Assembly: GCA_947449255.1 (NCBI GenBank)
Contig: CANFQX010000003.1
Location: forward strand, 62,001-126,000
Reading direction: 5' to 3'
Length of the DNA: 64,000 bases
Source: Pseudobdellovibrionaceae bacterium
Lineage (GTDB): Bacteria > Bdellovibrionota > Bdellovibrionia > Bdellovibrionales > Bdellovibrionaceae
Within the stretch, counting starts at the first letter, position 1, and each line of letters starts with the position of its first letter. Of the stretch, positions 1-64,000 are shown piece by piece. The translations under genes and the position numbers were made by a program. The notes under the pieces were generated by a model that made no database searches, was not told where the DNA came from, and was given only the letters and a program-made list of their open reading frames with translations.

Positions 1-11
1 GGAGTAATTTT

Positions 12-611
12 ATGAGCCAATGGATATTCTATCGCGAAGAAATGAGTCAAGAAATGAAAAATTTATGGCGTCTTTGCGCTGCCAGTATTTTTATGAGCCT
101 TGTTGCTTTGGTGAACTGTTTAATTGAACCAACGCCACAGGCCCTTCTGCAAGCGGGACTGGGGGATTGGTTTCAACCTGCAGTGATTATAGTTACAATC
201 GGTTTTCAAATGCTACTGTTTAAGTTTCTCATGGAACAACGAAACTGGGTTCGTGTTCTTTATCTTGTGCTATCAACCTATGGTCTTATCTCAATCGCAG
301 TGTCATTATTTGTAAATCCCAGTTCAGTGGTGAGTCTCTTTAAGGAGTCACCTTATCTATATCTGATCAATTATAGTCTAAGTTTCTCATTTATCTATCT
401 TTTGGCCTTCAATAAGAAATTGAATGAAGAGTTTAAAATGGCATCGCTCGTGCGAGTCCAAAGCACAAAAAATGGGGCTTCACTGAATACCGTCTTATCC
501 GCCAACGACATCAATAGCCTAGAGCAGCTGCATAGACTCAAAACAACCAATATCCTCTCTGAAAGTGAATATGACATTGCCAAGGGAAAAATCTTAAAAA
601 AAGTGGCATAG
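12..611 (+). CDS. Four-helix membrane protein with C-terminal SHOCT-like motif
   Basis: A 199-residue protein. About four hydrophobic segments are visible near residues 20-40, 55-75, 80-102 and 115-132. A polar tail follows, ending in a SHOCT-like helix pair (LEQLHRLKTTNILSESEYD, then a terminal ILKKVA). SHOCT motifs are short oligomerisation or targeting modules at the ends of bacterial membrane proteins. The start is fixed by GGAG at 1-4 just upstream of the ATG. The next gene begins 7 bases after the stop and carries a related tail, so the two are probably co-transcribed. The specific function is unknown. The upstream promoter lies outside the window. Confidence 0.85.
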   Translation: MSQWIFYREEMSQEMKNLWRLCAASIFMSLVALVNCLIEPTPQALLQAGLGDWFQPAVIIVTIGFQMLLFKFLMEQRNWVRVLYLVLSTYGLISIAVSLFVNPSSVVSLFKESPYLYLINYSLSFSFIYLLAFNKKLNEEFKMASLVRVQSTKNGASLNTVLSANDINSLEQLHRLKTTNILSESEYDIAKGKILKKVA

Positions 612-618
612 GAGGTTT

Positions 619-984
619 ATGATGAGACAGAAAAAAGTAGCGATCCTATTTTGCTTTCTTTTGGGAGGTGGAGGCGGGCATAAGTTCTATCTGGGTGAAT
701 ACTTTTTGGGGCTGGTGTACTTGATTTTTTGTTGGACCTTTATTCCAGCCCTTATTTCTATTGTTGATTTGGTCAACCTCATCCTCATTTCGCCGGAGGA
801 TTTCAATTCGAAATATAATGAAGGAAAGCCAGCCCCTGGCTTTGATTTTTTTGGTGAAGCGCAAAATGATCTTGCAAGTTCTGTGCAAACTCTTGAGGCC
901 CTGGCGAGACTGCACGAAAAGCAGATCATCAATGCCGATGAGTTTGAAAAACAAAAAACTAAGATTTTAAAAAAGATTGGCTAA
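619..984 (+). CDS. TM2 domain protein with C-terminal SHOCT-like motif
   Basis: A 121-residue protein with a TM2 domain over about residues 5-60: a glycine-rich turn (LLGGGGGHKFYLGEY), a second hydrophobic helix and the aspartate of ISIVDLVNL. This is followed by a SHOCT-like tail (LEALARLHEKQIINADEFE, then ILKKIG). TM2 proteins are small two-helix membrane proteins of generally unknown role. A strong AGGAGG at 610-615 precedes the ATG; a second ATG follows immediately, so initiation could be one codon later. The tail parallels that of the upstream protein, suggesting the two interact or share a partner. That part is inference. Confidence 0.88.
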   Translation: MMRQKKVAILFCFLLGGGGGHKFYLGEYFLGLVYLIFCWTFIPALISIVDLVNLILISPEDFNSKYNEGKPAPGFDFFGEAQNDLASSVQTLEALARLHEKQIINADEFEKQKTKILKKIG

Positions 985-1020
985 AATAAACCTTAGTTTG
1001 TAAATTCTGAAATAAATTAC

Positions 1021-1054
1021 GTTTGGCCTATCTTGCAAAGTGAGTCTGTATAAT
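1021..1054 (+). promoter_or_regulatory. Promoter-like element with shared GTTTgGCCT..TGCAAA motif
   Basis: GTTTGGCCTATCTTGCAAAG at 1021-1040 is followed by a perfect TATAAT at 1049-1054, 62 bases before the next gene start. The same arrangement (GTTTTGCCT, three variable bases, CTGCAAAA, then a -10-like hexamer 9-10 bases on) recurs at 3422 and 6577. A promoter with a shared activator or operator site is inferred. Confidence 0.5.
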
Positions 1055-1115
1055 GGGTGCTTGAAGGTGTGTTTATCTTTTTTTGTATTTCACTTCATCA
1101 GAGGAGCTTCATGCC

Positions 1116-1778
1116 ATGGAAAAACTAAAACTGGTCGGCGTATTTTTTGGGGTTTTTCAAGAAAGTTTTAAAAAGCCCTTTGTCTTCAGAACTGTCTATC
1201 AAGATGTGCTTGTTGATGAAATAGAAATGACCAATGATTTTTGGAAGGGGCAACAGAGCTGTCCTGATCCTTTTAAGCCCTTTATTAACTTTCTGAGTTC
1301 TTATCTGATCGAAGCTGATTTCGTTGAAGTGACCTATTCTAAAGATTACTGCTTGGCATTTAACCTAGCAGACCGAGTTTATACCCGTGCGATCTTAAGG
1401 CGCAGACTTAGCTCTGAAAAAAGCACCCATTGGATGCAGACCATTTCCTTTTTTAGGAAGCATACGGCAGCAGGCCCTCAGGTCATGGTCAGTAAATCTA
1501 AAATCCGCTTTGGGCCCTCTTTTATCCTGAGTCAGTCGATTCATTTCGCAGAGCCAAAATCTTTGGAAGACACTTTTTTTTATTGGACGATTGATTTGAA
1601 AGCCTCCGTCAAAGCCATTGAATTTTATATGACCGATGGCAGTTTGATTTCTGGGGCTTATGGAAAGCTTGCCCTTGGCAAAGAGCCACCTCCATTTCAT
1701 TTGGCTCTCGATGGAAAAACAGTGGAGAGTCCTGAACAACTGTATCAAGCAAAAAGCTCGAAGGATGGTCGGCATTGA
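1116..1778 (+). CDS. Hypothetical soluble protein
   Basis: A 220-residue protein with no family I recognise. It has no signal peptide or membrane segment and mixes aromatic-rich beta-type stretches. The ATG at 1116 is preferred over an in-frame TTG at 1083 because GAGGAG at 1101-1106 is correctly spaced for it. An out-of-frame ATG at 1111 opens only a five-codon reading frame. The gene has its own promoter-like element at 1021-1054, shared with two TPR-type genes downstream, which hints at joint regulation. Confidence 0.7.
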   Translation: MEKLKLVGVFFGVFQESFKKPFVFRTVYQDVLVDEIEMTNDFWKGQQSCPDPFKPFINFLSSYLIEADFVEVTYSKDYCLAFNLADRVYTRAILRRRLSSEKSTHWMQTISFFRKHTAAGPQVMVSKSKIRFGPSFILSQSIHFAEPKSLEDTFFYWTIDLKASVKAIEFYMTDGSLISGAYGKLALGKEPPPFHLALDGKTVESPEQLYQAKSSKDGRH

Positions 1779-1803
1779 ATTCGATTTTGTTTAAAACATA
1801 AGA

Positions 1804-1831
1804 TTGAAAAAAGTGATCCTTAAGTTAGAAT
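1804..1831 (+). promoter_or_regulatory. Sigma-70-type promoter
   Basis: TTGAAA at 1804-1809 and TAGAAT at 1826-1831 are separated by 16 bases. The transcript would start about 25 bases upstream of the small gene at 1861. Confidence 0.5.
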
Positions 1832-1860
1832 ACCCATGAATGTTTAATAAAGGGTGAACT

Positions 1861-2130
1861 ATGAAACGCAGCTACGATTGTCTTTTTCATAAGAATGATC
1901 TTGAATATCGAATCTTGATCATTGAACAGTGCCTAGGAACGACCATTTGGCATCACAATGCTTTGATTCCCAAAGGCACAGAGGCACAAAAAAAATGGCG
2001 GGAGTCCTTTACTGAAAGCATCGACAGTCAGTATAGCGAATCTTCTGAATTTCATTTGGCTGGTCTGAGCATGAACAGGGCGCAGCTGATCGTTGCGATA
2101 GAAAAAAAGATTGCATCAGCCTTGCCTTAA
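1861..2130 (+). CDS. Small hypothetical protein
   Basis: An 89-residue cytoplasmic-looking protein with no recognised domain. It is mixed alpha/beta in appearance, beginning MKRSYDCLFHKNDLEYR and ending in an amphipathic helix (LIVAIEKKIASAL). It is preceded by a good -35/-10 pair and AGGGTGA before the ATG, which argues for a real gene. It is convergent with the deacetylase gene, with a hairpin between them. The function is unknown. Confidence 0.65.
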   Translation: MKRSYDCLFHKNDLEYRILIIEQCLGTTIWHHNALIPKGTEAQKKWRESFTESIDSQYSESSEFHLAGLSMNRAQLIVAIEKKIASALP

Positions 2131-2163
2131 CTTTCATCGTCAATTTTATTTAGGATATCCTTG

Positions 2164-2187
2164 ATTCCTTTCTTGCTAGAAAGGAAT
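2164..2187. terminator. Hairpin between convergent genes
   Basis: Perfect 9-base arms, ATTCCTTTC and GAAAGGAAT, enclose a six-base loop between two convergent genes. There is no U tract, so it could be a bidirectional, imperfect terminator. Confidence 0.4.
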
Positions 2188-2195
2188 GGGTTGCT

Positions 2196-3119
2196 TCATC
2201 TCGACCCCGCCATAAAGTCATCAAGCATGCACAAATCTCTAGCGCTTCCGTCTGCTAGGCCACTGGCAATCATGGCTTCAATCAGTGTGTTGGTGTGGAT
2301 ATCAAGGACATGTTGAAAGGGACTTGAGTAGCCGCCGGCCAGATTAAAGGCGCAGCCTATATTTTTTGAAACGCAAAACTCAAACACCAGTTGGTCCCGA
2401 TAGCGCAATTGCTCCTTCGTAAGACGACCTCCCAGGGGGTCATGGAGCCAAGGGTCAGCACCAGCTTGATAAAGCAAAACATCCACGTCCCAAAAATTTT
2501 CTTCAAGAAGCGCAAGAAAGTCATTGGCAAAGAAAACATCCGCATTGGTTAGGCTGACATTGGACTCGCCAAGAGTCCAATGCTTAATAGAGTTCAGTTT
2601 CAGATGATTTATAATATTGATTGTTCCATCCCCAAAATGTTCGTCCATATCCAAAATACCGATACGACCTTTTTTTAAGGTGTTGGAATTTTTCAGCATT
2701 TGTGCCGCAATGATGAGCCCATTGAAGGTGCAGTATCCTTCGCCTTTACTATAATGGGCATGGTGAAATCCTGAAGTGAGCGAGGCGCAGATCTCATTTT
2801 TCTCAAAAGCATGAAATGCTGCCGCAGCAAAGGACCCCGTAGTGAAGGGCAATGATTTTGCAATCGCTGAATTCTTGTTATTAAAGCCATTGGGCCGTTC
2901 ACAGGCAAGAACAGAACGAACATACTCTGGATCATGCGCCAAGGAAATTTGGTCTGCCGTTAAAGGTGCAAATTTCTGCACGAGGAGGGGCAAGCCTGAT
3001 TCTTGCCAGGCCTTCAGAACAGCCACAGGCTTTCCCGCTGAGGGGCTAAAGGAATCATTCTTGGCTACGCTTTGCTCTTTTCGGTGAAAGACCGTAAGGT
3101 GACCTTTTTTTAGTTTCAT
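2196..3119 (-). CDS. HDAC-family deacetylase
   Basis: A 307-residue protein of the arginase/deacetylase (HDAC, AcuC/AphA-like) superfamily. These zinc enzymes remove acetyl groups from lysine, polyamines or similar amides. The family landmarks are all present: the catalytic His pair at 119-120 (GFHHAHYSKGEGYC), zinc ligands Asp159 and His161 in DMDEHFGDGT, the third ligand Asp222 in YQAGADPW, and the LAGGYSS segment that carries the transition-state tyrosine. It is therefore probably active. At just over 300 residues it is a minimal single-domain bacterial member. The substrate cannot be told from the sequence, and the neighbours are orphan genes that give no pathway. Confidence 0.9.
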   Translation of the reverse strand: MKLKKGHLTVFHRKEQSVAKNDSFSPSAGKPVAVLKAWQESGLPLLVQKFAPLTADQISLAHDPEYVRSVLACERPNGFNNKNSAIAKSLPFTTGSFAAAAFHAFEKNEICASLTSGFHHAHYSKGEGYCTFNGLIIAAQMLKNSNTLKKGRIGILDMDEHFGDGTINIINHLKLNSIKHWTLGESNVSLTNADVFFANDFLALLEENFWDVDVLLYQAGADPWLHDPLGGRLTKEQLRYRDQLVFEFCVSKNIGCAFNLAGGYSSPFQHVLDIHTNTLIEAMIASGLADGSARDLCMLDDFMAGSR

Positions 3120-3487
3120 GCCATTTTGCCTTTCTAAAAATTATTATATCAAAAATTTACGAAGCCCTGAAGCTTCATCCCTGTTCGGCTTTGCGAATAA
3201 ATCCTTCGGACTGCTTCTGTTCTTGGACAAACACAATTGAATTATTCTACCTAAGTGCTTTTGCATTTTAGGCAAAAATATATTTCGTAAGATTCTCACA
3301 TCAAGGCGAGAGAAAGAATCTGAAGTGTGTTAGGATATATTAAAGTCGCAAAAAAAATATAGATTCAAAATAAAGCGACCAGCCATTTCGGAAAAAATAT
3401 TGTATTGATTTAAATTTGCTTGTTTTGCCTTTGCTGCAAAAGTCCTCTGCTAGAACAAAAGTACAAACTATAAAAACAGGGAGTTCT
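3120..3487. other. Divergent intergenic region
   Basis: An AT-rich stretch between the minus-strand deacetylase gene and the plus-strand TPR-like gene. Apart from the inverted repeat at 3422-3442, I see no coding sequence, tRNA or hairpin terminator. It must hold both divergent promoters. Confidence 0.5.
3422..3442 (+). promoter_or_regulatory. Inverted repeat GTTTTGC-N7-GCAAAA upstream of TPR-like gene
   Basis: GTTTTGC (3422-3428) and GCAAAAG (3436-3442) form a near-perfect dyad with a seven-base spacer. A TAGAAC hexamer lies ten bases past TGCAAA. The element matches those at 1021 and 6577 and lies 46 bases before the ATG. Confidence 0.5.
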
Positions 3488-4756
3488 ATGACTTTCAAGA
3501 AAAGTGAAGAGTCCGTTGCTAAGTTGAGTTCTGTTGACCACAAGGCTGTGGAGAAACTGGATGCAATACAAAGGATTATGACACTTTTGGACATTGATGA
3601 GGGTGTCCCGGCTGAGCTGTTTTCTCAATATAAGAATCAAGAGGACTTTCTTGGTGATGAGTTTGTTGACAGTGAATATGCCCATAAAAGGGCCCTTGGT
3701 TTTTTGGCCGGCCAAAAGATCTGTCAGGCCATTAAAGAGTTTGAACCCGTATTGAATAAATATCCTTTTAGTCTGACTGTCCAGTGCACGTGGAGACATG
3801 TTTTGTCTACGGTAGAGGCTAAATTTTTGTCTCTTGCCGCGACGGATCCCTTTAATCCTGAAATTGGGCCGGCCTATTTTACAATGCGCAGGTTGGGTCT
3901 TAATTTGGAGGACGCCCATATTATGGTTCTCAGACATTTCGTACGAACCGGGCAGTGGGAATTGGCCCGGGCACTGGCTGTGAATCTGTTTGTGGTGTCG
4001 CCAAATATAATGGGCTTAAGAAATCTGGCCCAGGAAGTTGTTGGTGAAGTGGATTCCCCTGAAATTGAAAAAGCCCTTGCGGATCAGCCGGCGGTCTATA
4101 ATTTAAAAATGCGTAAAAGAAGCCTCAATTTTGAGACAGGTTATTTTTTACAACAAGAATTTGCCAAAGTGAGCGAGCTCTATGATGAAATGCGCTACGG
4201 GGAGTGTCTTGAACTCTGCCGCAACATAATCCCCAAGGAAGGTGATTTTGAACTGGCCTATATAGAGTTTTATCTCCGTGAAGCTTGCTGTCTAGACTCC
4301 TTGGGCAATCCCAATGCGGCTCTTGAAAAGTTTTTTAAAATAAACCAAGCGGCACCCAATTGGATTGTGGCCCATAGAAGTATGAAAATTGTCTTAGCAA
4401 GAGTGGCTGACAAGGCTGTTTCAGATTATGGCGAAGATCCCTCCGTGGCCGCAGTTTCGGCAATTTATAATTTGGTTGCTAGCATTTCGATGGTGCCCCG
4501 GCCTTTAACTTTGCTTTATATTAGGGGCCTTGCAAAAAAGGGCAAGCAGAATGCAAAAGTGATAAAACTGCTAAAGGCCTTGGGAAATCTTTATCCCTGC
4601 GATGGCCAGATTATTAATGAAATACTGTATCTAGGTTACCAGATTAAATCCCAGGATTTAATTGACCTAGGCAATCAGCGGCTGGAAGAAGTCTATGCGG
4701 CAAGACCCTGGGATTTGAGAGTCAGGGCCACTTTGCAAGTCAAGACTGCCGCCTAG
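3488..4756 (+). CDS. TPR-like repeat protein, hypothetical
   Basis: A 422-residue soluble protein built almost wholly of helix pairs. Alternating segments such as YGECLELCRNIIPKEGDFE and LDSLGNPNAALEKFFKINQ look like degenerate tetratricopeptide repeats, so a scaffold or protein-binding role is likely. No signal peptide or catalytic domain is seen. The ATG at 3488 is chosen over an in-frame TTG at 3416 because CAGGGAG immediately precedes it and the upstream extension covers the promoter-like dyad. The 3' end overlaps the convergent helicase gene by four bases. Confidence 0.75.
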   Translation: MTFKKSEESVAKLSSVDHKAVEKLDAIQRIMTLLDIDEGVPAELFSQYKNQEDFLGDEFVDSEYAHKRALGFLAGQKICQAIKEFEPVLNKYPFSLTVQCTWRHVLSTVEAKFLSLAATDPFNPEIGPAYFTMRRLGLNLEDAHIMVLRHFVRTGQWELARALAVNLFVVSPNIMGLRNLAQEVVGEVDSPEIEKALADQPAVYNLKMRKRSLNFETGYFLQQEFAKVSELYDEMRYGECLELCRNIIPKEGDFELAYIEFYLREACCLDSLGNPNAALEKFFKINQAAPNWIVAHRSMKIVLARVADKAVSDYGEDPSVAAVSAIYNLVASISMVPRPLTLLYIRGLAKKGKQNAKVIKLLKALGNLYPCDGQIINEILYLGYQIKSQDLIDLGNQRLEEVYAARPWDLRVRATLQVKTAA

Positions 4757-6498
4757 TTGCTGATGCGAAGGATATAGAGACGCGCGAGCGCTCTGGAGTA
4801 GGTGACATAGGATAAGCGGTTTTCCATTTTGTCTAATTCTAAGGAGATAATAACAACATTCTCTCGGCCTTTAAAACGCCGAGATGTTTCTAGTTGAATG
4901 TGTTTTTTTGCATCATTGGCTTCCTCACTTAAACGATAAGGGCCAACAAGGGCGCCTCGGCAAAGCAGGGCGTCTGATTTTTCAAGAATTTTTTCAAGGG
5001 ATCGGTTGATTAAAATTGTGATTTTAGAAAGCGGAATTTGATCTTCTATGACGAGATCATGCAAGACCTTGGCCAGTTGCTCTTTAATTCCCTTTTCGGA
5101 GCTCGACAGGTGGATCGTAGGGGTGAGGCCTTCAGGATAAAGTTCAGGGCTTTTTAAGGGCTCAACTTTTTGCTGCAGGTCTAATGCGGCTTTTTCATAA
5201 GACTGCGATGCAAATCTACAAATATTTTTTGTGTTTCTTAAATTGGTGCGCAATTTAATAATTGCAGAACCGGCATCAAGCAGGGCCTCTTTGGCTTCGC
5301 GCTCTTTAGTGAGGTCTTGCAAAGGATCAGTAAAGATTCCGATCCTTCCATTTTCGTTGACGAGTTCTTTTACACAAAGCAGCCAATAATCTTTGAGATC
5401 TTGCGCCTCATCGACAAGCAAGGCATCAAAGGCTTCAAGTTGATTGCAGGATTTTAGATTTTCGATGGATTCCAGCATCTTATTAGGAAGCCAATCCGCA
5501 TAAAATTCGGAGGCCTTTTTGTCAGCAAGCATTCTTGTTTCGGTCTTGCCCATTTCCAGATCGATTGGAGATTTTTTTACATATTCCCTGCATAAATTAT
5601 GAAAATTGCGAACTTTGATATTTGGTGTGTCTTTAAAGATTTCACCCAGATGCTTTTCGAGCAGTTCATTGTAGCAGGTCACGAGGACTTTTTTATTTTC
5701 ACTGGCCAAGCGTTCGGCCAAAGTAGTCAGCAACAAAGTTTTTCCGCTGCCGGCGGGGCCTCTGACCACGAAACGCTGATTTTCAAGAATACTTCCCAGG
5801 CGATCTTCAACCAGTTCTCGCCCTGTCGAGTTGATTCGCTCTTCGCTTTTAAGAGCGGATTCGATCAATTCATAGGCCGTTGATTTGATGCTGCGATTGA
5901 AATAGTTTTTTAGACTGAGGTAGGCTTCGTCACCCAGAGGTGGAAACTGCATCAAGGAAGAAAATTGAAAGGCCAGGGCATGGATTTCTGCGCCAAAGAT
6001 GGCTTTATCAGAAAGTTGTCCCGTTAAGGTTTCACTGGGCCGCACACAAGAGGGAAAAATCACTTTAAAGGACCAAGAGATTTGGTGAATCCTGAGTGCT
6101 TGAGAAAGTTCTGCAAAGAGTTCTTCCTTGGCCTTAAAGAGTTGTTCGATTGGGGAGATGGGATGAAGCTCTCCCGTTTTTCTGTTCTGACTAAAATAGC
6201 TGTTGTTTTGTTGGATAAAAAGTCCACCTTTGATTTCAATAAAAATCATCGGCAGTTTTGGATGCAGAACTAAAAAATCGACTTCTCTTGTTTTAAGGCG
6301 ATAGCCATGGATGCAAACAAATTGGTTGTCGAGCTTTTTAAGAGCTTCGAAAACTTGAAGCTCAGCCAGATCACCAGCTTTTGCATCAATACCTCGAGAC
6401 TGACTGTTTGGAAATTCGGGGGGAATCATCATTGCCATATAAGTCAATGTATCGGCAAATTCTTGAACAAACGGAGGGAATAAACAAAAGAAGGGCAT
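4753..6498 (-). CDS. NERD domain plus superfamily 1 helicase-like ATPase
   Basis: A 581-residue fusion. Residues about 40-150 form a NERD (nuclease-related) domain with restriction-like residues in EVDFLVLHP and IFIEIKGG. A UvrD/Rep-type motor follows: Walker A GPAGSGKT near 246, Walker B LLVDEAQDL near 358, and C-terminal motifs around SRRFKGRENVVII near 535. It probably processes DNA or RNA ends using ATP. NERD-helicases occur in many bacteria, some in defence or plasmid contexts, but no such neighbours are seen here. The start is uncertain: no clear Shine-Dalgarno sequence precedes 6498, and another ATG lies at 6441. The stop overlaps the convergent TPR-like gene. Confidence 0.85.
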   Translation of the reverse strand: MPFFCLFPPFVQEFADTLTYMAMMIPPEFPNSQSRGIDAKAGDLAELQVFEALKKLDNQFVCIHGYRLKTREVDFLVLHPKLPMIFIEIKGGLFIQQNNSYFSQNRKTGELHPISPIEQLFKAKEELFAELSQALRIHQISWSFKVIFPSCVRPSETLTGQLSDKAIFGAEIHALAFQFSSLMQFPPLGDEAYLSLKNYFNRSIKSTAYELIESALKSEERINSTGRELVEDRLGSILENQRFVVRGPAGSGKTLLLTTLAERLASENKKVLVTCYNELLEKHLGEIFKDTPNIKVRNFHNLCREYVKKSPIDLEMGKTETRMLADKKASEFYADWLPNKMLESIENLKSCNQLEAFDALLVDEAQDLKDYWLLCVKELVNENGRIGIFTDPLQDLTKEREAKEALLDAGSAIIKLRTNLRNTKNICRFASQSYEKAALDLQQKVEPLKSPELYPEGLTPTIHLSSSEKGIKEQLAKVLHDLVIEDQIPLSKITILINRSLEKILEKSDALLCRGALVGPYRLSEEANDAKKHIQLETSRRFKGRENVVIISLELDKMENRLSYVTYSRALARLYILRISN

Positions 6499-6576
6499 TT
6501 TTTTTTGCGCCTAGGAAGGGGTGATAAGGGATGCTTGAGGATGAGGTGATCGGGGGGACTGGATTTTAGTCCTTGA

Positions 6577-6597
6577 GTTTTGCCTACACTGCAAAAC
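6577..6597 (+). promoter_or_regulatory. Perfect inverted repeat GTTTTGC-N7-GCAAAAC
   Basis: Seven-base perfect arms with a seven-base spacer. A TATGCT hexamer lies ten bases after TGCAAA, about 104 bases before the TPR gene start at 6701. It is the third copy of the element found at 1021 and 3422. Confidence 0.5.
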
Positions 6598-6700
6598 AGC
6601 TGGGCTATGCTCTAGCTGGTCCGGCAAAAAGGATGTCTTTAAACTCAAATATACTTTGAAAATTGTTTATAGTAAAATAGCCATAAAGAGGGGCCAGTCC

Positions 6701-7387
6701 ATGTTTTTGTTGAAGCTGTTTATTTGTTTTTCAATAAATCAAAGTGCCTTTGCCGCCATTTTGACAGCGGTAAAGTCGATGGACGACACATCACAAAAGC
6801 AGATTGCAGAAGCGATCGATTCATTTAATCAAGGAGTCCTGCTGGAAAGCCAAAATAAATTGTCTGAAGCACTGAGTGAATATGATCAGGCGATTTTAAA
6901 AAATCCCAATATGTTCAAGGCCCATGTCAATAGGGCCGGTGCGCTCGATAGAATGGGGCAATATCAAGCGGCATTGAATGCAGTCGATAAGGGACTTCAA
7001 TTGAATTCGCGAGATGAAATTGGTTGGGTTGTTAGGTCTAATATTCACTTCAATCTCAAAGATTATGAAGCTGCTATTAAGGATGCCGAGCAGTGTCTTA
7101 AAATTAAACCTCTTATAGGCTGCTATTGTAAAAAAGGGCATGCCCTCGAACGAATGAGTAAATACAAGGAAGCCCGCGAGGTCTATGATGTGGGGTTATT
7201 GAAATATCCGAACGCAAAAGATCTGATGCATAACAGGATGATTGAATCTTTTAAATTGTTGGATTTCCAGGCAGCGAAGAAGGATTTCGATGCCTTCAAA
7301 AAAAGGCATCCAAAAGATAAGCGCTTGCCTTTATTTGAGGATTTACTGAACGACTACCAAAAAAGTGTCGAACACAAAAATAAATGA
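6701..7387 (+). CDS. Secreted TPR protein
   Basis: A 228-residue protein with a short signal peptide (MFLLKLFICFSINQSAFA) followed by consecutive tetratricopeptide repeats from about residue 40. Typical TPR spacing is visible in ALSEYDQAILKNPNMFKAH, AALNAVDKGLQLNSRDE and YEAAIKDAEQCLKIKP. It is likely periplasmic and mediates protein contacts. The ATG at 6701 is preferred over the in-frame TTG at 6656: AGAGGGG lies at a good distance and the signal peptide then begins correctly. The gene is followed by a heptamer repeat and rmuC. Confidence 0.85.
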   Translation: MFLLKLFICFSINQSAFAAILTAVKSMDDTSQKQIAEAIDSFNQGVLLESQNKLSEALSEYDQAILKNPNMFKAHVNRAGALDRMGQYQAALNAVDKGLQLNSRDEIGWVVRSNIHFNLKDYEAAIKDAEQCLKIKPLIGCYCKKGHALERMSKYKEAREVYDVGLLKYPNAKDLMHNRMIESFKLLDFQAAKKDFDAFKKRHPKDKRLPLFEDLLNDYQKSVEHKNK

Positions 7388-7400
7388 AGTTTATAATTTT

Positions 7401-7421
7401 AGAGTTTAGAGTTTAGAGTTT
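7401..7421 (+). repeat. Three perfect AGAGTTT heptamers
   Basis: AGAGTTT is repeated three times without interruption in the 51-base gap between the TPR gene stop and the rmuC start. It lies just upstream of the rmuC ribosome-binding site. Confidence 0.8.
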
Positions 7422-7438
7422 TTAATTAGGGAGTTGAA

Positions 7439-8863
7439 GTGGATTTTATTGCAATCGGAATCAGTTTGTTATTTGGAATTTTTATGGGATGGCTCTTAGG
7501 AAACAGAAAATCTGGTGTCCCAAAGGTTGAATTTGAACTGCTGCTTAAGCAAGAGGCTGGCGCGCAGGAAAAAATTAAGGGACTGCTTGAGGACACGAAA
7601 GTAAAACAAGAAAGTCTATCCAAAGGCCAAGACGAAATTATAAAATTAAATCGCGATCTCGCCCAATTGCAAGCCACGGCTCCGCAGCTTGAGCGCAATT
7701 TTGCAGAAATGAAGCAAGATAGAGACAGTTTAAAAAATAGCACTCAGGAACTCGCAGAAAAGTTAAGTTCAATCACTGTTAAAGCAAATTCAATTGAAAT
7801 CGAAAAACAACTCCTCAGTCAGCAGCTGGCCACTCTGAAGGGCTTTGTGGATGATGTCAAAAAACAGACAAAAATGGAATTTGAAAATTTGGCCAATCAA
7901 GTTTTAGATGCCAAAACAAAAACATTCTCAGAGACAACTGAAAAAAGTCTTGATGTTCTGCTAAAGCCGTTGAAGGAGAAAATACAGAATTTTGAAAAAG
8001 CGGTGGATGAAAAATATTCCAACGAAGCCAAAGAGCGGCATGCCCTTAAGTCAGAAATTGAAAAATTAATCACCCTCAATGATAAGATGGCGGTTGAAGC
8101 TCATTCACTGACTCAAGCCCTGCGTGGGGATTCGAAAATTCAAGGGGATTGGGGGGAATTGGTTTTAGCGAAAATTCTCGAAGCCTCAGGATTGCAAGAG
8201 GGACTTGAGTATTCTCAGCAAAAATCGCACAATGATGATGAGGGCGATCGATTTCGACCAGACATCATTATTAATTTACCAGAGAACAAGCACGTCATTG
8301 TCGATTCTAAGGTGTCGCTGAAGGCCTATGATTTATACAGATCCTCCGAAGATGAGGGCATTCAGTCAAAAGTTCTAGGGGATCACATCAAGTCGATTGA
8401 AAACCATATCAATGATCTAGGGGATAAGCATTATTCAAAACTAAAAGGCGTCCATTCACCAGAGTTGGTCTTTATGTTTGTTCCCATAGAGCCCGCGTAT
8501 TTGCTGGCCATGCAAAAAGATTCCGATTTATCAGCACGCGCTTGGAAAAAGGGTGTAGCGATTGTGACCTCCACCACGCTATTAACAAGTCTAAAAACGG
8601 TGGCGTCCATTTGGCGCTTAGAAAAGCAAAATAAAAATGCCATGCAAATCGCGCAAGAAGGGGCAAAGCTCTATGACAAGTTTGTGGGCTTTCTTGAAGA
8701 TTTTGAAAAGATCGGAAAGACCTTTGATAATGGTCAAAAACAGTATTCAGATGCAATGAGCAAATTAAGAGATGGCTCCGGAAGCGTCTTTAAAAAGATG
8801 GAGCTTTTGCGTGAACTCGGTGCTGCTCCTAAAAATAAAATTAAAACAGAACTTCTAGAATAA
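7439..8863 (+). CDS. rmuC: DNA recombination protein RmuC
   Basis: A 474-residue protein. An N-terminal membrane anchor (residues about 2-20) is followed by a long coiled coil to about residue 150. The RmuC domain comes next, with its hallmark GDWGELVLAKILEASGL and the nuclease-like DIIINLPENKHVIVDSKVS. RmuC limits inversions and rearrangements at short inverted repeats and has a restriction-endonuclease-like core (Asp in RPDII, Glu/Asp-x-Lys in VDSK). The GTG start at 7439 is supported by AGGGAG at 7429-7434. The DUF3293 gene follows after 12 bases and is probably in the same transcript. Confidence 0.93.
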   Translation: MDFIAIGISLLFGIFMGWLLGNRKSGVPKVEFELLLKQEAGAQEKIKGLLEDTKVKQESLSKGQDEIIKLNRDLAQLQATAPQLERNFAEMKQDRDSLKNSTQELAEKLSSITVKANSIEIEKQLLSQQLATLKGFVDDVKKQTKMEFENLANQVLDAKTKTFSETTEKSLDVLLKPLKEKIQNFEKAVDEKYSNEAKERHALKSEIEKLITLNDKMAVEAHSLTQALRGDSKIQGDWGELVLAKILEASGLQEGLEYSQQKSHNDDEGDRFRPDIIINLPENKHVIVDSKVSLKAYDLYRSSEDEGIQSKVLGDHIKSIENHINDLGDKHYSKLKGVHSPELVFMFVPIEPAYLLAMQKDSDLSARAWKKGVAIVTSTTLLTSLKTVASIWRLEKQNKNAMQIAQEGAKLYDKFVGFLEDFEKIGKTFDNGQKQYSDAMSKLRDGSGSVFKKMELLRELGAAPKNKIKTELLE

Positions 8864-8875
8864 GGTGAAATAAAT

Positions 8876-9898
8876 ATGAATGCCGATCACGCCGATGTGC
8901 AAGAACTGAACTATTGGGGCACAATAGAGCAATTTCTTATTGAGCGCGAAAAAGCCTTTGCTTGGGCAGAACGAATGACTGTACTTTTGCAGGGAATTTC
9001 CCCAGAGATTAGAGTGGAGGCCTTGTTCAATGAGGATCTTGGGTGGGACATCTTTATTTGTTGTTGCCCTGTAGAAGCGGCAGTGTGGATTTGCCGAAAA
9101 TTTTTAAAAGATCATTTTGTCCGATATTTGCTTAGCGACTGGAAAACCGATCATATCGATCCTATTTGCTCCTTTTATTTAATCAGCTTTGAGCCAGAAC
9201 TTTCCGAAAGCAGGAGCTTAAATTTGCAAGAAGCTTTAGAGAAAAAAGCTCAGGAAGAATTCCTTGTCGTAAAATGGAAAGAAGAAGGAGTGATGATTGA
9301 ATCTGATTTTCTTGAGGACTTTGTTTTAAGAAATTTAAACCCAGAAAACATTGAGTATTGGATCGAAGATACAGATTTTGGAATTCAGCCCTTTGCTGGA
9401 TTTTTAGAAGACGGCAATTTATTAATTCGCGGACCTTATATTGATTTTCCATACTTTCCTGAAAGTGTTTTGGAATTGGACTACAAGCAAAAATATTTAT
9501 CAGCCTACCGGAAAGCCATTTATAGAGTTGAGGTCGGCTCTGACAACATTTTTTTGAAGGTTGGTGAAGCCTCTCCAAGTCTGGATGCGCTAATCAAGAA
9601 TATGAATGCTACGGCAGGTTGCTTTATCACAGCCTGGAACCCAAAATCTGTGGATTTTGAGTTGGTACACAATCAAAGGCGAAATGAACAACTTAAAAAG
9701 AAATTAGATGCAAAAAAACTCAAGTACATCGAGGGAGATGGCTTGGATCCAGACGATTCTGCAAGTGTCCCAGAAAGAAGTTATTTTGTTTTTGGAATTG
9801 ATAAAGCTCAGGCCATTCACCTTGCCCAGAAATTTGGACAAAACGCGATTCTTTGGTGTGAATTGAACAGCCCTGTCGAGTTGGTTTGGACAGACTAA
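8876..9898 (+). CDS. Protein with C-terminal DUF3293-like domain
   Basis: A 340-residue soluble protein. The last ~120 residues resemble DUF3293: YRVEVGSDNIFLKVGEASP, then CFITAWNP, an ARNEQL-like helix, an EGDGLDPDDS loop, and FVFGIDKAQAIHLAQKFGQ with NAILWCE. The role of DUF3293 is unknown. The N-terminal ~200 residues are acidic, contain a Cys triplet (ICCCPVEAA) and match nothing I recognise. Most DUF3293 proteins are far shorter, so this is an extended version. Its start lies 12 bases after rmuC with AAGGTGA as the ribosome-binding site. Confidence 0.8.
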   Translation: MNADHADVQELNYWGTIEQFLIEREKAFAWAERMTVLLQGISPEIRVEALFNEDLGWDIFICCCPVEAAVWICRKFLKDHFVRYLLSDWKTDHIDPICSFYLISFEPELSESRSLNLQEALEKKAQEEFLVVKWKEEGVMIESDFLEDFVLRNLNPENIEYWIEDTDFGIQPFAGFLEDGNLLIRGPYIDFPYFPESVLELDYKQKYLSAYRKAIYRVEVGSDNIFLKVGEASPSLDALIKNMNATAGCFITAWNPKSVDFELVHNQRRNEQLKKKLDAKKLKYIEGDGLDPDDSASVPERSYFVFGIDKAQAIHLAQKFGQNAILWCELNSPVELVWTD

Positions 9899-9919
9899 TT
9901 CACCGAATTAAAATAATTC

Positions 9920-9952
9920 TAAGATTAGACATTTCGCAAATTTCTAATCTTA
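9920..9952. terminator. Hairpin at the end of the DUF3293 gene
   Basis: Ten-base perfect arms, TAAGATTAGA and TCTAATCTTA, surround an ATTT-cgc-AAAT inner stem. The hairpin starts 22 bases after the DUF3293 stop and also contains the stop codon of the minus-strand gene remnant. It lacks a strong U tract, so it may act bidirectionally. Confidence 0.45.
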
Positions 9953-10226
9953 ACTTGCTCTACAGCGGCCTGAAAGTCTTCTTTTGAGGGAAGCCAGTCA
10001 TCGACTTGTCCTTGAAGCTCTAGTTTATCAAATCTGTTATTGGAAACATCAATTTAAAATAACCATCTGGAGGAATATTTCGTAATTGAAGCCTAATGTT
10101 TCGGCACCATGATTATTAATGCACCAAGAAATCAGCGCTTCACCTACGTTTGAATAGCTGTCATTGTGATTATATTTTTTCAGCCAATGCACGAATGATT
10201 TTATTCCAATTTTAGCAACTTGCATA
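9925..10226 (-). pseudogene. Frameshifted small gene remnant
   Basis: Read on the minus strand from the ATG at 10226, coding-like sequence is spread over all three frames. It starts MQVAKIGIK, then needs a frame change in an A6 run to continue as SFVHWLKKYNHNDSYSNVG and EALISWCINNHGAETLGF. A second change gives LRNIPPDGYFKLMF, and a third gives NNRFDKLELQGQVDDWLPS and KEDFQAAVEQVKIRNLRNV before the stop at 9925. About 100 residues would be encoded if intact. No family was recognised. Either this is a decayed gene or the assembly holds several indels here. Confidence 0.55.
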
Positions 10227-10296
10227 AAAAATCCCTTCAGAAAATTTGCATTAACTCGGCGAGGTCTACTGCTGATCTTGCCATGGTATTCATTAT

Positions 10297-10330
10297 ATCT
10301 AGCTATTCACTATAAAGTGAATAGCTAGAT
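10297..10330. repeat. Perfect 14-base inverted repeat
   Basis: ATCTAGCTATTCAC (10297-10310) and its exact complement (10317-10330) flank the six-base loop TATAAA. It lies between the remnant gene and the WYL regulator, both on the minus strand. It has no U tract. It could be a transcript-end hairpin of the regulator or an operator. Confidence 0.8.
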
Positions 10331-10412
10331 TGAAAAAGATATAATCTAGTTTTTATTTGTAGTTTCAGTATGTTAACAGTTTATAATATATCAAGTAATT
10401 ATCTAGTCTCAG

Positions 10413-11414
10413 CTATGCAGCTTTTTTGTCCTGATATTTCAATAAGTTTTGCTGCATCAAAGTCACCACTTGATTCTGAAGCTCAGGCGGTGAAAGAACT
10501 TTGCAGCACGGGGACAGACTTAATACCCAGCGGGCGACTTCATCGTTAATTTTGACTGTCATTTTGAAATGCAGGCCCTCGGGATTTCGAACCCATGTTT
10601 GACTTGGATGCCAGGTTCTTTCAGCCACATAGGACGCCAGCGGTTCTTCAATGAACAGGGACAGCTCCTGAACTTCACCAGTATTTAAGACCCCCAGTGA
10701 ATCTTGAAAAAGCTGGTCCGTTTTTATATTCTGAGGCGTGTAGGAAGCTTCGAGCATCACAGCCGTGCGGGCTCGGTGCAGATTGTAGGTTTTCACAAGG
10801 CCATCCTTTGTGTCCTTAGCGACAAGATAAACTGAGGAATCCGCAAAATAGATTTTTTCAGGACCTAGGGTGCGCTTAACATAATCCGGCTCTGATTCGG
10901 AGTGATTGGATTTATAGTCGAGTTCAAGCAAGTGATGCTCGATGCACGCAGCATGCACGGTGTCTAACAAATCCCTAGAGATCCCAGTTTGCCAAGTGGC
11001 TTTATGTTGGAAGCCGATGGCGTCTTGATACTCTTTGAGGGCGTTGAAATCTCGCACTCGTAATAATTTTCGCAGTTTTAAGAAAAAGCCGTTGAGGTCC
11101 TCGAAAACGGGCGAGCCTTCAAAAGCCTTGATCGATTCCTGAATGATAAATAAAGAAATTAAATCTTTGGGCTGAAATTTTATATTTTTTGAAAGTTCCG
11201 CAGTGAATTCAAATTTATATTTGTCTTCCACTTTAGCAAGAGGTGCACCAACGCCCTCAATCGCTTTGAGGTCTCGGTAAATTGAATCTATGGAGGTCTT
11301 GATGCCATCCTCAAGCAGGCGGTCTTGAAACTCTTTGACGGTCAAACCCAGAGGATAGGCCTCTAGGTAGGCCATGATTTTAAGAATTCGAATGACTTGG
11401 TTGTTTCGTTCCAT
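10413..11414 (-). CDS. WYL-domain transcriptional regulator
   Basis: A 333-residue YafY-type regulator. The N-terminal winged helix-turn-helix (about residues 5-65) contains VIRILKIMAYLEAYPLGLTV and SIDSIYRDLKAIEG. A WYL domain (about residues 150-225) follows, with LLELDYKSNHSES, ADSSVYLVAKDTKDG and TYNLHRARTAVML, and then a WCX-like C-terminal extension. WYL domains sense nucleic-acid or nucleotide ligands and often control DNA-damage or defence genes. The nearest minus-strand genes are an orphan upstream and a decayed gene downstream, so the target is not evident. Confidence 0.88.
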   Translation of the reverse strand: MERNNQVIRILKIMAYLEAYPLGLTVKEFQDRLLEDGIKTSIDSIYRDLKAIEGVGAPLAKVEDKYKFEFTAELSKNIKFQPKDLISLFIIQESIKAFEGSPVFEDLNGFFLKLRKLLRVRDFNALKEYQDAIGFQHKATWQTGISRDLLDTVHAACIEHHLLELDYKSNHSESEPDYVKRTLGPEKIYFADSSVYLVAKDTKDGLVKTYNLHRARTAVMLEASYTPQNIKTDQLFQDSLGVLNTGEVQELSLFIEEPLASYVAERTWHPSQTWVRNPEGLHFKMTVKINDEVARWVLSLSPCCKVLSPPELQNQVVTLMQQNLLKYQDKKAA

Positions 11415-11493
11415 CCTGATCCTATCGGTAGATTGGGGATGAAATTAAGAACTTAATAAACAGCCGCTTGTGTCTTAAAATTAGACGACAGGT

Positions 11494-12006
11494 CTATTCA
11501 TCGTCATCGCTTATTCCAAAGTGATTTTGGATTAAAGGTTTAAGATCTTCCCATTCTGATTCGAAATGATGTTCAAAAAATACGGTAGAAAATCCTAAGA
11601 GATCCTCTGCGGTCATAAGCTCGTGTCTGATGAGATCATCAAAATTGCCGTTGGTGAATTCCAGTGGAAAAATATTTCGATTCAGCAACAGGTCGAAGGC
11701 TTGTTTTCCACCGATTGAGATCACTTTGAGGTAGTGGACGCCTATGGGCTCAGTCCAATCGGCTTCAAGATTTTTCATGAGCCGGGAAAAAAGAGCAAAT
11801 CTGACGTTCATTAAATTATCGACGGCGGTGGCATCGAGGCTGCCTGCAGCTTGTTCAATTGAAGTCTGCCAAGTGGCGAGTACTGTTTCGACATCATAGT
11901 CGTCAATGGCATTGAGCGCTTTTTGTAGGGGATCCGCGGGGAGTGTGGCAAAGAAATTAAAAGCAGATTCGAGAGCGCGGAGCGTTTGCTTTGGTGGAAT
12001 GGGCAT
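11494..12006 (-). CDS. Hypothetical acidic protein
   Basis: A 170-residue, largely helical soluble protein ending in an acidic tail (GISDDDE). I do not recognise the family. The ATG at 12006 follows GAGG at a workable spacing. It lies 79 bases upstream of the WYL regulator on the same strand, so the two may be co-transcribed. Confidence 0.65.
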   Translation of the reverse strand: MPIPPKQTLRALESAFNFFATLPADPLQKALNAIDDYDVETVLATWQTSIEQAAGSLDATAVDNLMNVRFALFSRLMKNLEADWTEPIGVHYLKVISIGGKQAFDLLLNRNIFPLEFTNGNFDDLIRHELMTAEDLLGFSTVFFEHHFESEWEDLKPLIQNHFGISDDDE

Positions 12007-12266
12007 GGGGGCCTCGTCGGTGGTTTTAAATTTTGGTTGTTTGCTTTGGGTATTGTAGCGGGGTTGTTTAGTGGGGGCAAGTCGTGTCTCTTTGTCGTTT
12101 TAGGGATTCGGCCATTGTCCCCCGAAAGACAAATCGCTGCGCTACGATAAATTTATTGAAATACCTAATTAAATATCAACCTGGACCACAGACTGGTCGC
12201 GAGCTCTTTTTAGTGAAATATCATCGAATAAAGCTAAAATAATTTATTCTGAATGAGGGAGACTTT

Positions 12267-14822
12267 ATGATTCTTTTTGCACAGGGCCTGGATGGACTAA
12301 ATTATCTCAATCCCCAGGTGGCTCATGATCAACGAATTCACGCGGTTTACGGTGAAATGGGTTTATTGCAATACCTCGAGGTGCAACTGGGACTATTGGT
12401 AAATGGAAATAAGGAAGGCGCTCCTGAACTGCGATACCTTGCGGCTCTCAATAAAATAACGAGTGCCGCTCTTTTTTTTCACACTTCATTGCAAGTTGAT
12501 GGACTAGGCACTGCTAAAAAATTATATCACGAACGAGAGCTCCTTATTCTTAATGGTTGGGATCAAAAAAAAACAGGATCGCCAAGGGTGGATGCGCTAG
12601 CCCTGGCAGAGACAGTATTTAGCGATTCCGAATCGGTTGCGATTCGATTAAAAAAAGTCAGAGACAGTCTGCTAGGCCGGGATTTTCATAAATACATTCC
12701 GGATATCTATGTGCGTTCATCACTTTTAGCACTGCAAAAATTGTGGCGTGATATCTTTGGACTTTTAGAAAAAAATAATGTCCGTGTGACCTATTTTTCT
12801 GGAAACCACGTTCCCGATTTTAAAAATAAACTTCAGGTTATGAAGGCCGTTAATTATCGTGAATCAGCGCAGTGGTTAGGTCATGCTGTCGCAAAACTCA
12901 CAGCAAAAGATAAATCAGTGGTTTTTATTTGTCCGCCGTCTTTGATGCAAGATTTAGTCAGTGGACTAGATTTGGCCCAAGTCAAATGGACTTCGGATCA
13001 TGTTGTAAGCTCAACAGCAACGGCCGAGCTCAGTGCTTTTATCGGCCTATTGTCTTTGATTTGGCAGGACAGGTCGCCACAAAATCTTTTGTCATGGCTT
13101 CGGATGCCGATTGCGCTGATAGGGAGGTTGAAAGCCCGAGAACTGGCAGAGGCTTTGCAACAAGACAAAAATATTGAAAACTTCAATTTTAAAGAAACTG
13201 AAAAAGAGGACTCTGAAAAAAATGAAAACGAAGCCCTCAATCAACTTGAAAAGTATTTTCTGGATTTGATTGTAAATCCCAAGGTTGAAATGCGCAGGGG
13301 TCTTGAAATACCTTTGCTTCAAGAAATTACCCTAAATTATTTGTCCTGGCTTAAAGAGGGTAAAAGATTGGGCCAGAAATCGGCGGCCTCGGCCTATACT
13401 CTTATTTCTAGCTTTCTTGCAAAACTTGCAGACTATCCAGACAATACCATATCTGAACATCGGCTGGCGCAATTTATACAAACGAGCTTGCAGGGTGGGG
13501 CTATCGAAACTGAAACACAGGCAAAAAGTTCATCTGTCTGTATCGTTGATGATCCCAAGCGCGTGCTTAGTCAGGTGGATTATCTTTTTTGGTTTGGCTA
13601 CAATTCATCATCGACTGCGCCCTTGAACAGAATATTTTGGTCAGCAACAGAAATTCAGACACTAGAAAAAAAAGGAATCCAGTTTCCCCAAGGGACAGAT
13701 CTTTCAGCTGCTAAAGTTTTTGAATGGCTGGAGGCGCTAAAGCACCCTGAAAATACATTTTTGATCGTCTTTAAGACAAATTATAACGGTGAGACTGATT
13801 ATATTCATCCGTCTTTTAATTTTCTTGGTCCCCGCGAAGAAAAAACCAGAGCTAGCTGGCTTGCGAAACATGAAGTTGACTTCAAAACCTCTGAATTGTT
13901 TGCCAAGATTGAATTTGAACAAATCACTTCCAGAGATTTTAATACGGCCAAAGCGCACTGGGCTGTTCCCCCTTCGCTATTGCCTGAGACGATGAGATGG
14001 TCCTTCTCTGGTGTAGAAAAAATAATGAGGTGCCCACTGGCATGGCATCTGGAAAATCAAAAATGTTTAAAACTGGGCACTGATGATCACCTCAATGAAG
14101 AAAAGCAAGCCCTCGGAACCATGGGCCATAAATTTTTCGAACTGCTGTTCAATGCGAATTATGAGGCCAAAAAAGCTTTGAGTGAAAAATCAGCACTTGC
14201 ATTTTTATCGCAGTGTCTGTCTGAGGTCCAATCCCTTAAATTATGGGCTGACTATGAACTTAATGATCATAAAAGTCGTCTTATAAATTCGGCGAGATCC
14301 TTTCATACATTTCTTTCTGAGAATGATCTTGAAGTACTCAGCAATGAGAGCTCTTTAGAAAAAATATATACGAAAGACATCACCCTCAATGGAAAGATCG
14401 ATATTGTTTTGGGGCGAGACAAAAAACCTTTGCTGGTCATTGATTTCAAGTCCAGGGTTTCAAAAGAACACATGAAGGCTCTTAAAGAGGGCTCCGTTCA
14501 GCTTTCCTTTTATTTGGCACTTCTAGGTACTCCAAAAATTGCTGTAGGCTACTTTGATTTAACGACCGGGAATTTAATTTACACGGGGCCTGGTGGATTT
14601 AAAAACGCACAATTTATGAAATCAGATGCTGGGAGCACAACGACGATTGTCGCCAATGTTATGGAATTAGTATCAGGTCAGAAAACTAAGATCAACGGGG
14701 GCGATCTTTTTGCCAATTTTAGAGCCGATAAAGACGATAAATATAAGCCATTTTGTGACAGGTGCAGTTATTCTGGAATTTGTGGAAAGAAGTTTATTCA
14801 GGAGATTAAATATGGGCATTGA
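12267..14822 (+). CDS. addB: AddB-like PD-(D/E)XK exonuclease subunit
   Basis: An 851-residue protein. The C-terminal third is a PD-(D/E)XK nuclease with an iron-sulfur cysteine set: Cys589 (RCPLAWHLE) and Cys830, Cys833, Cys839 (CDRCSYSGIC). The catalytic core lies between (GKIDIVLGRDKKPLLVIDFKS, near 710-725). The N-terminal part resembles the inactivated helicase half of AddB; no Walker A is visible. Together with the next gene it should form a heterodimeric helicase-nuclease that resects double-strand breaks for RecA. GAGGGAG precedes the ATG. The stop lies inside the next gene (11-base overlap), indicating translational coupling. Confidence 0.82.
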   Translation: MILFAQGLDGLNYLNPQVAHDQRIHAVYGEMGLLQYLEVQLGLLVNGNKEGAPELRYLAALNKITSAALFFHTSLQVDGLGTAKKLYHERELLILNGWDQKKTGSPRVDALALAETVFSDSESVAIRLKKVRDSLLGRDFHKYIPDIYVRSSLLALQKLWRDIFGLLEKNNVRVTYFSGNHVPDFKNKLQVMKAVNYRESAQWLGHAVAKLTAKDKSVVFICPPSLMQDLVSGLDLAQVKWTSDHVVSSTATAELSAFIGLLSLIWQDRSPQNLLSWLRMPIALIGRLKARELAEALQQDKNIENFNFKETEKEDSEKNENEALNQLEKYFLDLIVNPKVEMRRGLEIPLLQEITLNYLSWLKEGKRLGQKSAASAYTLISSFLAKLADYPDNTISEHRLAQFIQTSLQGGAIETETQAKSSSVCIVDDPKRVLSQVDYLFWFGYNSSSTAPLNRIFWSATEIQTLEKKGIQFPQGTDLSAAKVFEWLEALKHPENTFLIVFKTNYNGETDYIHPSFNFLGPREEKTRASWLAKHEVDFKTSELFAKIEFEQITSRDFNTAKAHWAVPPSLLPETMRWSFSGVEKIMRCPLAWHLENQKCLKLGTDDHLNEEKQALGTMGHKFFELLFNANYEAKKALSEKSALAFLSQCLSEVQSLKLWADYELNDHKSRLINSARSFHTFLSENDLEVLSNESSLEKIYTKDITLNGKIDIVLGRDKKPLLVIDFKSRVSKEHMKALKEGSVQLSFYLALLGTPKIAVGYFDLTTGNLIYTGPGGFKNAQFMKSDAGSTTTIVANVMELVSGQKTKINGGDLFANFRADKDDKYKPFCDRCSYSGICGKKFIQEIKYGH

Positions 14823-17800
14823 GATTATATCAGCGGGCGCCGGATCCGGAAAAACCTTTTCCCTGACCGAGAAACTTTATGATATTTTAAATACTGCAAA
14901 GACGACTCCTGACAAAATTTTGGCGATGACGTTTTTAAAAAAAGCGGCCAATGAACTCAGAGAAAGGGTTTCCTCAAAGCTGATCGAAAAGGACAGGGCC
15001 GATCTTGCCCTGCAAATGCAGTACGCACGCATTGGCACCGTTCATGCAATCTGTGCCGATGTGATTCGCCAATTTTCCTTTGAGTTGGGGGAGTCCCCTG
15101 ACCTTATTCCCATGGAGGAGTTCGATGCTGGACAGCTTTTTGGCGAGGCGCTGAATTCAAGTCTAAGTGGCGAAAATGCAGAAGAGGTCATCAAAGCTGT
15201 CACAGTCATCGATTTTAAAGATGGAATCTACAACTTCCAAAAATCTATTCGCGATGCTGCAAAACTTGCACGCAAAAATCAATTGGACTTGAAGGAATTG
15301 GAACTGTCCAGAACAGAATCCCTGAGTATTTCAGATAAGGTTTTCAAGGGCGGAGTGAGCCTCAGTCCGCTTTTAGAGTCTGCGCTAAAAAGTTATGCGA
15401 TTGCTAATGTAAATTCACCCAGTGAGGGTATTGCTACAAAAAAAGCTCACGGCGAATTAATACGCACATCGGGTTTTTTGAATGCTCGCCCGCTGAAGGT
15501 CAGTGAGATCATTGAATGTTTAATGATTAAGCCGGGCAAGCGAGATGCAAAAAGTTTCAAAGATATTCTGGATCTCTCTGATCAGTTGAACAGTGGCAAT
15601 GAGTTGAAACAGGCAGCCCGTGAATATATCAATGTTTTTTTTGACACCCTTATTAAAGTTCTTGCGACTTATCATGAATTGAAGGTGCAAAGAGGCTTGA
15701 TTGATTTTGAAGACATGGAAACCAAGATGTTACACCTGCTTGACATCGCGGCAGTTCAAGAAAGGCTCAAGCAAGAAATTGAATTCTTGTTGGTGGATGA
15801 ATTCCAGGATACGCCGCCGATTCAATTGGCCATATTTAAAAAGCTTTCGGAAATCTGCAAGGAAGTGATTTGGGTAGGGGATATTAAACAAAGCATCTTG
15901 GGTTTTGCGGGTTCAGATCCCGAATTGATGAAAAGCTTGCTTGAGGATTTAAAAAAATCACCGTCGGGAAACACAAGACGGTTGGAGGACAATTGGCGAT
16001 CCCATCAGACCCTGGTCCATTTTTGCAATGATGTGTTTGGTGCAAGTTTTAAGGTCGATGGTCTAGCGGCAGCAGATGTTTGTCTCAAACCCAAAAAAGA
16101 ATACAAGAGCAACCCGCCAAATCATTTTGAAGTTTGGAGCGCAACCAATGGCCAGGCGCCGGATCGTATTTCTGCTTTGGCTGTTGGAGTATCTGAGGTC
16201 TTGAAATCTGATTTAAAAATTACGGATCGCAGGACGGGCGAAGTCCGAGCTATTCAGCCAGGCGATGTTGCGGTACTGGTGCGAAGCAATCTGCAGTGCC
16301 AGCAGTTTGCTGCTGCACTTTCAAAAATTGGTCTTGATAGTACGGTTCCATTTGGGAGTGTTGCCTCAACTCAGGAAGGGGCATTGCTTTTATCGGCTTA
16401 TTCTTTTGCAATAGACAAAAAAAACACTGTGGGTGCTGCTGAGTTTTCAATTTTGGCTGCAAAAGACGAAGCCTCCGCAGTTGAGGTTCTTAAGCAAATT
16501 GTTCTTAAAGTCGATGAAAAGAATTGGAGTACTCTTCTTGAAAAAATCGTCAATTTTCAACCGCAAGTGCGATTGAATTCGCCAAGCTTTATCATTTCAG
16601 AAATCATAGAAAAATTAGACCTTGTTAGAATATTGAGCGAAATCACAAATCCTGAGCAGCGAATCGCCAATATACATTCCATTGAAGCCCTGGCACACCT
16701 CTATGAAAAAAGTTGCTTTGAGAAATTGGCATCGGCTTCTCTCGCAGGTTTCATCAGATATCTGGACGAGCTTTCAGAAATCAAATCAGATAAAGACCCC
16801 TTACTCCCGTTAGTTTGGGAAAAACCCACTGCCGTGAATATTCTGACCATGCACAAATCAAAGGGACTAGAGTGGCCGGTGGTGCTGTTGGCTGATGTGA
16901 ATGAAAAAGGTGATAAAGGTTTTGATCTTTTTAACATTGCAATAGTGCAAAAAAATAAATTTAATTCCAACAGGCCTCTTGAGGGGCGATTCTTGCATGT
17001 TCTGCCAAAGATGTTCGGTGAAAAGAATCCCCCTGAGGTCTTTGAAGATGTTATTGATAAAGTTTCACAGAGTATGCCTGGCTATGGACAGTCGGAAGGT
17101 GAAATCAGACGACTTTTGTATGTGGCCATGACAAGAGCTCGCGAAGTGTTGATTTTTGGCATGGGGAAATCTTTCGAAGTGTCTGACGGCGGGCAATTGC
17201 ATTCCTTACGAGATGAGAACGAAAAATATATGATTCAGACCTCCGCCGATCAGAAATCTTTGATGGTTGGCTCAAACTCTTACAAGGCAAATTTTAGGAC
17301 CTTCACATTTGAGAAGGACGAGTCCACCAGCTCTGGAGGAGGTAAGGCTCTGGCTGTGGCAAAAATACTGCCCAGAGTTGAACTTGAAATTGATCCTGAT
17401 TGTGACTCTGAAGCTGATTCTGAAGTTAAAGTCGCTAGTGAACAAAAAGTATTTTATATTTCGCCCAGTGAGTCGGACAGGGGATCAAAGAGGGCTGCGA
17501 TAAAAAATATCACACAGGTTCATGAGCCCATCAGCGTCATAACCAAAGCCCTTCGTGATGATTACTTCGGAAATTTTTTTCATCAAGTTTTGGCGGCCAG
17601 TGTTGGTGGTGAAGCAGATCTTGAGACGATAAAAAAAATGGCACAAGCCTGGGAATGCGAAGGGGTTGTTAGTGCCTCAGATGTGGCAAGGTCCAATGAA
17701 AGTCTAAATAAGTTCATCACAGACCGTGCCGGAAATAAACCAGCCCTGGCGACGGAGCTGCCAATCCTGGTGCCCATCAACAAACACGCAAACCTTCAAT

Positions 17801-18021
17801 GGATTCGCGGCCAAGTGGATCTTGTGGTTGAGTGTAAAGACAAGGTCATTGTGATCGATCACAAAACTTCAGTTGTTAATGCGGCGAATGTTGGAGCGCA
17901 TACGGCCAAGTATTTCGGCCAACTTGAATTGTACCAGGAGGCGATGGTGTATTATTATAATAAGCCTATTGAGACTTGGATCTATTATCCGATGAGTGGT
18001 TTTTTTGTAGAGGTGGGGTGA
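14812..18021 (+). CDS. addA: AddA-like helicase-nuclease
   Basis: A 1069-residue UvrD-family protein. Walker A is GAGSGKT near residue 10, motif II LLVDEFQDTPP near 325, motif V-like MHKSKGLEWPVVLL near 679 and motif VI LLYVAMTRARE near 767. A C-terminal PD-(D/E)XK nuclease is near 1000-1018 (RGQVDLVVECKDKVIVIDHKT). This is the architecture of AddA: ATP-driven 3'-5' unwinding coupled to strand degradation during break repair. The ATG at 14812 is chosen over an in-frame upstream codon because GGAG sits just before it and the Walker A then starts at residue 8, as is usual. It overlaps addB. Confidence 0.87.
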   Translation: MGIEIISAGAGSGKTFSLTEKLYDILNTAKTTPDKILAMTFLKKAANELRERVSSKLIEKDRADLALQMQYARIGTVHAICADVIRQFSFELGESPDLIPMEEFDAGQLFGEALNSSLSGENAEEVIKAVTVIDFKDGIYNFQKSIRDAAKLARKNQLDLKELELSRTESLSISDKVFKGGVSLSPLLESALKSYAIANVNSPSEGIATKKAHGELIRTSGFLNARPLKVSEIIECLMIKPGKRDAKSFKDILDLSDQLNSGNELKQAAREYINVFFDTLIKVLATYHELKVQRGLIDFEDMETKMLHLLDIAAVQERLKQEIEFLLVDEFQDTPPIQLAIFKKLSEICKEVIWVGDIKQSILGFAGSDPELMKSLLEDLKKSPSGNTRRLEDNWRSHQTLVHFCNDVFGASFKVDGLAAADVCLKPKKEYKSNPPNHFEVWSATNGQAPDRISALAVGVSEVLKSDLKITDRRTGEVRAIQPGDVAVLVRSNLQCQQFAAALSKIGLDSTVPFGSVASTQEGALLLSAYSFAIDKKNTVGAAEFSILAAKDEASAVEVLKQIVLKVDEKNWSTLLEKIVNFQPQVRLNSPSFIISEIIEKLDLVRILSEITNPEQRIANIHSIEALAHLYEKSCFEKLASASLAGFIRYLDELSEIKSDKDPLLPLVWEKPTAVNILTMHKSKGLEWPVVLLADVNEKGDKGFDLFNIAIVQKNKFNSNRPLEGRFLHVLPKMFGEKNPPEVFEDVIDKVSQSMPGYGQSEGEIRRLLYVAMTRAREVLIFGMGKSFEVSDGGQLHSLRDENEKYMIQTSADQKSLMVGSNSYKANFRTFTFEKDESTSSGGGKALAVAKILPRVELEIDPDCDSEADSEVKVASEQKVFYISPSESDRGSKRAAIKNITQVHEPISVITKALRDDYFGNFFHQVLAASVGGEADLETIKKMAQAWECEGVVSASDVARSNESLNKFITDRAGNKPALATELPILVPINKHANLQWIRGQVDLVVECKDKVIVIDHKTSVVNAANVGAHTAKYFGQLELYQEAMVYYYNKPIETWIYYPMSGFFVEVG

Positions 18022-18189
18022 TAAGTGGTGGGAGCTAGATAAGGAAATTTTGTTTGGTTGATAAATTCAATATCTTTCGCATAATAAAAAACGTGGGCTA
18101 TCGTCGCTTGTGAGAACTCAGTCAAAAGAGGCAATTGCTTTTGAGTTAAATTTCGGTGCGCACGCAGGTGGCGGTGTCGTTCAAATAAA

Positions 18190-19386
18190 TCATATTTGCA
18201 CGCCAACATTTTTTTTAATTGCCTGGATACCCCAAAAAGCTATCAAAACCAGAGCTGTATAGATTGTGAGTGCTAAGGCTTTATTGCTAAAAATCACCTG
18301 TCCAAAAAGTATTCCAGAAATTGGCGTGGCAAGGCGAACGAGCAGATTTTGTGCAGAAATCACAGAGCTTATGAGGTTAGAAGGAACTATCTTTTGCCTC
18401 ATTGTTCTAAGTTGTATTGTATATTGTGATGAAACAAAACCGGCTATAAATAATGTACCAACAAAAGCCCACAGAAAAGTGACATCTGCAGCGTAAAGCA
18501 AAGCTAAAGTCAGTATTGATAAAACCATTGCGTAGACGTTGGCAGAAAATGTGAAGCTTAAAATCTGCATTCTATTGTTACCCAAAGCTAAGCCCCCTAA
18601 AATTGACCCTACAGCAAAACATGAAATAGATGTGGTCGCCACCCATGGAGAAAATCCGGATTGAGTGATCTTGACCGCAATGAAGGGCAATAAACCAATC
18701 AAACTGATTTTGACAATCAATGGAATGGCAGTAAGGCCACGCAGGGTAGGCTCTTTAAATATCAGAGCGACACCCCTTTTCAATTTCTCGCGCCAGTCGA
18801 TGTTCCTCGAGTTGTCGTTCATGCTAAATTCTGTATATTTAGAGATCCGCAGGATCTGGAGTGCTTGACCAAAAAACGAAATGGCGTTGAAAAGAGGCAA
18901 TAGAAAAAAACTACCAATAGAAATGATAATCCCACCGGCAACAGGTCCCAAGATAGGACCAGATGCTCCAGCTAGGTAATTCCATTTATGAAGTGTGAGA
19001 TTCTCAGATTTGTTCAAAATATTTATCATAGCTTCAGAAAGTGAGAACCAGATTGCACCAAAGAGTCCAACAATAAAAAACACACAACACCAGACTGGCA
19101 ATGAGATCGTCAATTTCAAAAAGAATATGAGCGCAAGTCCTAGGAAGAGAAAAGATTGCAAAAGGTCACAATATAAAGATCCTTTTGCCTCGTTAAACTT
19201 TGAGCCAACCCAAGTTGACAGAAAAAATCCGATGAGCGTTCCAATGGCTCCAAATGAATAAGCTTGACCTATTTCGCTAACCTTAAGAGTTCCTGCAAGA
19301 ATGACCGGAAGTGAAACCGCCCATACCTCATCGCCGATTGAGGAAACTATACGCCATAAGAAGTATTTTTTAAAATCAATATTCAC
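18190..19386 (-). CDS. MFS transporter
   Basis: A 398-residue protein with about 12 hydrophobic helices and a loop between helices 2 and 3 (GSKFNEAKGSLYCDLLQS). It resembles the DHA-type/EntS-like branch of the major facilitator superfamily, which exports drugs or small metabolites by proton antiport. The substrate is unknown. The start is a GTG at 19386 with AGAGGA upstream. The stop at 18190 leaves a short gap to convergent addA. It lies at the left of an accessory-looking stretch that ends at tRNA-Arg. Confidence 0.85.
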   Translation of the reverse strand: MNIDFKKYFLWRIVSSIGDEVWAVSLPVILAGTLKVSEIGQAYSFGAIGTLIGFFLSTWVGSKFNEAKGSLYCDLLQSFLFLGLALIFFLKLTISLPVWCCVFFIVGLFGAIWFSLSEAMINILNKSENLTLHKWNYLAGASGPILGPVAGGIIISIGSFFLLPLFNAISFFGQALQILRISKYTEFSMNDNSRNIDWREKLKRGVALIFKEPTLRGLTAIPLIVKISLIGLLPFIAVKITQSGFSPWVATTSISCFAVGSILGGLALGNNRMQILSFTFSANVYAMVLSILTLALLYAADVTFLWAFVGTLFIAGFVSSQYTIQLRTMRQKIVPSNLISSVISAQNLLVRLATPISGILFGQVIFSNKALALTIYTALVLIAFWGIQAIKKNVGVQI

Positions 19387-19571
19387 TCAATAAATCCTCT
19401 TGCTGGTTTGGGCGAGCGCATGGTGGCCGCCGATATTTTGATCAATATCCGATTCATGCAGCCCATTATGGTGGACGGCCGCCAGTCAACTTTCTTTATA
19501 GGTTTCAAATTATTTTATTATTAAATTTTCACGTTTTGCACGAACAATATAAAGGCTGATTGATAAGATAA

Positions 19572-19832
19572 AGCAGCCAAAGAGTCGGCAAAACCTTTTT
19601 AGGATTTAAAACCCCAGAGCAATTCAAGGCCCATAAAAATAAATTTAAGCTTGAACAGAAGATCTTTATCGACTCCAACCTTGCTCATGGAATTAAAGGC
19701 GAAGACATCGCAAGGCAGCTTTTTGCAGAGGGCTTTAATAATCTTTATCTGGCCACTGGATATTCCCCAGAGCAATTTCCAGAAATGGAATTTATCAAAG
19801 GCGTTGTCGGCAAAGAACCGCCAAAATTTTAA
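19572..19832 (+). pseudogene. 3' remnant of a signalling-type gene
   Basis: An open frame without a start codon, bounded by TAA at 19569. It encodes about 86 residues that look like the end of a larger protein: GKTFLGFKTPEQFKAHKNKF, then KIFIDSNLAHGIKGEDIARQ, LFAEGFNNLYLATGYSPEQF and a final KGVVGKEPPKF. The DSN..G..G...A..L...GF..LYLATGY pattern resembles a pseudo-receiver domain, with a beta-strand, aspartate and following helices. The promoter, start and most of the gene are missing. Confidence 0.5.
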
Positions 19833-19893
19833 AATCAAAGCGAGTTAGAAATTTGCCTTATAAAACTCATAATTATATATGATGAGTGGTGAG

Positions 19894-19967
19894 TTAAATT
19901 TATTTAGTGGTAAATAAAACTAGTGAAATTAATCTATCTATCCGTAATTAATGGATTAAATTTATTT
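19894..19967 (+). repeat. Direct repeat TTAAATTTATTT
   Basis: Two exact 12-base copies at 19894-19905 and 19956-19967 lie in a very AT-rich leader upstream of the nucleotidyltransferase gene. They are 62 bases apart, close to six helical turns. Confidence 0.6.
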
Positions 19968-20007
19968 CAAGATAAATATGTTTCCTTTAAAATGTGATTA
20001 TGATAAT

Positions 20008-20022
20008 ATTGGTTAAACCAAT
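20008..20022 (+). promoter_or_regulatory. Palindromic operator ATTGGTT-A-AACCAAT
   Basis: A dyad with seven-base perfect arms directly follows a TATGAT -10-like hexamer (19999-20004) and sits 11 bases before the ATG of the nucleotidyltransferase gene. The position suggests an autoregulatory operator, as is common for toxin-antitoxin pairs. The function is inferred. Confidence 0.5.
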
Positions 20023-20033
20023 AAGAGAATTTC

Positions 20034-20561
20034 ATGGATATACAGCAAGCACTAAGAGAATTGGACATTTTAATTGCTCAAAGAGGGCTCACATTTGTTT
20101 TATATACATGTGGTGGTGCACAGTTAATCCTCCTGGGGTATGCAACAAGAAGAACTGAGGATGTTGATTTGATTCATGAGAAAATCGACAGTCAACTCAT
20201 TGAAGCCTCAAATGAGGTTGCTCAAAAGCTTGGAATTCAAGAGGGCTGGCTGAATAATAATGTTTCAAGTTTGGGAAAACGCCTAGCTCGAGGTTGGAAA
20301 AAAAAGGCGATCGTCCTCTTTGACGGTAGCGCTGTAACGTTGATGGGCTTAGATCGTCAGGATCTTATTAGCTCAAAGCTTCATGCTGCTATTGATCGAA
20401 AGGGAGAGGACTATCAAGACCTTCTTTTTTTAAAACCCACTATTGCGGAAATCGAGATCGCTCGAAACTACGTTATAAAGCAGAAAAGTGACCTTGAAAC
20501 TTCAGAGATCTTTATCAATGCATGGATAAGAGAGTTGAAAAATGACCTTGGCTACAGTTGA
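20034..20561 (+). CDS. MNT-fold nucleotidyltransferase, possible toxin-antitoxin component
   Basis: A 175-residue protein resembling the DUF6036/AbiEii-related nucleotidyltransferase families. It has a GG signature (YTCGGAQLILLGYATRRTED), the metal-binding Asp pair EDVDLI about 20 residues on, a central RLARGWKKKAIVLF strand, and the conserved LISSKLHAAIDRKGEDYQDL segment. Such enzymes transfer nucleotides to RNA, tRNA or proteins, and many act in toxin-antitoxin or abortive-infection modules. The downstream gene overlaps it by 20 bases, so the two are expressed together. It is preceded by a palindromic operator. Toxin activity is not shown by the sequence. Confidence 0.72.
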   Translation: MDIQQALRELDILIAQRGLTFVLYTCGGAQLILLGYATRRTEDVDLIHEKIDSQLIEASNEVAQKLGIQEGWLNNNVSSLGKRLARGWKKKAIVLFDGSAVTLMGLDRQDLISSKLHAAIDRKGEDYQDLLFLKPTIAEIEIARNYVIKQKSDLETSEIFINAWIRELKNDLGYS

Positions 20562-21174
20562 CTCGCTTTTAAAAGGTTTGGGATGTAATATGATGGCAAA
20601 ATCTCCAAAGGATTTATTTCCAGAGGAGTGTCTATCTGAACTTTCGCTGTATGTGTTGCAAGATCCAAAGGCACTTGTACTTTTAGTTGGAGCGATGATG
20701 ACCCATATTCAGATTTTGCATCCTGAATTTCTATTAAAAACAATGAAAAACAGAAAATGTGATTCCAATGTCATAGGTGCGCTGCTTTTAAAAATGAGAG
20801 ATCGCCGCTTTGGTAAGGTGATTGATTTTTGCCATCAGCAGAATTTTAAATCTGAAACTCCATCGAAGATACTGACTTTGGCTTTAAAAATTGGACAGGT
20901 CGGGGCTGATCCAGAATTTGGGAGCTTTGGAATTGAAATCTCACAATTAGATAAAGTAGATCAAAAAAAAATTGCAAATGTGGAGCACTTTTTAAGAGGA
21001 AATTTATTCGTTAGGAATAGACTTTTATTTGGTTGTAATTGGCGTGCAGACATAATTTCAACCATTGAATTAGGTGTGAATAACCCCACCGCTGTGAAAA
21101 ATCGTCTTCACTGTTCTTATGAAACCGCTCATCGAGTTTTTAATGAGTACCGCTTGGTCGCGAACGCAATATAA
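20542..21174 (+). CDS. Partner protein with C-terminal HTH-like region
   Basis: A 210-residue protein of no family I can name, overlapping the nucleotidyltransferase gene. The first two thirds are helical. The C-terminal ~50 residues (NWRADIISTIELGVNNPTA, then VKNRLHCSYETAHRVFNEY) look like a helix-turn-helix with a clear recognition-helix pattern. This suggests DNA binding, probably to the palindrome at 20008-20022, and an antitoxin or regulator role. The tight overlap and shared operator support a two-gene module. There is no membrane segment. Confidence 0.68.
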   Translation: MTLATVDSLLKGLGCNMMAKSPKDLFPEECLSELSLYVLQDPKALVLLVGAMMTHIQILHPEFLLKTMKNRKCDSNVIGALLLKMRDRRFGKVIDFCHQQNFKSETPSKILTLALKIGQVGADPEFGSFGIEISQLDKVDQKKIANVEHFLRGNLFVRNRLLFGCNWRADIISTIELGVNNPTAVKNRLHCSYETAHRVFNEYRLVANAI

Positions 21175-21223
21175 GAAAATGAGGCTGATGGTACGAGAGC
21201 TCCAGCAACCTTAAAATTTTAAC

Positions 21224-21391
21224 CTACGAAGCGGACTTCACTAAAAACTTTACAGTCACTTCAGGCTTCACCCGATGCAAAAGCTCGAGAAGCCGATCTA
21301 TGGTGAATTGTTCGTGATGGTAGTGAAGGATCTCACTCACGCGATTTTCTGTCACCTCAAGGCGCTTCTGAAATAAAATTAGGAAATTGTT
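21224..21391 (-). pseudogene. Truncated XRE/HigA-like antitoxin remnant abutting tRNA-Arg
   Basis: The minus-strand frame ending at 21224 encodes about 55 residues typical of the C-terminal half of XRE-family antitoxins: FQKRLEVTENRVSEILHYHH followed by FTIDRLLELLHRVKPEVTVK. The frame runs upstream into the tRNA gene, so the N-terminal half of the HTH domain is lost and no native start remains. The junction lies exactly beside the tRNA 3' end and its T-tract, as expected for an integration or deletion scar. Confidence 0.55.
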
Positions 21392-21403
21392 TCTTGGAAA
21401 AAA

Positions 21404-21480
21404 TGGTGATCCGGGCACGACTCGAACGTGCGACCTATTGCTTAGAAGGCAATTGCTCTATCCAACTGAGCTACCGGACC
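21404..21480 (-). tRNA. tRNA-Arg (anticodon TCT)
   Basis: A 77-nucleotide cloverleaf on the minus strand including an encoded CCA end. The acceptor GGTCCGG pairs with CCGGATC (one G-U). The D arm is GCTC..GAGC, the anticodon stem ATTGC/GCAAT holds the loop CTTCTAA, and the T arm is GCACG-TTCGAGT-CGTGC. Anticodon TCT reads AGA/AGG arginine codons. A T6 run follows the CCA. Confidence 0.95.
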
Positions 21481-21590
21481 ATGGCTTGGATTTGAGGGAT
21501 GTTATCCCCTAAGGAATGTAAAGTATCAAACCAATTTCGAAAATCCAAGGGCGAGGCTGCAATTTTTCCGTGAACTTATGCGGTGCAGCT

Positions 21591-22427
21591 CTAAGTGGAG
21601 AGGTCTTTCTGAATTGGATTTTGTTTATGCATTCCAGCGCAAAGGGCAACTCCTGCCAAAATCACATACCAGATTGCCAGCAACCACAGCAGTAAAATAG
21701 GAATCGCCGCAAAGGAGCCGTAAATTTTGTTGTAGTTAAACACCTTGATCGTCAGGTAGGTGAAGCCCTTGTGGGTGGCAAAGATGCTGACCGAGGCCCA
21801 TAGCGCGCTAATAAAGGCTGATTTTGTACGCACTGGAAGATCTGGAACCAGTTTGTAAATTAAAAAGATCGTACCCACCAACACCAGCGTGTTTGATAAG
21901 GCCACTGGGAAAATTCGTCGCACAAATTCGAACTGTTCCATCGTGATAAAGCCAACATAAATAGCCAAGACCACTGGAATCATTAAAATCAGCACCCAAT
22001 GGTAAATCAAGCGCTTATAAAAAGGCCTGGTGCGAGGCTGCGCCCACACTCGGTTGATGCCGACATCCATATCACTCAAAAGCTTTAAGGACGTGATAAA
22101 TAAGAAAATAGCCCCGGTCGTCCCAAGTTTTCCCGCATTGATGTTTTGAATAAAAATGCGGATGAATTTTGTCACATCACTGCCTGCGGCTTCACGCAAA
22201 TAGATCAACAAAAAAGCTTCCACTTTGGGATAAAGTGCCTCCAGCCCCCCAATGGATTTAAAGGTCGCTAAAACCACCGCTAAAAAAGGCACCAAACCAA
22301 TGATGGTCGAAAATGACAAAGAAGCTGCAACCAACTGCAGTTCGCCATCTTGCATTTGTCGACCAGTGTTTTTGAGCACCTGTAAAATCCGCGCCCCAGG
22401 GATTTTGGCAATCCAAGTTTTGATCAT
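21591..22427 (-). CDS. YihY/BrkB family inner-membrane protein
   Basis: A 278-residue protein with about six transmembrane helices. It has the YihY (UPF0761, formerly misnamed RNase BN) landmarks: AASLSFSTIIGLVPFLAVVL near the N-terminus, TSLKLLSDMDVGINRVW in the middle, and YGSFAAIPILLLWLLAIW near the end. The precise role is unknown; some members affect envelope or serum resistance. The ATG at 22427 overlaps the upstream stop as ATGA, which favours it over an in-frame TTG at 22436. It is the last gene of a four-gene cluster with lipid-synthesis genes. Confidence 0.88.
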   Translation of the reverse strand: MIKTWIAKIPGARILQVLKNTGRQMQDGELQLVAASLSFSTIIGLVPFLAVVLATFKSIGGLEALYPKVEAFLLIYLREAAGSDVTKFIRIFIQNINAGKLGTTGAIFLFITSLKLLSDMDVGINRVWAQPRTRPFYKRLIYHWVLILMIPVVLAIYVGFITMEQFEFVRRIFPVALSNTLVLVGTIFLIYKLVPDLPVRTKSAFISALWASVSIFATHKGFTYLTIKVFNYNKIYGSFAAIPILLLWLLAIWYVILAGVALCAGMHKQNPIQKDLST

Positions 22428-23395
22428 GAGAGCCAAAACCTTTTTTGCACAGCAAAGTCGTGACCACTGCGCTCTATCAAGGCCGAGTCACAGTAAGGAT
22501 CATGCTCAAAAAACAAATACCAGGCTTGATCTGCCGCTGGAGTTAAAATTTTCTGTTTTTCTTCCATCAAAACCAAAGGCTGCAAATCGTAGCCCATCAA
22601 CCAAGCCGTCTTCACATGAGAAGACGTGGGCACAACATCCCCGCAATATAAAAGCGTTTGCGTCCCATCAGAGACTTTGATCATCTGCTGTTGATAAGTG
22701 TGCCCATTCGACGTTAGAGCAGAAATTCCTGGTAAAAAGTTTTCACAATCACCGTCAAGTAAAGTTAAAACCCCAGCGTCTAAAAGAGGTTGGAAATTGG
22801 CCGGATAATAACTGGCGCGTTCACGCAGATTTGGATTTTTTGCGGTTTCAAGATTGCCCCTTTGTGCCCAGTATTTGGCCTTGGGAAAAGTGGGGACAAG
22901 TTTGCCATTTTTTTCTGTCGTGCCGCCGCCCGCATGGTCAAAGTGAAAGTGGGTCAGCACCACATGATCGATGTCCTCGGGATTTAAACCAAAAGCTTGC
23001 AATGATTTTAAAAGTGAGGGACCCGAATCATTGATGTTGTACATGTCCTTAAATTTATTCCCCAGCTTGTCGCCAAATTTGGCGACGAAATCCGTGCCAT
23101 TGCCAGTATCAATTAAAATATTGCAGCCTGGTTTTTTAAGGAGCAGCGCTCGGGCCTCCATTTGGATGCGATTTTTTTCATCCGCTGGATTGGTTTTTTC
23201 CCACAAGATTTTGGGAACGGTTCCAAACATGGCTCCGCCGTCGAGGCCAAAAATGCCCGTGGGCACCGGGCAGACTTCGTAAGAGTTGATTTTCAAATTT
23301 TTGACTTCTAAATTTTGAGTTGAATTTGGGTTAGCAGGTTGTTTTGAGTTTTCAGCTGCGCCCTTTTTTTCGTTTTTATCAGAATTTAAGCTCAT
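22424..23395 (-). CDS. MBL-fold metallohydrolase
   Basis: A 323-residue metallo-beta-lactamase-fold hydrolase. The zinc motif HFHFDHAGG follows VVLTH near residue 165. Later metal ligands lie in SNGHTYQQQM (His), LLYCGD (Asp) and FEHDPY (His). The general arrangement resembles lactonase-like MBL proteins, but the substrate is unknown. The N-terminal ~30 residues are low-complexity and polar. It sits between the acyltransferase (2-base gap) and YihY (ATGA overlap), so it is translationally coupled with envelope-lipid genes. Confidence 0.88.
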   Translation of the reverse strand: MSLNSDKNEKKGAAENSKQPANPNSTQNLEVKNLKINSYEVCPVPTGIFGLDGGAMFGTVPKILWEKTNPADEKNRIQMEARALLLKKPGCNILIDTGNGTDFVAKFGDKLGNKFKDMYNINDSGPSLLKSLQAFGLNPEDIDHVVLTHFHFDHAGGGTTEKNGKLVPTFPKAKYWAQRGNLETAKNPNLRERASYYPANFQPLLDAGVLTLLDGDCENFLPGISALTSNGHTYQQQMIKVSDGTQTLLYCGDVVPTSSHVKTAWLMGYDLQPLVLMEEKQKILTPAADQAWYLFFEHDPYCDSALIERSGHDFAVQKRFWLS

Positions 23396-23397
23396 GA

Positions 23398-24264
23398 TTA
23401 TTTTTCATCCTCAGTTTTTGGTTGGAAAGGCTTATCTGTCAGAGAACTTTCCAGAGGGGGTGGTTGATTTAAAGATGTCGCCGGCAAAGCCGGTGATGGA
23501 GTCGTCAGAGCTGCCGGATTTGCCGGATCTGGATTCTCTGGTTCAGAAAAAGCCTCGGGATTGATCGTTAAAACCCACTCCTTATAAGCCGCATAGACCT
23601 CTTGAATGGGAGCAGGCTTGTGGACCGGACCCACATGCAAAACCAGTTTGCCGGGTTTTGCAAAGAACTGACCCTTGGGCCACAAATCTAAATTGCCTTC
23701 GAGATAAGTAAATAAAATTGGCGTCTGTGTTTTTTCTGAAAAAATGGACACGCCTCTTTTAAATTCTTGAACTTTGCCGGTCTGGGACCTGGTGCCTTCC
23801 GGAAAAATGATCAACCACATGCGAGGCAACTCGGTCAGCAGTTTAATGATTAAGTTCACAGCTTCCCCTTTGCGATCTTTACGATCAATGGGGATGGCGC
23901 CTAGACAGTGCTGGGAAAAAAAAGTGAACACTGGATTTGTAAAAAAATAATCTTTGGCCGCAGCAATATAAACACTCAGCCAATAGCGGCGAGGAATCGC
24001 TGCCGCAATCGAAGTCGCATCCAGATGGCTTGCATGATTGCTGATGATAATTAATTTGGGATTAGAATCATAAATTTTTTTGAAAGGGGTCCCTTTCACT
24101 TTAAGTCGAATATAATATTTAAAAACTAAGTTTTTTAAAAAAATGGACCACAAGAAACGCATGCAAACACTAAACATATCAAGATGCCTGGTGAAGATCG
24201 GCAAATGCTTTAAATAAGGCGGCAGTTTAGTCCATTGCTCGTTGTCATAGTTCCAATCCTTCAT
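23398..24264 (-). CDS. plsC: 1-acyl-sn-glycerol-3-phosphate acyltransferase
   Basis: A 288-residue PlsC-type acyltransferase that adds the second acyl chain to lysophosphatidate at the inner membrane. The catalytic HX4D motif is HASHLD, and the glycerophosphate-binding motif is FPEGTRS about 75 residues later. A hydrophobic segment precedes the motif. The C-terminal ~45 residues form a Pro/Ala-rich tail not needed for the fold. The ATG overlaps the upstream cytidylyltransferase stop as ATGA, so phosphatidate synthesis and activation are coupled. Confidence 0.88.
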   Translation of the reverse strand: MKDWNYDNEQWTKLPPYLKHLPIFTRHLDMFSVCMRFLWSIFLKNLVFKYYIRLKVKGTPFKKIYDSNPKLIIISNHASHLDATSIAAAIPRRYWLSVYIAAAKDYFFTNPVFTFFSQHCLGAIPIDRKDRKGEAVNLIIKLLTELPRMWLIIFPEGTRSQTGKVQEFKRGVSIFSEKTQTPILFTYLEGNLDLWPKGQFFAKPGKLVLHVGPVHKPAPIQEVYAAYKEWVLTINPEAFSEPENPDPANPAALTTPSPALPATSLNQPPPLESSLTDKPFQPKTEDEK

Positions 24265-25208
24265 AGGATAACCGTCATCAAATAATAATAAATCGGAGCC
24301 ACAAAAATCAAGCGGTCAACGCGATGAAGAAAGTCGCCACGACCAATAATAAAGGGCCCCACGGTCTTCATTCCCGCATCGCGACGAATACCCGTCATCA
24401 CAAGGTCACCCAAGAAGCCACCCAGGCTGGCCACCAAGCCCGCTGTTAACCAGTATTTGTCTGAGGTGTCTGGCAACACAAAGCGCATTGAACCCGCAAG
24501 GAAGAGTGTCAACAACACGGAAATGGCTGTCCCACCAAAAGAACGTCTGGGATTGATTCCCGGGAACAACTTCCAGCCACCGATATATCTGCCAATGGCC
24601 AAGTTTGTGTTGTCACAAAACTCAGTCAAAATGATCAAGTACATCACCTGAAAAATGCCATTGGGTAATTTCATGATCAGACCCAGATGCATAAAGGACC
24701 AACCCAAAAAGACAAAGGCCAGCAATCCCAAAGAAATAAATTGAATCATTCGTCTGTAGGAGTTTCTAAAAAGTGGCACTAAGCAATTGCAACCCAGCAC
24801 CATCATTGGCATCAAGTTGTAAATATCTAGCCGGTCATAATAGCAGGCGATGACGAGGCCCACGATTCCTGTATAACAGATCATCACAAAGTTGCTGCGT
24901 TGATACATGCCCATAATCTGGAAAAATATTTTTGCTCCAAAAATGGCAATGATCCCCAACATAATCAGGGGCCAGGGCTCTTCAAGACCCATCATCACAA
25001 ACAAAACGGGGGCTGCGAACAGCCAGCTTTTAATACTGGCCCAAGACTGCACAAAGTAATAATTTTTTTTGCGGAAGAAAAAGACCACGGCACCAGCACA
25101 AAAAATGATCGACAGGACAATCAAAACTGTCTGGCGATAGATCGGGCTTTGCCAAGCGTCTGCAGAGTTCGTGATGTTTGGCAGATGAACAGAGAAATTA
25201 AAATCCAT
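24261..25208 (-). CDS. cdsA: CdsA-family phosphatidate cytidylyltransferase
   Basis: A 315-residue polytopic protein with about eight helices. The C-terminal signature (GDLVMTGIRRDAGMKTVGPF, then GRGDFLHRVDRLIF) matches the CdsA pattern of a Lys/Arg-Asp motif followed by G..G..DR.D. CdsA makes CDP-diacylglycerol from phosphatidate and CTP. Compared with classical CdsA, some positions of the signature are substituted (RRD for KRD and a longer GRGDFLHR segment), as in the larger divergent branch of the family. It is the first gene of the four-gene minus-strand cluster. Confidence 0.8.
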   Translation of the reverse strand: MDFNFSVHLPNITNSADAWQSPIYRQTVLIVLSIIFCAGAVVFFFRKKNYYFVQSWASIKSWLFAAPVLFVMMGLEEPWPLIMLGIIAIFGAKIFFQIMGMYQRSNFVMICYTGIVGLVIACYYDRLDIYNLMPMMVLGCNCLVPLFRNSYRRMIQFISLGLLAFVFLGWSFMHLGLIMKLPNGIFQVMYLIILTEFCDNTNLAIGRYIGGWKLFPGINPRRSFGGTAISVLLTLFLAGSMRFVLPDTSDKYWLTAGLVASLGGFLGDLVMTGIRRDAGMKTVGPFIIGRGDFLHRVDRLIFVAPIYYYLMTVIL

Positions 25209-25372
25209 GAGAAGGCCATTTTTGAATCATTATTTTTATTTCTCCCTAGTCCTAAGAATGACGTGAATGGAAATTTTTTGCTACCCTTGGTGCGCATCGT
25301 CAGTCGTTCTTAACAGAAAGTGGACTCGACTCTGAGTTCTAAGTAGGGATAAACTCTTGTGATGGAGGCCCC

Positions 25373-26578
25373 GTGAGTGCAATAAAAATTCTTCTAGTTG
25401 AAAATATTCATGAAGTTGCAAAAGAAAAGTTGATTGAGGAGGGTTTTTTAGTGGATCTCATCCCTCATGCTCCTGCAGAGGAAGAGCTCAATCAGTTGCT
25501 AAAAAACTATCAAGTCTTGGGCATTCGCTCAAAAACAGAAGTGACCAAAAAAGTTTTGCAAAACAACACTCATCTGCTTGCGGTGGGTTGTTTTTGTATT
25601 GGCACAAATCAAGTGGACCTTAAGGCCGCACTGGTCGAAGGCATTCCTGTTTTCAATGCGCCTCATTCGAACACCAGATCCGTGGCGGAATTGGTCATCG
25701 CCGAAATGATTTCACTGTCCAGGCAATTAGGGGATCGCAACACCAAGGCCCACATCGGTGAGTGGATCAAGTCGGCCGTGGGTTCTCGTGAAGTGCGCGG
25801 AAAAACTTTGGGGATTATCGGCTATGGACACATCGGCAGTCAGGTCAGTGTGCTCGCTGAATCGATGGGGCTTCGTGTGGTGTTCTTTGATTCGATTAAA
25901 AAGTTACCGCTTGGAAACGCCATGGTCATGTCGACCTTAGAAGACCTTTTAAAAATTTCGGATTTTGTGACTCTGCATGTGCCCGAAACGCTCGAAACCA
26001 AAGACATGATGGGCGCTAAAGAGTTCGCGGCAATGAAACAAGGCAGTTATTTAATCAATGCCAGTCGTGGAACTGTGGTTGTGATCGAAGACTTGGTGCA
26101 AGCTTTGAAATCCAAACACCTTGCCGGTTGTGCCATTGATGTGTTCCCTGAAGAACCGGCTTCAAATAAAGAGAAATTTAAGTCTCCTCTGCAAGGAGTC
26201 GACAATGTCATTTTGACCCCGCATATCGGAGGCAGCACCGAAGAAGCTCAATATGCGATCGGGCTCGAAGTGGCAGAAAGTTTTAGAAGGTATTTAAAAA
26301 TTGGTTCCACTTCTGGGGCCGTGAATTTCCCAAATGTGGACTTGCCGGTGAAGCACGGAGCCTCACGATTACTGAACGTCCATAAAAATCAACCAGGCGT
26401 CTTGGGTGAAATCAACAGCATCATCTCTAAGGCCGGAGCCAACATTGAGGGGCAGTACCTCTCAACCAATGAAACTATCGGCTATCTGGTGATGGATGTT
26501 CACTCATCCCATGCTCAAGGATTAGCAACAGAAATTGAAAAGCTCAGTCGGTCTATTCGAACCCGAGTGGTTTTTTAA
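25373..26578 (+). CDS. serA: D-3-phosphoglycerate dehydrogenase
   Basis: A 401-residue enzyme that oxidises 3-phosphoglycerate in the first step of serine synthesis. The NAD-binding Rossmann motif is GIIGYGHIGSQ near residue 150. Catalytic segments INASRGTVV (Arg) and LTPHIGGSTEEAQ (His) follow. A C-terminal ACT domain (GVLGEINSIISKAGANIEGQ) would confer serine feedback. The length matches the E. coli-type short SerA. The GTG start is preceded by GGAGG at 25364-25368. Transcribed alone, divergent from the cdsA cluster. Confidence 0.93.
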   Translation: MSAIKILLVENIHEVAKEKLIEEGFLVDLIPHAPAEEELNQLLKNYQVLGIRSKTEVTKKVLQNNTHLLAVGCFCIGTNQVDLKAALVEGIPVFNAPHSNTRSVAELVIAEMISLSRQLGDRNTKAHIGEWIKSAVGSREVRGKTLGIIGYGHIGSQVSVLAESMGLRVVFFDSIKKLPLGNAMVMSTLEDLLKISDFVTLHVPETLETKDMMGAKEFAAMKQGSYLINASRGTVVVIEDLVQALKSKHLAGCAIDVFPEEPASNKEKFKSPLQGVDNVILTPHIGGSTEEAQYAIGLEVAESFRRYLKIGSTSGAVNFPNVDLPVKHGASRLLNVHKNQPGVLGEINSIISKAGANIEGQYLSTNETIGYLVMDVHSSHAQGLATEIEKLSRSIRTRVVF

Positions 26579-26610
26579 AAAACCAGAACTTTGGTCTAAT
26601 AAAGGTGAGT

Positions 26611-26644
26611 CACCCCTTCCAGCTTTCCAAGCAGGAGGGGAGTG
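26611..26644 (+). terminator. Strong hairpin after serA
   Basis: CACCCCTTCC pairs with GGAGGGGAGTG with a single bulged A. An inner GCTT/AAGC stem closes a three-base loop. It lies 33 bases after the serA stop but has no T run. It probably stabilises or ends the serA transcript. Confidence 0.4.
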
Positions 26645-26689
26645 CAAGATAGACCCTCATTCACTTAAAGCCATGACTTAAAATGTGAC

Positions 26690-26721
26690 TTAGTAATGTT
26701 TTTATTGAAATTCATTACTAA
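26690..26721 (+). promoter_or_regulatory. Inverted repeat TTAGTAATG-N14-CATTACTAA
   Basis: Nine-base perfect arms separated by 14 bases lie 57 bases upstream of the Fic gene. A further half-site-like CTAGTAA occurs at 26731-26737. The arm spacing of two helical turns suits a dimeric regulator, possibly the winged-helix end of the Fic protein itself (inference). Confidence 0.5.
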
Positions 26722-26777
26722 TGAAGTACGCTAGTAACGGCAGCTCTCGCATTTGTTATCTAAAGGAAGGCTAAGTC

Positions 26778-27926
26778 ATGGGTCGAAGCGGACAATATAT
26801 TCAGCAATTAAAAGGCTACAAAGCTTTTATCCCAGCCCCTTTGCCACCCCATCCACCATTGATACAAGATGATGAGCTTAATTTTTTATTATCAAAAGCC
26901 AGCTTATCCTTAGGCAAACTTTCTGGTTTAGCATCAGTCATCTCAGATCCAGATCTCTTTGTTTATCTTTATGTAAGAAAAGAGGCACTGCTGAGTTCTC
27001 AAATTGAGGGGACTCAATGTTCCTTAGAAGATGTACTCTCTCCGGGAGCCGATGATGAAAAGAACAAGCATGATGATATCGAGGAAGTTTCAAATTATGT
27101 AAAAGCAATGAATGAAGGCTTAAGGCGATTGAATGAATTGCCTTTATGTACTCGCTTGATCAAAGAGATTCATGCCACCCTTATGTCTGGAGTGAGGGGT
27201 GCTCATAAAACGCCAGGAGAGTTTAGAAAGTCACAAAATTGGATTGGTCGCCCTGATGCAAATTTAAATACTGCAGAATTCGTTCCACCCCCTCATGAAG
27301 AAGTAGATAGATTAATGTCTGATCTAGAGAAATTCATTCACTCTGATGATCAAATTCCTCATCTTGTAAAGGCGGCATTCATACATGCTCAATTTGAAAC
27401 GATCCATCCATTTTTGGACGGCAACGGACGATTGGGACGACTGCTCATAACATATTTGCTGTGTTTCTGGAATGTGCTGGATCGGCCACTGCTTTATCTC
27501 AGTTATTATTTTAAAGCTTATCGATCAGAATATTACTCAAAGCTCATGAATGTTCGACTGAAGGGAGATTGGGAAAGTTGGATTAAATTTTTTTTAAAAG
27601 CCGTTGCTGAATCTGCTGATATGGCAAATATCGCTGCTTTAGAAATTCATCGTTTGCATCAGTTGGACAAAGAAGGTCTCCAGCAAAGTAAACCTACGAG
27701 TTATACTCTAGAGGTCTTTAATGAATTCTGTCGAGATCCAATTCTGACAGCAGCAGCATTAATGAAGAGACACAATTCCACAAAGCCAAAAATAAATCGA
27801 GCGCTCCAGCACTTGCTGGAATTAGGTACTATCAAGGAAATCAGTGGAAAGCAGAGAAATCGTAAATATGCTTACACGAAGTATCTGCAAATTCTAGTTA
27901 GAGATACAAACTCTAAAATCGGCTAG
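26778..27926 (+). CDS. Fic family adenylyltransferase with N-terminal inhibitory motif
   Basis: A 382-residue Fic protein, which transfers AMP from ATP to target hydroxyls. The catalytic motif HPFLDGNGRLGR begins at His210. The inhibitory-helix motif [S/T]xxxE[G/N] is present as SSQIEG (Ser73, Glu77, Gly78) near the N-terminus, making it a class II, self-inhibited Fic. The C-terminal ~90 residues form a winged-helix-like region (LTAAALMKRHNSTKPKINRA). This architecture is common for stand-alone chromosomal Fic proteins. A preceding inverted repeat suggests autoregulation. Confidence 0.93.
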   Translation: MGRSGQYIQQLKGYKAFIPAPLPPHPPLIQDDELNFLLSKASLSLGKLSGLASVISDPDLFVYLYVRKEALLSSQIEGTQCSLEDVLSPGADDEKNKHDDIEEVSNYVKAMNEGLRRLNELPLCTRLIKEIHATLMSGVRGAHKTPGEFRKSQNWIGRPDANLNTAEFVPPPHEEVDRLMSDLEKFIHSDDQIPHLVKAAFIHAQFETIHPFLDGNGRLGRLLITYLLCFWNVLDRPLLYLSYYFKAYRSEYYSKLMNVRLKGDWESWIKFFLKAVAESADMANIAALEIHRLHQLDKEGLQQSKPTSYTLEVFNEFCRDPILTAAALMKRHNSTKPKINRALQHLLELGTIKEISGKQRNRKYAYTKYLQILVRDTNSKIG

Positions 27927-27937
27927 CGGTTCGTTTT

Positions 27938-29320
27938 TTAAAAAACTTTGCCTGGGTTCAGGATGCCATCGGGATCAAAAACTTTTTTGATCCCTTTCAT
28001 CAGCTCAATTTCGGTGTCTGATTTGGTGTAATTTAGAAAAGATTTTTTGGTCAAGCCCACGCCGTGCTCGGCCGAAATAGACCCTTGATATTTTTTGACG
28101 GTTTCAAAAATATGCAGATCCACTTTACGACACTCTTTGACGAATTCTTCTTTGTTCATGCCTGTTGGGCGCAAAATATTGATATGCAAATTTCCATCTC
28201 CGATGTGACCAAACCACACGACTTCCCACGTTGGATAAGCTTGCGACAGCACTTGTTCCAACTCAGCCATAAAGGCTGGAACCATGGATATCCTGACAGC
28301 GATGTCGTTTTTGTAGGGAGAGTAGGGGGCCAGGGATTCTGAAATGTCTTCTCTGTAGCGCCAAAAAGTTGTCGCCTGAACATCGGACTGGCTTAAGACT
28401 CCATCCAAGACCCAGCCTTCGCTGAGACATTTTTCAAAGACGTTCAGAGACTTTTCTTCTTCTTGCTCATTGCGGGTTTCAATTTCAGCCAACACATAAA
28501 AAGGGGCTTTGGTTTCTAGCGGTGCTGCTAATTTTGTGTGGTCTAAAACTTTGGCAAGGGCTTTGTCTGAAAACATCTCAAAGGCCACCAAGGGCGTTTT
28601 ACTTTTAAATTCAGCAAATATTTTCATGACTGCATCAAGGCTGCTGACGGCCATGATGAGGACCTTCATCGGAGGCGGCATGGGGGCTAATTTCATGGTG
28701 GCTTCCGTGATAAATCCCAAGGTGCCTTCTGCGCCGATGAACAAATGTCGTAAATCATAACCCGTGGCATTTTTGATCAGGGCATTGTTCAAATTTAAAA
28801 CTTCACCAGTGCCGGTGACAACTTTTAAACCAGCCACCCAATCACGAGTTAAGCCATAGCGAACAACTTTGATGCCGCCGGCATTTGTGGAAATATTGCC
28901 GCCAATTTGTGACGACCCAGAGGCTGCAAAATCGACAGGATAAAATAAGTGCTTTGAAGTCGCAAACTCTTGCAGGGATTCGGTGACCACGCCCGCTTCG
29001 ATTATGACCGTGTGATCAATGGGATTAAAGTCTTTGAATTTATTCATGCGATCAAAGGAGATGACCACTTCATTTTGAGTTGCCACGGCGGCGCCAGAAA
29101 GTCCGGTGCGGCCCCCTGATGGAATCAGCGCTATTTTATTTTTTCGTGCCCATTTTACAATCTGAACGACATCTTCTGTTGTTTTTGGAAAAACGATGGC
29201 CGAAGCTTTGATGTCAAAATAGGTTGTCCAGTCCTTGCCCCAGTACTTAAGGCTCTCCTCGTCTGTTTTGATTTGTTCTGGGGTCAGAAGACTCTCAAGT
29301 TCGAGGAAGGCTGGGGTCAT
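27938..29320 (-). CDS. FAD-linked oxidase (GlcD/D-lactate dehydrogenase type)
   Basis: A 460-residue FAD-dependent 2-hydroxyacid dehydrogenase. The PCMH-type FAD domain has IPSGGRTGLSGAAVA and the G-rich GSSQIGGNISTNAGG. The C-terminal cap contains the HIGDGNLHINI motif and ends SAEHGVGLTKKSF with GILNPGKVF. Members oxidise D-lactate, glycolate or D-2-hydroxyglutarate; the sequence alone does not decide which. No iron-sulfur partner (GlcF) is adjacent, favouring a D-lactate or D-2-hydroxyglutarate enzyme. Convergent with the Fic gene. Confidence 0.9.
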   Translation of the reverse strand: MTPAFLELESLLTPEQIKTDEESLKYWGKDWTTYFDIKASAIVFPKTTEDVVQIVKWARKNKIALIPSGGRTGLSGAAVATQNEVVISFDRMNKFKDFNPIDHTVIIEAGVVTESLQEFATSKHLFYPVDFAASGSSQIGGNISTNAGGIKVVRYGLTRDWVAGLKVVTGTGEVLNLNNALIKNATGYDLRHLFIGAEGTLGFITEATMKLAPMPPPMKVLIMAVSSLDAVMKIFAEFKSKTPLVAFEMFSDKALAKVLDHTKLAAPLETKAPFYVLAEIETRNEQEEEKSLNVFEKCLSEGWVLDGVLSQSDVQATTFWRYREDISESLAPYSPYKNDIAVRISMVPAFMAELEQVLSQAYPTWEVVWFGHIGDGNLHINILRPTGMNKEEFVKECRKVDLHIFETVKKYQGSISAEHGVGLTKKSFLNYTKSDTEIELMKGIKKVFDPDGILNPGKVF

Positions 29321-29345
29321 AAAAACATCCTATGTCATTTATGTT

Positions 29346-29567
29346 TTAGTTCTGTTGCTGATCTTCATCGTAATTGGAACGATGGGAATCTTTCAAGGAT
29401 CTTATTCTAAAGAAGAGATAGGCGGGGCATAAACCCCAGGCTGCGGTCATGAGTCCGTAAATTCCAATGTAAGCCCAAAAAGGACCCCCAGCCACAGCGT
29501 AGGTGGTCAGGATTACGCCCAAAATAAAGCGCAAGATCCGGTCCCAAAGGGCGACATTGCATCTCAT
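29346..29567 (-). CDS. DUF2892 small inner-membrane protein
   Basis: A 73-residue protein with two hydrophobic helices (ILRFILGVILTTYAVAGG and IGIYGLMTAAWGLCPAYLFF). It shows the DUF2892/YgaP-tail pattern, with a starting NVALWDRILR and the WGLCP turn. It is probably a membrane protein linked to sulfur or thiol metabolism in other genomes; the function is not established. It follows the glutaredoxin gene by two bases, so co-expression is likely. Confidence 0.82.
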   Translation of the reverse strand: MRCNVALWDRILRFILGVILTTYAVAGGPFWAYIGIYGLMTAAWGLCPAYLFFRIRSLKDSHRSNYDEDQQQN

Positions 29568-29569
29568 CC

Positions 29570-29878
29570 TTAGGCCTTCAACAGTTCTTGAAGTTCGCCG
29601 GATTGATACATTTCCATCATAATGTCACTGCCACCAACAAGTTGCTTGTTGATATACAATTGCGGAATTGTCGGCCAGTTTCCGTACTCTTTAATCCCTG
29701 AGCGAATTTCTTCGTCTTCCAAAACATTCACGTCATGAAAATTTGTGCCCATATCTTGAAGTATGGCGCAGGCTCTGGCTGAAAAACCACACATTGGAAA
29801 TTGTTGAGTGCCCTTTAAGAAAAGAACCACTTTGTTTTGGTCAAGAATGCTATCAATTTTTTGATGAGTAGGTGTCAT
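29570..29878 (-). CDS. grxD: Monothiol glutaredoxin, Grx4 family
   Basis: A 102-residue CGFS glutaredoxin with active-site Cys30 in PMCGFSARA and the glutathione-binding WPTIPQLYI and GGSDIMMEM segments. This family carries [2Fe-2S] clusters and hands them to targets, often as a heterodimer with BolA. A bolA-like gene lies just upstream on the same strand, which supports that role here. The length is that of the single-domain bacterial form. Confidence 0.95.
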   Translation of the reverse strand: MTPTHQKIDSILDQNKVVLFLKGTQQFPMCGFSARACAILQDMGTNFHDVNVLEDEEIRSGIKEYGNWPTIPQLYINKQLVGGSDIMMEMYQSGELQELLKA

Positions 29879-29971
29879 TGTTATTCCTTTTTTTTAGAGC
29901 ATAAGAAGCTTACGCCTAAGTTTGAATTTCAGTGCAAATTAATGAGTCAGTTGCAGCTTGCTAGCAACTGA

Positions 29972-30199
29972 TTATTTCGTTTTTGTTTTGATCGAAAGGG
30001 CATGGACCTCGCCGGTTTTCAATTCGGGACCAAAACAGCCCATCACATGCTGATGTTGTTGAATGCGAGTGAGGCCCGCAAACTGACTGCTTTCAATGGA
30101 AACCTCCCAATGATCTTGGGTTCCAGTGAGGTCAAAAACTTCAATTTTTGAATCCGGATAATTGTCTTCAAGTCTTTGTTTCATTTGTGCTGTGTTCAT
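29972..30199 (-). CDS. BolA/IbaG family protein
   Basis: About 75 residues with the BolA fold. IEVFDLTGTQDHWEVSIES leads into the helix FAGLTRIQQHQHVMG, and GEVHALSIKTKT closes the domain. BolA proteins bind a [2Fe-2S] cluster with CGFS glutaredoxins, and the grxD-like gene lies downstream. The start at 30199 gives the usual family length. An upstream in-frame ATG at 30247 would add 16 residues, and neither has a good ribosome-binding site. The leader upstream of 30247 carries a GATC-containing repeat array. Confidence 0.85.
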   Translation of the reverse strand: MNTAQMKQRLEDNYPDSKIEVFDLTGTQDHWEVSIESSQFAGLTRIQQHQHVMGCFGPELKTGEVHALSIKTKTK

Positions 30200-30293
30200 G
30201 GCCAAGAAAATAGCAGAATGATGTTCAGAAGTCCAGTGCACATCCATCCTCGGTGGAAGGAGATTTTACCGGACTGTCGAAAAGTTAAGCACA

Positions 30294-30341
30294 GATCATT
30301 TCACAGATCCTTCCACGGATCCTTCAACAGATCCTTCCGAT
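30294..30341. repeat. Four copies of a 12-base GATC repeat
   Basis: Units GATCATTTCACA, GATCCTTCCACG, GATCCTTCAACA and GATCCTTCCGAT follow each other with exact 12-base period. On the minus strand this reads as repeated AAGGATC in the leader of the bolA-like gene, each copy resembling a ribosome-binding site. Confidence 0.75.
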
Positions 30342-30476
30342 TTTATGAGGTTTAGTTCGCATGGAGGCATCGAATCCGAAATCGAGGCTGCTTTTATGAA
30401 GAGTTCTTAGGATTTATAAGAGAAGCTCTTGCAGGATTCTTGCGATAAGTCATAAATTGAGATATAAGGCAGGCTT

Positions 30477-30818
30477 ATGGATTATTTTTTTACCACGGCC
30501 TCCACCGAACATCAGAAAAAAGAAAAGGCGAAAGCTCGCGAGTTTCGTCAAAGCCAGTGGTGGAAGCAAGAACTTGGCAAAGGTCTCTGTTATCATTGCA
30601 GCCTGCGATTTAAACCGGCAGAGCTGACCCTGGATCACTTGATTCCCATTGCTCGTGGTGGCAAGTCGAATAAAAATAACTGCGTTCCCTCCTGCAAAGA
30701 CTGCAATTCGAAAAAAGGCTATAAAACGCGAGCTGAAATGGCTCTCGATGAGTTAAAAGCGAGTTCCTCTGAAGAGGATATCAATCCAGAGTCACCGCCG
30801 TCGCTGCCGCAATCCTAA
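30477..30818 (+). CDS. HNH endonuclease
   Basis: A 113-residue HNH-family protein. The zinc ribbon CYHC (residues about 40-43) pairs with CKDC near 77. The HNH core lies between: LTLDHLIPIARGGKSNKNN, with its catalytic His, followed by CNSKKG. Small HNH nucleases act in repair, restriction or phage packaging. The surroundings are housekeeping genes, so a general DNA-metabolic role is as likely as defence. The N-terminus is basic and unstructured. Confidence 0.85.
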   Translation: MDYFFTTASTEHQKKEKAKAREFRQSQWWKQELGKGLCYHCSLRFKPAELTLDHLIPIARGGKSNKNNCVPSCKDCNSKKGYKTRAEMALDELKASSSEEDINPESPPSLPQS

Positions 30819-31003
30819 AAATTGATAGAACCAAAGCACAATCTATTTGTATTTGCCAAGAGGCAGGACCGAAAGCGATCTTGCCAGAAGACTTTTCCCC
30901 TCGCGGGGCGTCAGTTGATGCGAGTTTCCTTGCTCATCCCCAGGGAGTTTAAATAGATTCGCACTGTTGCCGTTTTGTTAATTTTTTATAAAGGAGTCAG
31001 CTC

Positions 31004-32212
31004 ATGACTTTCGCTTGGAAAGAATTTGATCTCTACAATCCCACCTCTGAACACGGGATGTTGCGTGAAACCGTGAATGCCTTCACAAAAGCTGAAGTTG
31101 AGCCCCAGGCCCATGAATTTGACCGTTCTGAAAAATTTAATCTTTCTTTATTTAAAAATATAGGTGAGCTCGGACTGCTGGGCCTGACGGTCCCCGAACA
31201 ATTCGGTGGGGCAGGAATGGATGCAACGGCAGCCACTATCGTTCATGAGGAATTGTCGGCTTCAGATCCTGGTTTTTGTTTGGCTTATTTGGCTCACTCC
31301 ATGTTGTGTGTGAATAACATTGCTGTGAACGGAAGTGATGAACAACGCCATCGCATTTTACCAAAATTGTGTTCTGGTGAATGGGTTGGTGCCATGGCCA
31401 TGTCCGAGCCAGCTATCGGCACTGACGTGATGGGAATGCAATCCACAGCGGTTAAAAAAGGCAATGAGTGGGTGATCAACGGACGAAAAATGTGGATCAC
31501 CAACGGCACTGTCGATGAAGCAAAAACTCCTTGCGACTTGGTTTTGGTTTATGCACGCACAGGCGAAAAAAATGGCCGCGCCTTGATTTCCACTTTCTTA
31601 GTTGAAAAAGATCACAAGGGTTTTGAAGTCGGACAAAAAATAAAAGACAAATTGGGCATGAGAGCCTCAAACACCGCGGAGCTGGTCTTTCAAGATTGCC
31701 ATGTGCCAGCTTCGGCCTTGATCGGTCATGAGGGCGATTCAATGCTTCATATGATGCGAAATCTTGAGATCGAGCGCTTAACCTTGGCGGCGATGAGTTT
31801 GGGTATTGCTCGGCGTTCAATTGAAATTATGAATCGCTATGCAGTTGAGCGAGAAGCCTTTGGCAAGTCCTTGAATCACTTCGGACAAATGCAACGGTAT
31901 ATTGCTGACAGTTATGCTGAGTACAAATCAGCGCGGGCTTATGTCTATGAGACGGCTCGTCGCATGGATTTGAATAAGGAAGGCAACCGTTTAGATTCTG
32001 ACGGTGTTAAACTTGTTGCAACGACGATGGCAAAAAATGTCGCGGATCGGGCGATTCAAGTCTTAGGTGGCTACGGCTATGTGGGCGAATATGTCGTAGA
32101 AAGACTTTGGAGAGATGCAAAACTGCTTGAAATTGGCGGCGGTACTTTAGAGGCGCACCAAAAAAATATCACTCGTGATTTGGCAAAAAATCCCGAATCT
32201 TTGTACAAGTAG
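31004..32212 (+). CDS. Acyl-CoA dehydrogenase (isovaleryl-CoA dehydrogenase type)
   Basis: A 402-residue flavoenzyme oxidising an acyl-CoA at the alpha-beta bond and passing electrons to ETF. It has the FAD/substrate motifs AMSEPAIGTD and MWITNG, and the QVLGGYGYVGEYVVERLWRD helix. The catalytic base appears to be Glu257 in LEIERLTLA, the position used by isovaleryl-CoA and long-chain enzymes, and the usual C-terminal Glu is replaced (EIGGGTLEAH). Leucine degradation is plausible but no partner genes are adjacent. AAAGGAG precedes the ATG. Confidence 0.9.
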   Translation: MTFAWKEFDLYNPTSEHGMLRETVNAFTKAEVEPQAHEFDRSEKFNLSLFKNIGELGLLGLTVPEQFGGAGMDATAATIVHEELSASDPGFCLAYLAHSMLCVNNIAVNGSDEQRHRILPKLCSGEWVGAMAMSEPAIGTDVMGMQSTAVKKGNEWVINGRKMWITNGTVDEAKTPCDLVLVYARTGEKNGRALISTFLVEKDHKGFEVGQKIKDKLGMRASNTAELVFQDCHVPASALIGHEGDSMLHMMRNLEIERLTLAAMSLGIARRSIEIMNRYAVEREAFGKSLNHFGQMQRYIADSYAEYKSARAYVYETARRMDLNKEGNRLDSDGVKLVATTMAKNVADRAIQVLGGYGYVGEYVVERLWRDAKLLEIGGGTLEAHQKNITRDLAKNPESLYK

Positions 32213-32216
32213 GCTG

Positions 32217-32930
32217 ATGATGTTTCCTTATGGACCAGATATTACAGTCAATGCAAAGCTCAAAGTGAACTATCAACTTGTCCTTGAAAAAATAGGGGCT
32301 TTGCTGACACCAGAACGATTTCAAAAAATTGAAAAAGTTGTAGCCCAAAGAAATTTTGATACAGCCGTCGTTTTAGAAAGTATATATGACCGAGGAAATG
32401 TTTCTGCAGTGATGAGGAGTGCCGAAGGCTTAGGCTTCGGCAATTTTCATATCATTGAAACTCAAGAAAAATTCAAAGAGTCCAATCGAGTGACCCAAGG
32501 TGCAGATAAATGGGTTGAAGTGCAAAAATGGAAAAGCACTGCCGATTGCGTTCAAAAGCTTAAAGAGCAGGGCTATAAAATCTATGTCACACATCTTGAT
32601 GCGCGATCGAAGCCATTGAGCGAAGTTGATTTCACCGGAAAAACGGCCTTTGTTTTAGGAAATGAAAAAAGTGGCGTCAGTCCAGAAATGGTGGCTGCCG
32701 CAGATGAGACTGTCATCATCCCTATGACGGGCTTTGTACAAAGTTTTAATATCTCGGTGGCAGGGGCCCTGGGACTTTATCATATCAATCAAGATCGTAC
32801 GAAAAAGCTCGGCACCAATGCCTCTTTGACTGAACAAGAAATGGCCATTCTAAAGGCGCACTATTGCATGCGAACACAAGATTCAGCGCATGAACTTTTG
32901 GCTGAGCTTGCAGCTCGTGGTCAGTTGTAA
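32217..32930 (+). CDS. trmH: tRNA (guanosine-18-2'-O)-methyltransferase
   Basis: A 237-residue SPOUT-class methyltransferase that methylates the ribose of G18 in the tRNA D-loop using SAM. The TrmH N-terminal extension (TPERFQKIEKVVAQRNFD) and motif 1 (NVSAVMRSAEGLG) are present. Motif 2 is VLGNEKSGVS and the knot motif 3 is IPMTGFVQSFNISVAGAL. The C-terminal helix resembles TrmH_C. It starts four bases after the acyl-CoA dehydrogenase stop; consecutive ATGs at 32217 and 32220 are both possible. Confidence 0.88.
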   Translation: MMFPYGPDITVNAKLKVNYQLVLEKIGALLTPERFQKIEKVVAQRNFDTAVVLESIYDRGNVSAVMRSAEGLGFGNFHIIETQEKFKESNRVTQGADKWVEVQKWKSTADCVQKLKEQGYKIYVTHLDARSKPLSEVDFTGKTAFVLGNEKSGVSPEMVAAADETVIIPMTGFVQSFNISVAGALGLYHINQDRTKKLGTNASLTEQEMAILKAHYCMRTQDSAHELLAELAARGQL

Positions 32931-32953
32931 AAAAGCAGCCGGCAAAAAAAATT

Positions 32954-32976
32954 GCAGGGGATCTTCTTGCCCCTGC
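32954..32976. terminator. Hairpin downstream of trmH
   Basis: GCAGGGG and CCCCTGC form a perfect seven-base stem with a nine-base loop. The A run lies on the left side, so the terminator signature (stem then U tract) reads best on the minus strand. On the plus strand it may act as an imperfect terminator. Confidence 0.4.
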
Positions 32977-33229
32977 CTATCAATTCAAAATCAAAGGCTG
33001 TCTCAGGTTGTGCCAAGGCAATGTACCAAATGAAAACGAAGCTGAAATAGCAGAGGATTTCTCGTAAACGATGTCTTATTTCGAGCCAAACGTTGTGCCA
33101 CTTAAGTCATTGTAACTATTGAGTTTTAAAGAAATTAAAAAAAATAAAAGGGGCGTTATTGCCATTCTCAGAACTTGGATTGATGATCTTTGATAGTTGT
33201 TGAACGTCAAAATTCTCAAAGGAGTGTTC
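32977..33229. other. Intergenic region before lipoprotein gene
   Basis: No coding sequence is seen. The stretch should hold the lipoprotein promoter, but no convincing -35/-10 pair was found. Confidence 0.3.
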
Positions 33230-34812
33230 ATGAATAAATGGTTTCTAAAATCTAAAGTGAGGGCATTTACTTATTTAGTTTCTGCATTGAGTGGATCATT
33301 ATTTGGCCTCTCTGCGTGTACAAAAAGTGCTGGGGATGCCGCCACGGGCTCTTCGGGTTCAGATCTCACCATCAGTGGTGGTTTTAGTTCTGTAAGTTTA
33401 TCTTCTGTGAATCCACAACAAGGCGGGGCCTTTGTCGGAGCACTGGCGGCTTCAGACTATAAAGTGATCTGCGCAATTATGGTGGATCCTTTCACGACTG
33501 GAAATAGCAGTGTCGATGCTGACAGTACTTTTTCTGTGACAATTCCGGGAGGAGCGGGTCAGCCCATCGGTTGCATGATGGTCAAAGCAGGGGCCCTTGT
33601 GGCAAGCTTTGAATTTGCAGCAGCCAGCACGGGAATGACTGGTGCTACGGGTGGTGATGGGCTTTCTGTGAACAGCGGGACGACCGCCATTCAATTGCCA
33701 AAAGACTTATCAATCAACGGGGCAAAAATTACGGTGCCGTCTAACGGAGTGACTCAAAATTCAAATACAGCCCCGAGTGTTTCTTGGGTTGATCCAACGG
33801 GAACATGGAATATCGCAGCCGCATGCATGACAGAAATAAATTCTGAAGGTGTACCCTCAAAAAATTGCATGGCACCCGGACATGATTCAGAAATTCCGTC
33901 TTCAGTGTATTTAAAACAAATTGAAGCCACTAACGGCACTGATACCAAAAAAGGGATGTCTGTTTGGAGTAGTGCTGCGGCAAGAAATTCTTGTGGTGAC
34001 AAAGAAGGCATCAATCTGGAGCCGGGCTGGACTGCCATTGGAGGATGGGCTGGTGCGATGACCGGTGTATTGCCCATCGACCTGCACGATGATGCGGGGC
34101 TATTGGCTCTGTCCTCAAAAGCCAAAGTCAAAATACGCGGTGGGGCAACGGTTTGTAATAAGACAACTGCAAGTTCGGCTCCAATTGTCGACGGCACAAC
34201 AACATGCAATAGCGTTGATTGGGGGACAGGAGACTGGGGGATGTCGGCTATAAGGCTTGTGAATTGTATTGTGTGATCAATGCCTTGTCTGAGGGCGATC
34301 ATGCCAACTCAAATTTTGATTGGACGGGCTATGCTTGCAAAAAAAGATATCGCGTGAATTGGGAAATGATTCGCGAGTTGTCGTCGGATGTCAATTATGG
34401 ACGTCCACATTCTTCACCTGTTGCAGGAGTTTTTAGTTCAGGGCATTGCAGTGACACGAGCTTTGATGGTTGCAAGGATACGACCTCAAGCAAGGTTCTC
34501 TTTAAAATGGATAGAGCCCTTGATCAATTTATGATTGGTGAACTATTTATCAATGGAAATGTTGGGTCATTGATGGAACAGGAGCATTTTTCATCCAATT
34601 TTCCCAACGAAGCCAGAAACGATATCATTTCGTGCAGTGGAACTCACATCAATAAAATGAATATCACTGAAACCAGCGCAACCACGGCCACGGTGATTGT
34701 TGAAAATAAGTTTGTTCCAGATCCAGCGAATTCGCCAGCCTGTGCGACGAATTCAAACTTTTTGGAAAATGCGAATCATGACAGCAGTATGGCTCTTAAG
34801 CTTGAGAAATAG
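33230..34812 (+). pseudogene. Large lipoprotein gene split by a frameshift
   Basis: Two frames together encode one secreted lipoprotein of about 527 residues. The first (33230-34276) begins with AAAGGAG and an ATG and has a signal peptide with lipobox LSAC (Cys30). It continues as a Ser/Gly/Thr-rich, disulfide-containing beta protein. At the G5 run near 34235-34239 the reading changes frame. One frame ends in IRLVNCIV, while the other continues naturally as DVGYKACELYCVINALSEGD and ends at 34812. Adding one G restores a single frame. It could be a true pseudogene, a phase-variable site or a sequencing error. A strong terminator follows. The family is unknown. Confidence 0.75.
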
Positions 34813-34835
34813 AAAATTTAATAATTTTTTATGAT

Positions 34836-34868
34836 AAAAAGGGGAGGGTTTTAAGTCTCCCCTTTTTT
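34836..34868 (+). terminator. Rho-independent terminator
   Basis: AAAAAGGGGAG pairs with CTCCCCTTTTTT around the loop GGTTTTAAGT, ending in a T run. It lies 24 bases after the lipoprotein stop. Confidence 0.85.
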
Positions 34869-34960
34869 CTGGGGCTCCAATGACCAATCATCCGTTTACG
34901 GCTAAAGTCCTGAATTCAACCAAAACAATAGGCTCTCGAAAATTTACGCGAGAACAGGCC

Positions 34961-34987
34961 TAATTAAATTCTCATTTCAGCCGATAC
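34961..34987 (+). promoter_or_regulatory. Possible FliA (sigma-28) promoter before receiver gene
   Basis: GCCGATAC at 34980-34987 matches seven of eight bases of the GCCGATAA -10. The -35 position, exactly 11 bases upstream, holds TAATTAAA, a weak match to TAAAGTTT. The transcript would start about 45 bases before the GTG. Confidence 0.4.
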
Positions 34988-35037
34988 AGCGAGTGTTTCG
35001 AATCAAAGGATTGAAGAAAATAGCCAAGGAGCTCATC

Positions 35038-35436
35038 GTGAAAAAAAATATTATATTGGTTGAAGACAATTTGTATTTTGCAGAGACCGTCATCGAAGTG
35101 ATTGAAGAGTCGACAGAGTTTAACGTCGTTCATTTTGAAAATCCTAGACCTGCTCTTGAGTTTATAAAACTCAACCATCGAACAGTGGCGGGAGTTATTA
35201 GTGATTTAATGATGAATGGAATGGATGGAGTTGATTTTGTCTCTGAATTGCGCAAAGCAGATTATGGTAAAAACCTTTCTGTGTTTTTTCTCTCAGGAAT
35301 GGACTCAGGAATTTTATGGGATCTTTTATTGCCCTACAAAGTGAGTGGGTTCTTGGAAAAGCCAGTAGACTTTAATCATCTCTTATTGATGATTAAACGG
35401 AATTTTTCTTCTCATGATCATAGCGATGCCGCCTAA
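35038..35436 (+). CDS. Single-domain response regulator (receiver)
   Basis: A 132-residue CheY-like receiver without an output domain. The acidic pair is in ILVEDNLYF, the phospho-acceptor is Asp56 in VISDLMMNGMDG, the switch Ser is in FFLSGMD, and the conserved Lys is in FLEKPVD. It should relay phosphate from a histidine kinase to a protein partner. The GTG at 35038 with AAGGAG six bases upstream is preferred over a GTG at 34993. A FliA-like promoter suggests a motility link. A 12-base palindrome AAGGGGCCCCTT at 35479-35490 follows and may help end the transcript. Confidence 0.88.
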   Translation: MKKNIILVEDNLYFAETVIEVIEESTEFNVVHFENPRPALEFIKLNHRTVAGVISDLMMNGMDGVDFVSELRKADYGKNLSVFFLSGMDSGILWDLLLPYKVSGFLEKPVDFNHLLLMIKRNFSSHDHSDAA

Positions 35437-35523
35437 AAATGCCCTAAATTGACACTGCCTTTGAAAAAAAGAAACCTCAAGGGGCCCCTTCTTAAAAATG
35501 GGAGGCCCAAAAATCACTTTGTG

Positions 35524-35552
35524 TTGTGAGTGGCTCCCATTGGTCTTATATT
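35524..35552 (+). promoter_or_regulatory. Sigma-70-type promoter
   Basis: TTGTGA and TATATT are separated by 17 bases, 58 bases before the lipoprotein ATG at 35611. Confidence 0.55.
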
Positions 35553-35610
35553 GCGTCCTTATCTAGCCGCATTTCGATGCGTCTGAAAAGATAAAGCAAA
35601 TGGAGGAGCA

Positions 35611-36069
35611 ATGCGGATTTTTTTATTTTTAGTCAGTCTGGTTTTAATCCAAGCTTGTGCTCTAAATCGACATTCGTTTAAAGATTTATTGCAAGGCAAT
35701 AAGGGAAGCCACTCTAAGACAAGCCCAGAGCATCTGAATACTGAGCATTCTCGGCTCAAAGAAATCAAGTCTCCAGAAAAAGTGAGCGAAAAAATCACCG
35801 AAAAAACACCAATCATCGTCGTGGATCCAAGCGACATCGAAGCGGAAAAAAAGATGTCAAAAGCAGTCGATGCATTTGTTTTTAAAAAGCAAGTTCAAGA
35901 ACTCACTCAACTTTGTCGGGATCCTCGATTTGATTGTTACGTCAACGATCGCCTTTTTCCCGTGGGGCGAAAATTAAAAACCCATAAAGTTCCACCTTTC
36001 TTGAGTGGAGCAAAAATGGGCCTTCACGACGAGCAGCAAGTTCGGGTCAAATATGATTTCTACCCTTAG
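35611..36069 (+). CDS. Small lipoprotein
   Basis: A 152-residue protein with a lipoprotein signal peptide (MRIFLFLVSLVLIQAC, lipobox LIQAC, lipidated Cys16). The linker is polar and Lys/Glu/Ser-rich (residues about 20-75). The C-terminal domain has two close cysteines (LCRDPRFDCYV) that could form a disulfide. No family was recognised. GGAGGAG precedes the ATG. The stop overlaps the convergent RNA-modification gene by four bases. Confidence 0.8.
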   Translation: MRIFLFLVSLVLIQACALNRHSFKDLLQGNKGSHSKTSPEHLNTEHSRLKEIKSPEKVSEKITEKTPIIVVDPSDIEAEKKMSKAVDAFVFKKQVQELTQLCRDPRFDCYVNDRLFPVGRKLKTHKVPPFLSGAKMGLHDEQQVRVKYDFYP

Positions 36070-37646
36070 GTTTTTCTCAAAATGATGGACTTCATCAGAG
36101 GCTCTTGATCAGGCAGTTCAAAGTCCATTCCCTGCAACGGGGCGGGGAGAACTTTGAATGAAAACTCTCTTTTAAGTTTCTCCAACTTCACATGCAGATC
36201 GCCGAGTGTCCATTTTTCATAATTCGTTGAAAACAAAAGCAGACCGTTCGATTCTAAAGCATAGAGGCAGTTGATCAGCAGCTCATCAAAATTTTTGCTG
36301 ATTGAAAAGACACTGTTTTTAGATCGCCCAAAGGAAGGCGGATCACAGACGATCAGATTGAATTTTCTTTTGCGACGTATTGTGCCTTTCAGAAAAATCA
36401 TACAATCATTGACCCAGAATTCATATTTTTCGTCCTCTGGATTTAAGCCATTAAGTTCGAAGTTTTTTTTACTCCAGTCAATAAAATTTTGCGAGACATC
36501 GACAGTGCAAACCTCTTGAGCTCCAGCCAAGGCAGAAACTACACTGAATCCACTGGTGTAAGAAAAGAGATTCAGCACTCGACGATCCTGAGCGTGGGCT
36601 TGCACCCAAAGGCGGTTTTCGCGTTGATCTAAAAACAATCCTGGAGACAATCCCGTGTCACTTCGAAGTTCGTAAGCAATACCGTTTTCCTTGGCCGTCC
36701 AACGGCTTGCCGTTTGACCGATTTGCCACAAAATTTCGGCATTGGGAACTTCGCCACGATTGAGCATCTTTCGTATCATGACACCTTTATCTAGCTTTTT
36801 TCCGAGCTCTTGAAATCTTAATAAATCTTCAGGTGTGGGGTCAGATTCTTTGTACCAATAGACCCAAAGTGTTGGGCCATATTGATCAATGCGGTAGCTA
36901 TCAATTTCGCGGTGACTTAAGCGGAGAGATTCTTCTTTTATTTCACTTGTCTTGTACAATCTTTCGCGGCGCTCACAGGCCTCAAGAAGGCTTAAGTCTT
37001 CCTCGGTCGATGGGTGAGAAGTGGTTGGGGCTGGTTCTTGCGCCCAGGCCGGTAATGCGGTTTCGAAAAAAATCTTCTCGGAAGCCAGCTGAAACGCCAA
37101 GGACCATGAATGAAGACAAAGCCGATAGTAGGGACTTCCACCGTGCTCATTGTCGCCTAAAATAGGAATGCCATTGGCCTGTGCATGCAAACGAATTTGG
37201 TGGGACTTGCCAGAAAAAGGAATCGCCTCCCACAGCTCAAAAGCACCGAGGGATTTTATCCACTTAAAACTAGTTTTAGAGTTTAATTCTTTTTTGTCGT
37301 GACTAATGAAAGTGTTTTTCTCTTTTTCAATATGACTTTCGTAAGTGAATTGCGAGTTTGCATTTTTTTTGTCTGTCAGGAAAAGATATCTTTTGTCGAC
37401 GAGATGCTGCTCAAAAAGCCGAGTCAAATTCGCAGCAATCTCTGAGCTTGAAGCAAAGACCAAAGCACCAGAAGTCGCTTTGTCCAGACGATGAACAGTG
37501 TAGAGCTTGCGATCAAGCGCATCAGAATAAATTTCGACGCAACCACGCTGTCCATATTCAGGTGAGTGGGTGTTGAGTCCTGCAATTTTATCCACAAAGA
37601 GGCAGCCTGCTATCTCTGTGAATTGAAGTTTAATTGTCTGTGTCAT
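36066..37646 (-). CDS. Fused RluA-type pseudouridine synthase and SAM-dependent methyltransferase
   Basis: A 526-residue two-enzyme fusion. The N-terminal ~215 residues are an RluA-family pseudouridine synthase with catalytic Asp55 in HRLDKATSG, FEQHLVDKRYLFL and the IRLHAQANGIPILGD segment. The C-terminal ~300 residues form an RlmI/RlmK-like class I methyltransferase with an N-terminal PUA-like region. They include GLSPGLFLDQRENR, the SAM-binding LNLFSYTSGFSVVSALAGA and motif IV CDPPSFGRS near 434. It probably installs a pseudouridine and a base methyl group on rRNA, perhaps on nearby nucleotides; the sites are unknown. Confidence 0.88.
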   Translation of the reverse strand: MTQTIKLQFTEIAGCLFVDKIAGLNTHSPEYGQRGCVEIYSDALDRKLYTVHRLDKATSGALVFASSSEIAANLTRLFEQHLVDKRYLFLTDKKNANSQFTYESHIEKEKNTFISHDKKELNSKTSFKWIKSLGAFELWEAIPFSGKSHQIRLHAQANGIPILGDNEHGGSPYYRLCLHSWSLAFQLASEKIFFETALPAWAQEPAPTTSHPSTEEDLSLLEACERRERLYKTSEIKEESLRLSHREIDSYRIDQYGPTLWVYWYKESDPTPEDLLRFQELGKKLDKGVMIRKMLNRGEVPNAEILWQIGQTASRWTAKENGIAYELRSDTGLSPGLFLDQRENRLWVQAHAQDRRVLNLFSYTSGFSVVSALAGAQEVCTVDVSQNFIDWSKKNFELNGLNPEDEKYEFWVNDCMIFLKGTIRRKRKFNLIVCDPPSFGRSKNSVFSISKNFDELLINCLYALESNGLLLFSTNYEKWTLGDLHVKLEKLKREFSFKVLPAPLQGMDFELPDQEPLMKSIILRKT

Positions 37647-37720
37647 TTGATTATAATAGATGGCTTTTCATTGAGCGTCACCCAGAGATTAGATAGAAAT
37701 AAGATATGGAGGATTTCATA

Positions 37721-38359
37721 ATGAAGTTCAAAACTGAATTTTCGTCTCATTTTAATATTTTTAATGCTTTTTCATTCAAAAAAGCGGCTCTGATGCTCAT
37801 GACTTTGTCATTCCTGTCGGCCTGTGGAATGCAGTCGATTCCTCAAGCTAAAAACAGCACTGAAGCGTCTTTGGCTGAGGTATCAAATCAATACAAACGT
37901 CGAGCAGATTTAATTCCAAATCTGGTCAATGTCGTTAAGGGCTACGCAAAACATGAAGAAGAAACTTTAGTCGCCGTGACTGAAGCGCGGGCTAAGGCCA
38001 CAGCCATCATGATCGACCCTTCAAAAGTTAATCCAGAACAATTGGCTCAATATCAAAAAGCACAAAGTGGTTTGACCCAAGCTCTTGGTAAATTGATGGT
38101 TGTGTCAGAGAAATATCCAGAACTGAAAGCGGATCAGAATTTCCGTGATCTTCAAGCTCAACTTGAAGGCACAGAAAATCGTATCACAGTGGCAAGACAA
38201 CGGTACATCGAGTCGATCAAGGAATTTAACAATCTGGTCACAGTGCCTCCAACAAGTTGGACAAACTCTGTGATGTATCATTTTGAAAAAATGGCGCAAT
38301 GGGAATTGAATCCAACAGAAAAAACCACAGCTGAAAAAGCGCCGGAAGTTAAATTCTAA
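37721..38359 (+). CDS. lemA: LemA family lipoprotein
   Basis: A 212-residue LemA protein: an N-terminal hydrophobic segment ending in a lipobox-like LSAC, then the conserved QYKRRADLIPNLVNVVKGYA and a helical bundle. LemA proteins face the periplasm and usually accompany TPM-domain proteins, as here. The ATG at 37721 is used because GGAGGA at 37708-37713 precedes it; an ATG at 37706 overlaps that site. The stop TAATG overlaps the start of the TPM gene, so the two are translated together. Confidence 0.9.
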   Translation: MKFKTEFSSHFNIFNAFSFKKAALMLMTLSFLSACGMQSIPQAKNSTEASLAEVSNQYKRRADLIPNLVNVVKGYAKHEEETLVAVTEARAKATAIMIDPSKVNPEQLAQYQKAQSGLTQALGKLMVVSEKYPELKADQNFRDLQAQLEGTENRITVARQRYIESIKEFNNLVTVPPTSWTNSVMYHFEKMAQWELNPTEKTTAEKAPEVKF

Positions 38360-39081
38360 TGCGAACACTTATCCTTTCCATCTTTTCTATTTTATTCTGT
38401 GTAGGGCTAAATGCCCAGGCAGAATATCAAGTCCCCGAGCTGCAGGGGCCTGTTATGGATCAGGTGGGGGTTTTGCCAGGGGCTGTCAGTCAAGAACTGT
38501 CACAACTGCTTTTGGACTTTAATCGACGTGGAAAAGCGCAGATTCAAGTTCTGATTATTGATTCCTTACAGGATGAAGCCATTGAAGCTCTTTCCATCCG
38601 CATTGTCGATAAATGGCAATTGGGTGAAAAGAAAAAAGACAATGGCATCCTGTTTTTAATTTCTATGAAAGAACGTCGCATGCGCATAGAGGTCGGGCGA
38701 GGCCTAGAAGGTGCTATTCCTGATATTTATGCGAAGCGAATCATCAGCGACCAAGTGGTGCCTTTGTTTCGGCAGAAAAAATACTCCGAAGGTATTTATG
38801 CGGGTGTCGCGGCGATAATGACTTTGGCTGATAAGGAATTTGCAGATGAAAAAAACATCACTGCGGGGAATCAACCTCTATCGCCAAAAACTAAAATAAT
38901 ACTCTTTTTACTTTTTGGTGTATTTGCCTTTGTGATCATTTCATCGCGCGGTGGCGGAAATCGTTTTGGCGGTGGTGGCTGGGGCGGTTGGACTGGTGGT
39001 GGCGGTGGCCGAGGTGGCGGCGGAAATTGGTCCGGCGGCGGTGGCGGATTTAGCGGCGGCGGCTCTTCGGGCGACTGGTGA
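38359..39081 (+). CDS. TPM domain protein (YgcG-like)
   Basis: A 240-residue envelope protein with a signal peptide (ending near NAQA) and a TPM domain over about residues 30-160 (VMDQVGVLPGAVSQELSQLL, ILFLISMKERRMRIEVGRG, AKRIISDQVVPLF). One transmembrane helix follows (TKIILFLLFGVFAFVIIS). The tail is almost pure Gly with Trp/Ser, about 45 residues. TPM domains are structurally phosphatase-like, and family members act in envelope quality control and photosystem repair. Paired with lemA, as in many genomes. Confidence 0.9.
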   Translation: MRTLILSIFSILFCVGLNAQAEYQVPELQGPVMDQVGVLPGAVSQELSQLLLDFNRRGKAQIQVLIIDSLQDEAIEALSIRIVDKWQLGEKKKDNGILFLISMKERRMRIEVGRGLEGAIPDIYAKRIISDQVVPLFRQKKYSEGIYAGVAAIMTLADKEFADEKNITAGNQPLSPKTKIILFLLFGVFAFVIISSRGGGNRFGGGGWGGWTGGGGGRGGGGNWSGGGGGFSGGGSSGDW

Positions 39082-39100
39082 GTCTATTTTGTTTTAGGTG

Positions 39101-39131
39101 AAAAAAAGGCAGCTAGGGCTGCCTTTTTTTT
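39101..39131 (+). terminator. Rho-independent terminator
   Basis: An A7 run, GGCAGC, loop TAGG, GCTGCC and a T8 run lie 19 bases after the TPM gene. The symmetric A/T runs allow termination of the convergent gene at 39146 too. Confidence 0.9.
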
Positions 39132-39145
39132 ATCTTATTTCTGGT

Positions 39146-39631
39146 TTAATTTCTTTTCTTTTTGGATTGATGTCGGTGTTCTTCTTGCCAGGCTTTTCTT
39201 TCAGCGATCGATTGATCTGTTGTCATCTCCAACTTGGGTAGCTGCTGGACCGTGGCTTTGAGTTGGGAATGCAGGGGCAGAAGTGCCGTTCCTGTCATTA
39301 AAAGTAATTTATATTGTTTTGTGAATTCAGACGAGGGTGCTGAATGCTCTAAGAGCAGTCTTTCAATTTCAGCCCTGGCTGTGGCCGCATGCTGTTCAGT
39401 GATATAATCCAGTTCTGTCATAATATCGATATCAGCCATCAATGAGGTCAGCTCACGCAGCCAGGAATATTCGGCTGAAGTCATTAGAACATTGAACCAA
39501 TCTGTCGGAGCGGCCTGGTAGCCATTCTTGACATCGAATTCTTCTTTAAGCGCAGTTAACACTTCTTTTTGAAGAGTCCAAAGCGCATGTCGTACCTGAA
39601 GTGCTTGAGTTTGATGATTTGATTTTGTCAT
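39146..39631 (-). CDS. Hypothetical helical protein
   Basis: A 161-residue, predominantly helical cytoplasmic protein. Its C-terminal tail is basic (HQSKKKRN). No family was recognised. Conserved-looking features are the N-terminal QALQVRHALWTLQKEVLTA and the central SAEYSWLRELTSLMADIDIM. It is transcribed on the same strand as the OYE reductase upstream (40-base gap) and may share its transcript. Confidence 0.65.
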   Translation of the reverse strand: MTKSNHQTQALQVRHALWTLQKEVLTALKEEFDVKNGYQAAPTDWFNVLMTSAEYSWLRELTSLMADIDIMTELDYITEQHAATARAEIERLLLEHSAPSSEFTKQYKLLLMTGTALLPLHSQLKATVQQLPKLEMTTDQSIAERKAWQEEHRHQSKKKRN

Positions 39632-39671
39632 AAGTTATATTACCTTAACTTTTTCTAGTGATAAATAATTT

Positions 39672-40781
39672 TTATATTTTTGCGCGCTCATACTGAACGG
39701 GCCATTGAATTTCGACGCCTAGTTTTTTCGCTGCATGCAGGGGCCAGTGGGGATCTCTCAGTTCCTCGCGACCTAACAAAATGAGATCCGCATTTCCCAA
39801 ATTTAGAATATTTTCAGCTGACAAGGGATCCGTGATTAGGCCCACCGCGGCCGTGGGCAATTCAGCGCGTTTACGAATCTCAGATGAAAATGGGACTTGA
39901 AATTCTGGACCGACGGGAATTTTTTGATGTTCAACAAGTCCACCGGAAGAACAGTCTATTAAGTCCACTCCTCGTTTTTTTAATTCTTTGGCAAAGTGAA
40001 TGCTCTGCTCGAGATCCCATCCTCCATCCGCCCAATCTGTGGCAGAGATACGCACAAAAAGAGGCTGAGTGTTCGGGATGATCGTGCGAACTTCATCGAC
40101 CAATGTGAGCGGCAAACGCATGCGATTTTCTAGGGAGCCGCCAAATTCATCTGTTCGATGATTCGAGAGGGGAGAAAGAAATTCATGCATGAGATAACCA
40201 TGAGCCATATGAAGTTCGATGACTTCAAAGCCCGCAGTGAGCGCTCGCGCGGTTGCTGTTTTGAAATCCTGAACTATTTTTTTTATTCCATCGATATCTA
40301 AAGCCAAGGGCTTAGACTCCTCTTTCGAAAAAGGAATTGCGCTGGGGGCAACAGTGGTCCAGCCCCCCTCCTGGGCAGAGAGGCGACCGCCACCTTTCCA
40401 AGCTAGGTCATGAGAGGCTTTCCTGCCGGCATGAGCCAGCTGAATTCCAGCAACTGCACCTTGTTCCCTGATAAACGAAACAATAGGCTTCATCGCATTC
40501 ATTTGGCTTTCATTCCAAAGTCCCAAACAACCAGGGCTGATTCTGCCTTCCGGGGAAACTCCAGTCGCTTCAAAAATAACCAGGCCAGCTCCACCGACAG
40601 CACGACTGCCCAAGTGAACAAGATGCCATGAATTTGGCACGCCATCTTGAGCTGAGTACATGCACATCGGGGATACCCCAATTCTGTTTCTAATTTGCAA
40701 ATCGCGAAGTTTAAATGGTGAAAACAGTTTTGAAGGCATCGACGTTAGTCCAGTAAAAAAGTTTTTGTTTTGTGTAGGCAT
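39672..40781 (-). CDS. Old yellow enzyme family NADH:flavin oxidoreductase (YqjM-like)
   Basis: A 369-residue FMN-dependent ene-reductase. The YqjM-branch features are visible: NRIGVSPMCMYSA with the active-site Cys and Tyr, HLVHLGSRAVGGAGLVIFE, the HAGRKAS motif, and FEVIELHMAHGYLMHEFLSP with the substrate-binding His pair. It reduces activated C=C bonds of electrophiles with NAD(P)H. No strong ribosome-binding site precedes 40781. A second in-frame ATG at 40739 (MPSKLFSPF) gives the more usual N-terminus and is a reasonable alternative. Confidence 0.9.
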   Translation of the reverse strand: MPTQNKNFFTGLTSMPSKLFSPFKLRDLQIRNRIGVSPMCMYSAQDGVPNSWHLVHLGSRAVGGAGLVIFEATGVSPEGRISPGCLGLWNESQMNAMKPIVSFIREQGAVAGIQLAHAGRKASHDLAWKGGGRLSAQEGGWTTVAPSAIPFSKEESKPLALDIDGIKKIVQDFKTATARALTAGFEVIELHMAHGYLMHEFLSPLSNHRTDEFGGSLENRMRLPLTLVDEVRTIIPNTQPLFVRISATDWADGGWDLEQSIHFAKELKKRGVDLIDCSSGGLVEHQKIPVGPEFQVPFSSEIRKRAELPTAAVGLITDPLSAENILNLGNADLILLGREELRDPHWPLHAAKKLGVEIQWPVQYERAKI

Positions 40782-40871
40782 CTATTTCTTTGAACGCCAT
40801 AAGTTTACTTGGACCTTGGGCTGATGTGAAGTTTGTTTCATGTGAAATGCGTTAATAATTGGCTGTACCCC

Positions 40872-40900
40872 CTTGCTAGGTGGCAAGCATATGGTACCAT
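40872..40900. promoter_or_regulatory. Dyads CTTGC-N6-GCAAG and ATGGTACCAT
   Basis: Two adjacent dyads lie in the divergent region between the OYE gene and the small basic secreted protein gene. An operator role is possible but untested. Confidence 0.3.
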
Positions 40901-40977
40901 GATGGTGTTTAACAAAAACTTAGCAAATAAGTAAAAAATTAAGCAAAAATATAATTACAAGTCCTGGGAGGGATTTA

Positions 40978-41217
40978 ATGAAGGTTTCTAAAAACGCTTT
41001 TTCTGTGTTAGCTCTGGCTTTCTTGGTAGCTACTCTTTCTATTCCAATGTCTTCTGAAGCAAAAAAATCACGACATCATGGAAAAAAAGCTGCACACGCA
41101 GCTGGACATAAAAAATCACACAAAGGTTCGCATAAAAAATCAAGCAATCCTGAGCCAACTATGGCTGCTCCATCAGCAGATGCACCTGCTATGGGCACTC
41201 CAGCTCCTGGTCAATAA
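40978..41217 (+). CDS. Small secreted His/Lys-rich protein
   Basis: A 79-residue protein. A signal peptide (MKVSKNAFSVLALAFLVATL, cleavage after MSSEA) leads to a very basic histidine-rich region with repeats of HKK/HKS (HHGKKAAHAAGHKKSHKG). A Pro/Ala-rich tail ends it. After export it would be a strongly cationic, metal-binding-capable peptide of about 50 residues. GGGAGGGA precedes the ATG and a good terminator follows, so it is a self-standing transcript. The function is unknown. Confidence 0.8.
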   Translation: MKVSKNAFSVLALAFLVATLSIPMSSEAKKSRHHGKKAAHAAGHKKSHKGSHKKSSNPEPTMAAPSADAPAMGTPAPGQ

Positions 41218-41243
41218 TTTATTTAATTATAAGTTATGCAATG

Positions 41244-41279
41244 AACCCCAAGGGAACACCGTGGGGTTTTTTATTTTTT
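41244..41279 (+). terminator. Rho-independent terminator
   Basis: AACCCC and GGGGTT form the stem and the sequence ends in TTTTATTTTTT. It lies 27 bases after the small basic protein gene. Confidence 0.75.
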
Positions 41280-41424
41280 AAAGCGTCAAATGACAGCCAA
41301 ATTAATTATTCTTGGTATTTTAACACTAGGGTCGTCAATTGATAGACAGGCATCGCCATCCTGATGAGATTATCATGTCGAGCCAAAGAGGCTTAATTAA
41401 AACATTACACAAAGGAGACATGAT

Positions 41425-41871
41425 ATGAGAAATCCAATAGAAGCTTGGAGAGGTTCAAGAAGCCCTTTTCGCGAGATACAACAACAAATGGATCGACTTA
41501 TGGAAGAGTTTTCAGCATGGCCCGTCGTTGAGCTTCAACCCACTGACGTTATCACTCCACGATGCAATATGTCTGAGGATGCAGGTCATTATTTTTTAAA
41601 TATTGATATGCCCGGAATTGCAAAAGATCAAATCAAAGTAGAGCTGAATAACAATGTGCTTTCTGTCTCTGCAGAAAGAAAAGAAGAGAAAAAGCACGAA
41701 GACGAAAAAAAATACTACTCTGAAATTAGCTTTGGCTCATTTTATCGAGCTATGACTTTGCCATTGCCAGTTGACGAAAAAAAGATTGAAGCCAAATTTG
41801 AAAATGGAGTGCTTCACTTGACTGTTCCAAAAACAGAAACTGGAAAAGCCAAGCAAATTGCCATTCATTGA
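41425..41871 (+). CDS. Hsp20/alpha-crystallin small heat-shock protein
   Basis: A 148-residue ATP-independent holdase. The alpha-crystallin domain spans about residues 45-138 (FLNIDMPGIAKDQIKVELN, then YRAMTLPLPVDEKKIEAKFE and ENGVLHLTVPK). The C-terminal I-x-I oligomerisation motif is present as IAI. AAAGGAG precedes the ATG. It is monocistronic, with a repeat tract and a strong terminator downstream. No CIRCE element or convincing sigma-32 site was found upstream. Confidence 0.94.
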   Translation: MRNPIEAWRGSRSPFREIQQQMDRLMEEFSAWPVVELQPTDVITPRCNMSEDAGHYFLNIDMPGIAKDQIKVELNNNVLSVSAERKEEKKHEDEKKYYSEISFGSFYRAMTLPLPVDEKKIEAKFENGVLHLTVPKTETGKAKQIAIH

Positions 41872-41897
41872 TTTGATTTTTTGAATCACTGATTTGA

Positions 41898-41922
41898 ATA
41901 ATTAATTAATTAATTAATTAAT
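41898..41922. repeat. ATTA/AATT tetranucleotide tract
   Basis: About six consecutive units of the tetranucleotide AATT lie between the hsp20 stop and its terminator. Confidence 0.85.
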
Positions 41923-41956
41923 GAATAGGCAGAGCTCAAATCTAAAAGCAGAGGAA

Positions 41957-41992
41957 GAATCCGCGTAAATAAATCCCGCGGATTCTTTTTTT
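41957..41992 (+). terminator. Rho-independent terminator of hsp20
   Basis: GAATCCGCG and CGCGGATTC form a perfect nine-base stem followed by seven T. Confidence 0.9.
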
Positions 41993-42131
41993 ATCAAAAA
42001 CGACCTTAAAAATCTGAATCCTGATTTGGGATTCAAAAATGCAAACAAAATCGCACTAAATTTTAACAATATCAAAAAGCGACGTATTATTAGATACTTG
42101 GAGTGTCTCAAAATAAATATCAAACTAGCCC

Positions 42132-42158
42132 TAAATTCTCACGATGAAACGCCGATAA
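42132..42158 (+). promoter_or_regulatory. Canonical FliA (sigma-28) promoter
   Basis: TAAATTCT at 42132-42139, 11 bases, then GCCGATAA at 42151-42158. The -10 is a perfect match to the enterobacterial sigma-28 consensus and the -35 matches six of eight (TAAAGTTT). The transcript would start about 48 bases before the Fis-like gene. Confidence 0.7.
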
Positions 42159-42212
42159 GCTAAAAGTGAGTCAAATAAGAACTGCAATTGTTTCATAATG
42201 GGGAGGACTAGA

Positions 42213-42662
42213 ATGTCACGCACAGTAATGTTTATGGTGAGCGATAGCCAAGAAAATATAGAAAATGCAAAAAAGTACTGGGAAAATCACAATGTCACAG
42301 TACATGCCTTTTCTTCAGAACAGTGGAGAGATGGCTTAAACAATGGACCCTTTCGCCAACAACTGTTGGTGGGAGTGCCAGCTTTGGCCACAGGCTCAAA
42401 TTCAGTAACAACTGAAAATAAAGCCAATGTCTTGCAATTTCCATCACCAGCGGTGCCGGTCAATTTTGTCAGTGGCGTGCAAAAAATGGAAGATATTGAG
42501 GCGAAAGCTATTGAAAATGCAATATCTCAATACAAAGGAAACCTGACTGAAGCCGCTAAGGCTTTGGGGATTGGGCGCGCAACGCTCTATCGAAAAGTGA
42601 AGCAATACCAAATTGATCCTGGTGCTGCTCGTAAAAAGAAAACAGGTCCTGTGGCTGCTTAG
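42213..42662 (+). CDS. Fis-type helix-turn-helix protein
   Basis: A 149-residue protein. The C-terminal ~45 residues are a Fis-type (HTH_8) DNA-binding domain: IENAISQYKGNLTEAAKALG followed by IGRATLYRKVKQY. The N-terminal ~75 residues (MFMVSDSQENIENAKKYWEN) form a small alpha/beta region that could be a degenerate receiver-like domain. No AAA+ sigma-54 activation domain is present. The ATG at 42213 is supported by GGGGAGG at 42200-42206. A canonical FliA promoter upstream makes it a likely flagellar-class regulator. Confidence 0.85.
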   Translation: MSRTVMFMVSDSQENIENAKKYWENHNVTVHAFSSEQWRDGLNNGPFRQQLLVGVPALATGSNSVTTENKANVLQFPSPAVPVNFVSGVQKMEDIEAKAIENAISQYKGNLTEAAKALGIGRATLYRKVKQYQIDPGAARKKKTGPVAA

Positions 42663-42787
42663 GCTGCGAAAATATTCTTCATCATTGTTGAATTTCAAAA
42701 GATGGACTTCTAAAAAAGGTCCATTTTTTTATTGTCTGAGGCTTCAAACTCAAAGAGGCTTGTGGGCATGAGGATTTAAGTATAAAA

Positions 42788-44053
42788 ATGCCTGAAAAAA
42801 AACTGCTTCAAGGTTTAAAATGCAGCAAGAATTCGATCTCAATAGCAGGGGCCATGGTGCTCGCTATTTTGTGTGCAGTCGTTTCGTTTTTTTATGTTAT
42901 TGAAAATACTTTCATGAATCCCTATTCTATTGTTTGTGATCTTGTTTCAAAAAAAATCTATTTGAGCGATACCCAGCTAGGAAATTGGAATGCTGTCTGC
43001 ATGAGTAGAGCCAAATTGGTGACGCCCTTTTCTTCAAAAAAATTGATTATTCAAGACATTGGCAATGCCTTCGAACTGTTGAATGTTTCCCACCTTGAAA
43101 TATATGATTCAAAAGAAGTGAATAATATTTGGACTGGAGTGTCTTCTGATACGGGAATGCAAGGTGATTTCGTAGACAATGAAATGCTTGTGTTTAAAGT
43201 GCATCCGGGATCTCCTGCTGAGAAAGCAGGAATACATAGAGGAGATATTGTTAAATCGATCAACGGCGAAAACCCAAACACTTGGTCTGTTTCCCACGAG
43301 GCTGGTCAGTATATGTTGGATCGGGCGAAGAAATCTTTTGAGGTCAATATTTCAGAGGGAAGTTTTCAGCGCAATGATAGTGTGACTATTGCTGAATTAA
43401 AAAACCATACGGTGCTAGTCTCGATCCCTTCATTTCGCGGTGACTTTTTTAGCCTTGAAAAAGTTGATGAAATTTCAAAAAGAATTCAAAATTCAAAAAG
43501 TGTTATCGTCGACTTGAGAGGCAATTCGGGTGGTAATTTTGTGGCAGGCTTGCGATTACTTTCTTTATTTATTTGTGAACCAAAGCGTGTGGGGAAAATC
43601 TTGAAGCCGAGATCAATCAATCCTAGTCTGATCACATTAGCCAATGACCTTAGTGATGATCATCAGATTGAGAGTCTTGAGAAGAATTCTGAACTCATTC
43701 TTGAAACTTATAAATCCGCTTTTTGCTTTAAGGGCGCCGTGAAGGTTTTGATTGATGGCAAAACATCTTCAGTGGCTGAAATGGTCGCGCAAGGATTAAA
43801 AGAATTAAGAAAAGCCATTATAGCGGGGGCTCCCAGTCACGGCCAGCTCTTGGTCGGCGTTTGGTATCCTATGGATGAACTTGGCCACGGTGTTCAAATA
43901 TCCATTCCGGAGGCCTATTACCAAAGTCATGAGGGATTTCGCATTGAGGGTCATGGCGTTCATGTCGACCGGATTCTTCATTATAATTTGCCTGAAATGA
44001 CTATGGGCATTGACTCTTGGGTCGAGGATTTGCAAAAAAATGATCTAAATTGA
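42788..44053 (+). CDS. S41-family (C-terminal processing) peptidase homologue, catalytic Lys replaced
   Basis: A 421-residue protein anchored by an N-terminal helix (AMVLAILCAVVSFFYV). A PDZ domain follows around residues 130-175 (VFKVHPGSPAEKAGIHRGDI). The S41 protease domain has VIVDLRGNSGGNFVAGLRLL and DGKTSSVAEMVAQGLKEL. Aligned without gaps to E. coli Tsp, the nucleophile corresponds to Ser328 but the general-base lysine is Gln353 (GAPSHGQLL) and the Tsp Asp441 position is Glu. It may be inactive, or use another base. The start lacks a strong ribosome-binding site. Confidence 0.82.
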   Translation: MPEKKLLQGLKCSKNSISIAGAMVLAILCAVVSFFYVIENTFMNPYSIVCDLVSKKIYLSDTQLGNWNAVCMSRAKLVTPFSSKKLIIQDIGNAFELLNVSHLEIYDSKEVNNIWTGVSSDTGMQGDFVDNEMLVFKVHPGSPAEKAGIHRGDIVKSINGENPNTWSVSHEAGQYMLDRAKKSFEVNISEGSFQRNDSVTIAELKNHTVLVSIPSFRGDFFSLEKVDEISKRIQNSKSVIVDLRGNSGGNFVAGLRLLSLFICEPKRVGKILKPRSINPSLITLANDLSDDHQIESLEKNSELILETYKSAFCFKGAVKVLIDGKTSSVAEMVAQGLKELRKAIIAGAPSHGQLLVGVWYPMDELGHGVQISIPEAYYQSHEGFRIEGHGVHVDRILHYNLPEMTMGIDSWVEDLQKNDLN

Positions 44054-44193
44054 GACAGGCTTTGAACGATTGTGGTCCAGAGAGGCTTTGAATTTTTGTT
44101 TCAACATGAGATGATCAAAATGATCCGTCTACAGAATGATAGGCAGTTGCAAATTCCTTGGGCTCTGACGGCCAATGAGATAGACTATAAGAC

Positions 44194-44207
44194 GGCACGA
44201 TCCTCGC
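44194..44207 (+). promoter_or_regulatory. Putative sigma-54 promoter
   Basis: GGCACGATCCTCGC has the GG-N10-GC spacing of -24/-12 promoters and matches GGCACG-N4-TTGC except for one base. It lies 57 bases before the ATG at 44264. Confidence 0.45.
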
Positions 44208-44263
44208 AGGACTTCATTTGTGAACAGGATTATTTAAATTTACTGTAGGGAGATTTTAAAAAA

Positions 44264-44899
44264 ATGGAGTATGCGAAAATTATTGAGTTCCCCAAGGACA
44301 AGTCCTTCAGAAAAAGACTGCAAGATAAAGTTCAAGAGCAAAAGGCTGCATTGGCTTTTTCAATTGCCTCTGTTTTGTTGATGACGGTTTTTGTAAATCA
44401 ATGGATGATCGACAATGCCAATTATAATTCAACTTCAAATGCTTTAAAAGGTGATCGGCAAGTGGCCAGTTTTGAAGCAGCCAATTTTGCACGCGATGTG
44501 AAGTGGGAGCATGATCTAGCCAAACGTCTGAATAATTCTGAAGAGAGTTTATCCGTCAACTTGGCAGAACGTCCGACGATGCGTGACGAATTGGTTTTTG
44601 GTTACCTCCAAGGACGATATGGAATGAAGATTGATCAAGGACGAATTGCCAGTCTTGATTTTATTGATGCACAAGCGGGAGAGCATCCACTCGCCATTGG
44701 TGATAAATCTAAATTTTTAAAAAATTATGCGGCTGCTTTTGGTGAAGCCTTTAACGAAGTTTCGTTAGTCTCAGGCCAAAATTCTAAGCAGACTCAATCT
44801 TACAATTTGATTAACTCCTCAAAGGTCATTGTTGGTCAGGCCAACTTTATATTAGATCAAGAAGGTCGGGTTCAGACCATCCGTTTTACTCATGAATAG
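44264..44899 (+). CDS. Hypothetical single-pass membrane protein
   Basis: A 211-residue protein with a cytoplasmic basic N-terminus and one transmembrane helix (ALAFSIASVLLMTVFVNQW, residues about 30-50). The extracytoplasmic domain of ~150 residues is rich in polar helices. No known family. TAGGGAG precedes the ATG. A sigma-54-type promoter upstream, if real, would place it under an enhancer-dependent regulator. The RDD/rhomboid pair follows 57 bases later. Confidence 0.7.
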   Translation: MEYAKIIEFPKDKSFRKRLQDKVQEQKAALAFSIASVLLMTVFVNQWMIDNANYNSTSNALKGDRQVASFEAANFARDVKWEHDLAKRLNNSEESLSVNLAERPTMRDELVFGYLQGRYGMKIDQGRIASLDFIDAQAGEHPLAIGDKSKFLKNYAAAFGEAFNEVSLVSGQNSKQTQSYNLINSSKVIVGQANFILDQEGRVQTIRFTHE

Positions 44900-44956
44900 G
44901 TGGAATTATTTCTGGAATTGCTTTAGTCCCATGCGCTCCGGGCCGATACATGAAAT

Positions 44957-46186
44957 ATGTTGTTTCCTGATTTATCGGCCCCTGAAGCCCAATATTCCAG
45001 TTCCAAAAAGTTTAAGTGGCCTCGGGCGCCATCGATAGCCTTTATCTCTGATAGATTTTTAGCGTTAATTTTTGATTTTCTTTTGGCCTCACCACTAGTC
45101 AGTCTGGTGATTGCTGGTTTTGTGAAGCGAGCCAAAACTCTTTTTCTTTTGGATTCCCAATCTCCAGAAGGCTTGGTCCTGGGTTTTCTAATTTTTATTT
45201 TGGGAGCCTTTTTCGTCTTATTGTTCCAGTCCATTTTTCTCTATTATCTGCATGCAACCCCAGGGCAGTATTTTTTCCAGTTGCGAGTCGTGTCGTATCC
45301 GCAATCCAGAAAAAATATGACATTCTCACAATGCTTGGTTCGTTCTTTTTGTTTTAGTGCAAGCTGCCTTCTGATGGCGATTCCTTTTCTTGAAGTTTTA
45401 GGACATCCGCTGCGTCGCGCTTTTCACGAGAGAGCTTCAGACACAATGGTTGTGACTCTTAAGAAATTTCACGATGATGGCCCCCATGAAATAGAGCAAA
45501 AATTTATCTCTTCATCCATGCGAACTGGTTTTTTTGTTTTCTTTTTATTTAGCTCATTGAGTTTGTTCAAAACTTTTGGGTCCCTGGAGTTAGGGGCTGC
45601 ACAAGAGGTCGTTGCTGTAAATCAGTGCAAAGCTATAGGCAGTAAAAGTTTGCAGGGCTCACAAAGATTGGATGCTGCTTTGGCGCTCTATGTTTTGAAT
45701 GAGATTTCAGGGGATTGCCTTAATCGCGAAGCAGATTATTTGCTTTGGAAAGAGAAAACTAATTTCAAGGATATGGCCTACCTTGCTAAATATATGACTG
45801 CTAAGTCAACCCATCTAGATAAAAAAGAGATTCAAAATTATTATAAACTCATCTGTGAAAAGAAAAGTTCTAGCGCTTGTCTTATTGCCGACTATTTTGT
45901 TGAAAGCAAGGATGCCAAGACCCTTAAGGGTGCAGACAATAAGCTTCTGGTGACTCAAGTTTTGTTAATGAATGAAATGTATGAGGACAAAAATTATGTG
46001 GGCAGTCTGGAAATTATTGAAAAGCTGAAGCAAGAAAAATATTTGCAATCATTTTTAGAGAAGCAATACATTCGTGCTATTTGGTCACTGCGTGAAGACA
46101 AATTTAAGGATTCTGGAAGAGCTCCAGCCAGTGCAAACTCAAAAAAGTGGCTTGATGAATTCAAGTCAGAATATAAAATAAAATGA
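44957..46186 (+). CDS. RDD family membrane protein
   Basis: A 409-residue protein. The first ~170 residues form an RDD domain: IAFISDRFLALIFDFLLASP with the Arg/Asp pair, then HATPGQYFFQLRVVS and FHERASDTMVVTLKKF, with three to four helices. A further helix near residue 195 leads into a ~190-residue helical, TPR-like extracytoplasmic or cytoplasmic tail. RDD proteins are often transporters or membrane sensors. The stop overlaps the rhomboid start as ATGA, so the two are coupled. The ribosome-binding site is weak. Confidence 0.8.
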   Translation: MLFPDLSAPEAQYSSSKKFKWPRAPSIAFISDRFLALIFDFLLASPLVSLVIAGFVKRAKTLFLLDSQSPEGLVLGFLIFILGAFFVLLFQSIFLYYLHATPGQYFFQLRVVSYPQSRKNMTFSQCLVRSFCFSASCLLMAIPFLEVLGHPLRRAFHERASDTMVVTLKKFHDDGPHEIEQKFISSSMRTGFFVFFLFSSLSLFKTFGSLELGAAQEVVAVNQCKAIGSKSLQGSQRLDAALALYVLNEISGDCLNREADYLLWKEKTNFKDMAYLAKYMTAKSTHLDKKEIQNYYKLICEKKSSSACLIADYFVESKDAKTLKGADNKLLVTQVLLMNEMYEDKNYVGSLEIIEKLKQEKYLQSFLEKQYIRAIWSLREDKFKDSGRAPASANSKKWLDEFKSEYKIK

Positions 46187-47136
46187 TTATTCCCAATCCT
46201 ACAGAAATTAAAGAATATCAAAAATTTCCATTGACGATCACTTTGGTTCTTTTAAATATTTTTATGTTCATTTTAATTTTTTCAGGACCAGAAAAATCGA
46301 TTTCTGACAATTCAGTTTTGCAAGAAGATCGCCTGGTGTTATCAGGAAGACTCTATCTGCAATACTTAAAGACGCTGCCAACTGAAGTCCTTAAGAAAAA
46401 ACCAGATTGGATACAAGATATGAATCCTGAAAATACCGAACACTTGGGTGTGTTGGGTATTTATTCTGTGCGTGATGCAGATTTTTTGGCCGTCGCCGGT
46501 TCGACCTCATTTTGGGGCGACGAGGTTCAAATTTCGGATTGGAAAAAAGAAATTTATCAATTTGGCACTCAATATAGAAATCAATTGATGTTTCGGTTTG
46601 GTTTAAGCTCTTTAGAAAAAAAGCCACTGTCGTGGCTGACGTATCAATTTTCGCATTTGAATTGGGTGCATTTGCTTTCGAACATGCTGTTTTTAGTTTT
46701 AATCGGTGCAGCTGTTGAAGGTTTGGCAGGCAGTGCTGTTTTGATTTTTACTTACCTTGTGGGTGGAATTTCTGGAGGCCTTGGCTTTCTGCTGTTGGGC
46801 AGTGCCGGGACCGTGCCGATGGTCGGGGCGAGCGCTTCCATCAGTGCCTTGTTGGCCTTTTACTGCGTGGCAGAGGTCCGCAGACGCATTCGTTATTTTT
46901 ATTTTATTTCGCCCCTGGCAGATCATAGGGGGCATATTTACCTGCCAACTTTAACAATCATTCCCTTGTTTTTAGTTATTGATATAGCAAATTTATGGTC
47001 ATCCCCTCAGGGTCTGGGGGGCAGCGTTGCCTATGCAGCCCATCTGGGGGGGACGGTTTTTGGTCTGATATTTGGTGTTTTATACCGTTGGCGTGGGAGC
47101 CATTTCCTGCATTCAAGTTTTAGTAAGTTCAGGTAA
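46183..47136 (+). CDS. Rhomboid intramembrane serine protease
   Basis: A 317-residue polytopic protease that cleaves transmembrane helices. The conserved SHLNWVHLLSN segment, the catalytic Ser217 in VGASASISALLAF and His287 in YAAHLGGTVFG are present. An unusually long loop of ~110 residues separates the first helix from the rhomboid core. It is translationally coupled to the upstream RDD gene, suggesting that the RDD protein or its tail is a partner or substrate (inference). Confidence 0.9.
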   Translation: MIIPNPTEIKEYQKFPLTITLVLLNIFMFILIFSGPEKSISDNSVLQEDRLVLSGRLYLQYLKTLPTEVLKKKPDWIQDMNPENTEHLGVLGIYSVRDADFLAVAGSTSFWGDEVQISDWKKEIYQFGTQYRNQLMFRFGLSSLEKKPLSWLTYQFSHLNWVHLLSNMLFLVLIGAAVEGLAGSAVLIFTYLVGGISGGLGFLLLGSAGTVPMVGASASISALLAFYCVAEVRRRIRYFYFISPLADHRGHIYLPTLTIIPLFLVIDIANLWSSPQGLGGSVAYAAHLGGTVFGLIFGVLYRWRGSHFLHSSFSKFR

Positions 47137-47185
47137 AAAATAACTTCACTTGTGAGTCAAAAAAATTGCCAAGAGCCCCTTATTT

Positions 47186-47593
47186 TTATTCCATACCCAA
47201 AGCATTACGCCATTCAACAGTGGGCTCAATCAGCTTTCTTTCTCGCATATCAAAGAGTCCAAAAGTGAAAGTGGCCTCGCAGGCGACGGTGCCATCCTCT
47301 TTTTTCATCTGTTGAACCATTTGCCCAACTTTTCCCTTGTAAGATAAAACCTGAGTTGTGATTAAGATGTTTTCGCGAAGTCCAATTTCTCGCAGGAACT
47401 TCAGGTTGACCTCTAGAATAACAGGGCCTTGCTTTTTTTTGTGAATTTCAAGAAAGCCAAAACCTCTTGAAGTGATAATTTCCCATCTGGCCTCTTCAAA
47501 AAGCGCCAGATAGGCTGAGTTGTTCACATGTCCGTAAGAGTCGATGTGAGATTCTTTAATGACAATATTGTAGATACTAAGCTCTGCATTCAT
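47186..47593 (-). CDS. Acyl-CoA thioesterase, 4HBT/YbgC type
   Basis: A 135-residue single hot-dog-fold thioesterase. It has the YbgC-like motif IDSYGHVNNSAYLALFEEAR (catalytic Asp and the HVNN turn) and the LKFLREIGLRENILITTQV beta-rich core. It hydrolyses acyl-CoA or related thioesters. It follows putA on the same strand with a 37-base gap and may be co-transcribed with it. Confidence 0.88.
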   Translation of the reverse strand: MNAELSIYNIVIKESHIDSYGHVNNSAYLALFEEARWEIITSRGFGFLEIHKKKQGPVILEVNLKFLREIGLRENILITTQVLSYKGKVGQMVQQMKKEDGTVACEATFTFGLFDMRERKLIEPTVEWRNALGME

Positions 47594-47630
47594 TTTTTAA
47601 ATTTTTCCTTGGACCAACCCTGCCAGTCAT

Positions 47631-50576
47631 TTATTCCGCAGGTGCAAATCCACGACGAAGCGTGTTCTCTGTGATGCAAATCGGTTCCATATATTGTTTT
47701 AAATAATCAACGCCACCAGTTTTTGAACCGACACCCGACATCTTGAATCCACCAAAGGGATGGCGATCAACCATAGCACCTGTAATACCACGATTGATAT
47801 AAAGATTGCCGACTTCAAACTCTTCTCTGACTCGGGCAATATTTGCAGGGCTGCGAGAGAACAGACCACCCGTGAGAGCATACTCGGTGCTGTTTGCAAT
47901 GGCTAGGGCCTGATCCAGATCTTGGGCGCGGATGATGGCAATGATGGGTCCAAAGATTTCTTGTTGTGCTAGTTTGGCATCACCTGGAACATTTCCAAAA
48001 ATTGTCGCGGGCACAAAAAAGCCATTTTCAGGTTTGTTCGACTTGAAGAGAAGTTGGTGGTTTTTTTCAGCTTCAGCAATAAGGCTCAGCATACGATCTT
48101 GGGCCTCTTTATCAACAACGGGGCCCATAAAGGTCTTGGGATTTTCGGCAGGCAATATTTCAATAGATTTTGCAGCCTCAACCAAGCGATCAACAAAGCG
48201 CTCATAGACTTCGTCGAGAACAATGATTCGACTGGCGGCGGAACATTTTTGCCCAGCATAGCCAAAAGCAGAATAGAGAACTCCATCGACAGCTTCATCC
48301 AGATCCGCATCATTATCTATGATGACGGCATTTTTTCCGCCCATTTCAATAATGCATCTTTTAACATGAGTTTGTCCCGGTTGAACGACAGAAGCCTTAT
48401 TTAAAATGTGCAGTCCCACGGCTTTTGAGCCTGTGAAAGCAATCGTGGTCGTGAGCTTGTGATTGACGATGTATTCACCCACCTCTTCGCCAAAACCTGG
48501 CAAGAAATTGATGACACCCTTCGGGAAACCCGCCTCATTGATCATTTTCATCAGGCCCCAGGCAACAACAGAAGATTGTTCAGCGGGCTTCATAACAACG
48601 GTGTTGCCGGCAACCGCAGCAGCCGTCACCATTCCGCAAATAATGGCGAGTGGGAAATTCCAAGGTGCAATGACGACTGTGACTCCACGAGGTTTGTAAA
48701 TATATTGCGATAATTCCCCAGGAAGGGCTCCCTGTCTGAGTGGTAAGGCCAGTTCTCGCATGTGTCGAGCATAGTAACGGCAGAAGTCGATCGCTTCGCC
48801 GATGTCTGCGTCAGCTTCAGCCCAAGGTTTGCCGACTTCAAAAACTTGCGCTGCAATCAATTTAAATCGATCTCGCGCCATGATGTCAGCCAGTTTATCG
48901 ACGAGGTCCGAACGTTTGTTCGCAGCAAGGGTCTTCCATTGTTTCGATGCCGATTGGGCCGCTTGCATGGCCTGTTCAGCATGGTCGATGGATGCCATAT
49001 TGATCGCGCCAACAATTTGACTGCTCTCCGAGGGATTGACACGTTCGAAAATATTTTTGGTTGTGATGTCTCTGCCATCAAAATGCAAAGGCACTGAAAC
49101 TGGCATTGAAGCCCTAAACGCAGTCAAAGCTTGATGCATTTTTTCACGATCAGATTTCACTGCAAAATCTAACAAAGGTTCATTGTAAAAACGATTTGGT
49201 TTTTTTGCGATCACGGATGAGGTCGGAGTTAAACCTTGGGCCGGGTCCTTCAGCAGTTCCGCTGTTGATTTATTGTCAGCAAATTTACCGCGCAGCCAAG
49301 ACTCATTGGAAGAATTTTCTAGAAGTCTGCGAACAAGATAAGCCATGCCCGGAATCAATTCACCAACAGGGGCGTATTCACGCAGGCGATAGCCCATGTC
49401 CACTAAGGTTTTTTTGATCGGCTCAGCCATACCATAGAGCATTTGAAATTCAAGGGCCTCTTTTGGAATATTGAGTTTGTCAGCATAGAGCATACAGGCA
49501 GCCAAAGTTCTGACATTGTGAGAGGCAAAAGCTGGGCGAATATGTTTTATATTTTCTAAAAGGTATTTTGCACAGACTTCATAATTTGCATCGGATTCAG
49601 CCTTGTTGGTGTACACAGGAATCGGCCAGCCACGTTGTTCAGCCTCGATCGTTTCATAATCCCAGTAAGCCCCTTTAACTAAGCGAATCCAAAAAGGAGT
49701 CCCACGTTTTTGCGCAAAGTCTGTCAGGGATTTTACATCTTCAAATGAATCTCGAAGGTAGGCTTGAATCACGACACCAAAAAATTTATAATTTTTGAAT
49801 TCGTCTTCGTTGATCAATTCAGTGAAGACTTCAAGGGTGAGGTGCTTCACTGAATATTGCTCCATATCCAAATTGATGAAGACGCCCTTTTCCATCCCCA
49901 ATCTGAAAACGGGGCGCATGCGTTCTTTGAGAATTTTTTTAGATTGATCCCAGGCTAAATCTTTTATTTGTGAATAGAGCGCCGTCATTTTTACGGAGAC
50001 ATTCACTTTTGGTAAAGCGCCCTCATGATCGCGATCAATTTGCGGAATCTCTTCCCAATTTTGCGCATCTTTGGCGAGCCAATGGATCAGCTCCATGTAT
50101 TTATGGCTGTACTCTAGGGCTTCTTTCTCTGACAAAGTCGCTTCGCCCAAAATATCCACAGTGAAGGTCATTTTATTTTTGCGAGTTTTTTTAAGAACGG
50201 GAAGGGCCTCATCCGGGGTTTCTCCGGTGATAAACATTTTGGCCATGCCAATGACATTCTTTTTAATTGCACCGGCCATAAAACCTGGAGCTAAAGATCC
50301 TAAACCCAATCCGACATTGAACACAGGAGGCAGGCTGCCGCCGTCTTCTGAAAAATATTCTTTTAAGTGGCGGGCCACCTCATCTCCAGAATTGATGGAG
50401 GGGAGAACGTCAACAAAACGAAACATATTGGTTTTAAATTTTTCGTTTTTCATACTCCATTCCATGATGGAGCCATACCAAAAATCCTTTGAAAAAATAG
50501 AGGCCTTGGATTGACCTTCCATTCGTTTTAAAATTTCTTCACCACGAGTTGCTATTTGCGATTGAATATCATTCAT
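47631..50576 (-). CDS. putA: Bifunctional proline dehydrogenase / glutamate-semialdehyde dehydrogenase
   Basis: A 981-residue PutA oxidising proline to glutamate. The FAD-dependent proline dehydrogenase barrel covers about residues 90-430 (RLVKGAYWDYETIEAEQRGW, YTNKAESDANYE). The NAD-dependent aldehyde dehydrogenase covers about 500-960, with general base Glu744 (IEMGGKNA) and nucleophile Cys778 (GQKCSAASR). There is no N-terminal ribbon-helix-helix DNA-binding domain, so it is a non-regulatory short PutA. AGAGG precedes the ATG at 50576; longer in-frame starts up to 50702 run into the neighbouring gene and are less likely. Confidence 0.94.
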   Translation of the reverse strand: MNDIQSQIATRGEEILKRMEGQSKASIFSKDFWYGSIMEWSMKNEKFKTNMFRFVDVLPSINSGDEVARHLKEYFSEDGGSLPPVFNVGLGLGSLAPGFMAGAIKKNVIGMAKMFITGETPDEALPVLKKTRKNKMTFTVDILGEATLSEKEALEYSHKYMELIHWLAKDAQNWEEIPQIDRDHEGALPKVNVSVKMTALYSQIKDLAWDQSKKILKERMRPVFRLGMEKGVFINLDMEQYSVKHLTLEVFTELINEDEFKNYKFFGVVIQAYLRDSFEDVKSLTDFAQKRGTPFWIRLVKGAYWDYETIEAEQRGWPIPVYTNKAESDANYEVCAKYLLENIKHIRPAFASHNVRTLAACMLYADKLNIPKEALEFQMLYGMAEPIKKTLVDMGYRLREYAPVGELIPGMAYLVRRLLENSSNESWLRGKFADNKSTAELLKDPAQGLTPTSSVIAKKPNRFYNEPLLDFAVKSDREKMHQALTAFRASMPVSVPLHFDGRDITTKNIFERVNPSESSQIVGAINMASIDHAEQAMQAAQSASKQWKTLAANKRSDLVDKLADIMARDRFKLIAAQVFEVGKPWAEADADIGEAIDFCRYYARHMRELALPLRQGALPGELSQYIYKPRGVTVVIAPWNFPLAIICGMVTAAAVAGNTVVMKPAEQSSVVAWGLMKMINEAGFPKGVINFLPGFGEEVGEYIVNHKLTTTIAFTGSKAVGLHILNKASVVQPGQTHVKRCIIEMGGKNAVIIDNDADLDEAVDGVLYSAFGYAGQKCSAASRIIVLDEVYERFVDRLVEAAKSIEILPAENPKTFMGPVVDKEAQDRMLSLIAEAEKNHQLLFKSNKPENGFFVPATIFGNVPGDAKLAQQEIFGPIIAIIRAQDLDQALAIANSTEYALTGGLFSRSPANIARVREEFEVGNLYINRGITGAMVDRHPFGGFKMSGVGSKTGGVDYLKQYMEPICITENTLRRGFAPAE

Positions 50577-50686
50577 ATTTTTCATCCTCTGAGGACTGTT
50601 CACGAAACTCTTGAAAAACCGAATGGAATCTTGGCCCTGAGTCGTGCAAATTTCAAGCGTTTTAAGGAGGGCTATAAGCTCTTGCC

Positions 50687-51283
50687 TTATTTGACTAGCC
50701 ACTGATGGCTGATTTTGCCATAAATTTCAGCGTAAACTAAATCATGGGGTTTGAGGGGTCCAACGCCGGAGGGAGTTCCCGTTAACAGCAGATCCCCTGG
50801 AACCACTGGAAATTGGTGACGCACAAAGTCCACGATGTCACTCAGGGAAAAAATCATCTGGCTGGTTCGTCCTTTTTGTCGAATATCTCCATTTATTTTT
50901 AAAATGATTTCTAAATCATTAAGTTCTGAAAGATTTTCGACTTTAAAAAAACTTGAAAGAGGGCAGGCCTCTTTAAAACTTTTGGCCAAGGTCCAAGGTT
51001 GTCCTTTGGCCTTCAATTGGTCTTGTCTGGTGCGATCTGTTAAATCCAGCGCCACGCATGCGGAGTGAATTTCAAGATTTTGATCAAATTGCAGAGCCAA
51101 CTCAACTTCATGATGAATGTTGGCGATTTGATTTTTTTCCCGAGGCAGGTGAATTTCATTGAGAGCTGATGTCGCACAGCTGCCTGCCTTTAAAAAAACC
51201 AGCGGTTCCGTGGGGATATCATTGCCTAGTTCTTTTGCATGTTCAGCGTAGTTACGACCGACTGCCCAAATATTTTGAATCAT
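50687..51283 (-). CDS. Fumarylacetoacetate hydrolase family protein
   Basis: A 198-residue FAH-fold enzyme. The metal-binding Glu pair is in HHEVELALQF, the flanking VGRNYAEHAKELG is conserved, and the terminal VVPGDLLLTGTPSGVGPLK is the family signature. FAH-family members cleave or decarboxylate acylpyruvates and 2-keto acids. Its start overlaps the upstream histidine-phosphatase stop (four bases), so the two form a coupled pair upstream of putA. The substrate is unknown. Confidence 0.87.
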   Translation of the reverse strand: MIQNIWAVGRNYAEHAKELGNDIPTEPLVFLKAGSCATSALNEIHLPREKNQIANIHHEVELALQFDQNLEIHSACVALDLTDRTRQDQLKAKGQPWTLAKSFKEACPLSSFFKVENLSELNDLEIILKINGDIRQKGRTSQMIFSLSDIVDFVRHQFPVVPGDLLLTGTPSGVGPLKPHDLVYAEIYGKISHQWLVK

Positions 51284-51798
51284 TTTATAATATCCTTTGT
51301 GATTGTTGATAATTCTAAAAAATTGAAAACTCCTTTTTCGTCGACTTCAAAGCCGACATATTGGCAGGGTTCCCAGTGGGTGAATTTTGACTGTGACAGG
51401 TCAGTGTTAGATTCAATCAGATTCATAGCCTCGAGCAGCCAATCATAGTGCGAACACATGAAGATGATTTGATCCGGAGAATCAGTTTTTGCGGGAGTAG
51501 AGACTGAATGAAGAACTTCCTCGATACGACTGTGAAAATCCTGGGTGGATTCTCTGCTTTGATGTTCATTAAGAGCCTTGGAGGTTTTAATCGACAAACA
51601 AAGGTGTTTTGCGAGAGGACTTAAGGTGCTGTGGGCCCTTTTTTTTGGTGACGCCCAAAGCTCAGTCGGAGTCGGAAGGTTTTTATTTAATATTTGAGTC
51701 AACAACTGCGAAGCCTGGCTGTGGCCCTCAGCGCTAAGTTCAGGGTCATTTGAAAAACTGAATTCTTTTTGGGCATGGCGAAAGATGTAAATTTTCAT
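51280..51798 (-). CDS. Histidine phosphatase family protein (SixA-like)
   Basis: A 172-residue phosphohistidine-type phosphatase with an N-terminal FRHAQKEFS (an RHG-type motif with Ala/Gln in place of Gly/Glu), SAEGHSQASQLLTQI, and a later catalytic His in MCSHYDWLLEA. SixA-like members dephosphorylate His-containing phosphotransfer proteins. It is the first gene of a minus-strand pair with the FAH hydrolase, read away from a palindromic intergenic region. Confidence 0.82.
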   Translation of the reverse strand: MKIYIFRHAQKEFSFSNDPELSAEGHSQASQLLTQILNKNLPTPTELWASPKKRAHSTLSPLAKHLCLSIKTSKALNEHQSRESTQDFHSRIEEVLHSVSTPAKTDSPDQIIFMCSHYDWLLEAMNLIESNTDLSQSKFTHWEPCQYVGFEVDEKGVFNFLELSTITKDIIK

Positions 51799-51843
51799 GA
51801 AGCGGACTTCTGCCTTTCAGGAATTTGAACAGTTTGAGTTGAG

Positions 51844-51883
51844 TTCATGCTTTTTTGGTACAAATTTGTACCTTGAACATGAA
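51844..51883. promoter_or_regulatory. Nested palindromes in a divergent promoter region
   Basis: The perfect 16-base palindrome GGTACAAATTTGTACC (51857-51872) is flanked by TTCATG and CATGAA. It sits 58 bases from the minus-strand phosphatase start and 94 bases from the plus-strand zinc-ribbon gene. It is a good candidate operator for a dimeric repressor controlling both. Confidence 0.55.
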
Positions 51884-51965
51884 ATCACAAATTTTATGAG
51901 GACTCAAACGCTATTGAAAGAGTTCAGCTTGCCCTTTTTAAGCTCTCAGAGTAGGTTGTTTTGAT

Positions 51966-52454
51966 ATGGAAAATTCTTGCTGCATATGTTTAAAACCCAA
52001 GGCTACCTTAGAATGCGGAATCTGCAAAGAGGCCGTATGTAAGAAGTGCGCACTATTTTTGGATGAGGGAAGTTTTGCGTTTTTACCAAAAGTTCCTGAG
52101 TTGCTCTCCTATCAGGTGTATTGCAATCCCTGTTTTGAGGCCAGCGTAGCGCCTGCATTGGAAGACTACAATCAGACTATGGAACGAGCAAAACAAGTTG
52201 AGATTTATTATAAGGCCCAAGGCAAAGAGACCCGATTGTTAGATCGCCGAGAGCTGCCACTCAGCATTGCTGCTTGCCCAGATAGAGAAGAAGCCCTGTT
52301 AAGGCTTGCTTTTTTAGCCGTGAAGGCCAACTTTAGCGGGCTTATTGATGTCGAAATCATTGGGAAAAAAATCAGATCAGGTGCTTATCAAACACAAGAG
52401 TGGAGCGGCACCGGGATTCCAACTATTATTTCAGCGAAAAGGCTGTGTCGCTAA
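51966..52454 (+). CDS. Zinc-ribbon protein, hypothetical
   Basis: A 162-residue soluble protein. The N-terminal ~55 residues hold cysteines in pairs (CCIC, CGIC, CKKC and YCNPC), a double zinc-binding module of B-box/RING-like spacing. The C-terminal ~85 residues (LAFLAVKANFSGLIDVEII then YQTQEWSGTGIP) form a small alpha/beta domain reminiscent of YbjQ-type proteins. No name is certain. hslO starts 42 bases downstream, so it may share that transcript and act in redox or zinc stress. Confidence 0.72.
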   Translation: MENSCCICLKPKATLECGICKEAVCKKCALFLDEGSFAFLPKVPELLSYQVYCNPCFEASVAPALEDYNQTMERAKQVEIYYKAQGKETRLLDRRELPLSIAACPDREEALLRLAFLAVKANFSGLIDVEIIGKKIRSGAYQTQEWSGTGIPTIISAKRLCR

Positions 52455-52496
52455 ATCATCTTGTTTTCTAAGATGAAAAAAATCAGGGAGCACTCC

Positions 52497-53474
52497 ATGT
52501 CTAAGGATAACGCGAAGAGCACAGTCATCAAAAATGCCAATGAGTCAGCAAATGCTCAAGACCAAATCGTTGGCATCCATAAACAACGTGTGCATCGTTT
52601 TATATCAAAAGATTTAACTCTGAGAATGGCCTCTGTCGATGCGACCGAGGTTGTACGCCATATGCAAAAACTGCAGAAAACGGCACCTCTTCCCTCTATT
52701 GCTGTGGGTCGCAGTATGGTGGGGGCCTTGCTCTTGGCCTCTCATCTTAAAGAGGGCCAACTGGTGGGTCTCTTATTTCGGGGGAGTGGCGATTTAAAAA
52801 GTGTTTATGCGGAAGCCTCCTTCGGTGGTCAAGTGCGAGGATATACTCCTTACCCTCAGTATCACCCTGAAAATTACGACAAGGGTCTCAGTCTTAGAGA
52901 CGCTATGGGTATTGGATTATTGACTGTAGCAAGACATCAGCCTTTCCAAAAGCAGCCCTTCCACGGAACTGTTGAAATGGTCAGTGGTGAAATTGGAGAA
53001 GATATTGCCCACTATTTGCATCAGTCGCATCAAATTCGCTCTGTGGTCTCCTTGGCAGTCTATCTTGATGCTGATGGGAATATTGAAAAAGCGGGTGGTG
53101 TTTTGATCGAAGTCATGCCGGGAGTTGAAGAGTCAGTTGTTGATTTAATTCAAAGAAATTACGATGAAAAACGACCTAATGTTTCAAAAATGCTTTTGGC
53201 TGGTGCGACACCTCAGGATTTAATTCAACCCTTCATTGAAGGCATTGAATTTGAGGAGATTGAGCACAACTATCCAATAGAATATTTTTGCCCCTGCGTG
53301 AAAGAGCGGGTTGTTCGCGCCCTTGAGACTCTAGGCGTTTCAGAGCTACAGGACATTCTGGATAAAAAGGAAGCTGTTCATGTGACTTGTCAGGTCTGTG
53401 GGCGTCCCTATGAAGTCAGTCTCTTGGAAGTTGAGCAAGTCAAAATTTTGCTTGAAAGAGAATCCCTTCATTAG
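52497..53474 (+). CDS. hslO: Redox-regulated chaperone Hsp33
   Basis: A 325-residue Hsp33, a holdase activated by disulfide formation. The substrate-binding core has LLFRGSGDLKSVYAEASF and the VARHQPFQKQPFHGTVEM stretch. The redox switch uses Cys265 and Cys267 (CPC) with Cys298 and Cys301 (CQVC), binding zinc when reduced. The ATG at 52497 follows GGGAG. An upstream in-frame start at 52461 would remove that site. An N-terminal extension of ~30 polar residues is unusual but harmless. A terminator follows. Confidence 0.93.
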   Translation: MSKDNAKSTVIKNANESANAQDQIVGIHKQRVHRFISKDLTLRMASVDATEVVRHMQKLQKTAPLPSIAVGRSMVGALLLASHLKEGQLVGLLFRGSGDLKSVYAEASFGGQVRGYTPYPQYHPENYDKGLSLRDAMGIGLLTVARHQPFQKQPFHGTVEMVSGEIGEDIAHYLHQSHQIRSVVSLAVYLDADGNIEKAGGVLIEVMPGVEESVVDLIQRNYDEKRPNVSKMLLAGATPQDLIQPFIEGIEFEEIEHNYPIEYFCPCVKERVVRALETLGVSELQDILDKKEAVHVTCQVCGRPYEVSLLEVEQVKILLERESLH

Positions 53475-53502
53475 AAAAAGGAGCCCAGAGGGCCCTTTTT
53501 TT
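53475..53502 (+). terminator. Rho-independent terminator of hslO
   Basis: AAAAAGG and CCTTTTT plus GCCC/GGGC form a stem with one bulged A and the loop AGA, ending in seven T. Confidence 0.88.
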
Positions 53503-53524
53503 GTCGACCACAGTGCTCAAAGTT

Positions 53525-53552
53525 TTGACAGCACTTTAGTTGTTTCTATTCA
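53525..53552 (+). promoter_or_regulatory. Possible sigma-70 promoter
   Basis: A perfect TTGACA at 53525-53530 is followed 16 bases later by TATTCA, a weak -10. It lies about 200 bases upstream of the matrixin gene. Confidence 0.35.
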
Positions 53553-53748
53553 ATAGCTTAGCTCGAAAAAGGAGCGAGGCTTTTTGTTTTATTTCTAGAG
53601 TCTTAAGCCGCTCTGATTTTGTCTTTTTTTGAGACACATTCAAATCACCAAAAAATCCAAAGGGTTAGCTTGTGGGCAGAGGTCTCAAAAGTTGGTCCTT
53701 TTATTGAAGTGTACTTCGTTGTGCGAACAGCACAGGAGGTCTTAGCTC

Positions 53749-54375
53749 ATGTGGAAGTGGCTTGGGGCAATTATGCTCATCTTCATTTTATCAGTTCCCT
53801 TTGCTCTGCGATTGCGGGCAGCAAAGAGCCTTCCCGATTGTGGGTTTGTGCAAAACACCTATGGAGAGCGTGTTTCTTGGAAAAATGAAGGCCTTATTAC
53901 ACTGTATGTTCATGAGTCAGTGCCTCGTGAATACTATGGCGCTATTCAGTCCGCAGCTGCAACCTGGGAAAAAAGTATTGGACACAGGCTTTTTAGGCTG
54001 GTTATGGAACCCTTGGTCGGGACGTTTGTGCCCCATCAAGATGGTAAAAACATTATTTATTTTATGAATACATGGGAAGCCAATCGCCCCACCGAGCAAG
54101 CCCGAACGAGTATCTATTGGAACGGCGATCAAATTGTCGAGGCTGATATTCGGGTCAACAGTAAAGACTTTCAATTTTATTGGGCTTCAGGACAGTTTAA
54201 CCCATTAAAAGTAAATTTTGAGGCCTTGATTCTCCACGAGATGGGTCATGTCTTGGGACTTCGGCACAAAGACAATGCGGGATCTGTGATGGCAACATTT
54301 CTGCCTAGTGGGACAGATAGGGTCAGATTGGCCTCTGCGGATGCCAGTAATTTGCGGTGTGAGTATAAATTGTAA
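53749..54375 (+). CDS. Matrixin-like zinc metalloprotease
   Basis: A 208-residue M10-type metzincin. An N-terminal membrane or signal segment (WLGAIMLIFILSVPFAL) exports it. The zinc motif HEMGHVLGLRH uses His163, His167 and His173 with catalytic Glu164. A Met-turn (GSVMATFLPS) follows 10 residues on. No propeptide cysteine switch is obvious. It probably digests extracellular or periplasmic protein. AGGAGG precedes the ATG. A longer overlapping frame at 53619 is not credible. Confidence 0.87.
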   Translation: MWKWLGAIMLIFILSVPFALRLRAAKSLPDCGFVQNTYGERVSWKNEGLITLYVHESVPREYYGAIQSAAATWEKSIGHRLFRLVMEPLVGTFVPHQDGKNIIYFMNTWEANRPTEQARTSIYWNGDQIVEADIRVNSKDFQFYWASGQFNPLKVNFEALILHEMGHVLGLRHKDNAGSVMATFLPSGTDRVRLASADASNLRCEYKL

Positions 54376-54476
54376 GATTTTTAATTTTCCAATTTAAGTT
54401 TTTTTAAGTTGTAGAAGAGCAATTGTATTCAATAGACTTTCGGGTCTGCGCCAGATTTGGCAAAGGAGATAGCCAC

Positions 54477-54716
54477 ATGAGAATCAGCAATATCAAAGAC
54501 ACAATGGAAGAATCGTCAGTTTTCGAAGTGACCGTTTCATCATCAATGATGGACCCCGTAAGTCACAAAAGTTATCACGAAATGTCTGATGTTCCAGTCG
54601 TTGAAAGGGATGCGCTTTCGCAGTTGCATGCCAATCTTGCAGAGCTTGAAGATTTACAGGGAAGATTGTCATTTTTGATGAAAGAAGTTCGTTATTTGAT
54701 GAAGGTGCAAGTCTAA
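54477..54716 (+). CDS. Small hypothetical protein
   Basis: A 79-residue acidic protein with a C-terminal amphipathic helix (LSQLHANLAELEDLQGRLSF) that may dimerise. It resembles no family I know. AAAGGAGA precedes the ATG at 54477, and the upstream in-frame codon at 54423 has no ribosome-binding site. It ends one base from the convergent coiled-coil gene. Confidence 0.65.
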   Translation: MRISNIKDTMEESSVFEVTVSSSMMDPVSHKSYHEMSDVPVVERDALSQLHANLAELEDLQGRLSFLMKEVRYLMKVQV

Positions 54717-56015
54717 CTAGGCCTTCCGGCTGAAGCCCTTATCACTTCCTTTGTCGCCATTAAATATGGGAATATGATAGATCACATAATCTCCATCACG
54801 TTCTCTGGTCATTCCCTCTGTGAGTATACGTTTTTCGAAAGGGAAGTCCTCTCGAAAAGATTGATAGCTGTTTGTACTGACGGATTTGTTCTCTTCTTCA
54901 ATTTTATCTTTAAAAGCCCGTTGCCCAGAGATGGTGGCGCGATCTTTTTCAATGCTCACTTTAATGATGTCTTTTTCGTGTTCAGGCACAAAAGCTTTTA
55001 GGACATAAAAATTTCCATTTTCGCTGAGTTCGCTTCCGCGATTTTCAATCTTATAAAATGGATCTGATTCTCGATTGTGATATTTTTCAGTCGTTTGAAT
55101 GAATTTTTTTTGAACTTCTCTGGTCTGCTTATCATAGCGTTCTTTTTGAATTTGCAGAGACTCCTTATGGGCATCTTCTGTTTTTTGATAGGTAGACTGA
55201 AAATGATCGTTTTGCGTATCTAGGTGGTTTTGATAGGCTTCCTTGTTGTGAGTTAAGCGATTTGAATATTCATTATTTAAATGCTGTTCTTTATCAGTCC
55301 ACTGATTTTTTATTTTTTCGTATCGTTTGGTTCCATTTTGTTCAACATTCTGAATCTTCTTTTCTTGATTTGTTTTCTCTTGCGCTATAACTTTGAGGCC
55401 TTTTTCGTGGAGGCCTTCAAAATCCTTTTCATTGCGAGTACGCAGTTTTTCTTCGCTGACATGGCCTCTTTGGATTTCGGTATCTAAAGATTTCTCGTTT
55501 TGTTCACGCTGTTGGCCCAGTCTTTTTTCACTGAATTGATTCATATCTTTTAGGTCAGTATTGAATTTTTGCTTTGCCTTTTGGATCTCCGAGTTCGATT
55601 GCTCGCGCAGACTGCCGATTTGATTCTGAGCACGTTCTTTTTCTTCATTTATGGTCGCATGAGTTTTTTGCTTTGTTTCGGCAATCCAACGCTCACGCTG
55701 CTCGATGGAATCATTCAGTTTTTCTTCAAAACCTTTTTTCATCGCCGTCGTGCGAGAGTTGTAGGCTTCTTTAATTTTTTGGCTTTTATCATTGGCCAAG
55801 TCTATGTTTTTTCGCTGACTGTCTTGAATGTGATTGATAGCAGCTTCATTGGTTTCCTGAACATTTTCTTTTTTATTTGTATAATAACCTTGGAGCTCAT
55901 TGATTTGGGCTTCGTTTTCTTTAGTGACGGCCTTTTTTTTACGCGTGAAATCGCTCTGGATATCACCGAGTTCTGATTGCTGAGATTTTCGCGTTGAAGC
56001 ATCCACTGAAGACAT
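54717..56015 (-). CDS. Long coiled coil fused to an Hsp20-like alpha-crystallin domain
   Basis: A 432-residue protein. Residues about 1-315 are continuous charged heptad-type coiled coil, rich in Gln/Glu/Lys/Asn, with no hydrophobic membrane segment. The last ~110 residues look like an alpha-crystallin domain: FYVLKAFVPEHEKDIIKVSI followed by EKDRATISGQRAF, then FPFEKRIL and YVIYHIPIFN. Small heat-shock proteins bind unfolding clients, so this is probably a filament- or oligomer-forming chaperone variant. That role is inference. A separate canonical Hsp20 is encoded at 41425. The ATG at 56015 seems the only sensible start. Confidence 0.78.
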   Translation of the reverse strand: MSSVDASTRKSQQSELGDIQSDFTRKKKAVTKENEAQINELQGYYTNKKENVQETNEAAINHIQDSQRKNIDLANDKSQKIKEAYNSRTTAMKKGFEEKLNDSIEQRERWIAETKQKTHATINEEKERAQNQIGSLREQSNSEIQKAKQKFNTDLKDMNQFSEKRLGQQREQNEKSLDTEIQRGHVSEEKLRTRNEKDFEGLHEKGLKVIAQEKTNQEKKIQNVEQNGTKRYEKIKNQWTDKEQHLNNEYSNRLTHNKEAYQNHLDTQNDHFQSTYQKTEDAHKESLQIQKERYDKQTREVQKKFIQTTEKYHNRESDPFYKIENRGSELSENGNFYVLKAFVPEHEKDIIKVSIEKDRATISGQRAFKDKIEEENKSVSTNSYQSFREDFPFEKRILTEGMTRERDGDYVIYHIPIFNGDKGSDKGFSRKA

Positions 56016-56046
56016 GCTTTGATTGTATCAAATAGAGACAGCTTTC

Positions 56047-56412
56047 TTAAGGTTCCGTGCTGTTGGGCTGCGTAATCTGGTCCTTGGCGGGGGATGTTAT
56101 TGCTAAATTGGGATTAGGGCAGTGCGGTTTGAAATTATCAGTCCTGCCGCGGCAGCGCCAAGAAGTGTAGTAAGTGATTTCCTCATCAGGAGCCACTGAG
56201 TAATAGTAGGGATACTGAATATTGTCTAAAGTGCTTTCGATCAGCCTAAAGTCGGGCGGATCAAGAGGCGCCGGGGGTTGGTTTTTATCGAGGGGTGGCG
56301 CGGCGATTTCTTTTTTTGTTAATTTTAATACAAAAACCCTGTACTCGGCTTTTGCGAAGCTGAAAGATTGCAAGGTCATTAGAATTAGTGCCGCCGACAA
56401 AAGTCTCATCAC
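56047..56412 (-). CDS. Small exported hypothetical protein
   Basis: A 121-residue protein with a signal peptide (MMRLLSAALILMTLQSFSFA, cleavage near AKA). The mature part is Pro-rich (APPLDKNQPPAPLDPPDF) with two cysteines near the C-terminus (WRCRGRTDNFKPHC) that could pair. It contains a tyrosine-rich stretch (YPYYYSVAPDEEITYYTSW). No known family. It lies between two other minus-strand small genes. Confidence 0.72.
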   Translation of the reverse strand: MMRLLSAALILMTLQSFSFAKAEYRVFVLKLTKKEIAAPPLDKNQPPAPLDPPDFRLIESTLDNIQYPYYYSVAPDEEITYYTSWRCRGRTDNFKPHCPNPNLAITSPAKDQITQPNSTEP

Positions 56413-56448
56413 TTGGCATATCGGTGAGACTTTGAATTTAGTTAAATA

Positions 56449-56772
56449 TTAATGCTCATGCTCGTGATTGGCGCGGACGGTATTTTCAACAATATGAAAG
56501 TAGGCTCTCACTAGGATATGATAGGACTCCACATCAAGGGCTTGCAAATAGGCCATTTTCTCGAAGTAGGACCTTTTTGTGATGAGTTCTGTCATCATAT
56601 CCTGAACCTTTTTCATTTTATCTGGGCTATAGAAGTCTTTGTCATCTGTGACTTCACTTAAAACTTTAGCTATGGATTTGTTGTCAAAGAGAACATGAAT
56701 GCCCATTGCTGAGTGAGAAAGCAAAGATTCCATTCGTTCCATGCTGGATTCTTGTAGATTTGCAAGAGTCAA
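56449..56772 (-). CDS. Small helical protein with His-rich tail
   Basis: A 107-residue helical protein ending ANHEHEH, a possible metal-binding tail. No family was recognised. The start is taken as a TTG at 56772 because GAGGAG lies six bases upstream; the first in-frame ATG is at 56742 without such a site. The leader just upstream contains four AGATCT palindromes. Confidence 0.6.
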   Translation of the reverse strand: MTLANLQESSMERMESLLSHSAMGIHVLFDNKSIAKVLSEVTDDKDFYSPDKMKKVQDMMTELITKRSYFEKMAYLQALDVESYHILVRAYFHIVENTVRANHEHEH

Positions 56773-56788
56773 AAGGGTCTCCTCTGTG

Positions 56789-56827
56789 AGATCTAAGAGA
56801 TCTAAAGTGAGATCTATGGTAAGATCT
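56789..56827. repeat. Four AGATCT palindromes in a gene leader
   Basis: AGATCT occurs at 56789, 56798, 56810 and 56822, with spacings of 9, 12 and 12 bases, each within TAGATCT or GAGATCT. The array lies directly upstream of the minus-strand small gene starting at 56772. Confidence 0.8.
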
Positions 56828-57010
56828 AAAACGCCTTATAATTGGTCAAAATGATTCGTTTGATTATGGTGTGGTTTATTCATCACTCAGGCAAGGGTAA
56901 AAAATAATAAGCATAATAATGACGAGGTCTGTCGTGTGCATTCTTTTATAGTTGTTGTAGAAGCAGAATGTCCAGATACTAGAGAGGCAAATAAAGGAAT
57001 CACAAAAAAT

Positions 57011-57955
57011 ATGGCAAAGGCAAAATTTAAGGCAAGGACATCGGCAAGCTCTAAAACCTCGGCGGCGTCGAGTCTGAAAACCAAGGCAAAGGTCAAGCCA
57101 AAGTCAAAGGCCAAGCCTTTAGCAAAAACAAGGCAATCAGAAGGCAAAGAGCTTATTTTAGTGGACGAAAAAGCAGGTCTTATTTTTGAAAATGAAAATT
57201 CTCTTTTTGGCTATTTTAAACCAACAATCGACATGCTTGAGGAAGAGTACCAATCCTTGCGCTCGGCCGATGATTTTAATGATGAAGAGCAAATTTCAAA
57301 AGAGCACTACATTGAATCCTGCTTAGATGATCCGGATGAGATCTGGCTTGATGACAAAGCCAAAAGTGAGACGCCAGTTCATATTTTTATAAAGGAGATT
57401 GTTGAAGGTGATACGGCCTTTAAATATATCGCCTTAGCCTATGTCACTGTTGAAGATGAATATCCAACTTTCGTTTACCTTCATTTTCCAAGTAAAGACA
57501 GTCGCTTGTGGCAGAATTACCAACGCGGCGAATTGGTTTTTGATCGGGAGTATGAAAAAGCAGCCATCGCGGGAATCGAAGGGGATGCCTTGCTTGAAGG
57601 TGATAGTCTGGCAATCGGCCTTTATCATGCGATGATAAAGGTTCGCAGTGAAAAAGATATTCCGCCGGAGGAATTTAAAAATTTTGCAGACCTGCGTGAT
57701 GAAACCATTGAATCCGCAGATGAAATATGGCGAAAAAATGATCTTGAGGGAAATATTTTAGTCAGTTTCATTAAAGAATTTCCAGATCATGAGGTTAAAG
57801 ATCTCACTTACATAGCTGTGACTCAAGAAGACGAGGGTTCGAATGTTCACTCTTTGCTGTTTTCATTTCCCACCTCGGATAACGCCCTCGTGGATCGTTA
57901 TAGACAAGGGGATAATTTGCAGGCGGAAGAAGTCAGTCATGAATCTTCCCACTAG
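57011..57955 (+). CDS. Protein with duplicated ~90-residue domain and Lys/Ala-rich N-terminus
   Basis: A 314-residue protein. The first ~45 residues are Lys/Ala/Ser repeats of histone-H1-like character (KTKAKVKPKSKAKPLAKTR). Two copies of one domain follow at about residues 100-190 and 225-310. Shared blocks are DPDEIW/SADEIW, IFIKE/SFIKE, YIALAYVTVEDE/YIAVTQEDEG, LHFPSKDS/FSFPTSDN and YQRGE/YRQGD. The DEIW pattern faintly recalls PBECR-type RNase-like domains; this is only a hint. The ATG at 57011 is preferred to an in-frame GTG at 56936. An MFS transporter gene starts 15 bases downstream. Confidence 0.7.
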   Translation: MAKAKFKARTSASSKTSAASSLKTKAKVKPKSKAKPLAKTRQSEGKELILVDEKAGLIFENENSLFGYFKPTIDMLEEEYQSLRSADDFNDEEQISKEHYIESCLDDPDEIWLDDKAKSETPVHIFIKEIVEGDTAFKYIALAYVTVEDEYPTFVYLHFPSKDSRLWQNYQRGELVFDREYEKAAIAGIEGDALLEGDSLAIGLYHAMIKVRSEKDIPPEEFKNFADLRDETIESADEIWRKNDLEGNILVSFIKEFPDHEVKDLTYIAVTQEDEGSNVHSLLFSFPTSDNALVDRYRQGDNLQAEEVSHESSH

Positions 57956-57970
57956 GTTGTTGTTGAACTC

Positions 57971-59122
57971 ATGATTTGGCCTTATATATTCATTTCCTAT
58001 TTGAGTCTTTTTGTTTTTGGACTTTGTGATAATGTGCGTGGGCCTCTGTTTCCAGAGATTATGAAAGACTTTGGTGTGAGCGATTCTATTGGTTCCTTGA
58101 TGTATGCCTTGAGCTCAATTTCAGGATTTATTTCAAGTTATTTGGTCAGGCATTTATTGCGTCGATACAACCGTTTGAGTGTTTTGCAGGGAGGGGCCGT
58201 TGCATTGATTATTTCAATGTTAGGCATGTCGCTTTCTCCAAACTTTAAAGTCTTTCTTGCCTGTAGTTTTGTCTTTGGATTGAGTTTGGGCATCATTGGG
58301 TTGATACCTAATATATTAGTTCCCCTAGGGGCGAGTTCTGAAAAAAAACAACAACTGTTGGCTGGTCTTCATGCCATGTATGGTGTGGCTAGTTTTTTGT
58401 CACCTTTGTTGGCCGCAGGTATTCAATGGCTGACGGGGACCTGGCGGTGGACATTTGTCGTTGCCGGGATTGCACCTTTGGGTTTGTTTTTGTATTCGCT
58501 GCATTCAAGTCATGGGGATTTGCATCAGAAATCTGAAATCACTGCTGAATTTCGTAAGTTGAATCGCAAAATGAATTTAAAGCCTCAAGTGTTTATGGCC
58601 TTAATGTTAAGTTTTTGTGTTGCTGCTGAAATCTTAATTTCCTCCAGGCTTGCCTTATACATGCGAAGGGTTTGGAATTTAGACATGGAGCATGCAAGTC
58701 TTTATGTAACCTATTTTTTTATGAGCATGCTTTTCGGAAGACTCTTGTTCGCTTTTGTGAAATTCCCGTTGAGTGTTCGACGTCAGCTCTCCTGGTCCTT
58801 GGTCGGGTCAGTTTGTTGTCTATTGGCGGGCATTCACTTGCATCCAATTTTTATTTCCCTTGTGGGGTTCACTGTCGCTCCATTTTATCCTTTGTCTATT
58901 GCTTGGATTTCAACCAAATTTCCTCAGGACCTAGATTCAGCAGTTTCTTATATGATGACCATAGACTCGGTGATGTTGGTTGTGATGCATTTGCTTGTGG
59001 GGCAAGTGACGGATCATTTTGGGATAGGTAAAGCGCTTTATTTGGCTCCAATCTTTTTTCTGCTGTCCTTTATATTGGTAAACGCGTTTGAAGCTATTTT
59101 TGAGCGAAATCGACCAATTTAA
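57971..59122 (+). CDS. MFS transporter
   Basis: A 383-residue protein with 12 predicted helices and the MFS inter-helix signature variants (YLVRHLLRRYNRLSVLQGG; FGRLLFAFVKFP). The N-terminal helix has an acidic residue pair near the cytoplasmic side (LCDNVRGPLFPEIMKDFG), as in sugar-transporting FucP-like or YfkF-type members. The substrate is unknown. It begins 15 bases after the duplicated-domain gene and may share its transcript. Confidence 0.87.
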   Translation: MIWPYIFISYLSLFVFGLCDNVRGPLFPEIMKDFGVSDSIGSLMYALSSISGFISSYLVRHLLRRYNRLSVLQGGAVALIISMLGMSLSPNFKVFLACSFVFGLSLGIIGLIPNILVPLGASSEKKQQLLAGLHAMYGVASFLSPLLAAGIQWLTGTWRWTFVVAGIAPLGLFLYSLHSSHGDLHQKSEITAEFRKLNRKMNLKPQVFMALMLSFCVAAEILISSRLALYMRRVWNLDMEHASLYVTYFFMSMLFGRLLFAFVKFPLSVRRQLSWSLVGSVCCLLAGIHLHPIFISLVGFTVAPFYPLSIAWISTKFPQDLDSAVSYMMTIDSVMLVVMHLLVGQVTDHFGIGKALYLAPIFFLLSFILVNAFEAIFERNRPI

Positions 59123-59130
59123 TTCTGGCC

Positions 59131-59157
59131 TTTAGTATTTCATCGAAGCTCCGATAA
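59131..59157 (+). promoter_or_regulatory. Possible FliA (sigma-28) promoter before MCP gene
   Basis: TTTAGTAT, 11 bases, then TCCGATAA. The -10 matches seven of eight bases and the -35 five of eight. It lies about 150 bases upstream of the chemotaxis receptor gene, a class usually transcribed by FliA. Confidence 0.4.
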
Positions 59158-59308
59158 TTAAGTCTGTGGATCATCAGATCTCGCTAAGCTCATGGGTAAG
59201 TTCTTACTGACCAGAGGGTAGCAGTGCTTGTGACCCTGATTATAACTTAAATAAAATTTAATTTAAACGAAGACTAATTAATCGAACTTGATAGAGAGGT
59301 AATAGGGA

Positions 59309-61000
59309 ATGGAAAGGCATGGCTTTAGTTTTAGAACGAAAATGTTTCTTTTTGGATGCTTCTTCTCACTGATTGCAGTGGGCGTAGGAGTTATTTCATT
59401 TTATGAATCCAATCGTGCCAAAGAGGCTTACAGCGAAATGGTTTCGATGGATGTTCCCAAGATGAAGCTTGCTTATGAAATGATGTTGAATTATCGCAAA
59501 GTTCGAATCAATGTTCGCACTTTGGGGTTGCCAGGCTTGTCACCAACTGAGGGTGAAGAAGCTGTGAAAGCGGCCCTATCATCTATTGAAGAGTATGAAA
59601 AAGAATCAAGATCCTATGCAGACTTGGGCTTTGAAAATGGACAACAAGAATATTTCGATGCGTCCACTGTAAAGTGGAATGACTTTAAGGGATTGGGCAA
59701 CGAAATAGTGAATTTGTTTAAATCAGGAAAGCCTGAATCTCTTGTTAAGATTCAAGGTCTATTGCTGAAAGAATGTCCTGAAAAAGCAAAAAATTATACA
59801 ACAGCGATGAAGTCACTTTTGGATTATCACGAAGCGACTTTGAAATCAAAACAGGGCTCTGCAAGTGACCTGACTTCTTCTGCTTACGGTATCGTTGTGC
59901 TGGTTATTTTGTCGGGCCTAGTCACCGGACTAGCTGTCGGGTTTATTTTTGCACAGCGCATTTCAACAGCAATCGGACATCTTGCTAAAAACTTAGGTCA
60001 AGGTGCGGATCATGTTTCTCATGCCGCTGAAAAAATTGCCAACTCAGCTCAGGGTTTATCAAAATCAGCAACTCAGCAAGCTTCTTCACTCGAGGAAACA
60101 GTTTCTACAATGGAAGAATTGACAGCGATGGTTCGCCTCAATACTGATAACGCTAAGCAGGCTGCAAGTTTGGCTTCCTCAACTCGCGATATCGCAGTCA
60201 AAGGCGAGCGAGAAATCAAAACTTTGATTGATTCTATCAACAGTATTTCTGCAGATTCTAAGAAAATTGAAGAGATCACCAATGTGATCGATGATATCGC
60301 TTTCCAAACAAATTTGCTGGCTCTGAATGCGGCGGTGGAAGCTGCCCGAGCCGGTGAACAAGGAAAAGGGTTTGCAGTGGTTGCAGAGGCCGTCCGATCA
60401 TTGGCGCAAAGAAGTTCTTTAGCAGCTAAAGATATCGCTGAGTTGATTAAAAACAGCGTTCAGAAAATTGAGCTTGGCAGTAAACAGGCTTCGCAAGGTG
60501 GCGAGGTTCTTGGAGACATCGTGAATTCGGTCAAAAAAGTGGCTGATCTGAATAATGAAATCTCAAATGCAAGCGAAGAGCAAAATACTGGAATCATGCA
60601 AATCAGCCAAGCCATGAATCAATTGGATCAAATCACTCAGTCAAATGCAGCAGCCTCTGAAGAAACGGCGCAATCTGCTGAAAATTTATCAGCGCAATCT
60701 AAGACATTGAGTGTGAGCGTGTCGTCCTTAGAGTCAGTGATTACGGGTGCAAGCGCTCATAATGCACAAGCTAACTTTCATGAAATGACGATGGCTGTGA
60801 GTAAAACAAGCAGACCTGCTCAGAAACCAGTGGCTAGACATACAACCAAGGCTGGGAAGGCTTCGAATGTTGTGGATATGAAGGCTTTTAACAAGCCTGC
60901 TAAAAAAGGATCTGCCGCTGCAGCAAAGGGTTCATCTGTCATCCCATTTGACGAAGATAATGGCGGACAAGGGAAAGTGGGAACAACTGACGGTTTTTAA
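59309..61000 (+). CDS. Methyl-accepting chemotaxis protein
   Basis: A 563-residue receptor. The first transmembrane helix is at about residues 11-30, followed by a four-helix-bundle sensor at about 35-185. The second transmembrane helix ([19 protein letters not shown]) leads with little or no HAMP domain into the signalling coiled coil. The hairpin tip is intact ([20 protein letters not shown], then [16 protein letters not shown]), so it can control CheA/CheW. The C-terminal ~70 residues are a flexible Lys/Ala/Gly tail without a CheR-binding pentapeptide. GAGAGG precedes the ATG. The ligand is unknown. Confidence 0.92.
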
Positions 61001-61050
61001 TTGCCGATTCAGTGTTTCGATTTCTATAGGCCCACAATGAATTTAAAAAA

Positions 61051-61084
61051 GAAAAAGGCTCTACTTTGTAGGGCCTTTTTCTTT
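61051..61084. terminator. Bidirectional rho-independent terminator
   Basis: GAAAAAGGC, CTA, loop CTTTG, TAG, GGCCTTTTTCTTT: a stem with one mismatch and A/T runs on both sides, following the MCP gene. It also contains the stop codon of a possible small minus-strand gene. Confidence 0.8.
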
Positions 61085-61222
61085 ATGCATTTTTTTGTAG
61101 TTTTGAATGAGCAGGCAAAAACTTTTTTCAAAGGCTTTGTCATTGAGGTCTTTATAGTCCTTCACAATTTTGTGCTTTTCGGGTTGTGTCTTTTGAGATT
61201 TTTGTTCGACCTGCTTTTCCAA
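61061..61222 (-). CDS. Possible small Lys/Gln-rich protein
   Basis: A minus-strand frame of about 53 residues with coding-like composition: EKQVEQKSQKTQPEKHKIV, then KDYKDLNDKAFEKSFCLLIQ and a final KKMHKEKGPTK. Only a TTG start is available (61222), with AGG five bases upstream. The frame is open for a further 20 codons without any ATG. Its stop lies in the terminator shared with the MCP gene, which is the usual arrangement for convergent genes. It could be a real small protein or a 5'-truncated one. Confidence 0.35.
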   Translation of the reverse strand: MEKQVEQKSQKTQPEKHKIVKDYKDLNDKAFEKSFCLLIQNYKKMHKEKGPTK

Positions 61223-61669
61223 CGCATCCTGCCTTTTCTTTGAGTTTTTTTCGAGAAAAAAAAACGAATCTGAAATTTATAATTTCCCGAGCAGCAATAA
61301 AATGGGAAGCCCTTTCCTTAGAGTCTGTCAGAGATCAACTCGTTGCTTTTTGGTAACCTGTTTAGGAATTGCTAAAAATAAATCTGTCTAAAATAAATCA
61401 AGTGCTTTATGGAGCCACGCCATAGAGGAAGGAGAAGATGCACATCAATCAAGCATAAGTGCGCATTGCGTCTTCTTTGACAGGCCTTAAGTCTTGGGAT
61501 ACGATTTCACAGTTAAATTCTAAGTAGTTAAAATGCTTTGTTATTTTTTGAGAAGTTTTCAGTGGGAAAGAAAGGGTCTGAACAGACCTTTGAGAGATGA
61601 TCTAGCCTGGGAAAATATCTCGAAATAAATAAAATATGCATTTATTTTTAAATTTTGGAGAATTGAACT
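61223..61669. other. Upstream region of bamA
   Basis: About 450 bases with no convincing gene. It includes a GGAGAAG-ATG that opens only a six-codon frame at 61438 and a short hairpin-like AAGGGTCTGAACAGACCTT near 61574. It probably contains the bamA promoter and leader. The promoter itself was not identified. Confidence 0.4.
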
Positions 61670-64000
61670 TTGTTTAAACTTTTTTGCATTCTTCTCATAG
61701 TTATTGCTTCCTCGAATTTGCTGGCATCACCAGCGAGGAAAATAAAACCAACATTAAAGTCCTCAGTTCACGCTGTTGATAAAAATGCGCCACGTCGCCC
61801 TGATTCAGCGAACAAAGCTGAAAAAACAGTGCCTGTGGAGCCTTCAGTCGCTGTCTCTGATTTACTGATCAAGTCGATTGAAGTTTCGGGGCAGAAAAAA
61901 ATTGAAAAAGATGCGATTCTCTCAAAGCTCAGTTCAAAAGAGGGAAAACCCTACAGTGCCGAGCAAATTCGAGAGGATGTTCAGTCTTTGTTCAAATTGG
62001 GTTATTTCAATGATATCGAAGTGGACAGCCAAGTTTCAGGTAAAGAAGTTCATTTAACTTTCAAAGTTCTAGAAAAGCCTTCGATTGCAGAGATTTCTTA
62101 TGAAGGAAATAGTGAAATCAAGTCCGAAGACATTGCTGAAGCCACAGGCCTTAAAACCTATCAGCTGCTCAATATGACCAAGGTGAAAGAGAGCATTGAA
62201 AAAGTTCAAAAGCTTTATGAAGACAAGGGCTACTTTTTAGCTAAAATTGAAGCTGAAGTAGAGCCTATAGTCAAAGATGAAACAGTCCGTTTAATATTCA
62301 AGGTTCGCGAAAGCGATAAAGTAAAAGTTAAAAAAATTACACTTTTGGGAAACAAGCGGCTTTCAAATCGCGATTTGAAAGGGAAAATGCTGACTCAAGA
62401 GGGGGGCTTTTTTTCTGGCATGAGTGGATCAGGGCAATACAAACAAGAGATGTTTGAGCGTGATGTTCAGATACTTCGTTTTGCCTATTACAACCAGGGG
62501 TTTGTCCAAGCAAAAGTAGATCGTCCTCAAGTGACCGTAAGTCCGGATAAAAAGAATATTTTTATCACAATTCACGTCGAAGAAGGTGAACGTTATTCGG
62601 TCGGTGAAGTTGATTTTTCTGGGGACGTTTTATTTTCTAAAGAAGAGTTATTTGAAAGTATAAAGATCAATAAAAATGGCGTCTTTGCTTATGATGTACT
62701 TCAGAAGGACATCAGTGATTTAACAGCTAAATATGGTGACTTGGGCTATGCTTACGCCAATATCATTCCGCGCACACGATTTAATGATCAAGAGCGCAAA
62801 GTAGATTTGCTTTTTGAATTTGATAAAGGCACCAAAGTTTATTTCGGTAAAATCAATGTCGTTGGCAATTCAAAGACACGGGACAAAGTTGTTAGACGTG
62901 AATTGAAGGTCCATGAAGGCGAGCTCTACAATGAGACGCGCCGGCGGCAGTCCCTAGAAAATATTCAGCGCTTGGGCTTTTTTGAAGAAGTGAACTTAAA
63001 GACCACCGTAGATCCCGAACATACGGATGTCATGAATATCGATATCAGTGTTAAAGAACGAAACACCGGACAAATTCAATTAGGAGCTGGTTACGGAACT
63101 TCACAAGGATTTACGCTGCAAGGTTCAGTCAATCAGGCCAATTTTTTGGGCCGAGGTCAAAATTTAGGGGCCTCTTTGAATTTGAGCGGCACTGGAAGTT
63201 ACTACAATTTGTCATTCACCGAGCCCTATTTAAAAGACACTTTATGGTCTGCAGGTTTTGATATTTATCGAAGTGCCAATTCAGGTCGCCTTGACTACAA
63301 GGAAGCTCACACGGGTGCGGCCTTCAGATTAGGTCATCCTATCGCCGAATACACTCGTGGTTTTATTCGAACGAAATATGACAAGTCAGAGCTTGCCGCA
63401 ACTTACGATGCTGCAGGGAAAATGATTACCGATCAGTCTCTTTTCCCATTGTCTTCAGCTTCAGGGGATTTGCTATCGGTGACGGGGTCCGTGGAGTATG
63501 ACACGCGGAATGATCGTCAATCACCGACAAAGGGTATATTTGCTTCAGCTTCTTATGAATATGCGGGCCTTGGTGGATCCATTAAATACAACCGCATGAA
63601 CGGAATTTATCGCTATTTTAAAAATATATTCTGGGATGTGATTTGGCGAAACTCTCTTCAATATGCGCAGATTGCGCCGATTGATGGGGACGAAGTTCCG
63701 TTCAATGAGTTGTATCTTTTGGGTGGACCTTATTCACTGAGAGGCTATCGCTCCTACCGTGTCGGTAAAATGAAATACTCGGGTACAATTCATAGCCAAA
63801 TCACTTCACCAGCCAATCCAGGTGGTCCAGTGGCGGAGCCTATGGCGACTCAGCAGTCACAGCGTTTTTTCGGTGGCACTCAACAATCCATGTATCAAAC
63901 AGAACTGCAATTTCCCTTAGTCAAAGATGCGGGAATTTTTGGCGCGGGCTTTTTTGATGTGGGCGCTGCAGATGATGTCATCAATGCAGAGAATGTCTAT
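61670..64000 (+). CDS. bamA: Outer-membrane protein assembly factor BamA (3' end outside window)
   Basis: A partial gene of 777 codons that runs off the right edge. BamA inserts beta-barrel proteins into the outer membrane. A signal peptide (LFCILLIVIASSNLLA) is followed by five POTRA domains over about residues 60-430, each with a GN/GY-type turn (EGNSEIKSEDIAEATGL, LLGNKRLSNRDLKGKM, VVGNSKTRDKVVRREL). The 16-strand barrel starts with RNTGQIQLGAGYGTSQGF. The lid-loop motif is present as LGGPYSLRGYRSYR (RGY for RGF). The start is a TTG at 61670 with GGAG ten bases upstream; no in-frame ATG exists before the signal peptide. Confidence 0.93.
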   Translation, partial: MFKLFCILLIVIASSNLLASPARKIKPTLKSSVHAVDKNAPRRPDSANKAEKTVPVEPSVAVSDLLIKSIEVSGQKKIEKDAILSKLSSKEGKPYSAEQIREDVQSLFKLGYFNDIEVDSQVSGKEVHLTFKVLEKPSIAEISYEGNSEIKSEDIAEATGLKTYQLLNMTKVKESIEKVQKLYEDKGYFLAKIEAEVEPIVKDETVRLIFKVRESDKVKVKKITLLGNKRLSNRDLKGKMLTQEGGFFSGMSGSGQYKQEMFERDVQILRFAYYNQGFVQAKVDRPQVTVSPDKKNIFITIHVEEGERYSVGEVDFSGDVLFSKEELFESIKINKNGVFAYDVLQKDISDLTAKYGDLGYAYANIIPRTRFNDQERKVDLLFEFDKGTKVYFGKINVVGNSKTRDKVVRRELKVHEGELYNETRRRQSLENIQRLGFFEEVNLKTTVDPEHTDVMNIDISVKERNTGQIQLGAGYGTSQGFTLQGSVNQANFLGRGQNLGASLNLSGTGSYYNLSFTEPYLKDTLWSAGFDIYRSANSGRLDYKEAHTGAAFRLGHPIAEYTRGFIRTKYDKSELAATYDAAGKMITDQSLFPLSSASGDLLSVTGSVEYDTRNDRQSPTKGIFASASYEYAGLGGSIKYNRMNGIYRYFKNIFWDVIWRNSLQYAQIAPIDGDEVPFNELYLLGGPYSLRGYRSYRVGKMKYSGTIHSQITSPANPGGPVAEPMATQQSQRFFGGTQQSMYQTELQFPLVKDAGIFGAGFFDVGAADDVINAENVY

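Follow-up and report, generated by a model that had tools for sequence, protein, structure and literature searches.

What kind of protein is built when an alpha-crystallin domain (ACD) is carried at the end of a long helical rod, and does it still work as a small heat-shock protein (sHsp)? This question is raised by a gene in a 64,000-nucleotide stretch of a Pseudobdellovibrionaceae genome, which was analysed as a whole and is called the window below. The original prediction described its product as more than 300 residues of uninterrupted charged coiled coil joined to an Hsp20-like domain. The ORF listing gives the gene an exact span of 54717-56015 on the minus strand, and a genome search found it in single copy. 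Its product joins an ACD to a long helical rod through a linker, as had been proposed, with the following features.

54717..56015, minus strand: fusion gene, 432 aa, N-terminal hendecad rod plus C-terminal ACD; open reading frame with phylum-wide homologues
55065..56015, minus strand: hendecad helical rod, residues 1-317, with 29 in-phase 11-residue repeats (period 3.67; AlphaFold2 helices) and a predicted break at 173-175
55827..55844, minus strand: N-terminal motif AAINHI at residues 58-63; most class members have it, with a fixed spacing to DPFY
55053..55064, minus strand: linker motif DPFY, residues 318-321 (alignments A1 and A4), in a low-confidence region of the model
54762..55031, minus strand: ACD, beta strands from residue 329 to about 417 (PF00011, PDB profile, Foldseek, AlphaFold2)
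54717..54764, minus strand: C-terminal tail of 15 residues (FNGDKGSDKGFSRKA) plus stop, seen on inspection to be without an IXI motif

Compared with the Pfam HSP20 family (PF00011), the window protein alone scores 18.6-19.0 bits, below the gathering cut-off of 20.8. The same family is matched by 36 of its 38 homologues (E <= 0.01), the best at 5.6e-12, and a profile built from the fusion family aligns with HspA (PDB 6ewn) at E 1.5e-13, covering the whole ACD with no gap in the dimerisation loop. AlphaFold2 predicts a seven-strand sandwich in the C-terminal part, and among the matches listed by Foldseek 50 of 50 are sHsps, both for the ACD model and for the full model. The length of the beta6 dimerisation loop is retained (ungapped to HspA; monomer models only). 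Both an Hsp20 match among the homologues and a beta-sandwich were therefore found, and the C-terminal domain assigned in the original prediction is borne out. By fold and by profile, the fusion belongs to the sHsp superfamily.

Ordinary sHsps assemble via their N-terminal arm and a C-terminal IXI motif. The fusion misses these marks, and the window protein also misses the Pfam cut-off. A rod of 317 residues stands in place of the usual short flexible arm, as the original prediction had noted, and relatives are mostly 375-565 aa long. At the other end, any [ILV]x[ILV] sequence after the ACD was found in just 12 of 90 fusion tails, with none in the window protein, and several of these fusions end at the last ACD strand with no tail at all. 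In the Bdellovibrio fusion RERDGDYV occupies the beta8-beta9 region, which reads AKFENGVL in the ordinary Hsp20 of the same genome; this replacement should alter the groove normally binding IXI. Fusions from other classes (L126, L129, L136, L146) end in a tail of some 45-60 residues in which an FPxxLP-like motif recurs, a motif absent in the class of the window.

The ordinary Hsp20 is encoded in the same window:

41425..41871, plus strand: ordinary Hsp20, 148 aa, outside the fusion gene cluster, with SPFREI near its N-terminus and a C-terminal IAI

It lies 12.8 kb from the fusion, in agreement with the normal Hsp20 predicted about 13 kb away, and was the only PF00011 match returned by the genome search. 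From the letters, the DPFY motif of the fusion linker could be what remains of the PFRE-type motif in ordinary Hsp20 N-termini.

Residues 1-310 of the rod contain no proline and 36% charged residues, and AlphaFold2 predicts helices at 6-172 and 176-312. Fourier analysis of the same residues gave a hydrophobic periodicity of 3.66-3.67 (= 11/3) and nothing at 3.5, with a power of 4.75 at 3.67 versus 0.10 at 3.50. None of 20,000 shuffles was as strong, their maximum being 2.32. The chemoreceptor-like protein 59309-61000, chosen as a control because it was expected to be a heptad protein, peaked at 3.51 in the same test, which therefore tells heptad from hendecad. A heptad coiled coil is ruled out for the rod by this analysis; the rod has the 11/3 periodicity of hendecad coiled coils and not the heptads of intermediate-filament-like proteins. 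Its 11-residue register is maintained through all 29 repeats, with mainly aliphatic residues at one of 11 positions and aromatic, aliphatic or small residues 7 residues further. An ungapped comparison of the rods of 19 members gave an identity of 0.187 at offset 0, about 0.12 at offsets 11, 22 and 33, and 0.07-0.09 at other offsets, 7 and 14 included. Of the uninterrupted charged coiled coil first described, the long charged helix stands; it is better called a hendecad rod, with a break predicted around 173-175. The full model has a low pTM (0.38), which is to be expected when a monomer with a loose linker is modelled; the DPFY region is, from this model, probably flexible. According to PMC11676326, hendecad coiled coils are under-represented, predictors detect them poorly, and they are difficult for AlphaFold.

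For a coiled coil the rod has a weak core (strongly hydrophobic residues make up 19%, in a rod rich in K, E, Q and N), so that a lone or membrane-lying amphipathic helix is possible. The fusion might in that case be an amphipathic 11-residue-repeat protein of the LEA, apolipoprotein or synuclein type, forming a helix on membranes or protecting dried cells, while the ACD binds clients. The low hydrophobic content agrees with this, as does the 11-residue periodicity, which is typical of such proteins, and the window protein has a Pfam match to Apolipoprotein, although at a non-significant E of 9.3. However, the mainly aliphatic residues at one of 11 positions and a fixed length without net indels fit packed helices better, and we regard an assignment to this type as very improbable.

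The length of the rod is regular. In alignments A1 and A4 the D, F and Y of DPFY are invariant. Thirty members, from Bdellovibrio and genera close to it, have exactly 260 residues between AAINHI and DPFY; 19 others, representing at least six families at a mean identity of 19%, have exactly 355. Distances of 322 and 311 occur in single members (33 and 44 below 355), 249 in two members (11 below 260) and 257 in one. The step from 355 to 260 is 95, no multiple of 11; length steps in multiples of 11 are suggestive only, because independent length changes are few. The fixed distance between the two motifs argues for a structural constraint on a continuous rod. Short forms with a rod of about 145 residues are found in one genus, which includes B. 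qaytius, plus a few others, and the full length is thus not always required.

This regularity bears on the possibility that the fusion is a general stress holdase, in which the N-terminal arm became a long charged helix keeping client complexes soluble and the rod is a solubility spacer without a filament or scaffold role. The intact ACD, with the usual dimerisation-loop length (ungapped to HspA), and the richness of the rod in K, E, Q and N would suit such a protein, but a mere spacer is not expected to hold an exact length at 19% identity, or a strict 11-residue register.

The same regularity recalls the cytoskeleton. Lamins have a long rod of conserved length with a beta-sandwich at the end. 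In the fusions, too, the rod length is conserved, at 260 or 355 residues between the motifs, with shorter forms also occurring, and the layout of rod plus beta-sandwich is lamin-like. The fusion could accordingly be a filament protein of the intermediate-filament or lamin type, a defined-length rod with a C-terminal beta-sandwich head that is purely structural and has no chaperone function. Such a role fits poorly with a rod that is purely hendecad, not mainly heptad, and with the absence of the fusion from several small genomes. Bdellovibrio has an intermediate-filament-like protein, Ccrp, which we take to be Bd2697, expected near 2.6 Mb on the HD100 chromosome. The fusion gene is at 1.20 Mb on a chromosome of HD100 size (G005); that it is the Ccrp gene was therefore judged unlikely, and the two are probably different genes. 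PMC8938487 describes Ccrp as the sole Bdellovibrio coiled-coil protein of its kind, which also counts against a lamin-type filament made by the fusion, and reports that loss of Ccrp leaves the vibrioid shape unchanged.

The fusion gene is embedded in a cluster, to which its family is tied more closely than could be seen from the window sequence when the original prediction was made. The neighbours are:

56047..56412, minus strand: 121-aa protein with a signal-peptide-like N-terminus, directly upstream of the fusion with a 31-bp gap; belongs to the cluster within the class and also in family f12
56449..56772, minus strand: 107-aa conserved protein upstream of the fusion, phylum-wide, also present in small genomes without the fusion
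54423..54716, plus strand: 97-aa convergent ORF, a conserved neighbour

On the minus strand of the window the order is 107-aa protein, 121-aa protein, fusion. This order is retained across the class with few exceptions and also in f12; in other families the 107-aa gene lies directly before the fusion, touching or overlapping its start. The 97-aa ORF, an M10-type metalloprotease and Hsp33 (hslO) are common neighbours of the cluster. We found no Pfam or NCBIfam family for the 121-aa protein, no accepted family for the 107-aa protein and no family for the 97-aa ORF. The 121-aa protein, which has conserved EYRVF, STLDPxQY and WxCxGRT motifs, is probably exported. The 107-aa protein has a conserved C-terminal histidine and may be one of the core proteins of Bdellovibrionota. 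It does not strictly co-occur with the fusion, since there are small genomes that have it but no fusion. A 339-aa divergent neighbour at 56936-57955 on the plus strand, conserved beside the cluster, has a PBECR2 nuclease-like match (E 2e-14). Between it and the 107-aa gene, a DNA block at 56773-56935 is conserved in the genus (attatcgagac..., acgacaagccccgtcat, cttgcaa) and is, from its sequence, a possible promoter or operator.

Two observations on the cluster bear on the alternatives set out above. In many genomes the cluster is near hslO, whose product Hsp33 is another holdase, which favours a general stress holdase; a search of the 64-kb window for the CIRCE heat-shock operator found none, which speaks against it, although other heat-shock controls may apply. 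Taken with the exact length and register of the rod, this leaves the general stress holdase an unlikely reading. In one genome of 2,657,893 bp, the third gene of the cluster is cut down to the rod start with AAVNHI, and the ACD is gone (L167, 6241-6645). As the rod start is kept there without the ACD, the two halves are modular, and the rod start has a role of its own. A lamin-type filament gains from this case, but with a purely hendecad rod and the absences from small genomes we still hold it to be improbable.

The fusion is phylum-wide, a distribution far broader than could be seen from the window. Protein identity is 46-55% across most of the genus, with 38% in one member, and 91 of 100 near genomes gave a match to the fusion protein (in a few of them to the ordinary Hsp20 only). 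With the ACD profile at a threshold of E <= 1e-20, the fusion was detected in 184 of 369 genomes of the phylum; the class accounts for 115 (of its 144 genomes) and the rest of the phylum for 69. The true number outside the class exceeds 69, because the rod-bearing members of family f12 (about 390-410 aa) fall on either side of this threshold, with E-values down to 1.5e-16. Most fusions from beyond the class share the 11-residue period. In a tree of ACDs, a branch with a support of 100/100 separates the 43 fusions from 12 ordinary sHsp rows of the phylum, so that a single fusion event before the radiation of the phylum is the simplest reading. Plasmid and viral copies of the fusion were looked for and none was found. 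A scan of contigs for spread beyond the phylum returned Bdellovibrionota, one contig titled 'bacterium' and one labelled Streptomyces griseus; as it also missed the other classes of the phylum, it is no proof of absence elsewhere. The contig with the Streptomyces label (L123, a MAG contig) carries a fusion of the Bdellovibrionaceae type and is probably a mislabelled bin.

The original prediction suggested a filamentous or scaffolded holdase. From the sequence this is plausible, and it becomes more specific through the 11-residue periodicity of the rod, its fixed length and the lack of an IXI tail. Our main reading, to which we give a probability of about 0.5, is that the fusion forms an elongated rod or bundle with ACD heads, acting as a scaffold or holdase and replacing the usual sHsp assembly. 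The product would be a cytoplasmic protein of small-heat-shock type whose hendecad rod substitutes for both builders of the sHsp oligomer, the short arm at the N-terminus and the IXI tail at the C-terminus. Rods might associate side by side in two or more strands, straight or slightly right-handed, giving an elongated assembly of defined length in which one or both ends bear ACD heads. These heads could either hold clients independently of ATP or dock partner proteins, and the AAINHI segment would probably also dock a partner, for which the 107-aa protein of the cluster is a candidate. Of a bulk stress holdase and a structural or scaffolding role in which the ACD head serves for docking, the second seems somewhat more likely. 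Against the rod-bundle model, the cluster pairs cytosolic with exported products, a feature for which the model does not account. More tentatively, the ACD may have been captured once, before the radiation, as the head of a defined-length hendecad rod that builds a scaffold or filament in the cytoplasm. Bdellovibrionota would then have a separate cytoskeletal class, with which the 107-aa and the exported 121-aa proteins of the cluster would cooperate; so extended a scenario is, on balance, unlikely.

A literature search with little coverage of subscription journals found no paper on a Bdellovibrio Hsp20 coiled-coil protein. The family is a natural, phylum-wide branch of sHsps that dropped the N-terminal arm and the IXI tail and carries a fixed-length hendecad rod, and it therefore offers a direct test of the role of the ACD when another module takes over assembly. 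These results suggest that an ordinary stress chaperone was turned into a rod-shaped scaffold in these bacteria. The cluster of unnamed proteins may moreover be a core system of Bdellovibrionota, the model predator B. bacteriovorus among them.

Three known systems can be set beside the fusions. With the sHsps (Hsp20/alpha-crystallin, PF00011), such as HspA of Thermosynechococcus (6ewn) and the Xanthomonas protein 3gla, they share the ACD fold and an ungapped profile alignment through the dimerisation loop. They differ from ordinary sHsps by a hendecad rod of 317-412 residues in place of the short arm, by the lack of an IXI tail, by their separate ACD clade and, in Bdellovibrio, by the altered beta8-beta9 region. 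With intermediate-filament-like proteins (lamins, crescentin and Bdellovibrio Ccrp), the likeness lies in a long rod of conserved length, whereas the fusion, known from sequence and models, has hendecads instead of heptads and an ACD instead of an Ig fold. As in the hendecad coiled-coil families of Martinez-Goikoetxea and Lupas (2023), cited in PMC11676326, an 11-residue periodicity extends over hundreds of residues; as opposed to those families, the rod is here fused to an ACD.
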